In this document: piece after piece, positions 1 through 33,501 of the stretch
Numbering within the stretch: position 1 is the first letter of the stretch
Layout of the letters: every line of letters starts with the position of its first letter
DNA from: Deltaproteobacteria bacterium
Lineage (GTDB): Bacteria > Desulfobacterota > DSM-4660 > Desulfatiglandales > Desulfatiglandaceae
Assembly: GCA_019307945.1 (NCBI GenBank)
Contig: JAFDIS010000097.1
Location: 1 to 33,501 of the forward strand
Direction of reading: 5' to 3'
DNA: 33,501 nucleotides
Translations under genes and position numbers: made by a program
Notes under the pieces: generated by a model
Database searches by the model: none
Told to the model about the DNA's origin: nothing
Seen by the model: the letters and a program-made list of their open reading frames with translations, nothing else

Positions 1-1
1 G

Positions 2-97
2 AGGCTTAAGCTGTCCGTCTCAGCGGTTTCCCAGTCCGTGGAGCGGGGGGCAAGGATTGCAGAGGAGAAGTCCTATCGTTTCCCGCATGAAACTTGA
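2..97 (+). CDS. C-terminal tail of IS200-like/REP-associated transposase (cut by window edge)
   Basis: The frame is open from the first bases to a TGA at 95-97 and encodes 31 residues. They include LSVSAVSQSVERGARIAEEK, which reads as a small helix-turn-helix followed by a basic tail. This resembles the DnaA-like or HTH C-terminus of the long IS200-like (Y1, HUH) transposases known as REP-associated tyrosine transposases, which are common in Desulfobacterota. The catalytic tyrosine and HUH motif would lie to the left of the window and cannot be seen. It sits about 130 bases before a truncated acyl-CoA dehydrogenase, so a rearrangement here is plausible. The family call rests on one short motif. 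Confidence 0.5.
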   Translation, partial: RLKLSVSAVSQSVERGARIAEEKSYRFPHET

Positions 98-228
98 AAT
101 ATGAAGAACGTCCCTTTTCCCGCGTCCCCTTTTCCCGGCAGGCCCCTTCGCTGCCGAACCGGGTTTCCAACTCGGAGAGATTCCTCATGATAATCTTCCA
201 TGAGCCGAAATACTATATGTTGTGGTAA

Positions 229-561
229 CGCCAGTCAAGTGGATACCCCAGTTTCCAGAATACCCGGTTCAAGCTCGCGGAAATGGCCATGAACGTGGAA
301 ATCATGCGGACCTATACCTATCGGGTGGCCTGGCTCTATGACCAGGGGAAAAAGATCCACAAGGAGGCGGCCATGGTCAAGCTCTTCACCGCCGAGACCT
401 TGCAGGGGATCTTATCCAGCGCCATGCCGATCCACGGGGGCTACGGGTACATGATGGAATATCCCATCCAGCGATTCCGGTGGGACGGCCGTCTCTTTAC
501 CATCACTGAAGGGACCTCTGAGATCCAGCGGCTGATCATCGCCCGCGAACTGGATCTCTAA
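229..561 (+). pseudogene. Acyl-CoA dehydrogenase, only the C-terminal third remains
   Basis: The open frame starts after a TAA at 226-228. Recognisable homology begins near 250 with SFQNTRFKLAEMA, the start of the C-terminal helical domain of acyl-CoA dehydrogenases, and runs to their normal end. It keeps IHGGYGY, the FRWDGR stretch that corresponds to the family RxxRD segment, and EGTSEIQR, which carries the catalytic glutamate of many members. About 105 residues remain of a usual 380 or so; the N-terminal and beta-barrel domains that bind substrate and FAD are absent. The first ATG (283) lies inside the conserved helix, and no convincing ribosome-binding site precedes it. This is therefore a 5'-truncated remnant rather than a small gene. 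It points towards the convergent dctM gene, with about 50 bases between them. Confidence 0.8.
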
Positions 562-614
562 GGAGGGCCGTCCTCATCTCTTCAAGGGCTCAACGCAAGG
601 GACTTTTTACCCCA

Positions 615-1928
615 TCACCACTTCATGGTCCCGGGCAGCCACAAGGCAAGCTGGGGGTAAAACATCACCAGGATCAGGCAGAAGAGCTGGCAGAAGACAA
701 AGGGGATGACCGACCGGTACACATCCGCCATCCTCACGCCCTCCGGGACAATGGCCTTCATGTAAAAGAGGTTGAAACCAAAGGGGGGTGTGATATAGGC
801 CATCTCCGCATTGATGATAAACAAGACCCCGAACCAGACCGGATCGAATCCCAGGCTGATAATAACGGGGACAAAGACCGGTGCCGTGATCATCACCATG
901 CCCGCCGGGTCCATCAACATGCCCAGGATGATATAGATGAACTCCATGATGGCCACAAAGGCAAGGGGGGAGATATCCAATCCGTGGACCAGGTTCATCA
1001 TGAACTGTGATGCCCCGCATCCGATATAGATGGAGGTGAAGCACTTGGCCCCGATTACAATCCAGATGCACATGCATGTGACGTTAAAGGTCCGCAGGGT
1101 GGCCGTCCTGAGGTTGGCCCAGGTGAGACGTCCCCTTATGGCGCAGCACAAAAGGCTGCCCGCGGCCCCTATGGCCGAGGCCTCCGTGGGCGTACACACA
1201 CCCGTGTAGATCACCCCCAGCACCGCTGAGATGAGCAGGATGGGCAGGACAAGGCCCTTTAAGGAGATGAGTTTTTCCCTCCAACTGAAGCGTTCCGCCT
1301 CACTCGGCGGCGGGGCCAGATGGGGCTGAATGATACATCGCAGGGTGATGTAGAAGATAAATATACAGGCCAGTATAAGGCCCGGCAGCATCCCCCCGAT
1401 AAAGAGCTTGCCCACAGAGGCCCCGGTGATGGAGCCGTAAAGGATGGCGATCACGCTGGGGGGGATGAGAATACCCAGTGCCCCACCCGCGGAGACCGTG
1501 CCGATGGCGAGGTCCTTATGGTAGCCCCGTTTCAACATGGAGGGAATGGCGATGAGTCCCATGGTCACCGTAGCCACCCCACTGATCCCGGCCATGGCCG
1601 CAAAAACCGTACAGATGAGCACGGTGCCCGATGCCAGGCCCCCGGGAATACGCTGGAACCACCGATACATCATTTCATAGAGATCATCGGCAAGACCCGA
1701 GACCTCCAGCATATTGCCCATGAGGACAAAGAGGGGCACCGCGGCAAGGATGAAATTACTCCCGTCCGCATGGACCGCAGAGGGAATCACCAGCAGGCTC
1801 TTGGGCCCCCAGAGCAGATAGCTGTAAAGGATCGCCACGCCGCCCAGACTGAAGGCGATCGGAAGGCCGAGGAGCAGCAAAATAATGAGTGTGGCAAAAA
1901 AGCAAACCGTGAGCAGCCAGAGTTCCAC
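615..1928 (-). CDS. dctM: TRAP transporter large permease (DctM family)
   Basis: The product is 437 residues, the usual length for the 12-13-helix membrane subunit of tripartite ATP-independent periplasmic transporters. Hydrophobic segments cover almost the whole chain. Family motifs include AVPLFVLMGNML (63-74), AGISGVATVTMG and GALGILIPPS (149-158). The subunit carries the translocation path and uses an ion gradient to import a substrate delivered by the periplasmic DctP protein. It is the last gene of a dctP-dctQ-dctM operon, with 14 bases after dctQ. The transported compound cannot be read from the sequence; organic acids are the family norm. Confidence 0.95.
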   Translation of the reverse strand: MELWLLTVCFFATLIILLLLGLPIAFSLGGVAILYSYLLWGPKSLLVIPSAVHADGSNFILAAVPLFVLMGNMLEVSGLADDLYEMMYRWFQRIPGGLASGTVLICTVFAAMAGISGVATVTMGLIAIPSMLKRGYHKDLAIGTVSAGGALGILIPPSVIAILYGSITGASVGKLFIGGMLPGLILACIFIFYITLRCIIQPHLAPPPSEAERFSWREKLISLKGLVLPILLISAVLGVIYTGVCTPTEASAIGAAGSLLCCAIRGRLTWANLRTATLRTFNVTCMCIWIVIGAKCFTSIYIGCGASQFMMNLVHGLDISPLAFVAIMEFIYIILGMLMDPAGMVMITAPVFVPVIISLGFDPVWFGVLFIINAEMAYITPPFGFNLFYMKAIVPEGVRMADVYRSVIPFVFCQLFCLILVMFYPQLALWLPGTMKW

Positions 1929-1942
1929 GCGAACCTCCTCGA

Positions 1943-2497
1943 TTAACTCCTCAGTCCCCCCTCCCCCTTGACGACCTTACTCTCGAGGGAATTTCGTCCG
2001 GTTACAGCCACCACCAAATCGCGGATCCACTTGGCCAGGGCCTGACACCCCAACAGGATTCCCGCAATGGGAATCAACATGAGGACCGGCCACATGAGGT
2101 ACTCCCATGCACTGTCGCTGCTGGTCTCCTGGATGAGAAAGGATTCCCAGAACACGGCACCGCCGTATTTGACCACCACAAAGCAAAAGGCGAGGACAAA
2201 GAGGTAGGTGAAGACATCCACCAGGGCCTTGACCCTGCGAGGAAAGGCCAGATATAAAATATCCACCTTTACGTGCCCGCCGTGGAGGAGACAGTAACCT
2301 CCTCCCAGGCAGACAATGGCCAGCAAGAGGATCTTGTTCAGATCCATTCCCCAAAGGGTGGGATTGTTGAAGACATACCTCATGAACGTATCATAGAGGA
2401 CAGCGCCCATCAAAAGGAGGATGAGAAAACCGAATATCCTGCCCATCCACTCATTGACGATGTCAATCACATGGAGGATCTTGCCTAGCACGCCCAT
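1943..2497 (-). CDS. dctQ: TRAP transporter small permease (DctQ family)
   Basis: The product is a membrane protein of 184 residues with four hydrophobic helices, beginning MGVLGKILHVIDIVNEWMGR, a typical DctQ N-terminus. DctQ pairs with DctM to form the membrane complex. I chose the ATG at 2497 because it follows GAGGGG at a good distance; an in-frame ATG at 2554 would add 19 polar residues and lacks a ribosome-binding site. The gene lies between dctP and dctM on the same strand and is read with them. The conserved WGMDLNKILL and GGGYCLLHGGHVKVD segments support the assignment. The tail after the last helix is short and basic/acidic. Confidence 0.92.
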   Translation of the reverse strand: MGVLGKILHVIDIVNEWMGRIFGFLILLLMGAVLYDTFMRYVFNNPTLWGMDLNKILLLAIVCLGGGYCLLHGGHVKVDILYLAFPRRVKALVDVFTYLFVLAFCFVVVKYGGAVFWESFLIQETSSDSAWEYLMWPVLMLIPIAGILLGCQALAKWIRDLVVAVTGRNSLESKVVKGEGGLRS

Positions 2498-2557
2498 TTT
2501 CCACCCCTCAAGTAATGAGGAGGCCCTGTCAACCTCCCCTTGCATTCGCCGCATTTT

Positions 2558-3622
2558 CTAAAAAGTCTTGGCCTTTTTGAGCAGTTCTTCCAGCTTGGCG
2601 CAATCCGCGCTCCTCTTTTTGTAGGACTCCCAGACGGGTTGACTGAGCTCGAGGAATTCCTCAATGGCCTCAGGTGAAAAATCTATCATCTTGGCCCCGA
2701 AATCCTTGGGGCCATGCTCGCGCACATATTTATCCACGGCCGGACCCCTCACGTCGTAACACCACTCGGACCATTTCCTGGCCTGCTCATTGAGGAGGTC
2801 TTTGTAAGCCTGGGGAAGTTTCCTGTAGGCTTCCTGGTTCACGATCATGGATATTTGCAGGGGAGCGGAAAGACCGGGCCAGGTGGCGTACTTGGCCACC
2901 TCGAAGAGTTTGTAGGTAATGCCTGCATAGGCGGGGTAAAGGGTCCCCTCGATGGTCCCCCTCTGAAGGGCGATGTAGATCTCGGAGGGCTCGGTTTTCA
3001 CCGGTACCCCTCCCCAGAGCTTGAGGGCCTTGGCCATCATGCCTGTAGCCCTGACCTTCTTCCCCTCCAGATCGGCCGGTCGATGACAGGGAAAGGTGAG
3101 AATCATGTTGTATTGGGCCACCTCTGTGTCCGCCAGGAGGTAAACCCCGTGTTTGGCATAGTTTCTTCTAAGAATCTCCAGCCAGTTGGTTTCCCACACC
3201 ATTTTTTTGGCCTGCTGATAGCTGACCATGTACCCGGGAAGACCGAATTGAACCGCCGCCTCCGGGAACTTTCCTCCCCAATAGAGGGGAGCGGCCCAGG
3301 CCATTTCAATGGCTCCGGTGCCCACAGCGTTAAAGAGCTCTCGGGTCTTGAACAGGGCCCCTGAGGGAAAGACCTGGATGTTGAAGCGCCCGTTGCTTGC
3401 CTTCTTGACCATCTCGGCGAGCTTGACGGCCTGTCCATAGGCCCCCGGAACCCCAGGAAAAAGCTCTTCAGGAGGGGGGTAGGCAGATTGGAGCCGCCAG
3501 TTGACCTGGGGAAGGTCGGAGAGGTCTGCACTAAGGGCCGGGGCGGTAAAAGAAATGATGAGACCGCAGAGAAAAATAAAAAGGGCTGCCGTGGAAAAGT
3601 GCCACATTTTTTTCACCATCAT
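2558..3622 (-). CDS. dctP: TRAP transporter periplasmic solute-binding protein (DctP family)
   Basis: The product is 354 residues from the chosen ATG at 3622, which follows TGGAGG with a six-base gap. It starts MMVKKMWHF and continues with a hydrophobic stretch ending APALSA, a clear Sec signal peptide. ATGs at 3658 and 3652 would put a charged extension before it. The mature part has DctP features: NGRFNIQVFPSGALF, EMAWAAPLYWGGKFPEAAVQ, the LEGKKVRATG segment that contains the ligand-clasping arginine, and EPSEIYIALQRGTIEG. The protein captures the substrate in the periplasm and hands it to DctQM, encoded just downstream. A promoter-like site lies 80 bases upstream. The substrate is unknown. 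Confidence 0.94.
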   Translation of the reverse strand: MMVKKMWHFSTAALFIFLCGLIISFTAPALSADLSDLPQVNWRLQSAYPPPEELFPGVPGAYGQAVKLAEMVKKASNGRFNIQVFPSGALFKTRELFNAVGTGAIEMAWAAPLYWGGKFPEAAVQFGLPGYMVSYQQAKKMVWETNWLEILRRNYAKHGVYLLADTEVAQYNMILTFPCHRPADLEGKKVRATGMMAKALKLWGGVPVKTEPSEIYIALQRGTIEGTLYPAYAGITYKLFEVAKYATWPGLSAPLQISMIVNQEAYRKLPQAYKDLLNEQARKWSEWCYDVRGPAVDKYVREHGPKDFGAKMIDFSPEAIEEFLELSQPVWESYKKRSADCAKLEELLKKAKTF

Positions 3623-3698
3623 TTTTTGCCTCCATGCCTTAAGGGTTTCCATAAACATCCTGCCTCCGGATAACCGGCAGGGGCCATTTGGAAACAAT

Positions 3699-3727
3699 AT
3701 TATATACATTTTGCGAGACTATGTCCC
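3699..3727 (-). promoter_or_regulatory. Candidate sigma-70 promoter of dctPQM
   Basis: On the minus strand a perfect TATAAT (3699-3704) sits 17 bases downstream of GGGACA (3722-3727), which matches the -35 consensus in its last four bases. A perfect TTGACA at 3739-3744 lies slightly further upstream, 17 bases from a poor TAGTCT. Either pair would start transcription before the dctP ATG and leave a leader of roughly 60-90 bases. Confidence 0.5.
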
Positions 3728-3953
3728 GGGCCATCATATGTCAACCCCGTTGTTGCATAAGGGGCGCTCAAGGATTCTGCACCTTTAAATTTGGAATTCA
3801 CTAATAGGGATACCCGGACCTTGGATGTAAAATGGCATAAGTTTCTGTTCTTACTGCAGTTATCTGTCTAGACCGAAGTTCCTGACGAAGAAAATCGCAA
3901 CCTATTGATATTATGGTTTATATTTGAAAATCAATTTGTCTCTACCGGGCACA

Positions 3954-4559
3954 TCACAATCTCACACGGAGGAGCTTTAGCACTTTTTGCTGCGTTGGTG
4001 TCGGCACAGTGGTTTTGTCAAAGGCCGGAGCGCCGGGGAGCCGGGGTTGCACGCGGTTTTTGCAAATGGCGGCCAGGTCCTTTAGCAAGGTCCTGAAACT
4101 GTGTACCGGGAGATTGTCCTTGGTCCGTTTCCGGCGGGCCTTCCTGCCTGGCGGCAGACAGGGGCCTTTGCGGAACCTGATCTTTATCTTTGCGCAGGGG
4201 CAACCACAGAGCTCCGGCTCGCCTGCGCTCCTTGAGGATCATCATCGTCAAAAAGGATGGGTGCCGGAGCTTGACGCATGTGCCATTGCACATAGTAGGC
4301 CGGCATGCATAAGAATACATGAGCACGAACTCGACGCTCCAGGCGATGATGAATAGGACGAACCTTCAGATCGATGGACTTGAAACAACGAAAGCTGAAG
4401 CGAACCACTATCCACGAGTTTACGAATCCGGGAAGAGCGAAGCGCTGTTATCCACTCAAGACCCTTGACAGGACGAATCTCCTCAGACCCTTGACAGGAC
4501 GAATCTCCTCCCGGATCCCGGCCTCCGTGATAAGCCCCCGGTCCCCGACCAATGGGTCA
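3954..4559 (-). pseudogene. Degenerate IS1634-type (IS4-superfamily DDE) transposase
   Basis: Pieces of one transposase appear in order on the minus strand but in different frames. First comes VGDRGLITEAGIREEIRP, then EWITALRSSRIRKLVDSGSL, a middle segment. Without a gap the sequence then jumps to FRCFKSIDLKVRPIHHR and RVRAHVFLCMPAYYVQWHMR, the C-terminal region, so roughly 150 or more residues have been deleted between them. A frame change near 4150-4195 follows, and then ARRKRTKDNLPVHSF and FDKTTVPTPTQQKVL run to the natural stop at 3954. The N-terminal third is missing. A 26-bp tandem duplication (4460-4511) causes another frameshift. Terminal inverted repeats were not recognised. The relation to this transposase type is strong at motif level; the IS family name is from memory. 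Confidence 0.8.
4460..4511. repeat. Perfect 26-bp tandem duplication
   Basis: The unit beginning AGACCCTTGACAGGACG occupies 4460-4485 and is repeated without change at 4486-4511. It lies inside the decayed transposase, in the codons for EEIRPVKG. Because 26 is not a multiple of three, it shifts the frame; removing one copy restores the run REEIRPVKGLEWITAL. Confidence 0.95.
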
Positions 4560-4699
4560 TGCGAGCCTCACCACCACGGAGCGGTACGTGTACAATATTT
4601 CGCAGGACGCCCGGTCCGCCGTGGACCGGATCTCGATGGACTTCGGACAAAAGGACACACGGAGGGACACACGGGACGGTGCAGATATTAGGTAAGTTA

Positions 4700-4777
4700 T
4701 GGCGTCCCCAACCGGATTTGAACCGGTGTTGCCGGCGTGAAAGGCCGGTGTCCTGGACCTGGCTAGACGATGGGGAC
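4700..4777 (-). tRNA. tRNA-Glu (anticodon TTC)
   Basis: On the minus strand the sequence begins GTCCCCATCGTCTAG and ends GGGGACGCCA, which forms a seven-base-pair acceptor stem with an encoded CCA. The anticodon arm is CCGGC, loop CTTTCAC, GCCGG, giving anticodon TTC. The T arm is ACCGG, TTCAAAT, CCGGT. Start, end and D-arm follow other bacterial tRNA-Glu genes closely. It is 78 bases with CCA. No terminator is evident after it. Confidence 0.97.
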
Positions 4778-4922
4778 GCGAAAAATCTCTGTTTGCCGCG
4801 TTGTTTGGTCACCGCCGGGGCATTCACCCCCGAGAGGGTCCTATGAAATTTTCAGTTTCAGGTATGCCATCGCTTGCAATAGATCCCGGAGTTGTCCCGG
4901 CCGGAGCGCAGGGATGTCCGTA

Positions 4923-4949
4923 GATCCCGGCTGCACGATGGAGACGCGA
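4923..4949 (-). other. Partial, degenerate copy of the tRNA-Glu 5' half
   Basis: On the minus strand TCGCGTCTCCATCGT matches the start of the neighbouring tRNA-Glu and its four upstream bases (TCGCGTCCCCATCGT) at 14 of 15 positions, and the following GCAGCC resembles CTAGCC. The likeness fades after about 27 bases and no cloverleaf can be completed. It lies between tRNA-Lys and tRNA-Glu. It could be a decayed tRNA copy or a footprint of recombination at the tRNA. Confidence 0.45.
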
Positions 4950-5019
4950 TGCACACCCCGGCCCACCGCACTTTTCATGGCCGGCCGACGGGGTGTCGCC
5001 GCGGGAGCCCTGCTTTATT

Positions 5020-5096
5020 TGGTGGGCCGTGCGAGAATCGAACTCACGACCAACGGATTAAAAGTCCGCTGCTCTACCTAACTGAGCTAACGGCCC
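5020..5096 (-). tRNA. tRNA-Lys (anticodon TTT)
   Basis: The minus strand reads GGGCCGTTAGCTCAGTTAGG and continues to ACGGCCC plus ACCA. The acceptor stem GGGCCGT/ACGGCCC is perfect. The anticodon stem-loop is GCGGA, CTTTTAA, TCCGT, giving TTT. The T arm is CGTGA, GTTCGAT, TCTCG with wobble pairing. CCA is encoded. A sigma-70 promoter lies 17 bases upstream. Confidence 0.97.
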
Positions 5097-5112
5097 GAAT
5101 CAAAAAACAATT

Positions 5113-5141
5113 CTTATACCAGTCGACAAGGAGAAAGTCAA
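5113..5141 (-). promoter_or_regulatory. Strong sigma-70 promoter for tRNA-Lys
   Basis: The minus strand has TTGACT (5136-5141), a spacer of exactly 17 bases, then TATAAG (5113-5118), with the mature tRNA starting 17 bases further on. This is a compact stable-RNA promoter. It may also drive the downstream tRNA-Glu. It begins nine bases below the stop codon of the radical-SAM gene. Confidence 0.75.
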
Positions 5142-5149
5142 ACCAAATC

Positions 5150-6232
5150 TCAACCCGCACCGCCCTGTCTCAGGTACTTCTCCCGGCCCGGTAAAAGACC
5201 CTCCAGGATCAGGGCCGTCTCCTCGTCATTGGGCCGGTAAGGGTAATTCCACTGCCGTACGTCCGGGAGGCAATTGCCGAAGGGTCGGTTGCAGGCCACC
5301 TTGCCGTCAGGCCCAAGGCATCCCGTGGTCATGAACGGTTCGCCCAGACGGATCACGCTCTCCAGCAGATCCGAGGCCAAGCCGAAGTCGAGGATACGTC
5401 CTTCCTCATCAAAGCTCATTTCCTCGTGACTGCTTAGTCTCTCCTCGATCACATACCGGGCAAGTTGAATCCGCAAGTAGACGGGCCAGGGCGGCTGGGG
5501 CCTTTCCGCAAGGGCTGACCCCGTTTCAGCAAAAAAGGAGAACAGGTGAGACACCGCTCCCATATGGAAGAGGCGGTCCATGAGTCTGACCATTTCCTCC
5601 TCCGTCTCTCCCATGCCCACCATGAGGTGGGCTCCCACATTGAAAGGACCAAACACCTCCAGGCCCTGCTTCAGGATTTCCCAGTAGCGCGACCAGCGGT
5701 GGGGTCCCGATACCCCCTTGCCGCGATACTTTTCGAAAAGCCCCTCCGTGGCAAGGTCGAGCGCCACCCCGATCTTGTCCGCTCCGGCGTTCTTCATTGC
5801 AGAGAGGTCTCCGTCACGCAGGACAGTGGGGCTCACGAGGATTGAAACGGGGATGTCCGCTTCGGACCTCAGTCTCCTGGTCATCTCCAGCGTGTGGCCC
5901 GGGCACCGGCCGTTCGTGATCATGGAGATGCAGGCCCGGGTCACATAGGGGGGGCGTGCCCGGATCGCCTCGATGATCCGGTCCATGGAAAAAAGAGGCC
6001 AGTCCACGTGAATAAAACTCTTTTCCAGATATCGCCCCGGCCGTTTCCGGGCAAGGCCGCAGTAGGCGCAATTGGCGGCGCAGCCTTCTTCGTAGTGCAC
6101 CAGGAGGTTGACGCAGCGGTTCACCGCGCCCCGGTACATCCGGCCCCGGGAAAGCCCCAGGGACATGGCCGAGGCCAGGCTCACTTTGGCGTAATCCGGG
6201 CTCATTATTGCTGCTGATTCCCTTTTCATCAT
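5150..6232 (-). CDS. Radical-SAM protein, LipS1/LipS2-like lipoyl synthase candidate
   Basis: The product has 360 residues. CAANCAYC (C51, C55, C58) is the CX3CX2C cluster site of radical-SAM enzymes, in a BioB/HydE-like barrel. Near the C-terminus TTGCLGPDGKVACNRPFGNC adds three cysteines (305, 314, 321) that could hold an auxiliary iron-sulfur cluster, as needed by sulfur-inserting enzymes. It is the last gene of a run that includes a lipoate ligase (74 bases upstream) and a GcvH-like carrier. From the neighbours I infer that it inserts sulfur into protein-bound octanoyl groups, like LipS1/LipS2 of archaea and some bacteria. Classical LipA has a different N-terminal cysteine motif, not seen here. 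Only one such enzyme is present, whereas that pathway uses two. Start choice between 6232, 6229 and 6205 is open because no strong ribosome-binding site stands out. Confidence 0.65.
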   Translation of the reverse strand: MMKRESAAIMSPDYAKVSLASAMSLGLSRGRMYRGAVNRCVNLLVHYEEGCAANCAYCGLARKRPGRYLEKSFIHVDWPLFSMDRIIEAIRARPPYVTRACISMITNGRCPGHTLEMTRRLRSEADIPVSILVSPTVLRDGDLSAMKNAGADKIGVALDLATEGLFEKYRGKGVSGPHRWSRYWEILKQGLEVFGPFNVGAHLMVGMGETEEEMVRLMDRLFHMGAVSHLFSFFAETGSALAERPQPPWPVYLRIQLARYVIEERLSSHEEMSFDEEGRILDFGLASDLLESVIRLGEPFMTTGCLGPDGKVACNRPFGNCLPDVRQWNYPYRPNDEETALILEGLLPGREKYLRQGGAG

Positions 6233-6305
6233 TCTCGCCAGCAGCCCGGCGGCATGACGGGCTTCCCCCTTGCCTCGACAGCCGGGCCGCGGAGGAATGG
6301 CCGTG

Positions 6306-7373
6306 TCACAACCGCATCTGGTTTTCCTTGGCCAGAAGGATCGCGCGCGTGAGGGTGGGCACGTCCAGGCCGTGAATCATGTCTTCTTCCCACACGGAGG
6401 CCAGGTTTTCCCGGATCCGTTCTTCCCGGGCGGAGGTCCATTTCAGGGCGTTTTCCAGGCGGTGTACGTTCTCCGGCGTGGAAAAGAAATCCCCGGTGAT
6501 CACAACGTTCTCGATTGATGCCCCGGCGAGGGATAGATAAATCTCCAAAAGCCCCCCCCGCGTCTTTAGGCGGCCCACGCCCATTCTGGAGCGGGGATGC
6601 TTGTGCGAAAAGATCCAGTCTTCCCGGGTGTATCGTTCTTTGATGAACCGCTCGATGGAATCCCGTTCCCGGGCGCTGGGATGATCTTCGCGGAAACGGA
6701 TACCGAACCGCTCCTCAAAGGCCTCCTGGACCGCGTCCATGACCGTGGTCACGCCAATGGACCGTCCCAGTTCCTGCCGCACCGTGGTCATCCGCCGGCT
6801 GAAACAACTGTAACCCTTGTCACGCACCTTGATCAGGGGCGTGTTCATGATGTCCAGCATGAGAGGGACATCAAAGTCCACCAGGAGACTCGTGTGAAAA
6901 AGGAGGCATGCGCCCGTTTCGTTGGCGGCCGAGAGCCCCGCGATCTTTTTTCCTCCCACCTCGAGGTCGTTCTTCGGTTGAAACACGGCTCGGATGCCCA
7001 GGGTTTCCAGCGCCCGGATCAGGACGCCGCTCACAGTTCTGAAGATGCCCGAGATGCCGGGTTCGAATCCCGGCGTGTCCGCCCGGAACCCGAAGCCCAG
7101 GGCCACCACCTCCGGTCCCATGATCACGGTCCCCCCTCCCGTGCTGCGCCTGTTGAACTCGACGCCCCGTGCCCGGCATCGGTCCAGCTTGAGCGCCGCC
7201 TCGATGTCCTGGTACTTGCCCACGATCACCGAGGGCACAAACGTATAGAGGTGGAGTATGGGAGGCGAGTCTCCCTGGGCGACGGACCAGGGCAGTGTGT
7301 CGTCCACTGAAAGCCCCTCGGCCGTGGAGACGGATCGTTCCGTATTTCTGAAAAGACGCCAGTAGGTGCTCAT
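6306..7373 (-). CDS. Lipoate-protein ligase family protein with fused accessory domain
   Basis: The product has 355 residues. The LplA-type catalytic domain shows FNRRSTGGGTV (73-83), NDLEVGGKKIAGLSA (135-149; the lysine in KKIAG is the lipoyl-AMP contact) and FHTSLLVD. The histidine that usually follows GGG is replaced, giving GGGTVIMGPE. From about residue 260, RLKTRGGLLEIYLSLAG and later residues match the lipoate ligase accessory domain, so both parts are in one chain. It should adenylate lipoate or octanoate and transfer it to a carrier lysine, most simply the GcvH-like protein encoded 176 bases upstream. The gene precedes the radical-SAM gene. The intergenic leader (7374-7549) shows no feature, and the ribosome-binding site is weak. 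Confidence 0.82.
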   Translation of the reverse strand: MSTYWRLFRNTERSVSTAEGLSVDDTLPWSVAQGDSPPILHLYTFVPSVIVGKYQDIEAALKLDRCRARGVEFNRRSTGGGTVIMGPEVVALGFGFRADTPGFEPGISGIFRTVSGVLIRALETLGIRAVFQPKNDLEVGGKKIAGLSAANETGACLLFHTSLLVDFDVPLMLDIMNTPLIKVRDKGYSCFSRRMTTVRQELGRSIGVTTVMDAVQEAFEERFGIRFREDHPSARERDSIERFIKERYTREDWIFSHKHPRSRMGVGRLKTRGGLLEIYLSLAGASIENVVITGDFFSTPENVHRLENALKWTSAREERIRENLASVWEEDMIHGLDVPTLTRAILLAKENQMRL

Positions 7374-7549
7374 TGCCGGGACTTACGGCCGCCGGGGGGC
7401 TCGGCCCCGGGTATCTCAGCCGCTTGTTGAAAGACCACCGCTCTTGTCGGTACTGTGTTGGAATTGTGGATAAAATGCTCGATTACCATATGCAAACCCA
7501 CGCTTTTCAGCGCCCATATTCGCTTTGCCGGACGGTTTTCGATACCCTG

Positions 7550-7987
7550 TCAGGCCTTGGCCTTTTCCTCTTCGGCCCGTTTGATCTCGGCCTCTATGAA
7601 GTCGACCACCGCCTCGCCGTGGATCAGGTTCTCGAGTTCCTCTTCCAGATCACTGGCGTCAATTACCAGGATCCAGCCTTCGCCGTATGGATCGGTATTG
7701 ATGAGGCTCGTGTCTTCCTCCAGCTCCTCGTTGACTTCCACGATTTCACCCGACACCGGCGCCACTATCTTGCCTATCCACTTCCGGGACTGAATCTTGC
7801 CGCAGACCTCTCCCTGTTCCACCTCATCTTCTTCCTCCGGCAGGTCGATGAATACAATGTCCCCGGCCTCTTTCTGAAAAAAATCGCTCATCCCCACCGT
7901 GACCCTGGAGCCGTCGACCCGAGCCCAGCAGTGGTCCTTGTTGTAGTAGAGCTCATCGGGCATGTCGTAGCCTTTGATTTCCGCCAT
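7550..7987 (-). CDS. GcvH-like lipoyl carrier protein
   Basis: The product has 145 residues from the ATG at 7987, preceded by AGGAGG at nine bases. The fold follows glycine cleavage H protein: ELYYNKDHCWARV, DIVFIDLPE, APVSGEIVEVN and DPYGEGWI. The lipoyl lysine is K69 in QSRKW; its spacing to APVSG equals that in GcvH, whose usual motif is ESVK. The C-terminus is a highly charged Glu/Lys tail longer than usual. No gcvT or gcvP is in the window, and the neighbours are a lipoate ligase and a radical-SAM enzyme, so it may serve as a dedicated lipoyl carrier. It could still function in glycine cleavage if gcvTP lie elsewhere. Confidence 0.85.
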   Translation of the reverse strand: MAEIKGYDMPDELYYNKDHCWARVDGSRVTVGMSDFFQKEAGDIVFIDLPEEEDEVEQGEVCGKIQSRKWIGKIVAPVSGEIVEVNEELEEDTSLINTDPYGEGWILVIDASDLEEELENLIHGEAVVDFIEAEIKRAEEEKAKA

Positions 7988-8081
7988 CGCAATGAACCTC
8001 CTTCTTGGACTAAGTGTGGTTTCAACCCAAAGCGCCCCCCTGATTTTCGCAGGCCGGAATCCCCGGGGCGTCATGAGCGCA

Positions 8082-9401
8082 TCACTGCTGCTCTTTCTTG
8101 AAGCGGACCTCCACGGCGCGGGCGTGCATGGGAAGACCCTCCGCCTCGGCCAGGGTCACCACCGTGTCCCGCAGGCCCTCGAGACCCTCCTTGCTCAGGT
8201 ACTGGAAGGTGGGTCTTTTCAGGAAATCGTCCGTGGAAAGCCCGGAAAACATCCTGGCACACTGCCCGGTGGGCAGTACATGGTTGGTCCCGCTGGCATA
8301 GTCCCCAACGGGAATCGGCGCATAAGGCCCCAGAAAGATGGAGCCTGCGTGCCGGATGCTGTTCAGGACGATAAATGGATCCTCCATGATGATCTGGAGG
8401 TGCTCGGGCGCATAGGCGTTGGCAAATTCCACCGCCTCCTCCTGGTCCGCGGCTATGAGGATCCTGGAGTGCCTCTTGAGGGATTCTTCGAAGATCTCCT
8501 TCCTGGGCAGTGCATCGTATTGCGCCTCCACGGCGCGGCAGACCTCTTCGGCCAAGGAGGCCGAAGTGCTGACCAGCAGGGCGGCCGAGTCGGGGTCGTG
8601 CTCCAGTTGGGCCAGGAAGTCGGCCGCGATCCATTCCGCATTCGCGGTATGATCCGCAAGGATCAGGGCCTCACTGGGCCCGGCGGGCGAGTCGATGTCC
8701 ACCTGCCCGAAGACCACCATCTTGGCCGCTGTGACATACTTGTTGCCGGGGCCCACGATTTTGTCCACCCGGGGCATGGTTTGGGTTCCGTAGGCGAGGC
8801 CTGCGATTCCCCAGGGACCTCCGGCCTTGAAGATTCGATCGCACCCGGCGATGTCCGAGGCAACCAGAGTATAGGGGTTGACCTCCATGCCCGGACCGGG
8901 CGGGGTCGTGGCCACCACCTCCGCTACCCCGGCCACGCGCGCTGGGATCACGGTCATGAGAATTGTGCTGGGGTAGGCGGCCCGACCGCCGGGGACGTAA
9001 CAACCAACGCGGTCCAGGGGCCTGGTGATTCGCCCTGCAAGGACCCCCTTGCTCACTTCCACGGACCACATTTGGCGTCCGAGTTGCGCCTCATGAAATG
9101 ACTTGATGTGGCCCGCGGCCACCTTGAGGGCCTCCACCACGCCGTCTTCGACCTTTTCGTAGGCCGCCCCGATCTCATCGGGGCTCACCACCAGGTCCGC
9201 GGCCGTGGTGTACTCGCGGTATTCACGGTTGGATTCCACCAGGGCCTGGTCTCCACGCTCCCTCACGTCCATGACGAGACTCCTCACATACTCGTACAGC
9301 GAGGAGATATCCTCCATGGAGCGACCCATGATGGCCCTGCGGTCCGATTCCGATAGATCGGCAAGCTTTTCAGGTATCATCCTCATATCAGACAAAAACA
9401 C
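8082..9401 (-). CDS. hisD: Histidinol dehydrogenase
   Basis: The product has 439 residues, full length. It catalyses the last two oxidations of histidine biosynthesis, L-histidinol to L-histidine with NAD+. The zinc and catalytic residues of the family are in place: [12 protein letters not shown] (Gln and His), AYAPEHLQI (Glu-His catalytic pair), [10 protein letters not shown] (Asp) and MHARAVEVR (His). [17 protein letters not shown] and [20 protein letters not shown] are also typical. The frame opens with GTG at 9401; ATGs at 9386 and 9380 are alternatives. No other his gene is here; the gene sits 27 bases after a Nudix gene and 94 bases before the GcvH-like gene. HpsN-type sulfopropanediol dehydrogenases are homologous, but nothing suggests that role. 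Confidence 0.93.
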
Positions 9402-9428
9402 CTCACCAATAATACGAAACGCCCGGGC

Positions 9429-9950
9429 TCAGTTCACACGCTTTCGGTCCCAGTAATCGCGCAGGGCGTCAACGGTGCTGGGGAAGGCCAGTCGATCCCA
9501 CGGGATTTCCCGCTCGCCGAACCAGCGGGCCTCCAGGGTTTCGTCCGCAGCGCGTAGGGTTCCGGAAAGGTGTCGTGCTATGTAGACCACCACCACGGCC
9601 GTTTTTCCCGGGTAGGAATAGACTCCGAGAAGCCGTGAGATCTCGATGCGAATCCCGCACTCTTCCAGCGTCTCCCGCAAGGCCGCGGAAGAGACCACCT
9701 CGCCCCGGTCCACGTAACCTCCGGGCATGACCCATTTGCCTTTCTGGGGATCGATGGCCCGCCTCAACAGCGCCACGCACCCGTCCCGCTCAACCAGGGC
9801 GCAGGCCACCACTTTGGGGTCCATATAAAAGACGAACTCGCAGGCCGTGCATACGAGCCTGGGAGGTTCGTTCTTCTTAACAGTGGAGGAGACCAGTTTC
9901 TGACCGCAGACGGGGCAGAAACGAAACTCCGGTTCGTGATGATGCGCCAT
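9429..9950 (-). CDS. Nudix hydrolase with N-terminal zinc ribbon
   Basis: The product has 173 residues from the ATG at 9950. A two-CxxC zinc ribbon, CPVCG and CTAC (residues about 12-37), precedes the Nudix domain. The Nudix box is complete: GGYVDRGEVVSSAALRETLE followed by ECGI fits GX5EX7REUXEEXGU. Such ribbon-bearing Nudix proteins hydrolyse dinucleotides or nucleoside diphosphate derivatives (NudC and ADP-ribose pyrophosphatase types); the substrate cannot be told. The frame stays open upstream into the ChaN-like gene, but only from this ATG does the sequence resemble the family. It is followed closely by hisD on the same strand. Confidence 0.88.
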   Translation of the reverse strand: MAHHHEPEFRFCPVCGQKLVSSTVKKNEPPRLVCTACEFVFYMDPKVVACALVERDGCVALLRRAIDPQKGKWVMPGGYVDRGEVVSSAALRETLEECGIRIEISRLLGVYSYPGKTAVVVVYIARHLSGTLRAADETLEARWFGEREIPWDRLAFPSTVDALRDYWDRKRVN

Positions 9951-10017
9951 ATGAGGTCCGCCGGCCAAGTGTGTCCCCTCCCCGGGGGGGGGACGCCCGG
10001 TCACTTCTCTACTCTCC

Positions 10018-11070
10018 TTATTCCGCCTGCTCCGGCCCTGGGACCTTCCTGCGAGGGCGCACAGGGTGTCCCAGTCGGTGTCCCCCCGTGAGCCAGACAT
10101 AATCCGCGCTTTGCTTCTCCAGCTCCCCACGTCCCGCGGCCGGGTAGAGCAGGATGGTGGCCATGTCCGTTGGCAGGCGTCTGGCCACCCGGTCCGGAAT
10201 CCCGAAGCCGTGGATGATGTGCCCGTTCCCGCACAATACCACTGTTTTCGGGCCCCCATGTCTCAAGGACTCGGCGATGTTGGAGGCCATGGTCTCCTCC
10301 CACACGCACTGGGCCTGGTAGAAGAACTCAAACTCCTTGAGGTCCCGGTGGGTGTGAGATTCAAACACCCGGCGCACGAACCGGCGGTGCCTTTGGTTGC
10401 CGAGGTCGATGTCCCGGGCGATCAGGGCCCGTTCGGAGGCGCTGAGGGCTTCAAGGCCCCTCCTTGCCACCTTCCTCACCACGGAGCCTGGCGCGTTCAC
10501 CGCCAGGAGCCTGGCTCCCTGATTCCTGGTCTGAAGAACCAGGGGCCGGTAGAGACTATAATCGTAGGACCAACTCTTTTCCCAGTCCACGGCCTGCAGA
10601 AAGGCCTTCTCGTCGAGTTCGCCCTCCATGTAGCGGTCCACCACCACCTGGTGGATCCGCTGGAAAAACTCCATGGCCACTGCGTCGAACCCCCGACGCG
10701 CCATCAGGGCCTGGAGGATCTGTACCTGGACCAGGTGGTGCTCGGGGTCGTCATGGATCTCGCCGACGAAGACGAGACGCTTTGCCCCGACCTCCTTTAT
10801 CAACTGGTCGAAGGTCAGTTCCCTGCCGGAGCTCAAATGGATGATTCTTCCGCCCCGCTCCACCCTCCCCATAGAGAGGGGCGGGGCCTTGAAAGGGCCC
10901 CTGCTCGAACATCCGCCCGAAAACGCCGCAATCAGACACGCCGGAAGCAACCCGTAGAAAATCAAACCCAAATTGATCGTTTTCAATTTGGCAAGAATCG
11001 CAATTATGCTTGAATATGCTGCTGTAGGGGTAAAGTTGACCTCTTTCAACGGCTCAGCCACGGGATGCAC
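10018..11070 (-). CDS. ChaN-like (DUF399) lipoprotein, haem-binding family
   Basis: The product has up to 350 residues. FVGEIHDDPEHHLVQVQ, AMEFFQRIHQ, DYSLYRPLVL and VLCGNGHIIHGFGIP are hallmarks of the ChaN/DUF399 family of TIKI-like fold, whose characterised member binds haem on the outer membrane. A hydrophobic stretch, NLGLIFYGLLPACLIAAF, ends at SGGCSS, a likely lipobox cysteine near residue 54. This makes it a probable lipoprotein. The only regular start is the GTG at 11070, which gives a long leader before the signal; a TTG at 10986 would give a normal-length signal but has no ribosome-binding site. It heads the minus-strand run and diverges from the GNAT gene. The exact function is unknown. 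Confidence 0.8.
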   Translation of the reverse strand: MHPVAEPLKEVNFTPTAAYSSIIAILAKLKTINLGLIFYGLLPACLIAAFSGGCSSRGPFKAPPLSMGRVERGGRIIHLSSGRELTFDQLIKEVGAKRLVFVGEIHDDPEHHLVQVQILQALMARRGFDAVAMEFFQRIHQVVVDRYMEGELDEKAFLQAVDWEKSWSYDYSLYRPLVLQTRNQGARLLAVNAPGSVVRKVARRGLEALSASERALIARDIDLGNQRHRRFVRRVFESHTHRDLKEFEFFYQAQCVWEETMASNIAESLRHGGPKTVVLCGNGHIIHGFGIPDRVARRLPTDMATILLYPAAGRGELEKQSADYVWLTGGHRLGHPVRPRRKVPGPEQAE

Positions 11071-11251
11071 GCCTTCACTTCCGGACGCCTTGCTTGTGCG
11101 GCAAACTCGAAAATCGCTCGATTTAGGTCAAAGCCTTTCGACGCACACCGTTCTCCCTACAACGCCGTGCCCCGGGCGAGGCCCTTGACTGCCCCATACC
11201 TATCATTTACCCTCCCCATATGCAAGTCCATTACCCCCCGGAGAGTGGGGG

Positions 11252-11851
11252 GTGTTCGGAGGTCGGATGCGACATCGCAGGGATATCCGAAAGGCCCTTG
11301 GGGGTTACCCCAAGGAAATAATCCTGAACGACGGCACAGGGGTCACTATCAGGCCCGTGACAGGGGGGGACGCCCGGTCCCTGCACGACTTTTTCATGCG
11401 CCTGACCGAAGACGACCGCTGGTTCCTGAATCATGACGTAAGAGACCTGGAACTGATCCACGGGTGGGTGGCGGAGCAGGATCCCGATCGCGTGCTTTCC
11501 GTTGTGGCACTTTTGCAAGGGCGGATCATCGCCAATGCGGTGCTGATGTTGAAGGTCTACGGCGCGAAGAGCCATATCGGGAAAGTACGAATCTGCGTGG
11601 ATCCGGGCTACCGGGAACGCAGGCTCGGAACCTGGATGCTCCTGGACCTCCATAACCTTGGAATGGACCTCGGTCTCAAGCGGCTGACCATGCAACTGGT
11701 CAGAGACAGGGATGTCTCCCTGATCGGCGCGGTGGGCAGACTCGATTTCCGGCAGGTGGCCGTCCTGGAAAATTATGTGCTGGACCGGCAGGGCATCGCC
11801 CACGATCTGGTGATCATGACCAAGACCCTTCCCGAGGGACCCGTGCGCTGA
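11252..11851 (+). CDS. GNAT-family N-acetyltransferase
   Basis: The product has 199 residues. After an N-terminal stretch the GNAT core begins at about GTGVTIRPVTGGDARSLHDF and includes IGKVRICVDPGYRERRLGTW, where the Q/RxxGxG/A acetyl-CoA loop is present in the looser form RERRLGTW. The substrate is unknown. A GTG at 11252 and an ATG at 11267 are both possible; GGAGG lies four bases before the ATG, while GGAG lies eight bases before the GTG. The TGA stop is followed directly by the uvrC ATG with no gap, so the two are probably translated together. A homologue fused to acyl-CoA synthetase-type (Pat) proteins exists, but here it stands alone. Confidence 0.8.
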   Translation: MFGGRMRHRRDIRKALGGYPKEIILNDGTGVTIRPVTGGDARSLHDFFMRLTEDDRWFLNHDVRDLELIHGWVAEQDPDRVLSVVALLQGRIIANAVLMLKVYGAKSHIGKVRICVDPGYRERRLGTWMLLDLHNLGMDLGLKRLTMQLVRDRDVSLIGAVGRLDFRQVAVLENYVLDRQGIAHDLVIMTKTLPEGPVR

Positions 11852-13696
11852 ATGAAACCATCGTCCAGCTCCCAAATCGCCCTGGATGCGGAAAGACTCC
11901 GGCGGATCCTTCCGGCTCGGCCGGGTGTCTACATGTTCAAGGACGAGGGGGGCCGTGTCCTCTACGTAGGCAAGGCAAAGGATCTCAGGAAACGAGTCAT
12001 CTCCTATTTCAGGGGCACGGGGGATCCCTCGCGAAAGACCGCCCGAATGCTCAAGAACGCCTCGGGGCTCGATTACCTGATCACTGAAAACGAGCACGAG
12101 GCCTTCATCCTCGAAAGCAATCTCATCAAGAAGCATCTGCCCCGCTACAACATCATCCTGCGGGACGACAAACAATATCCCTGCCTGCGGCTTGACATGC
12201 GGGAGCCCTATCCGAAGCTGAGTATCGCAAGAAGAATGAAGAAGGACGGTGCCCTTTATTTCGGGCCCTTCTCATCGGCGGGATCCGTGCGCAGGACCCT
12301 CAAGGTGATCGAGCGGGTCTTTCAGATTCGAAAATGCAAAACCAGGGGTCTTCCCGCCCGCAAGCGTCCCTGCCTGAACCACCAGATGGGGCAATGCCTG
12401 GGACCCTGTACTGAGAACGTCCCCCCGGAACGCTATCGCGCGGTGCTGCGGCAGGTGCGACTGTTCCTGGAGGGGAGGAGCGGAGAATTGATCGGGTCCT
12501 TGAGACAGGAAATGGCGCGCGCCTCGGGACAGCTCGACTTTGAGCGGGCCGCGCGGCTCAGGGACCAGATCCGTGCCCTGGAGCGGACCGTGGCGGGCCA
12601 GCGGGTGGTCTCTCCCCGGATGAAGGATCAGGACGTGGTGGGCCTGGCGGGGGGGGATAGAGTCGTCCTGGTGGTAGTCCTCTTTGTTCGAAACGGCTGC
12701 CTCGTGGGGAGCCGAGAATACCGGTTCCGTAACCCTCAGGGAGAGACCGTGGAGGTCCTCGAAGCCTTTCTGAAGCAGTACTATGCCCGGGAGGAGTTCA
12801 TCCCCTCCGAGGTCCTGATCCCCGAGACCGTCCAGGAACAGGATGCACTGTCGGCCTGGCTTTCGCAAAGGGCGGGAAGGCGGGTGACATTGCACCGCCC
12901 GTTGCGGGGGGAGAAGCGGAAACTGCTGGAGATGGCTCGCTCCAACGCGGAGGACGCCCTGAAAAGGCATCAGGGATTGCTGGGGGAAGATCTCATGGAG
13001 GCGGCGCGGGCGGTACTTGGTCTCCAGGCCCGGCCGAGGGAAATGGAAGGCCTGGACATCAGCAATTTACAGGGAAGCCAGGCGGTGGGCAGTGTCGTTT
13101 CTTTCACCGAGGGTCTTCCCCGCAAGGCCGGCTACCGTAGTTACCGGATCCGCGCCGTGGAGGGCATCGACGACTACGGGATGATGGCGGAGCTGATGGA
13201 GAGGCGGCTGAAGAGGGGTGGGCTTCCGGACCTGTTCGTGGTGGACGGAGGAAAGGGCCACCTTCATGCGGTCAAACGTGTGCTGGACCGAAAGCTCGGC
13301 AAGGCGGCCCCTGCCGTAGTCTCCCTGGCCAAGGCGGACGAGGCGCGCGGGGAGCAGGAGGACAAGATCTATGTCCCGGGCAGGAAAAATCCCCTCTCCC
13401 TCCGCTCGGGTCACCCGGTGCTCCTGCTGCTCATGCGGATCCGGGACGAGGCGCACCGCCGCGCGATAACCCACCACCGAAAGCTCCGGAGCGGCCGCGT
13501 GCGGGCCTCGGTCCTGGACGGGATTCCCGGAGTCGGTCCCAGGCGGAAAAAGGCCCTCCTGTCCTTTTTCAAGAATGTGGATGCACTGGTCGATGCAACT
13601 CCTGAGGACCTGGCCCGTGTACCCGGGATCGACAGAGCCCTTGCCCGGCGGATCGCGGAGGGCCTGAAGGGAGAGGTTTCACGGCAAGAAGGTTGA
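11852..13696 (+). CDS. uvrC: Excinuclease ABC subunit C
   Basis: The product has 614 residues, as expected for UvrC, which makes both incisions in nucleotide excision repair once UvrB is loaded on the lesion. The GIY-YIG nuclease domain comes first (RPGVYMFKDEGGRVLYVGKA, about 24-43). A UVR motif that contacts UvrB follows at about 225-245 (LDFERAARLRDQIRALE). The RNase H-like second nuclease includes LDISNLQGSQAVGS and FVVDGGKGHL, and two helix-hairpin-helix motifs end the chain (GIPGVGPRRKKALLSFF and RVPGIDRALARRIAEGL). There is a four-cysteine patch at CKTRGLPARKRPCLNHQMGQ and CLGPC. Its ATG abuts the stop of the GNAT gene. Confidence 0.97.
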   Translation: MKPSSSSQIALDAERLRRILPARPGVYMFKDEGGRVLYVGKAKDLRKRVISYFRGTGDPSRKTARMLKNASGLDYLITENEHEAFILESNLIKKHLPRYNIILRDDKQYPCLRLDMREPYPKLSIARRMKKDGALYFGPFSSAGSVRRTLKVIERVFQIRKCKTRGLPARKRPCLNHQMGQCLGPCTENVPPERYRAVLRQVRLFLEGRSGELIGSLRQEMARASGQLDFERAARLRDQIRALERTVAGQRVVSPRMKDQDVVGLAGGDRVVLVVVLFVRNGCLVGSREYRFRNPQGETVEVLEAFLKQYYAREEFIPSEVLIPETVQEQDALSAWLSQRAGRRVTLHRPLRGEKRKLLEMARSNAEDALKRHQGLLGEDLMEAARAVLGLQARPREMEGLDISNLQGSQAVGSVVSFTEGLPRKAGYRSYRIRAVEGIDDYGMMAELMERRLKRGGLPDLFVVDGGKGHLHAVKRVLDRKLGKAAPAVVSLAKADEARGEQEDKIYVPGRKNPLSLRSGHPVLLLLMRIRDEAHRRAITHHRKLRSGRVRASVLDGIPGVGPRRKKALLSFFKNVDALVDATPEDLARVPGIDRALARRIAEGLKGEVSRQEG

Positions 13697-13855
13697 CACG
13701 AGGCCACCATCTATGGTAGAGAACCCACAACCAGCGGTACGGGAAATAGTATAAGCTGTTGAAAATTCCTTACAATCTGGTTCTCAGCTTCCAGTTTCAT
13801 CGGATCTGGGTCCCTTCCTTGGCTCCGTGACCACGGGTTTGAAAAAGGGCGTGTC

Positions 13856-14764
13856 TTGGCCTTGAAAAAAATTACCATAGTCCTGGTTCCGGAAGGTACG
13901 AATCGCATCAAGCAGTTGAGGATCCCGCGGATTTTTCTTGTTTTTGTCGCGCTTTTTGCGGTTGCCTCCATGGCCTTCACGGGCTTTCTCGTCAGGGATT
14001 ACCTATCTCTCAAAGCAAAGGAACCCGTCCTCGCGCGCCTGCAAAAGGAAAACGAGCAACAACGACGGCAGTTCTTACACCTGGCAGCCCGGATCGATCG
14101 GATGTCCAGGAAGATGACCCAACTCAAGGCGCTGGATCATAAGCTCAAGGTAATGGTGAACCTGGAGACGAGCGAGGATGAAGGCGAGGTTCGGGGCGTG
14201 GGAGGCTACAGCCCGGATTTGGCTCTTACTGACCCGGAGGCCGATGGTGCCCGCAAGAGGCTGGTACGGCTCATGCACAAGAACCTGGACGATCTGGACA
14301 GCCGGATCGCTCTGGGCAAGCAAGACAAAACGGAACTTTACAAGTTCCTGGAAAATCAGAAGACGTTGCTCGCCAGCACGCCGTCCATCTGGCCCACCAG
14401 GGGGTGGCTCAGTTCCCGGTTCGGATATCGCATCTCCCCTTTCACGGGTGAGAGGGAGTTTCATCGGGGTATTGATATCTCCACGCGGCTAAACGCGCCC
14501 ATCGTGGCACCGGCCGACGGGATCGTGGCTGCGAATGAGCGCCTCTACGGGTACGGGAGGACCCTGACCATCAAACACGGTCACGGCATCGTGACGCGCT
14601 ACGCCCACCTTCAGAAATCCCTTGTGAAAAAAGGCCAGTACGTCAAGAGAGGAGAGACCATCGCCCTGGTGGGGAACACGGGAAGATCCACGGGACCCCA
14701 TCTGCACTACGAGGTGCACGTGAACGGTATAGCGGTGGATCCTCAACGATACATCCTCAATTAG
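13856..14764 (+). CDS. Membrane-anchored M23 (LytM) peptidase
   Basis: The product has 302 residues from a TTG start (a second in-frame TTG is at 13862). It has one membrane helix at about 24-46, a coiled-coil region at about 55-105 (KENEQQRRQFLHLAARIDRM), then a LytM domain. Zinc ligands are present: H203 and D207 in HRGIDIS, and the HLH pair at 282-284. It could therefore cut peptidoglycan cross-bridges, or act as an amidase activator of the NlpD/EnvC type, although intact ligands favour real peptidase activity. It is anchored in the inner membrane facing the periplasm. It precedes secA by 182 bases. No clear promoter or terminator was found around it. Confidence 0.9.
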   Translation: MALKKITIVLVPEGTNRIKQLRIPRIFLVFVALFAVASMAFTGFLVRDYLSLKAKEPVLARLQKENEQQRRQFLHLAARIDRMSRKMTQLKALDHKLKVMVNLETSEDEGEVRGVGGYSPDLALTDPEADGARKRLVRLMHKNLDDLDSRIALGKQDKTELYKFLENQKTLLASTPSIWPTRGWLSSRFGYRISPFTGEREFHRGIDISTRLNAPIVAPADGIVAANERLYGYGRTLTIKHGHGIVTRYAHLQKSLVKKGQYVKRGETIALVGNTGRSTGPHLHYEVHVNGIAVDPQRYILN

Positions 14765-14946
14765 CCCCCGCCTGCACCCGCCGATACGGCTCTGCCGGCT
14801 CCTGCCGGTGGATATGGACTTGATTTTTGCTGCCCGAACTATTTAAATAATTTATTTGTATCCAATTTTTTCATTCGCCCCGGTCGATGCACGGCGACGG
14901 GGGCCGATCGCATGGGAGTGTACCCTCCCGTGTCCGGTGAAGAGAC

Positions 14947-17805
14947 ATGATTGGAAATCTCCTCAAGAGCGTATTTGGAAGCAAGAACGAACGGGAGCTG
15001 AAGCGGATAGCCCCCCTCGTGGAAAAAATCAACAGCCTGGAGCCTTTCTTTCAGGCCCTCACGGATGCCCAACTCCAGGCAAAGACCGCCGAGTTCCGGG
15101 AGCGCCTGGACAGGGGAGAGCCGCTGGACGACCTCCTGCCCGAGGCCTTCGCCGCGGTGCGTGAGGCGTCGGTTCGGGTCCTGGGGATGCGTCATTTCGA
15201 CGTGCAACTCGTTGGGGGGGTGGTGCTGCATCGCGGCAAGATAGCGGAAATGAAGACCGGCGAGGGAAAAACTCTGGCCGCAACGCTTCCCCTGTATCTT
15301 AACGCCTTGACGCGACGCGGGGCGCACCTGGTCACAGTGAACGACTACCTGGCCCGCCGCGATGCGGAGTGGATGGGAGGGATCTACCGGTTCCTCGGCC
15401 TGACCGTGGGCGTGGTGGTGCACGGCATGGATGATGCCGAGCGAAAGGCCGCATACGGCTGCGACATCACCTACGGGACCAACAACGAATTCGGGTTCGA
15501 TTATCTCCGGGACAATATGAAGTACGACCTGGAGGACTTTGTCCAGCGAGACTTCCACTACGCCATCGTGGACGAGGTGGACAGCATCCTCATAGATGAG
15601 GCCAGGACTCCCCTGATCATCAGCGGTCCCGTGGAGCACAGCGAGAACAAGGTCTACGTCGAGGTCAAACCCCTGGTCATCAACCTGAAGAAGAAGCAGG
15701 GGGCGATCATACGATCACTCCTCCGCGATGTCCGGCAGGCCGTGGAGCAGGGCCGCGTGGGAGAAGAGACCATCGAAACCCTGGTGAAGATCAAACGGGG
15801 CGATCCGAAAAACCCCGTCTTCCTGGACATCCTGGCCCAGAACCAGGCCCTCAAGAAGCAGATCGACCGCACGGAAAGCCTCCTGAGCGCCCAGAAGCTG
15901 CTGCCCGAGCTGGACCAGATACTCTACTGCACCATAGACGAGCGCGGCAACTCGGTGGAACTCACCGACAAGGGAATCAAGCTGCTCTCGGATGCGGGGC
16001 TTGGGGAATTCGCGCTTCCCGATCTGGAAGAGGAGAGCCATTTGATCCGGGAGGACGACTCCCTCGGCGCCGAGGAAAAGGAGGAGCGGCTGGCGGAGTT
16101 GGAAAAGCGCTATCTGAGGACCTCGGAGCTGCTTCATGCCACCCAGCAACTCATCAAGGCCTACTGGCTTTTCGAAAAAGACGTGCACTACGTGATCAAG
16201 GACGATCAGGTGGTGATCGTGGATGAATTCACCGGCAGAATGATGCCGGGGCGGCGCTGGAGCGATGGCCTGCACCAGGCCGTGGAGGCCAAGGAAGGGG
16301 TGAGCGTCGCAGAGGAAAACCAGACTCTGGCGACGGTGACATTCCAGAACTTCTTCCGCATGTATGAGAAACTGGCGGGCATGACCGGAACGGCGGACAC
16401 GGAGGCCGAGGAGTTCCAGAAGATCTACAAGCTGGATGTTGTGGTTGTCCCCACGAACAAGAAGATGATTCGCAAGGACTACCCCGACGTGATCTACAAG
16501 ACGGAGCGGGAGAAGTTCAAGGCCGTGGTGGAGGAAATCAGAGAGCTCTACCAGCGCGGTCAGCCGGTCCTGGTGGGCACCGTTTCCATAGAAAAATCGG
16601 AGATGCTCAGCAAGATGCTCAACCGGGCGGGTATTCCCCACTCGGTCCTTAACGCCAAGCACCATGAAAAGGAGGCCGAAATCATCGCCAGGGCCGGCCA
16701 GGCCAAGACGGTGACCATCTCCACCAACATGGCCGGCCGCGGGACGGACATCGTCCTGGGCGAGGGCGTGGTGGAATTGGGCGGCCTCCATGTGCTGGGA
16801 ACGGAACGGCACGAAAGCCGCCGTATAGACAACCAGCTCAGGGGACGTTCGGGACGCCAGGGGGACCCGGGTTCGAGCCGTTTTTACCTGTCCCTGGAAG
16901 ACGACCTGCTTCGGATCTTCGGGTCCGAGAAGATTTCGGCCGTAATGGACCGGTTGGGCATGGAGGAGGGCGAACCCATCGAGCACAGCCTCATCTCGCG
17001 GGGGATCGAAAACGCCCAGAGGAAGGTTGAGGCCCACAACTTCGACATCCGCAAGCACCTGCTGGAATACGATGATGTGATGAACAAGCAGCGCGAGATC
17101 ATCTATTCCCTGCGCAGGGACATCCTCGCCGGGCAGAATATGGGGGAGATGATTCGGAGTATGATCGAAGAGAAGATCGAGACCCTGGTGGCCGAAAGGG
17201 TGGATCCAAAGGGCTACCCGGAGGACTGGGATATCGATGGTCTCAAGGAGTCCCTGGCGAGACTCTTTCAGTTCATACCCGAGATCGGTCCCAAGGAACT
17301 GGGCGAAGAGGCCTTTGATGCGCTTCGTGCCGAGGAACTCACGGACCTGATCAGGGAACAGGCCCTGCGGCAATACGGCGCCAAGGAGGAGCTCTTCGGC
17401 AAAGAGGATTTCGAGCGGCTCCAGCGCTACCTGATGCTCCAGATCATCGACGATCAATGGACTCGACATCTGCAGGATATGGAGAGTATGCGCGAGGGGA
17501 TCGGCCTGCGCGGATACGGGCAGATGGATCCTCTCAGGGAATATCAGAAAGAGGGATTCCGTCTCTTCGAGGAACTCATGGAACGAATCCGTGAAGAGAC
17601 CTTGAGCATGCTTTTCAGGGTCCAGATCCTGAGGGAGACCCCGGAACCGGAACCCAAGCGGAAAAAGCGGGCCCTGCGCCTGAGCCACGGCGGCGATGGG
17701 GAAAAACCCAAGACCGTACGGCGCAAGGAGAAGAAGATCGGCAGGAACGCCCCGTGCCCCTGTGGCAGCGGAAAGAAGTACAAGAAGTGTTGCGGCGCGG
17801 CCTGA
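14947..17805 (+). CDS. secA: Preprotein translocase ATPase SecA, with enlarged cross-linking domain
   Basis: The product has 952 residues and drives protein export through SecYEG. The Walker A motif is [10 protein letters not shown] (about 103-112) and the DEAD-type motif is [13 protein letters not shown]. Helicase motifs [13 protein letters not shown] and [19 protein letters not shown] are intact. The C-terminus ends in the SecB/lipid-binding zinc motif [13 protein letters not shown]. It is longer than the E. coli and Bacillus proteins because about 90 residues are added between [12 protein letters not shown] and [17 protein letters not shown], in the preprotein cross-linking domain. It lacks the short insert that E. 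coli carries before [12 protein letters not shown]. It sits between the M23 peptidase and argJ. Confidence 0.98.
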
Positions 17806-17867
17806 GGAGACCAAGGCATTTGTGATCGGTTCCGGGGCAGAGGAACTCTTGGGGAGGCGGGTATCGC

Positions 17868-19064
17868 ATGAATATGGAGAAACACCCTTACCGGGTTCGG
17901 GGTTTCAAGGCCGCGGGGGGCGCCTGCGGCCTCAAGAAGAACGGCGCCCATGACCTGGCCCTCATCTTCTCGGAGAGGGAGGCCGCCGCCGCCGGTGTAT
18001 TTACGACCAATCGCGTCCAGGCCGCGCCCGTGGCGCTCAGCAGGGAAGGGGTGCGGCGGGGACGGGCCCGGGCGATTCTTGCCAACTCGGGCAATGCGAA
18101 TGCCTGCACGGGTCCGGCGGGCATGCGGGACGCGCGGGCCATGGCGCAGTTGGCTGCCAGGTCCCTCGGGGTGGAACCGGAAGGGGTCCTTGTGGCCTCC
18201 ACCGGGGTCATAGGAGCGCCCCTGGACATGGGGGCGCTTGAAACGGGGATCCCCCGCCTGGCCGAAGGCCTGTCGCCCGACGGACTCCGTGAGGCCGCCT
18301 CCGCCATCATGACCACGGACCGTTTTCCGAAGCTGAGCGTGCACGAAGGCACGGCAGCCGGTGTTGCCTACCGTATCGTGGGGGTGGCAAAGGGCGCGGG
18401 CATGATCATGCCCAACATGGCGACCATGCTCTGCTTCGTGGTGAGCGATATTCGTATCGGGGCCGAGCCTCTCCAGGAGACCCTCTCGGCGGCGGTACGG
18501 AGTACCTTCAACCGGATCACCGTGGACGGAGATACGAGCACCAACGACATGGTCCTCGTCCTGGCCAACGGTGCTGCTGAGAATCCGGAGCCCCGAGGGG
18601 AAGATCTCGCCGCCTTTGAGCACGGCCTGGTCAGGGTCATGGGGGATCTGGCGCGCATGATCGTGCGGGACGGTGAGGGTGCGACGAAACTGGTTCGCCT
18701 GGAGGTACGGGGGGCGACGAGCGCGGCGGAGGCGGAGCGGGCGGCCCGCACGGTGGCCAATTCAGCCCTCGTCAAGACCGCGTTCTACGGGGGGGATCCC
18801 AACTGGGGCCGCATCATGGGGGCCCTGGGACGCGCGGACATCGACATGGACGAATCCCTGGTGGATATCTGGGTGCAAGACGTGCAGATCGTCTCAGGGG
18901 GAATGGGAATGGGCCGGGACGCCGAGCGGGAGGCCGCCTTGAAAATGGCGGGAGAGGAGTTCGGCGTGACCATCCATCTGAACATGGGAGGATTCCAGGA
19001 CCGCATCTATACCTGTGATCTCACCCACGACTACGTGAGCATCAATGCGGACTACCGGACGTGA
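17868..19064 (+). CDS. argJ: Bifunctional ornithine acetyltransferase / N-acetylglutamate synthase
   Basis: The product has 398 residues. It transfers acetyl from N-acetylornithine to glutamate in the cyclic arginine pathway and may also make N-acetylglutamate from acetyl-CoA. The self-cleavage site is intact: KGAGMIMPNMATML, where the chain is cut before T186 to free the catalytic threonine. Other conserved parts are ILANSGNANACTG, TGVIGAPLDM, TVDGDTSTNDMVLVLANG and YGGDPNWGRIMGALG. The ATG at 17868 follows GGGAGG by about eleven bases; a second ATG is at 17874. It is 62 bases after secA. Whether it is bifunctional cannot be read reliably. Confidence 0.97.
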   Translation: MNMEKHPYRVRGFKAAGGACGLKKNGAHDLALIFSEREAAAAGVFTTNRVQAAPVALSREGVRRGRARAILANSGNANACTGPAGMRDARAMAQLAARSLGVEPEGVLVASTGVIGAPLDMGALETGIPRLAEGLSPDGLREAASAIMTTDRFPKLSVHEGTAAGVAYRIVGVAKGAGMIMPNMATMLCFVVSDIRIGAEPLQETLSAAVRSTFNRITVDGDTSTNDMVLVLANGAAENPEPRGEDLAAFEHGLVRVMGDLARMIVRDGEGATKLVRLEVRGATSAAEAERAARTVANSALVKTAFYGGDPNWGRIMGALGRADIDMDESLVDIWVQDVQIVSGGMGMGRDAEREAALKMAGEEFGVTIHLNMGGFQDRIYTCDLTHDYVSINADYRT

Positions 19065-19098
19065 TGCGCCGGGAGGAGAAGTTGCGCGGAAGGCGGGT

Positions 19099-19425
19099 TC
19101 AAGTCTCCCGGAGCATCTGATCCATGAGGCGCGCGGCCTCCCGGGCGAAGTCCTGTTCATTTATGTGATACTCCACCTTCCGGACCTCGATGCGCGGGTC
19201 CAAGTCCCGCTCCAGCCTTTCAAGAAAGACCCTCGCAGATTGCGGATCGTAAAGGGGCCCGCCTTCACGGTCGGCTTCCGACCAGCCTCCCATGGGGAGG
19301 GTCCGCATGATTTGCGTGCTGATGTGGGTTCCCGTACCGCCGCCCGCGGAGATGATGGCACGGATCAGGCCCTGGGCGAACCACTGGGTCAAACGATGGA
19401 AACCCTTCCCAGCCGGGTTTTCGCC
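19099..19425 (-). pseudogene. Tm-1-like/UPF0261 protein remnant with internal deletion
   Basis: The minus strand encodes two separate parts of a UPF0261 (Tm-1-like ATP-binding) protein joined together. The first, ending IISAGGGTGTHISTQIMRTL and then PMG, matches the glycine-rich loop of the N-terminal half. The second, GWSEADREGGPLYDPQSARV and on to YHINEQDFA, matches the C-terminus of the family. The usual protein is about 400 residues, so some 250 residues between the parts are missing, as is the N-terminus. The frame stays open, but a stable fold is unlikely. It converges with argJ. The family call is by motif memory. Confidence 0.55.
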
Positions 19426-19428
19426 TGA

Positions 19429-19813
19429 GCCCGGGACTGGGTAAGGCGGCAGACTGCCTTCGCGGTCCAGGACCACCGGCCTTTGGTGGTCTATCCGGAA
19501 AACGCGGAACAGGTGATCAGGGATGTCTGTCCGGACGCTGATTTTGTGGTCATCCTGAGGGGGAAGCGGCATCCTGAGGGGGAAGCGGGCCTACCTGGCA
19601 ATGCACGTGGACCCGCAAAGAGACATCTATCCTGCCGTCAACCGTCTTTACGTGGACATGTCCGACATCGAGTACAACACGGCCCAGGACGCCTATGATG
19701 AAGTGGCCCGGTTCATCGTCTCGCGTCTCGGGAAGATGAAGCACCGCGAAGATACTCCCGAAGTCCGGGAGGCCCTATACCGGTCAAAGCCGCGCCGGGA
19801 CGCATTCCGGTAG
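19429..19813 (+). pseudogene. Unrecognised gene broken by a 19-bp tandem duplication
   Basis: Two plus-strand frames read as one protein if one copy of the 19-base repeat at 19551-19588 is removed. The first part is VVYPENAEQVIRDVCPDADF followed by VVILRGKR. The second is AYLAMHVDPQRDIYPAVNRL and YVDMSDIEYNTAQDAYDEVA, ending with a basic tail at 19813. The composition looks like real coding sequence. The 5' end is lost: the frame opens only after a TGA at 19426-19428 and has no good start. I cannot name the family. The pattern RDxYPAVNRLYVDMS loosely recalls the end of small P-loop kinases, which is weak. Confidence 0.5.
19551..19588. repeat. Perfect 19-bp tandem duplication
   Basis: CATCCTGAGGGGGAAGCGG occupies 19551-19569 and is repeated identically at 19570-19588. 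Nineteen is not a multiple of three, so the duplication shifts the reading frame of the plus-strand coding remnant that contains it. Confidence 0.95.
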
Positions 19814-19909
19814 ACTAAAGGGGGATTCCGTGGTAAAAGGCGGCCTGGAGCATGAAGCGGGCCGGGACCTGCGGCTGCATGTTCCGGAAAAGCATCACGG
19901 AGAAGGGAA

Positions 19910-20473
19910 ATGTACAATGCCAGTGATCTGAAAAAAGGACTGAAGATCCAGATCGAAGAAGAACCGTACGTTATCATCGAATTTCAATTTTCCAAACCGG
20001 GAAAAGGGCAGGCCCTGTATCGCTGCAAGCTGAGGAACATGATCTCAGGCGTGATCATCGACCGCACCTACCGCTCCGGCGACACCTTCCGGCCCGCGGA
20101 CCTGGAAGAACGAAAAATGCAGTATTTGTACAACCAGGATGACGAATTCTGGTTCATGGACCTTGAGAATTACGAACAGGTTGCGTTGAGTGCAGACCAG
20201 GTGGGAGACGCCCGCAACTATATGATGGACAATCTCGAGGTGGACATCCTGCTTTTCGAGGGTCGCGCCATAGGGATCACGCTTCCCAATTTCGTAAACC
20301 TGGAGGTGACCAGGGCCGATCCGTGGGCCAAGGGAGATTCCGTGGCGGGTGACACCAAACCCGTGACTCTGGAAACAGGCTATGAACTCCGGGTCCCCCC
20401 CTTCGTCGAAGAAGGGGACAGGATCACCGTGGACACGAGAACCGGGGAGTATGTCACCCGGGTCAAACAATAG
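19910..20473 (+). CDS. efp: Translation elongation factor P
   Basis: The product has 187 residues, normal for EF-P, which relieves ribosome stalling at polyproline runs. The three OB-like domains are complete. The tip loop reads SKPGKGQA, with K32 in the place of the lysine that is beta-lysylated in E. coli; the C-terminal signature GDTKPVTLETG and RVPPFVEEGDRITVDTRTGE are intact. The ATG at 19910 follows GGAGAAGGGAA at a short distance. The next gene, epmA, overlaps its last 23 bases, which links the factor with its modifying enzyme and supports a lysylation-type EF-P rather than a rhamnosylated or unmodified one. Confidence 0.97.
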   Translation: MYNASDLKKGLKIQIEEEPYVIIEFQFSKPGKGQALYRCKLRNMISGVIIDRTYRSGDTFRPADLEERKMQYLYNQDDEFWFMDLENYEQVALSADQVGDARNYMMDNLEVDILLFEGRAIGITLPNFVNLEVTRADPWAKGDSVAGDTKPVTLETGYELRVPPFVEEGDRITVDTRTGEYVTRVKQ

Positions 20474-21404
20474 GGCCCCGGCAACGGAGGCCCTTCGCCT
20501 GCGCGCCCGCCGTCCTTACCTCCTCCTGCGCGCCCGCCTCATCCAGGCCTTGCGAAGCTTCTTCGAGGAGCGAGGTTACCTGGAGGTGGAAACACCCCAC
20601 CTTGTTCGCGAAGTGGCCCCGGAAGCCCACATCGAGCCCGTTGCGGCCGATGGAGGGCTTCTTCATACCTCGCCCGAGCTGTGCATGAAACGCCTCCTGG
20701 CAGCAGGCTACTCCCGCATCTTCCAGGTGGCCCGCTGCTTCCGAAAGGGCGAGCGAGGATCCCTGCATCTGCAGGAGTTCACCCTCCTGGAGTGGTACCG
20801 GGCCGAGGCCGATTACCGGGACATGATGGAGGAATGCGAATTGCTTATGCGCTTCGTGTGCCGCCGCCTGGGGCTGGGAGAGCAGTTTCGCTACCGGGAT
20901 CGTCCCGTGGACCTGCGGGGGCCGTGGGAACGAATCAGCGTTTCCGAGGCCTTTGAACGTTGGGCGGAGGTCAGCGCACAAGAGGCCGTGGAACGGGGCC
21001 TTTTCGACGATTTCATGGTGGATCGGATCGAGCCTCGCCTCAAGGGGGAAAGCCCGGTGTTCCTTTACGACTATCCGGCACCTCTGGCGGCCCTGGCCAG
21101 GCTCAAACCCGGTGCTTCCCACCTGGCGGAAAGATTCGAGTTGTACGTGGGCGGCGTGGAGCTGGCCAACGCCTTCTCGGAGCTGAAGGACCCGGCCGAG
21201 CAGGAGCGACGCTTTCGCAAGGAGCGACGGGCACGTGAAACGGCGGGCAGGATGGACTATGGGCTGCCCCGCAAATTCCTGCGGGCCCTTGACGCGATGC
21301 CGGATGCGGCGGGCATTGCCCTGGGCGTGGATCGGCTGGCCATGATCCTGGCGGATCGGGGGTGCATCGATGACGTGGTGACCTTTACGCCTGATGATCT
21401 GTGA
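20451..21404 (+). CDS. epmA: EF-P lysyltransferase EpmA (PoxA/GenX)
   Basis: The product has 317 residues from the ATG at 20451, close to the 325 of E. coli. It is a class II lysyl-tRNA synthetase core without the anticodon-binding domain. Motif 2 is FQVARCFRKGERG and LHLQEFTLLEWYRA; motif 3 is GIALGVDRLAMIL; ELYVGGVELANAFSEL is the lysine-site segment. The enzyme activates (R)-beta-lysine and attaches it to the EF-P loop lysine. The frame is open further upstream within efp, but that part is the overlapping frame of efp. Its TGA stop and the rex stop are one base apart, tail to tail. EpmB, which makes (R)-beta-lysine, is not in the window. Confidence 0.93.
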   Translation: MSPGSNNRAPATEALRLRARRPYLLLRARLIQALRSFFEERGYLEVETPHLVREVAPEAHIEPVAADGGLLHTSPELCMKRLLAAGYSRIFQVARCFRKGERGSLHLQEFTLLEWYRAEADYRDMMEECELLMRFVCRRLGLGEQFRYRDRPVDLRGPWERISVSEAFERWAEVSAQEAVERGLFDDFMVDRIEPRLKGESPVFLYDYPAPLAALARLKPGASHLAERFELYVGGVELANAFSELKDPAEQERRFRKERRARETAGRMDYGLPRKFLRALDAMPDAAGIALGVDRLAMILADRGCIDDVVTFTPDDL

Positions 21405-21405
21405 C

Positions 21406-22059
21406 TCAGCCCGGGCGGCCCGTCTCTTCGATCTTCTGCAGGTGATACACGAGGTTTTCCAACTTCACGGAGAAATCCACGTTCTGCACCACGCAGCATT
21501 CAGGGGTTCGCACCTGTGCGGGAGAGAAGTTCAAGATCGCTTTGACCCCTGCATCCATGAGCAGGTCGGCGGCGCGCTGGGCTTCCGGCGGAATGCAGGA
21601 GATGACACCGATGTCCACCATCAGCGATTCCACCTCTTCCTTGAGCCTTGATATGGGCTGGATCGTGAGTCCGCAGGGGAGTCTGGTGCCCACCCGTCGG
21701 GAGTCCGAGTCGAAGGCGGCCACAAAGCGATAACCCCTTTTCTTGAAGTTTTCGTTTTCCACCAGCGCCCTGCCCAGGTTGCCCATACCCACGATGCAGA
21801 GGGCCCATTCCTGATCCGATCCCAGGATCTTCTTGATGGCGGCCAGCAAGTCCGCCACGTCATAGCCCACCCCACGCACCCCGAATTCTCCGAAATAAGC
21901 CAAGTCCTTACGCACCTGAGCCGGGTTGACACCGCAGAGGCGAGCCAGCTTTTCGGAAGAGATGACCGTGGTCCCGCTTTCGAGAAGCGACTCCAGGGGC
22001 CTGGAGTACTGGGCCAGCCTCTCGATGGTGGGGGCGGGGATCTTGGTTTCGTTACCCAT
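21406..22059 (-). CDS. rex: Redox-sensing transcriptional repressor Rex
   Basis: The product has 217 residues. The N-terminal winged helix, about 1-80, includes LARLCGVNPAQVRKDLAYFG, the Rex recognition helix. The Rossmann domain has CIVGMGNLGRAL, which binds NAD(H), and the C-terminal helix reads NVDFSVKLENLVYHL. Rex binds DNA when NADH/NAD+ is low and releases it when NADH rises, controlling energy and fermentation genes. A matching operator lies 47 bases upstream, so autoregulation is likely. It stands directly downstream of the F0 operon terminator on the same strand. The ribosome-binding site before the ATG is poor. Confidence 0.97.
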   Translation of the reverse strand: MGNETKIPAPTIERLAQYSRPLESLLESGTTVISSEKLARLCGVNPAQVRKDLAYFGEFGVRGVGYDVADLLAAIKKILGSDQEWALCIVGMGNLGRALVENENFKKRGYRFVAAFDSDSRRVGTRLPCGLTIQPISRLKEEVESLMVDIGVISCIPPEAQRAADLLMDAGVKAILNFSPAQVRTPECCVVQNVDFSVKLENLVYHLQKIEETGRPG

Positions 22060-22105
22060 GAGACACGACTTGCGGGGTGCCCGGAAGGCACCGCGTAGAG
22101 AGAAA

Positions 22106-22123
22106 TTGTGAAATATTGCACAT
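22106..22123. promoter_or_regulatory. Candidate Rex operator upstream of rex
   Basis: TTGTGAAATATTGCACAT agrees with the Rex palindrome TTGTGA-N6-TCACAA: the left half is perfect and the right half, GCACAT, matches four of six. It lies between the atpE terminator and the rex start, where binding would block rex transcription. Confidence 0.7.
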
Positions 22124-22130
22124 AGGTACG

Positions 22131-22162
22131 GAAAAAAAGAGGGTCCGCCGTCTGGACCCTCT
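22131..22162 (-). terminator. Rho-independent terminator of the atp F0 operon
   Basis: On the minus strand AGAGGGTCC, a seven-base loop AGACGGC, and GGACCCTCT form a perfect nine-pair stem, followed by a run of Ts ending at 22132. It lies 23 bases after the atpE stop and separates the F0 genes from rex. Confidence 0.93.
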
Positions 22163-22185
22163 TCATACCAGGGTAAAGATCGCGG

Positions 22186-22554
22186 TTAGCCCAGACCGGC
22201 GATCTTGAACATTTCCTCGAGGCTCGGAATTTTGCCCACGAGGATGAAGCAGATCACGAGGGCATAAATACAGAGCGACTCGATGAGCGCCAGACCGATG
22301 ATCATGGTGGTCATGATTTTGCCGCCGGCCTCGGGGTTGCGCGCCGTGCCCGTCAGGGCGCCGTTGATGGCGTTACCCATGCCCACGCCGGTTCCCAGGG
22401 CCGCAAGGCCGATACCGATTCCACAGGCAATGGCCACGCCGAAAAGCACCCAGAGTCCGGCCGCCTTCACATCATCTCCCCCGGCGAATGCCATGGAAGC
22501 CATCCCCAGAACCATGATTACGGTCAGGGCGCCCACAAACGTCTTCTTGTTCAT
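22186..22554 (-). CDS. atpE: ATP synthase F0 subunit c
   Basis: The product has 122 residues: two membrane helices joined by the polar loop TARNPE (70-75). The ion-carrying carboxylate is E92 in LALIESLCIYALV. Normal c subunits have about 80 residues; the extra 25 or so at the N-terminus, MNKKTFVGAL up to MAFAGG, look like a cleavable signal peptide. At the place where sodium-type rotors have Gln there is M59, while the Ser after the glutamate is kept, so protons are the more likely coupling ion. AGGAGG lies five bases before the ATG. It is the last gene of atpZ-atpI-atpB-atpE. Confidence 0.97.
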   Translation of the reverse strand: MNKKTFVGALTVIMVLGMASMAFAGGDDVKAAGLWVLFGVAIACGIGIGLAALGTGVGMGNAINGALTGTARNPEAGGKIMTTMIIGLALIESLCIYALVICFILVGKIPSLEEMFKIAGLG

Positions 22555-22619
22555 TTGATCCTCCTTTGGTTTAGTTTATTGGCCTTCTTCCAAAAAGGCT
22601 CGTAATGCACCGATTCGAC

Positions 22620-23306
22620 CTAATGAGCATGCTCCATGGATCCCACGAAATACATGATGGAAAGGAGCATGAATACCAGGGCCTGGATGAAGCTGACAAG
22701 GATGCCCAGGAACAGGATGGGCAGAGGTGCGAGGTAGAGACCGGCCAGGGCGAACAGAATGGTCAGCACCGTTTCCTTGCCGAAGATGTTCCCGAACAGC
22801 CGCACGCTGAGCGACATGACCCGCGCAAGGTGTCCGATGAGCTCGATGGGAAACATCAAGGGCGCCAGCCACCAGACAGGCCCGAGGAAGTGCTTGATAT
22901 ACTTGACGCCGTGGTACTTGATACCGATCACGTGAGTGTACACGAAGGTACACAGGGCCAGGGCCAGGGTCGTATTCAGATTGGCCGTGGGAGAGTAAAA
23001 GCCCGGGATCAAACCAATGAGGTTTGCTACGAAAATAAATAGAAAAATGGTGGCGATATACGGGAAGAAGAAGCGTCCTTCAGGACCTGTGATCTCCACC
23101 ATGAACGATTCCAGACCGTCGATGACCACCTCAAAGAAATTCTGCCCCTTGGTGGGCAAAAGCTGAACCCCGCGGACGAAGATGAGGGCCGCCGCGATGA
23201 GGATGAGCATCACGAGCCAGGCATGGGTCACATGCGTGTAATGCGCCGGATGAAAGCCCATGGCCGAAAGGATCGAATCAATGAAAAATATGGGATGATG
23301 ATCCAT
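22620..23306 (-). CDS. atpB: ATP synthase F0 subunit a
   Basis: The product has 228 residues with five or six membrane helices. The essential stator arginine is R169 in LSVRLFGNIFGKE. FVANLIGLIPGFYSPTANLN and MFPIELIGHLARVMS are conserved. Subunit a forms the two half-channels that lead ions to the c ring. It starts at 23306 behind GGGGAGG and lies three bases after atpI and 65 bases before atpE. The F1 genes and subunit b are not in the window. Confidence 0.97.
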   Translation of the reverse strand: MDHHPIFFIDSILSAMGFHPAHYTHVTHAWLVMLILIAAALIFVRGVQLLPTKGQNFFEVVIDGLESFMVEITGPEGRFFFPYIATIFLFIFVANLIGLIPGFYSPTANLNTTLALALCTFVYTHVIGIKYHGVKYIKHFLGPVWWLAPLMFPIELIGHLARVMSLSVRLFGNIFGKETVLTILFALAGLYLAPLPILFLGILVSFIQALVFMLLSIMYFVGSMEHAH

Positions 23307-23309
23307 ACG

Positions 23310-23699
23310 TTACGTTGCCTCCCCTATACTGGATTTCCACGCCGAGCGTACTCCGTAACAGACGATATCGATTACGATGACGGACAGGCCTACGGCCAGC
23401 CCCAACGGGTTCACCAGATCCCGAGTGACCAGCATGTAGATCAACAGGCCCAGCACAAAGAGCCTGAGGTAATATTTGAGGACGATAGCCTTCTTGTTGA
23501 AGACCACCGCGCCCCCGGGGTTGAAGGCCCTGCGGACCGTGTGCTGAAGGGCCGCAAAGTTGGCAATGGCCAAAAATCCTCCCATGAGGACTCCCAGGGT
23601 GAAATCAGGCCGCATCAAGAAGAAACTGGCGATCCCCAGCACCGCCAGGATGAGCCAGCATTCCCTCTTGAATTTCCTGAACAGGCGGTCTCGTTCCAC
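23310..23699 (-). CDS. atpI: ATP synthase subunit I (AtpI-like)
   Basis: The product has 129 residues with a basic N-terminus (MERDRLFRKFKREC) and four membrane helices, as in the AtpI/subunit I family, thought to help assemble or stabilise the c ring. Conserved features are LGVLMGGFLAIANF and the following basic loop. The start is GTG at 23699, which overlaps the TAG stop of atpZ by one base, so translation is coupled. It is followed after three bases by atpB. Sequence conservation in this family is low; the call rests mainly on size, topology and position. Confidence 0.85.
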   Translation of the reverse strand: MERDRLFRKFKRECWLILAVLGIASFFLMRPDFTLGVLMGGFLAIANFAALQHTVRRAFNPGGAVVFNKKAIVLKYYLRLFVLGLLIYMLVTRDLVNPLGLAVGLSVIVIDIVCYGVRSAWKSSIGEAT

Positions 23700-23917
23700 T
23701 ACAGGTCCTTGGCCTTCTTGTACATGTAGTAAAGGTTTCGGAACGCGGCCGCGATCCCCACCGCAAGCCCTACGTAAAGACCCCAGGGATCTGTTTCGAA
23801 CTTCTTGTCCACGTAGTAACCCCCGAAGGCCCCCAGGGCAATGGAAATCGCCATTGCCAGGCCCACGGTGCTGATGAACGCCAGGTCCTTGATCGTCTTT
23901 TTCAGGTCTTCATCCAC
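23699..23917 (-). CDS. atpZ: AtpZ/AtpI-type small membrane protein
   Basis: The product has 72 residues with two membrane helices and the glycine-rich hairpin GAFGGYYVDKKFETDPWG, typical of AtpZ proteins (putative F0F1-ATPase subunit, Ca2+/Mg2+ transporter family). In the bacteria studied, these act with AtpI in ATP-synthase assembly or magnesium uptake. It is the first gene of the F0 operon and overlaps atpI by one base. The ribosome-binding site is not obvious. A promoter-like pair lies about 55 bases upstream. Confidence 0.85.
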   Translation of the reverse strand: MDEDLKKTIKDLAFISTVGLAMAISIALGAFGGYYVDKKFETDPWGLYVGLAVGIAAAFRNLYYMYKKAKDL

Positions 23918-23970
23918 GGGGCGCCGTCACGGGCTCTTGTTCCGGGAAAACCTGCAAAAATCGTGATGTC

Positions 23971-23999
23971 TCTAACACAGGCCTTTCCGGAAAGTCAAT
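23971..23999 (-). promoter_or_regulatory. Candidate promoter of the atpZIBE operon
   Basis: On the minus strand TTGACT (23994-23999) and TTAGAG (23971-23976) are separated by exactly 17 bases. The -35 matches five of six bases of the consensus, the -10 only three, in an AT-richer gap upstream of atpZ. No Rex-type palindrome was seen here. Confidence 0.4.
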
Positions 24000-24082
24000 A
24001 AATTTTTCTAGCCTTTGGGCTTGTCGTGCTCGGCAGGGGAACCGGCGTTCGTATCCGGCCCGTCAGGCCCCTTGCCGCCTCT

Positions 24083-25366
24083 TCATGCCATGGAACGCAG
24101 GGCCTCCTGCGCACATCCAAGCGTCCGTCGTATCTCGGGCTCATCGTGGGCCAGGGACACGAACCACGCCTCGAAAGGTGAAGGGGCGAGGTAGACGCCC
24201 CGCTCCAGCATGGAGCGGTAAAATGCTGTGAAACGCTCGCCGGCCGCGGCCGTTGCGGAAGCGAAATCCGTGACCGGGCCTTCCGTGAAAAATAGGGAGC
24301 CCAGGGAGCCCACCGCGTTCACCGTCACCGGCAGACCTGCGGCTTTTGCAGCATCGCGCAGGCCGTCGAAAAGCATTTGTCCTTTTTTTTCAAGTAGATC
24401 GTAGACCGAAGGCTCCTGCAGGCGTTTCAGGGTCTCAAGACCCGCGGCCATGGCGAGGGGGTTTCCCGAGAGGGTGCCCGCCTGGTAGATATTTCCCTCC
24501 GGGGCCATCCGGGACATGATTTCGCGTCTTCCGCCGTAAGCGCCCACGGGCAGGCCACCCCCGATGATCTTTCCTAGGCAGGTCAGGTCCGGCAGGATCC
24601 CGTAGAGTTCCTGGGCCCCGCCGGCCCCCACGCGGAAACCGGTGATCACCTCGTCGAAAATGAGAAGGGCATCGTGGGTCCGAGTGATTTCACGGAGAAA
24701 GGGCAGGAAGCCTTCCCGTGGGAGGACAACCCCCATGTTGGCCGGGATCGGTTCTACGATGACGGCTGCGATCTGTGGGCCCCACCGGTCGAACGCGGCC
24801 GTTACGGCCTCCTTGTCGTTGAAGGGCAGACTGATGGTGTGACGGGCTATATCCTCCGGAATCCCGGGGCTTCCGGGGATGCCCAGGGTGGCTACGCCGG
24901 AGCCCGCCGAAACCAGGAGGCTGTCGGCATGGCCATGGTAGCAACCCTCGAACTTGATGATTTTCGGGCGGTCGGTAAATCCCCGTGCCAGCCTGACGGC
25001 GCTCATGGCGGCCTCGGTCCCTGAGTTCACCATTCGAACCATTTCTATGGAAGGGACCATGCGGACGATGAGGTCCGCAACGGCCACCTCCAATTCCGTG
25101 GGCGCCCCGTAACTCGTACCCTTTTCCGCCGCCCGCTCCACGGCGCGGATCACGGCAGGATGGGCGTGCCCTAGAATCATGGGGCCCCAGGAACAGACGT
25201 AATCGATGTACCGCCTGCCGTCAACGTCCACCAGGAAACATCCTTCGGCCCGCTCGATGAAGGGCGGGTCCAGGCCCACGGCCTTGCAGGCCCTCACCGG
25301 ACTGTTCACCCCCCCCGGTATGAGGTCCTTGGCTTGTTGGAAAAGGGTTCCGGATTGCGTTTCCAT
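24083..25366 (-). CDS. hemL: Glutamate-1-semialdehyde 2,1-aminomutase
   Basis: The product has 427 residues, standard for HemL, the PLP enzyme that turns glutamate-1-semialdehyde into 5-aminolevulinate in the C5 route. The PLP lysine is K266 in CLGKIIGGGLPVGAYGG. NSGTEAAMSAVRLARG, GCYHGHADSLLV and LIFDEVITGFRVG are also conserved. I chose the ATG at 25366 (METQSG), with AGGAGC about twelve bases upstream; the frame is open further up but that part is antisense-like and overlaps the ahb gene. It lies 32 bases after the siroheme-decarboxylase-type gene, so both probably serve tetrapyrrole synthesis in one transcript. Confidence 0.97.
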   Translation of the reverse strand: METQSGTLFQQAKDLIPGGVNSPVRACKAVGLDPPFIERAEGCFLVDVDGRRYIDYVCSWGPMILGHAHPAVIRAVERAAEKGTSYGAPTELEVAVADLIVRMVPSIEMVRMVNSGTEAAMSAVRLARGFTDRPKIIKFEGCYHGHADSLLVSAGSGVATLGIPGSPGIPEDIARHTISLPFNDKEAVTAAFDRWGPQIAAVIVEPIPANMGVVLPREGFLPFLREITRTHDALLIFDEVITGFRVGAGGAQELYGILPDLTCLGKIIGGGLPVGAYGGRREIMSRMAPEGNIYQAGTLSGNPLAMAAGLETLKRLQEPSVYDLLEKKGQMLFDGLRDAAKAAGLPVTVNAVGSLGSLFFTEGPVTDFASATAAAGERFTAFYRSMLERGVYLAPSPFEAWFVSLAHDEPEIRRTLGCAQEALRSMA

Positions 25367-25398
25367 GAATCGCCACGTGCTCCTTTTTTGGTTCAAAA

Positions 25399-25863
25399 TC
25401 AAAAATATTGCATGCTCGTCTTCTTGAATTCCTTTTCGCTGAACAGCAGGAGATAGTCGTCGATCCCTATTGCTTTCGACATCCTCAGGGCGATTTCGCG
25501 ACAAACCTCGCGCGTCTCGCCGTGGATCATGGTGTACAGATTGTAGGGCCAATCATCCTGCGGAACCCGCTGGTAGCAGTGGGTGACTTCCTGGAAGCCT
25601 GCCAGGACCTTGCCGATTTCCTCGGCCCGATCGTCCGGGACACGCCAGGCGACCATGGCGTTGGAACGAAAACCGGCCTCCTGGTGTCGCAGGGTGGCGC
25701 CGAACCGCCGAATGATCCCTTCCTCCTGAAGCCTCCGGACCCGCCGGATGAACTCCTCTTCGTCCATTCCCGTTTTCCCTGCAAGCAGGGCAAAGGGCCG
25801 GGGAGCCACGGGGATGTCCCCCTGGATGAGGCGGATGACTTGTTTGTCCCTTTCATCTATCAT
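25399..25863 (-). CDS. ahbB: Siroheme decarboxylase subunit (AhbA/AhbB family)
   Basis: The product has 154 residues: an Lrp/AsnC-like helix-turn-helix (RDKQVIRLIQGDIPVAPRPF) followed by a ferredoxin-like domain with WPYNLYTMIHGETREV and the C-terminal tag EFKKTSMQYF. This matches the AhbA/AhbB and NirD/L/G/H family, which decarboxylate siroheme to 12,18-didecarboxysiroheme in the alternative haem pathway of sulfate reducers and methanogens, or in haem d1 synthesis. AhbA and AhbB normally work as a pair, and the second subunit is not here; the B assignment rests on the KKTS-x-x-F ending and is less sure than the family. The ATG at 25863 follows GGGGACGG. hemL is next. Confidence 0.82.
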   Translation of the reverse strand: MIDERDKQVIRLIQGDIPVAPRPFALLAGKTGMDEEEFIRRVRRLQEEGIIRRFGATLRHQEAGFRSNAMVAWRVPDDRAEEIGKVLAGFQEVTHCYQRVPQDDWPYNLYTMIHGETREVCREIALRMSKAIGIDDYLLLFSEKEFKKTSMQYF

Positions 25864-26073
25864 TTTCCGTCCCCGCACCACTCCGGGAAGTGCATTCGAT
25901 GGTTGGGAATATCCCATGGGGTGCCTCTTGTCAAGAGAAAGGCCCGGCCGCTGGGGATTCGGTTCGATGCCAGGCCGGCAGGGGGCGGATTTCCATTGAA
26001 AATGTGGCGCGGATCATCTATTGGGATATGTACCGGCGCGCCCCCCGGTAGTCCCCCGGGCGCCGAGACGACC

Positions 26074-26100
26074 GGGGGGGGAGGGGGGAGCCGGGGGCGG
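26074..26100 (+). other. G-rich tract upstream of the DUF1992 gene
   Basis: Runs of eight, six and five guanines separated by one to four bases end about 33 bases before the ATG at 26133. Four or more GGG units are available, enough for a G-quadruplex in the nontemplate strand or in the leader RNA. Nearby CCCCCC and CCCCC runs (26041-26057) could pair with it instead. Confidence 0.5.
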
Positions 26101-26132
26101 ACACATCGAGAATGGGGCCGGAGCAAGGGCCT

Positions 26133-26519
26133 ATGATTGAAGGATTCCTGAAGATCGTTGAGAGAAAGATCCACGAAGCCCAGGAAAAGGGGTTTTTCGA
26201 AAATCTCCCCGGCAAGGGGAGGCCCCTGGAACTGGAGGATGACAGCCATATCCCGGAGGATCTTCGCCTGGCCTACAAAGTGCTCAAGAATGCCGACTGC
26301 CTTCCTCCGGAACTGGAACTCAAGAAAGAGATCCGGCGGATGGAAGATCTTCTGGAAAGCGCCCCTGACGAGAAGGAAAAATACCGCCTCATGAAGCAGA
26401 TCAACTTCAAGATCATGAAACTCAACATGATGAGGGGCGCGAGCCCTTTGCTGGAAGATACGGAGATATATTACGACAAACTGGTGGAAAAATTCGGCCG
26501 GAAACACGGGCCTCGTTGA
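26133..26519 (+). CDS. DUF1992 / DnaJC28-like conserved protein
   Basis: The product has 128 residues with the DUF1992 signature: VERKIHEAQEKGFFENLPGK followed by GRPLELEDD, then LRLAYKVLKNADCLPPELEL. The family occurs in many bacteria and in eukaryotic DNAJC28 proteins; its role is unknown. The protein is soluble, charged and largely helical. GGAGCAAGGG precedes the ATG at 26133; an in-frame ATG at 26112 lacks a ribosome-binding site. It is a single-gene unit closed by a terminator at 26558. Confidence 0.9.
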   Translation: MIEGFLKIVERKIHEAQEKGFFENLPGKGRPLELEDDSHIPEDLRLAYKVLKNADCLPPELELKKEIRRMEDLLESAPDEKEKYRLMKQINFKIMKLNMMRGASPLLEDTEIYYDKLVEKFGRKHGPR

Positions 26520-26557
26520 TCCGGCCGGAGTTCATATAATCTCAGGAAAATCCCGGT

Positions 26558-26589
26558 GCCCCCTGCCTGCGCGGTATGGGGCGTTTTTT
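26558..26589 (+). terminator. Rho-independent terminator of the DUF1992 gene
   Basis: GCCCC-C-TGCC, loop TGCGC, GGTA-T-GGGGC gives a nine-pair stem with one mismatch, followed by GTTTTTTC. It lies 39 bases after the stop codon. Confidence 0.85.
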
Positions 26590-27042
26590 CGATTCCGGCC
26601 ATCCGAGAGAAAAGCAGCCGAAATCAACGCCCGGCCTCGCTGCGGCAGGGCGTTGTAGAGGAAGGTGGCGAGAGCAGGCGTGGAGAGGCAAGATAAGGCA
26701 AGAGATGGGAACTTTTTTGAAAAATGCCCTCTTTTTTGTCCAATTTTCAGCTTTCCCAGAGTTATGGTGTGACAGACCGGATCCCCAAGAAGGGGGCATT
26801 AGTCAACACACTCTAAGCTCTAAGTCCGGGATATAAGACTTGAAGTTGAACAGAATTGAACATTTTTCAAAAATATCATAGAAACTAGACGAGTATTTGG
26901 AGTCGAAATTCAACCTGAGCCTCGACAAGCGCGGTCGATTTTCAACAGCCTGATAGGGGCCCTCAAGACGCGGGATCGGAATCGGGAAGACGCCCCCACG
27001 GAGGGATGGGTCCCCCGAGTGGGCGGTTAGGAGAACCGGCTC
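26590..27042. other. Intergenic leader before the liv operon, no gene recognised
   Basis: No frame here has a recognisable product. The middle (26700-26890) is AT-rich and includes three copies of TTGAA within 22 bases (26840-26861), but no -10 box at a proper distance could be assigned. A weak hairpin followed by TTTTTT lies near 26708-26742. The liv promoter should lie here. A GGAG nine bases before the livM ATG is the ribosome-binding site. Confidence 0.6.
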
Positions 27043-28092
27043 ATGGACATGAAGCGAAATTATTACGAGGATGTTCAGCTCTTCCGCTCGGGCGTGGTGG
27101 TATTCTGGTTTGTGCTTTTCATGGCGGCCCTGGCCGTTTTCCCGCTGGTGGCAAAGAATTACTACGTCTATGTGGTCAACTACATCTGCATCAACATCAT
27201 CGTGGTGCTGGGCCTGAACATCCTTGTGGGATACACCGGTCAGATCTCCCTGGGGCATGCAGGGTTTTTCGCCATAGGCGCCTACGGCACCATCATCCTC
27301 ATGACCAAAGCCCACCTGCCCTTTATCATCGCTCTGCCGCTGGGGGGCCTGGTGGCGGCCGTGTTCGGATTCCTGGTTGGCATCCCCGCTCTCAGGCTGG
27401 AAGGGCCCTACCTGGCCATCGCCACGCTGGGCTTCGGGCTGACCGTAACCCAGGTGATCGGCCGGACGGATTTCTTTGGAGGCCGCCAGGGACTTCATGC
27501 CCCGCCGCTGACCATCGGTCCGTGGCACCTGAACACGGACAAGGAGTTCTATTACCTCCTTATCACCCTGACGGTACTGCTCACCCTGGCAGCCCGAAAC
27601 CTGATCAAGACCAAGGTGGGTCGTGCCTTCATCGCCATCCGGGACGCGGACATTGCGGCCGAGACCATGGGGGTCAACCTCGTCTTCTACAAGACCCTCG
27701 CCTTCGCCGTGAGCGCGTTCTACGCGGGTGTGGGCGGGGGACTTTACGCATTCGTGTTGCGCTTCATCGAGCCCGAAGTATTCAACCTGTTCATGTCGGT
27801 GATGTTCCTGGCCATGGTGGTTGTGGGGGGACTGGGATCCATTATGGGCTCCATCGCCGGGGCAACGTTGCTGGCCTGGCTGGACCTACAGCTCAGAAAC
27901 ATCGTGGCCATTCCGTACCTGGGAGAGTGGTTGGAGACCTTTTCCAAGACTTATATGACACTTACGGGCATGTCCAACATCCAGTTCATCGTATTCGGTC
28001 TTATCATGGTCCTGATAATGGTGTTCGAGCCGCTGGGGATCTTCGGCATGTGGATACGGACCAAGATCTACTGGAAGACGTGGCCGTTCTAG
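27043..28092 (+). CDS. livM: Branched-chain amino acid-type ABC transporter permease LivM
   Basis: The product has 349 residues with about nine membrane helices. LGLNILVGYTGQISLGHAGF and AIGAYGTIIL are the LivM signature, and AFIAIRDADIAAETMGVN is the cytoplasmic coupling loop that meets the ATPases. With LivH it forms the inner-membrane channel of a HAAT-family importer. It is the first gene of livM-livH-livK-livG-livF and an acyl-CoA synthetase; many operons start with livK or livG instead. The C-terminal tail RTKIYWKTWPF is short. The start ATG has GGAG nine bases upstream; a second ATG follows at codon 3. Confidence 0.95.
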   Translation: MDMKRNYYEDVQLFRSGVVVFWFVLFMAALAVFPLVAKNYYVYVVNYICINIIVVLGLNILVGYTGQISLGHAGFFAIGAYGTIILMTKAHLPFIIALPLGGLVAAVFGFLVGIPALRLEGPYLAIATLGFGLTVTQVIGRTDFFGGRQGLHAPPLTIGPWHLNTDKEFYYLLITLTVLLTLAARNLIKTKVGRAFIAIRDADIAAETMGVNLVFYKTLAFAVSAFYAGVGGGLYAFVLRFIEPEVFNLFMSVMFLAMVVVGGLGSIMGSIAGATLLAWLDLQLRNIVAIPYLGEWLETFSKTYMTLTGMSNIQFIVFGLIMVLIMVFEPLGIFGMWIRTKIYWKTWPF

Positions 28093-28185
28093 CGGGAGCA
28101 AGACTCTGCGTGAGCGGGGCCGTGAGGATGGCGAATCCTCTCACTCCGGGCCTGAAGGGAAAAATAAGCTGTCGAGGTGGAGTTG

Positions 28186-29061
28186 ATGATTGATTTCTTA
28201 CAGATCATCGTGAGCGGTATCGCCGTGGGCAGTTCCTACGCCCTGATGGGACTGGCCATGGTGATCATTTACAAGACCACCGAGGTGCCCAACTTCGTTC
28301 AGGGTGAAATGGCGCTCATCTCCGTTTTCCTGGCGTTCATGATAATCAACTCCTATGGCGCCCCCGTTTACGTGGCGTTTCCTTGCGCCCTGGCTTTTGC
28401 AGCCGTGCTTGGGGGTTTCCTCGAATTCGCCGTGCTCAGAAGGGCCAAGGAGCCCAATATACTGAGTCTGATCGTCATCACCATGGGGCTCGAGATGGTC
28501 CTCATGGGGATCGTTTCGTGGAAATTCGGGGCCGACGCCAAGACCATGCCGTTTCCCATTTCTCCGTATGACAGCGTGGCGCTGGGAGAGATCTTCATCA
28601 GCGGCCTGGAACTCCTCACCATGTTGACGGCCCTGGTGCTCATGATCGCTATCTTCCTGTTCTACCGCTTCTCCAAACTGGGCGTTGCCATGAAGGCCAC
28701 CCAGCAGAACAAGGTGGCCGCCCGCCTCATGGGGATCCGCACCAACCGCATCAACCTCCTCACCTGGGGCATGTCTTCAGTGGTGGGATGCGTGGCGGGT
28801 CTCCTCATCTCCCCGGTGGTCATGGATCCCTACATGATGTGGGACCCCATGCTCAAGGGATTCACCGCTGCGGTGGTGGGGGGCATGACCTCCCTGCCGG
28901 GTTCCGTGGTGGGCGCTTATATCGTGGGCGTCATTGAGCATCTGTTCGGGGCCTATGTGTCGATAGAATTCAAATCCGTGGTGGCTTTCGCCATCATTGT
29001 CCTGGTTCTGTGTATCAAACCCAGCGGGCTTTTCACCCGGCACTACGTTAAGAAGGTTTGA
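28186..29061 (+). CDS. livH: Branched-chain amino acid-type ABC transporter permease LivH
   Basis: The product has 291 residues with about eight helices. GIAVGSSYALMGLAMVIIYK at the N-terminus and MKATQQNKVAARLMGI, the coupling loop, identify LivH; VVGGMTSLPGSVVGAYIVGV is also conserved. It pairs with LivM. GAGG lies eight bases before the ATG at 28186; a GTG at 28177 would add three residues. The 93-base gap after livM contains no recognisable element. Confidence 0.95.
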   Translation: MIDFLQIIVSGIAVGSSYALMGLAMVIIYKTTEVPNFVQGEMALISVFLAFMIINSYGAPVYVAFPCALAFAAVLGGFLEFAVLRRAKEPNILSLIVITMGLEMVLMGIVSWKFGADAKTMPFPISPYDSVALGEIFISGLELLTMLTALVLMIAIFLFYRFSKLGVAMKATQQNKVAARLMGIRTNRINLLTWGMSSVVGCVAGLLISPVVMDPYMMWDPMLKGFTAAVVGGMTSLPGSVVGAYIVGVIEHLFGAYVSIEFKSVVAFAIIVLVLCIKPSGLFTRHYVKKV

Positions 29062-29100
29062 GGCTTTCGGATGAGGAACCTCTACGGAAAGGAGTGGGTC

Positions 29101-30291
29101 ATGAAGAAAAAAGTCTTTGGAGTCTGTGTGCTGTTGTTGACCGCGGTTTTCGGTCTTTCAGGGTTCGGCCTGGCCGAAGAGGGGGTGACGGATACGGAGA
29201 TCCATATCGCCCAGTGGGGTCCGCAGACCGGTCCTGCGGCCGCCTGGGGATCGATTCCCCGCGCCACGGGGCACTACTTTCAGATGCTCAATGACGAAGG
29301 CGGCATCCACGGCCGCAAGATCGTCTACCACATGTTCGATGACGCCTACAACCCGGCCAAGACCAAGGCGGGCGTCAAGCAGTTGCAGGAGGACGTGGGA
29401 ATTTTCGCCTGGGTGGGCGGCGTGGGCACAGCCTGCGGCCTGGCGGTGAAAAACTATCTCATGGCCAAGAAGGTCCCCTGGGTGACCCCTGCCACGGGTT
29501 CCCGGCACTGGATCGACCCGCCCCAGAAGTATCTCTTCTCCACGTTTGCCCTCTACTCAACGGGGGCGAAGGTGCATTGCAAATACGCGTACGAGCAGCA
29601 AGGGCTGAAGCGGTTCGCCCTGGCCTACCAGAACGACGACTATGGAAAAGCGTACCTTCAGGGTGCCAAGGAGCAACTGGCCAAGTACGGGCTGAAGCTG
29701 GTGGAGGCCATTCCGGTGGAATTCAGAGATACGGACCTCAAACCCCATGTGCGGAAGCTCAAGAAAGCCAAAGCCCAGGCGACGCTCATTTGCCTGACTC
29801 CCATGCATGCGGCGCGAATCGTCATGACGGGCAGGCAGATGCGTTTCAATACGCAGTGGATGGCCTCGAGCCCCTGCTCCGATTTTCCCCTCATGTACAA
29901 GATCACCAAGGGGGCATGGGAAGGGGTCATCGCCGCCACGTTCGCAGAGCTTCCCGACTCGGACCTGCCACTCATGAAAAAGTACCGGGCCGCTTATAAG
30001 AAGTACGCCACCAAGGAGGAGCGATGGGGCATTTTTTATTACGCAGGCTTCGGGTTCGCAGAGCCTCTGGTGGAGGGACTCAAGCGGGCCGGCAGGGATC
30101 TGACGCGGGAGAAACTCGTCTCGGCCATGGAAGGAATCCGGGATTTCAAGGGCATCACGGGGCATATCAACTTCGCTCCGTTCGATCCCAAGGACCCCTG
30201 GTGCAGGCAGGGCCAGGACGAGGTCTTCCTTGTCCAGTGCCAGAAAGGCGGCAAGTACAAGGTCATTACGGATTGGATCGAGATCAGGTGA
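29101..30291 (+). CDS. livK: Liv-type periplasmic substrate-binding protein
   Basis: The product has 396 residues from the ATG at 29101, which follows AAGGAG by six bases. A signal peptide (MKKKVFGVCVLLLTAVFGLS to about GLA-EEG) leads a type I periplasmic binding protein of the Peripla_BP_6 group: HIAQWGPQTGPAAAWGSIPR, then FDDAYNPAKTKAGVKQLQE, FALAYQNDDYGKAYLQGAKE. The protein delivers substrate to LivHM. The family binds leucine-type amino acids, but many relatives near acyl-CoA ligases bind aromatic or aliphatic acids or amides, so the ligand is open. A long hairpin lies just after its stop. Confidence 0.92.
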   Translation: MKKKVFGVCVLLLTAVFGLSGFGLAEEGVTDTEIHIAQWGPQTGPAAAWGSIPRATGHYFQMLNDEGGIHGRKIVYHMFDDAYNPAKTKAGVKQLQEDVGIFAWVGGVGTACGLAVKNYLMAKKVPWVTPATGSRHWIDPPQKYLFSTFALYSTGAKVHCKYAYEQQGLKRFALAYQNDDYGKAYLQGAKEQLAKYGLKLVEAIPVEFRDTDLKPHVRKLKKAKAQATLICLTPMHAARIVMTGRQMRFNTQWMASSPCSDFPLMYKITKGAWEGVIAATFAELPDSDLPLMKKYRAAYKKYATKEERWGIFYYAGFGFAEPLVEGLKRAGRDLTREKLVSAMEGIRDFKGITGHINFAPFDPKDPWCRQGQDEVFLVQCQKGGKYKVITDWIEIR

Positions 30292-30305
30292 TGAGTTCCA
30301 CCGGG

Positions 30306-30339
30306 GGAGGGCGGAGGGGATCGTTCCTCCCGCCCCTCC
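30306..30339 (+). other. Stable intercistronic hairpin between livK and livG
   Basis: GGAGGGCGGAGG (30306-30317) pairs with CCTCCCGCCCCTCC (30326-30339) with two single-base bulges, an eight-base loop and twelve pairs. No T run follows, so a terminator is unlikely. It starts 14 bases after the livK stop and could protect the livK messenger end. Confidence 0.7.
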
Positions 30340-30459
30340 GGGGGTCTTGGTCACCTGGAGTACTTTCAACTACGCAGGACCCTCTTGATCGAAGCCCTTT
30401 CCGGGGAAGGGTCGTTTGTGTGCCTGCGGATTTCAACGGGCCGAGAGGTAAAGAGCCTC

Positions 30460-31251
30460 ATGCCTTTTTTCAAGGTTGAAAACCTGGCCATTTCTTTCGG
30501 TGGGCTCCGTGCCCTCAATGACATCTCGTTCGAAATCGCCCAAGGCGAAATCTACGCCATCATCGGTCCCAACGGGGCCGGCAAGACGACGCTGTTCAAC
30601 TGCATCAACGGCATCTACAGGCCGGACCGCGGCAAGGTGTGGTTCAAGGGCGAACCGGTGCTGGGTAAGAAGCCCGACCGCGTCGCCCGGATGGGCATCG
30701 CCCGCACGTTCCAGAACATCGAGCTTTTCAATAATATGAACACCATGGACAACATTATGCTGGGCCGCCACCTATACCTCAAGACCGGCCTATTTCATGG
30801 GGCGTTCATGTGGGGGCGGAGATCCTTTGCGGGCAAGGAAGAGATACGGCACCGGAGAAAGGTGGAAGAGATCATCGACCTGCTGGACCTTCACGCGGTT
30901 CGGGACAAATTCGTGGGCGGGCTTCCCTACGGTACCCAAAAAGTGATCGAGCTGGGCCGGGCCCTGGCCCTGGAGCCTGAATTGTTGCTCCTGGACGAGC
31001 CCTGCGCCGGCATGAATTCGGAGGAAAAGCAGGACATGATCTTCTGGATCAAGGATATCCAGGATGAACTGGGTGTGACAATCCTGCTTATCGAGCACGA
31101 TATGAACATGGTCATGGACATCTCGGACCGCATCCTGGCCATCAATTTCGGAAGCCCCATTACGGAGGGAACACCGGAAGATGTCAGGAAGCATCCCGAT
31201 GTGCTGAAGGCCTATCTGGGAGAGGAAGAAGACATTGGGTACGCTGCTTGA
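30460..31251 (+). CDS. livG: Liv-type ABC transporter ATP-binding protein LivG
   Basis: The product has 263 residues. Walker A is GPNGAGKTT (36-44), the signature is GGLPYGTQKVIELGRALA, and Walker B is LLLDEPCAGMN. The switch histidine is in LLIEHDMNMVMDI. FGGLRALNDISFEIAQGEIY and the LivG-type insert around ARTFQNIELFNNM place it with LivG rather than LivF. It pairs with LivF to power LivHM. The ATG at 30460 is preceded by GAGAGG at twelve bases. The open frame extends to 30385 but upstream residues lack family likeness. livF overlaps its 3' end by 17 bases. Confidence 0.95.
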   Translation: MPFFKVENLAISFGGLRALNDISFEIAQGEIYAIIGPNGAGKTTLFNCINGIYRPDRGKVWFKGEPVLGKKPDRVARMGIARTFQNIELFNNMNTMDNIMLGRHLYLKTGLFHGAFMWGRRSFAGKEEIRHRRKVEEIIDLLDLHAVRDKFVGGLPYGTQKVIELGRALALEPELLLLDEPCAGMNSEEKQDMIFWIKDIQDELGVTILLIEHDMNMVMDISDRILAINFGSPITEGTPEDVRKHPDVLKAYLGEEEDIGYAA

Positions 31252-32011
31252 TATCAAGAACATCGAGACCTACTACGGTCTCATCTATGCCATCCGTGGC
31301 GCGTCCCTCACGGTGGAGGAGGGGACCGTAACGGCTATCCTGGGAAACAACGGGGCGGGTAAATCCACCATTCTTAAGACGGTCATGGGCCTGATCGAAG
31401 ACCAGCCGGACAAGGGCGCCATCGAATACATGGGCAGGCGGATAGACGGGATGGACACCGAAGACATCGTGCAACTGGGTATCTCCTACGTGCCGGAGGG
31501 AAGGGAGGTGTTCGAGGAACTCTCGGTGAGGGAAAACCTGCTTATGGGCGCCTACACCCGTAAGGACAAGCTGGGGGTCGAGGGGGATCTTGAGAGGATG
31601 TACGAGTATTTCCCCGTGCTGAGGGAACGGGAAACACAGTGGGCGGGAACCCTTTCGGGGGGGGAGCAGCAGATGCTCGCCATCGCCCGGGGGCTCATGA
31701 CGCGACCCAGGCTCCTGCTTCTGGATGAGCCCTCTCTGGGTCTTTCTCCCATACTGGTGAAGGAAATTTTCAAGATCATTAGAACAATCAACGACGAGGG
31801 GGTCACGATCCTGCTGGTGGAACAAAATGCCCGCATGGCGCTGAATGTCTCCCAGGCGGGGTTGATCCTGGAAAACGGACGTTTCGTGATGAAAGGCAAG
31901 TCGGAGGACCTCAAGGAAGACAAGGATGTCAAGGAGTTCTACATGGGCGTTCGGTCCGAGGCCTCTCTCAAGGGATATCAACGATGGAAGAGGAAGAAGG
32001 CGTGGAGATGA
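31235..32011 (+). CDS. livF: Liv-type ABC transporter ATP-binding protein LivF
   Basis: The product has 258 residues, starting with TTG at 31235, inside the end of livG and behind GAGGAAGAAG. Walker A is GNNGAGKST (37-45), the signature LSGGEQQMLAIARGL, Walker B LLLDEPSLGLSP. The hallmark LivF stretch GISYVPEGREVFEELSVREN is present. The C-terminus, about 20 residues longer than usual, is basic (KGYQRWKRKKAWR). Its TGA overlaps the ATG of the acyl-CoA synthetase as ATGA, so the two are coupled. Confidence 0.94.
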   Translation: MGTLLDIKNIETYYGLIYAIRGASLTVEEGTVTAILGNNGAGKSTILKTVMGLIEDQPDKGAIEYMGRRIDGMDTEDIVQLGISYVPEGREVFEELSVRENLLMGAYTRKDKLGVEGDLERMYEYFPVLRERETQWAGTLSGGEQQMLAIARGLMTRPRLLLLDEPSLGLSPILVKEIFKIIRTINDEGVTILLVEQNARMALNVSQAGLILENGRFVMKGKSEDLKEDKDVKEFYMGVRSEASLKGYQRWKRKKAWR

Positions 32012-33501
32012 GCGAAGTCCGGGAAACGGTCCCCCGGGTTTTCCGGGACACGGTGCGCCGGCATGGGGACCGGGTCGCCATGAGGAGGAAGGAATACGGC
32101 CTGTGGCACGACATATCGTGGAATGAATACTATCGCCTTTCAAGCCATGTGGGGGCGGCCCTGATTTCCATGGGTCTGGAGCCCGGCGACTGCGTGGCCG
32201 TCATCGGGGACAACTGTGCCGAGTGGGTGATCGCCGACATGGGGATTCAGGGCGCCGGGGGGGTGGCCGTGGGTGTCTATGCCACCAATGCCTGGCAGCA
32301 GGTCGAGTATGTGATCGACAATTCTGACGCCAAGTTCTTTTTCGTGGAAAACGAAGAGCAACTGGACAAGTGGCTCCACTTCAGGGACCGGGTGCCCCGG
32401 CTCAAAAAGGTGATCGTGTGGGACACGGAAGGACTCCGGCATTTCAAAGATCCCATGGTGATGACCTACGACGAACTGCTGGAAACGGGCCGCAGGGCCG
32501 CCGGCGAGGATCCGGGCGTCTTCGAGCGCAGGGCCGAGGAGGTCAAGCCCGAGGATCTCTCGGTGCTGATCTACACCTCCGGGACCACGGGCCCTCCCAA
32601 GGGGGCCATGCTTAGTCACCGGAACGTCACCTGGATGGCCAGGGCGCTCAAGAGCACGAATCCCGTCTACGACACGGACGAGGTCCTGAGTTTCCTGCCC
32701 CTCTGCCATATCTTCGAACGGATGTTTTCCGTTTTCGTGCACATCACCTATGCCTATACGGTGAACTTCGTGGAAAAGCTGGACACGGTGACCGACAACA
32801 TGACAGAGATTTCCCCCACCGTTGGGTACGCGGTTCCCAGGATATGGGAGAAGTATTACTCGGCCATCGTGATCAAGATGTCCGATGCCACCTGGTTCAA
32901 ACGTCTCGTTTTCGGCCTCGCCCTCAAGATAGGGAAAAAAAGAGCGAAGCTCCAGATGGACTTCGAGCCGGTCCCCCGTGCTCTGGAACTGCTTTACGGA
33001 TTGGCCTATTTTGCGGTCTTCAGGAAACTCAAGGAGCGCATGGGTTTTGACCGCATGCGGATCGCCTATTCGGGCGCCGCACCCATCAGCCACGACGTAC
33101 TCCATTTCTTCCAGTCCATCGGGATCAACCTCATCGAAGGGTACGGTCAGACGGAAGGGACGGGGGTCACCACCGCCTCCCGCATCGGGGCCCTCAAGTT
33201 CGGCACCGTGGGTATGCCTCTGCCCGGGGTGGAGGTCCGGCTGGCGGATGACGGGGAAATCCTGGTGAGGTCCCCCGGAGTCTTTCAGGGATATTTCAAG
33301 AATCCGGAGTCCACGGCCCGAACGGTGGTGAACGGCTGGCTCCACTCAGGCGATGTGGGGGAAATAGACGAGGATGGATTCCTGCGGATCACGGATCGCA
33401 AGAAAGACATCATCGTCACGGCGGGGGGCAAGAACATCACGCCTCAGTATATCGAAAACAAGCTCAAATCGAGCCTCTACATCAACGATGCCGTGGTGAT
33501 C
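32008..33501 (+). CDS. Long-chain-type acyl-CoA synthetase (AMP-forming), cut at the right edge
   Basis: The frame is open for 498 codons to the window end. Adenylation motifs are in order: YTSGTTGPPKG (about 189-199, phosphate loop), GYGQTEGTG (about 378-386), GWLHSGDVGEIDEDGFLRIT and DRKKDIIVTAGGKNITP (hinge and C-terminal domain). FLPLCHIFERM is typical of FadD15-like long-chain synthetases. It converts a carboxylic acid, ATP and CoA into acyl-CoA. Roughly 100 C-terminal residues should lie beyond the edge, including the catalytic lysine. The ATG at 32008 shares four bases with the livF stop; an in-frame ATG at 31984 is possible. The position at the end of the liv operon suggests that it activates an imported acid; this is an inference. 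Confidence 0.93.
   Translation, partial: MSEVRETVPRVFRDTVRRHGDRVAMRRKEYGLWHDISWNEYYRLSSHVGAALISMGLEPGDCVAVIGDNCAEWVIADMGIQGAGGVAVGVYATNAWQQVEYVIDNSDAKFFFVENEEQLDKWLHFRDRVPRLKKVIVWDTEGLRHFKDPMVMTYDELLETGRRAAGEDPGVFERRAEEVKPEDLSVLIYTSGTTGPPKGAMLSHRNVTWMARALKSTNPVYDTDEVLSFLPLCHIFERMFSVFVHITYAYTVNFVEKLDTVTDNMTEISPTVGYAVPRIWEKYYSAIVIKMSDATWFKRLVFGLALKIGKKRAKLQMDFEPVPRALELLYGLAYFAVFRKLKERMGFDRMRIAYSGAAPISHDVLHFFQSIGINLIEGYGQTEGTGVTTASRIGALKFGTVGMPLPGVEVRLADDGEILVRSPGVFQGYFKNPESTARTVVNGWLHSGDVGEIDEDGFLRITDRKKDIIVTAGGKNITPQYIENKLKSSLYINDAVVI

What the first reader, a model, noticed from the sequence alone, without database searches (positions are those of the whole stretch)
5150..7987. Self-contained lipoylation cluster with a non-LipA radical-SAM enzyme
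A GcvH-like carrier, a ligase with fused accessory domain and a BioB/HydE-like radical-SAM protein with three extra C-terminal cysteines (305, 314, 321) lie in a row. This mirrors the LipS1/LipS2 lipoate-assembly route known from archaea and some bacteria. Only one radical-SAM gene is present, while that route uses two, so this may be a one-enzyme variant or a split pathway.
Basis: partly seen in the sequence, partly recalled or inferred. Interest (0 to 1): 0.68.

Follow-up and report, generated by a model that had tools for sequence, protein, structure and literature searches.

The report
Split-off half of lipoate-making enzyme
This cluster makes the lipoate arm on an H-protein-like carrier by a known but uncommon route; it holds only the first of the two sulfur-inserting enzymes, and the second is encoded elsewhere in the genome, an arrangement found throughout this group of mostly uncultured deltaproteobacteria.

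Summary
The three genes are real and intact: a GcvH-like carrier (7550-7987), a two-domain lipoate/octanoate ligase (6306-7373) and a radical-SAM protein (5150-6232), all on the minus strand, behind hisD and before tRNA-Lys. The radical-SAM protein is LipS2: 197 bits to the LipS2 profile against 21.7 for BioB, and it lies in the LipS2 clade (100/98), apart from LipS1, LipA and BioB. It is not a one-enzyme variant: the genome has one LipS1 on another contig, in a complete gcvH-lpl-lipT-lipS1-lipS2 cluster with a second LipS2. It also has lipA and lipB. Across 85 genomes of the class, hisD-gcvH-lpl-lipS2 is conserved (50 LipS2 loci) and never carries lipS1, which sits elsewhere, also in two single-contig genomes. 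A Schekmanbacterium and another deltaproteobacterium keep the same carrier and ligase types together with lipS2 and lipS1. Two of the three late cysteines (305, 314) match published auxiliary-cluster ligands; Cys321 is lineage-variable. The genome has no gcvP, so the carrier is probably not a glycine-cleavage H protein; its client is unknown. Verdict: a conserved split form of the known LipS1/LipS2 pathway, in which one LipS1 probably serves two LipS2 enzymes.

The parts
5150..6232 (-). LipS2 (clade B), 360 aa: radical-SAM motif C51/C55/C58 (6059-6082); auxiliary-cluster ligands by correspondence C101 (5930-5932), C305 (5318-5320), C314 (5291-5293), probably H202 (5627-5629); clade trait C321 (5270-5272)
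   Evidence: LipS2 profile 197 bits; LipS2 clade 100/98; conserved residues; published ligands
6306..7373 (-). Lipoate/octanoate:protein ligase, 355 aa, catalytic domain fused to LplB-like C-terminal domain; RR(S/T)GGGTV motif and Lys143 conserved
   Evidence: PF21948 130 bits, PF10437 33.8 bits; nearest solved ligases; conservation in 47 sequences
7550..7987 (-). GcvH-like lipoyl carrier, 145 aa, predicted lipoyl Lys69 (7781-7783)
   Evidence: gcvH model over cut-off; Lys69 present in all 46 class relatives and aligned with the E. coli GcvH lysine
8082..9401 (-). hisD-like gene (name read from its sequence), conserved upstream neighbour, role in the cluster unknown
   Evidence: present upstream in 41 of 50 LipS2-B loci; several of the others are cut by contig ends
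5020..5096 (-). tRNA-Lys(TTT), downstream of lipS2
   Evidence: ARAGORN, Rfam tRNA

Best explanation
The locus is the carrier, ligase and first-sulfur part of a split LipS1/LipS2 lipoate-assembly pathway. The ligase attaches octanoate (or free lipoate) to Lys69 of the GcvH-like carrier. LipS2 inserts sulfur at C8 of the octanoyl arm from its auxiliary [4Fe-4S] cluster (Cys101, Cys305, Cys314, probably His202). [quoted passage not shown] Here one LipS1 probably serves two LipS2 enzymes, the window one and the C171 one, each with its own ligase and carrier. Shown here: the genes, their families, the LipS1 elsewhere and the conserved split arrangement. Carried over from characterised LipS1/LipS2: the chemistry and order of steps. 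Inferred: sharing of LipS1, and that the carrier serves something other than glycine cleavage.
For: LipS2 profile 197 bits against bioB 21.7. LipS2 clade at 100/98 in a tree with LipS1, LipA and BioB. Three auxiliary cysteines and a histidine invariant, matching in order and spacing the ligands of T. kodakarensis LipS2. Exactly one LipS1 in the genome, on C171 beside LipS2-A and LipT. hisD-gcvH-lpl-lipS2 conserved without lipS1 in the class; lipS1 1.8 and 1.2 Mb away in two single-contig genomes. LipS1 and LipS2 co-occur: 31 of 35 good genomes with LipS2-B have LipS1. Unsplit GcvH-Lpl-LipS2-LipS1 in L230 and, more loosely, L223. LipS1 types A and B nearly mutually exclusive, and three good genomes pair LipS2-B with a lone type-A LipS1. 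Known steps: LipS2 acts on octanoyl at C8, LipS1 on 8-mercaptooctanoyl (PMC9585515).
Against: The curated LipS2 cut-off (270 bits) is not met, though no LipS2 in 394 genomes of the phylum meets it. Four good draft genomes have LipS2-B and no LipS1 found. Sharing of LipS1 rests on gene content only, and the counts ignore shared ancestry. LipS1-B does not group firmly with LipS1 of L223/L230. No biochemical test of any member of clade B.
Confidence: 0.85

Rival explanations
1. One-enzyme lipoyl synthase: the window protein alone inserts both sulfurs.
For: No lipS1 in the cluster; four good draft genomes with LipS2-B and no LipS1 found; clade-specific extra cysteines C110 and C321.
Against: LipS1 present in this genome and in 31 of 35 good genomes with LipS2-B; the same auxiliary residues as one-step LipS2; C321 also occurs in LipS2 proteins encoded beside LipS1.
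Confidence: 0.03
2. Half-lipoyl cofactor: LipS2-B stops at C8 and the carrier works with a single-thiol 8-mercaptooctanoyl arm.
For: LipS2 alone is known to make the C8-thiol product; the bacterial pathway expressed in E. coli yielded a mercaptooctanoyl group; LipS2-B is never beside LipS1.
Against: LipS1 co-occurs with LipS2-B; the unsplit clusters include LipS1; the missing LipS1 cases are drafts.
Confidence: 0.05
3. Scavenging locus: the ligase mainly loads free lipoate, and LipS2 is a remnant or has drifted to another acyl substrate.
For: Such ligases can use lipoate (PMC10332631); lipA and lipB cover the canonical route.
Against: LipS2-B is intact and its catalytic residues invariant across 50 loci, with conserved linkage to carrier and ligase.
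Confidence: 0.05
4. Another BioB/HydE-like radical-SAM enzyme that is not a lipoyl synthase.
For: Best solved folds are HydE and BioB, ahead of LipA.
Against: No LipS structure turned up in the PDB profile search, so the fold ranking cannot choose. Profile scores and tree choose LipS2, and linkage to ligase and carrier is conserved.
Confidence: 0.02

Closest known systems
LipS1/LipS2 lipoyl synthase of Thermococcus kodakarensis (PMC9585515)
   Same: LipS2 family by profile; radical-SAM motif, three auxiliary cysteines and a histidine in the same order and similar spacing
   Different: The two late ligands are eight residues apart here (C305, C314) and two apart there; lipS1 is not beside lipS2; clade-specific C110 and C321
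sLpl(AB)-LipS1/LipS2 pathway of bacterial sulfur oxidisers (PMC10332631, PMC6067878)
   Same: Ligase, LipS2 and a GcvH-like lipoyl carrier in one cluster; coexistence with lipA
   Different: No lipS1 or lipT in the cluster; the carrier lacks the two LbpA cysteines; hisD is the constant neighbour
C171 cluster of the same genome (L004)
   Same: LipS2 58% and GcvH 51% identical to the window proteins
   Different: Complete cluster with LipS1 and a LipT-like flavoprotein; its ligase is fused to DUF116 and only 30% identical; flanked by cytochrome and Hdr-like genes
Schekmanbacteria GWA2_38_11 cluster (L230)
   Same: GcvH 52% and ligase 61% identical to the window proteins, followed by LipS2
   Different: lipS1 follows directly, so the set is unsplit

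Membership tests
LipS2 lipoyl synthase | Best match to the LipS2 profile over nearly its whole length | tested here: met
   197 bits, profile 2-292 of 292, next family 44.5 bits
LipS2 lipoyl synthase | Curated NCBIfam cut-off of 270 bits | tested here: not met
   197 bits; but 0 of 394 genomes of the phylum pass, including LipS2 beside LipS1 and LipT, so the cut-off does not separate here and I do not treat it as defining
LipS2 lipoyl synthase | Radical-SAM CxxxCxxC plus three auxiliary Cys and one His | tested here: met
   C51/C55/C58, C101, C305, C314, H202 invariant; correspondence to T. kodakarensis ligands by order and spacing only
LipS2 lipoyl synthase | Groups with LipS2 and not with LipS1, LipA or BioB | tested here: met
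   100/98, in all 200 bootstrap trees
LipS2 lipoyl synthase | Inserts sulfur at C8 of octanoyl-lysine | not testable with these tools
   needs biochemistry
LipS1/LipS2 pathway | A LipS1 partner in the genome | tested here: met
   one LipS1, contig C171, 217 bits against a cut-off of 230; auxiliary cysteines conserved in 51 LipS1 proteins
LipS1/LipS2 pathway | lipS1 linked to lipS2 and ligase (the usual case, not essential) | tested here: not met
   absent from all clade-B LipS2 loci examined
Lipoate:protein ligase Lpl(AB) | Catalytic domain plus LplB-like C-terminal domain | tested here: met
   PF21948 and PF10437 over their cut-offs
LbpA (sHdr lipoate-binding protein) | Two conserved Cys, one near each terminus | tested here: not met
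   criterion from PMC6067878; the window carrier has C20, not conserved, and C62, and no C-terminal Cys
Glycine cleavage H protein | GcvH fold and lipoyl lysine | tested here: met
   gcvH 127 bits, cut-off 115.85; Lys69 aligned with E. coli GcvH
Glycine cleavage H protein | Glycine decarboxylase (GcvP) in the genome | tested here: not met
   no GDC-P match in a 98.5% complete draft; control genomes ring

The most novel reading that the evidence does not exclude
In this lineage the LipS2-B enzyme stops at C8, so the H-like carrier works with an 8-mercaptooctanoyl arm, a one-sulfur cofactor not known (to me) as a mature prosthetic group, and LipS1 is needed only for other carriers.
Probability: 0.05. 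Interest if true: 0.8.

Novelty: new variant of a known kind. Interest (0 to 1): 0.42.

Why it matters
It suggests that the two halves of this lipoyl synthase evolve separately: LipS2 and the ligase seem tied to a particular carrier, while LipS1 looks exchangeable and shared. That makes it testable which step reads the carrier. Surveys that concatenate LipS1 and LipS2, require exactly one copy of each, or apply the present LipS2 cut-off would miss or set aside such loci. It also points to a conserved, probably lipoylated H-like protein that is kept where glycine cleavage is missing, so it has an unknown client.

Tried and rejected
Fold search: HydE and BioB rank above LipA, but no LipS structure turned up in the PDB, so uninformative. 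Carrier Cys62 was first taken as a special feature; E. coli GcvH has a cysteine in the same alignment column, so dropped. A second LipS1 in this genome: the only other hit (C83, 20.7 bits) is a 491-aa protein that looks like a B12-binding radical-SAM type from its sequence, not LipS1. Genes beside lone lipS1 (a rimO-like gene, a lipoprotein, a prenyl synthase; read from sequence) run divergently and gave no functional hint. Plasmid search: nothing. Promoter and terminator scans: no more than chance. The LipS1-B clade does not group firmly with LipS1 of L223/L230, so common descent of the whole split set is not shown.

Full report
What is there. Three intact ORFs on the minus strand, 7550-7987, 6306-7373 and 5150-6232, follow what reads as hisD (8082-9401) and precede tRNA-Lys (5020-5096). 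Gaps from hisD to lipS2 are about 94, 176 and 73 bases. The first encodes a GcvH-like protein over the gcvH cut-off, the second a ligase with catalytic and accessory domains, the third a radical-SAM protein.

What the radical-SAM protein is. The best profile is LipS2 (197 bits, nearly the whole profile); bioB scores 21.7 and lipA 11.2. In a tree with LipS1, LipA and E. coli BioB it lies in the LipS2 clade (100/98). The BioB branch is long, so its exact place is unsure, but the LipS2 grouping held in all 200 bootstrap trees. The curated LipS2 cut-off (270) is not reached, but no LipS2 in 394 genomes of the phylum reaches it, even those beside LipS1 and LipT. In 85 class genomes LipS2 splits into clade A (C171-type, 19 rows) and clade B (window-type, 50 rows), separated at 100/99.

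The cysteines. C51, C55, C58, C101, C305, C314 and H178, H202, H229 are invariant in 69 class and 49 wider sequences. By order and spacing C101, C305 and C314 correspond to the three auxiliary ligands found by mutagenesis in T. kodakarensis LipS2, and H202 to its histidine; that protein itself was not aligned here. C321 is not family-wide. C110 is mostly confined to clade B. So the three late cysteines are two ligands plus one lineage trait.

Is it one enzyme? No. The genome has exactly one LipS1, on C171, in a contig that runs multihaem cytochrome, Hdr-like protein, GcvH, Hdr-like protein, ligase fused to DUF116, LipT-like flavoprotein, LipS1, LipS2 and a TPP enzyme. It also has lipA, near what reads as an acetoin/pyruvate-dehydrogenase-type E1 gene, and lipB on C127. 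So two lipoylation routes coexist, as reported for other LipS1/S2 bacteria.

How common is the split? Among 85 class genomes LipS2 is in 61, LipS1 in 55, lipA in 53. Clade-B LipS2 occurs in 49 genomes in the hisD-gcvH-lpl-lipS2 context, with no lipS1 in the fetched flanks. Where only clade B is present, lipS1 is usually a lone gene elsewhere (type B, 21 sequences, often beside a rimO-like gene). The single-contig genomes G039 and G013 place the two genes 1.8 and 1.2 Mb apart. Of 35 genomes at least 90% complete with LipS2-B, 31 have a LipS1 match; the four without are drafts. Clade B looks confined to this group: in the named-genome search identity falls from 56% to 55% and below where the matches become other types. 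So the organism is probably in Desulfatiglandales; this is an inference.

Where it came from. Outside the class, L230 (Schekmanbacteria) has GcvH-Lpl-LipS2-LipS1 in a row, and L223 (a deltaproteobacterium) has window-type GcvH and Lpl with LipS2 and LipS1 and with Hdr/oxidase-like genes between. Their LipS2 proteins are the nearest outside clade B, with moderate support (94 SH-aLRT; 86/69). This suggests that an unsplit cluster lost or moved its lipS1; LipS1 trees do not confirm it.

Shared LipS1. In good genomes with LipS2-B, LipS1 types A and B are almost mutually exclusive (1 both, 14 A only, 13 B only, 4 neither; p 8e-5; three genomes unassigned). Good genomes with both LipS2 types keep two LipS2 but, except for G062, one LipS1. 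G054, G055 and G076 have LipS2-B and only a lone type-A LipS1. The simplest reading is that LipS1 is interchangeable and shared, while LipS2 and ligase are tied to their carrier. The counts ignore shared ancestry.

What the carrier is for. The genome has no gcvP, nor do 12 other good genomes with LipS2-B. Relatives with gcvP have a separate gcvH with lipB and lipA alongside (four of five regions examined). The carrier fails the LbpA cysteine criterion. Related carriers in other lineages sit by Hdr-like or hydrogenase-like genes (read from sequence). A role in Hdr-type redox chemistry is plausible but unproven; hisD is a constant neighbour of unknown meaning.

Novelty. The pathway is known (PMC9585515, PMC10332631). 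A conserved split locus was not described in the papers read; the main survey concatenated LipS1 and LipS2 because they are usually in synteny, and rooted trees from genomes with exactly one of each. Supplementary tables could not be read here, so some of these genomes may be listed there.

Noticed in passing
L004 4704-6290 (contig C171 of the same genome): Lipoate ligase fused to a DUF116 domain, beside a LipT-like flavoprotein, LipS1 and LipS2; the same ligase type recurs in many relatives. DUF116 has no known function and may be tied to this pathway.
   Followed up: partly
L019 5707-6720 and 6725-7720; L020 9365-10759 and the C-terminal end of 5652-9047: GcvH-like proteins with long cysteine-rich N-terminal parts, two of them adjacent and one fused to an HdrA-like protein; the lipoyl-lysine site looks altered by eye.
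   Followed up: no
window 8082-9401: hisD lies directly upstream of gcvH-lpl-lipS2 in 41 of 50 loci across the class, with no evident reason.
   Followed up: partly
L022 5404-6549 (contig C40): A fourth, diverged LplA-like protein between what read as acyl-CoA-ligase and transporter/VOC-domain genes; function unknown.
   Followed up: no
G043:C132 (L064) and G040:C86 (L060): Nearly identical LipS2-B proteins in genomes assigned to different genera; G043 carries two LipS2-B and 8% contamination, so one copy may be a binning error.
   Followed up: no
window 615-3709: What reads as a TRAP transporter set (two membrane subunits and a binding protein) on the minus strand beside an acyl-CoA-dehydrogenase-like ORF.
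   Followed up: no
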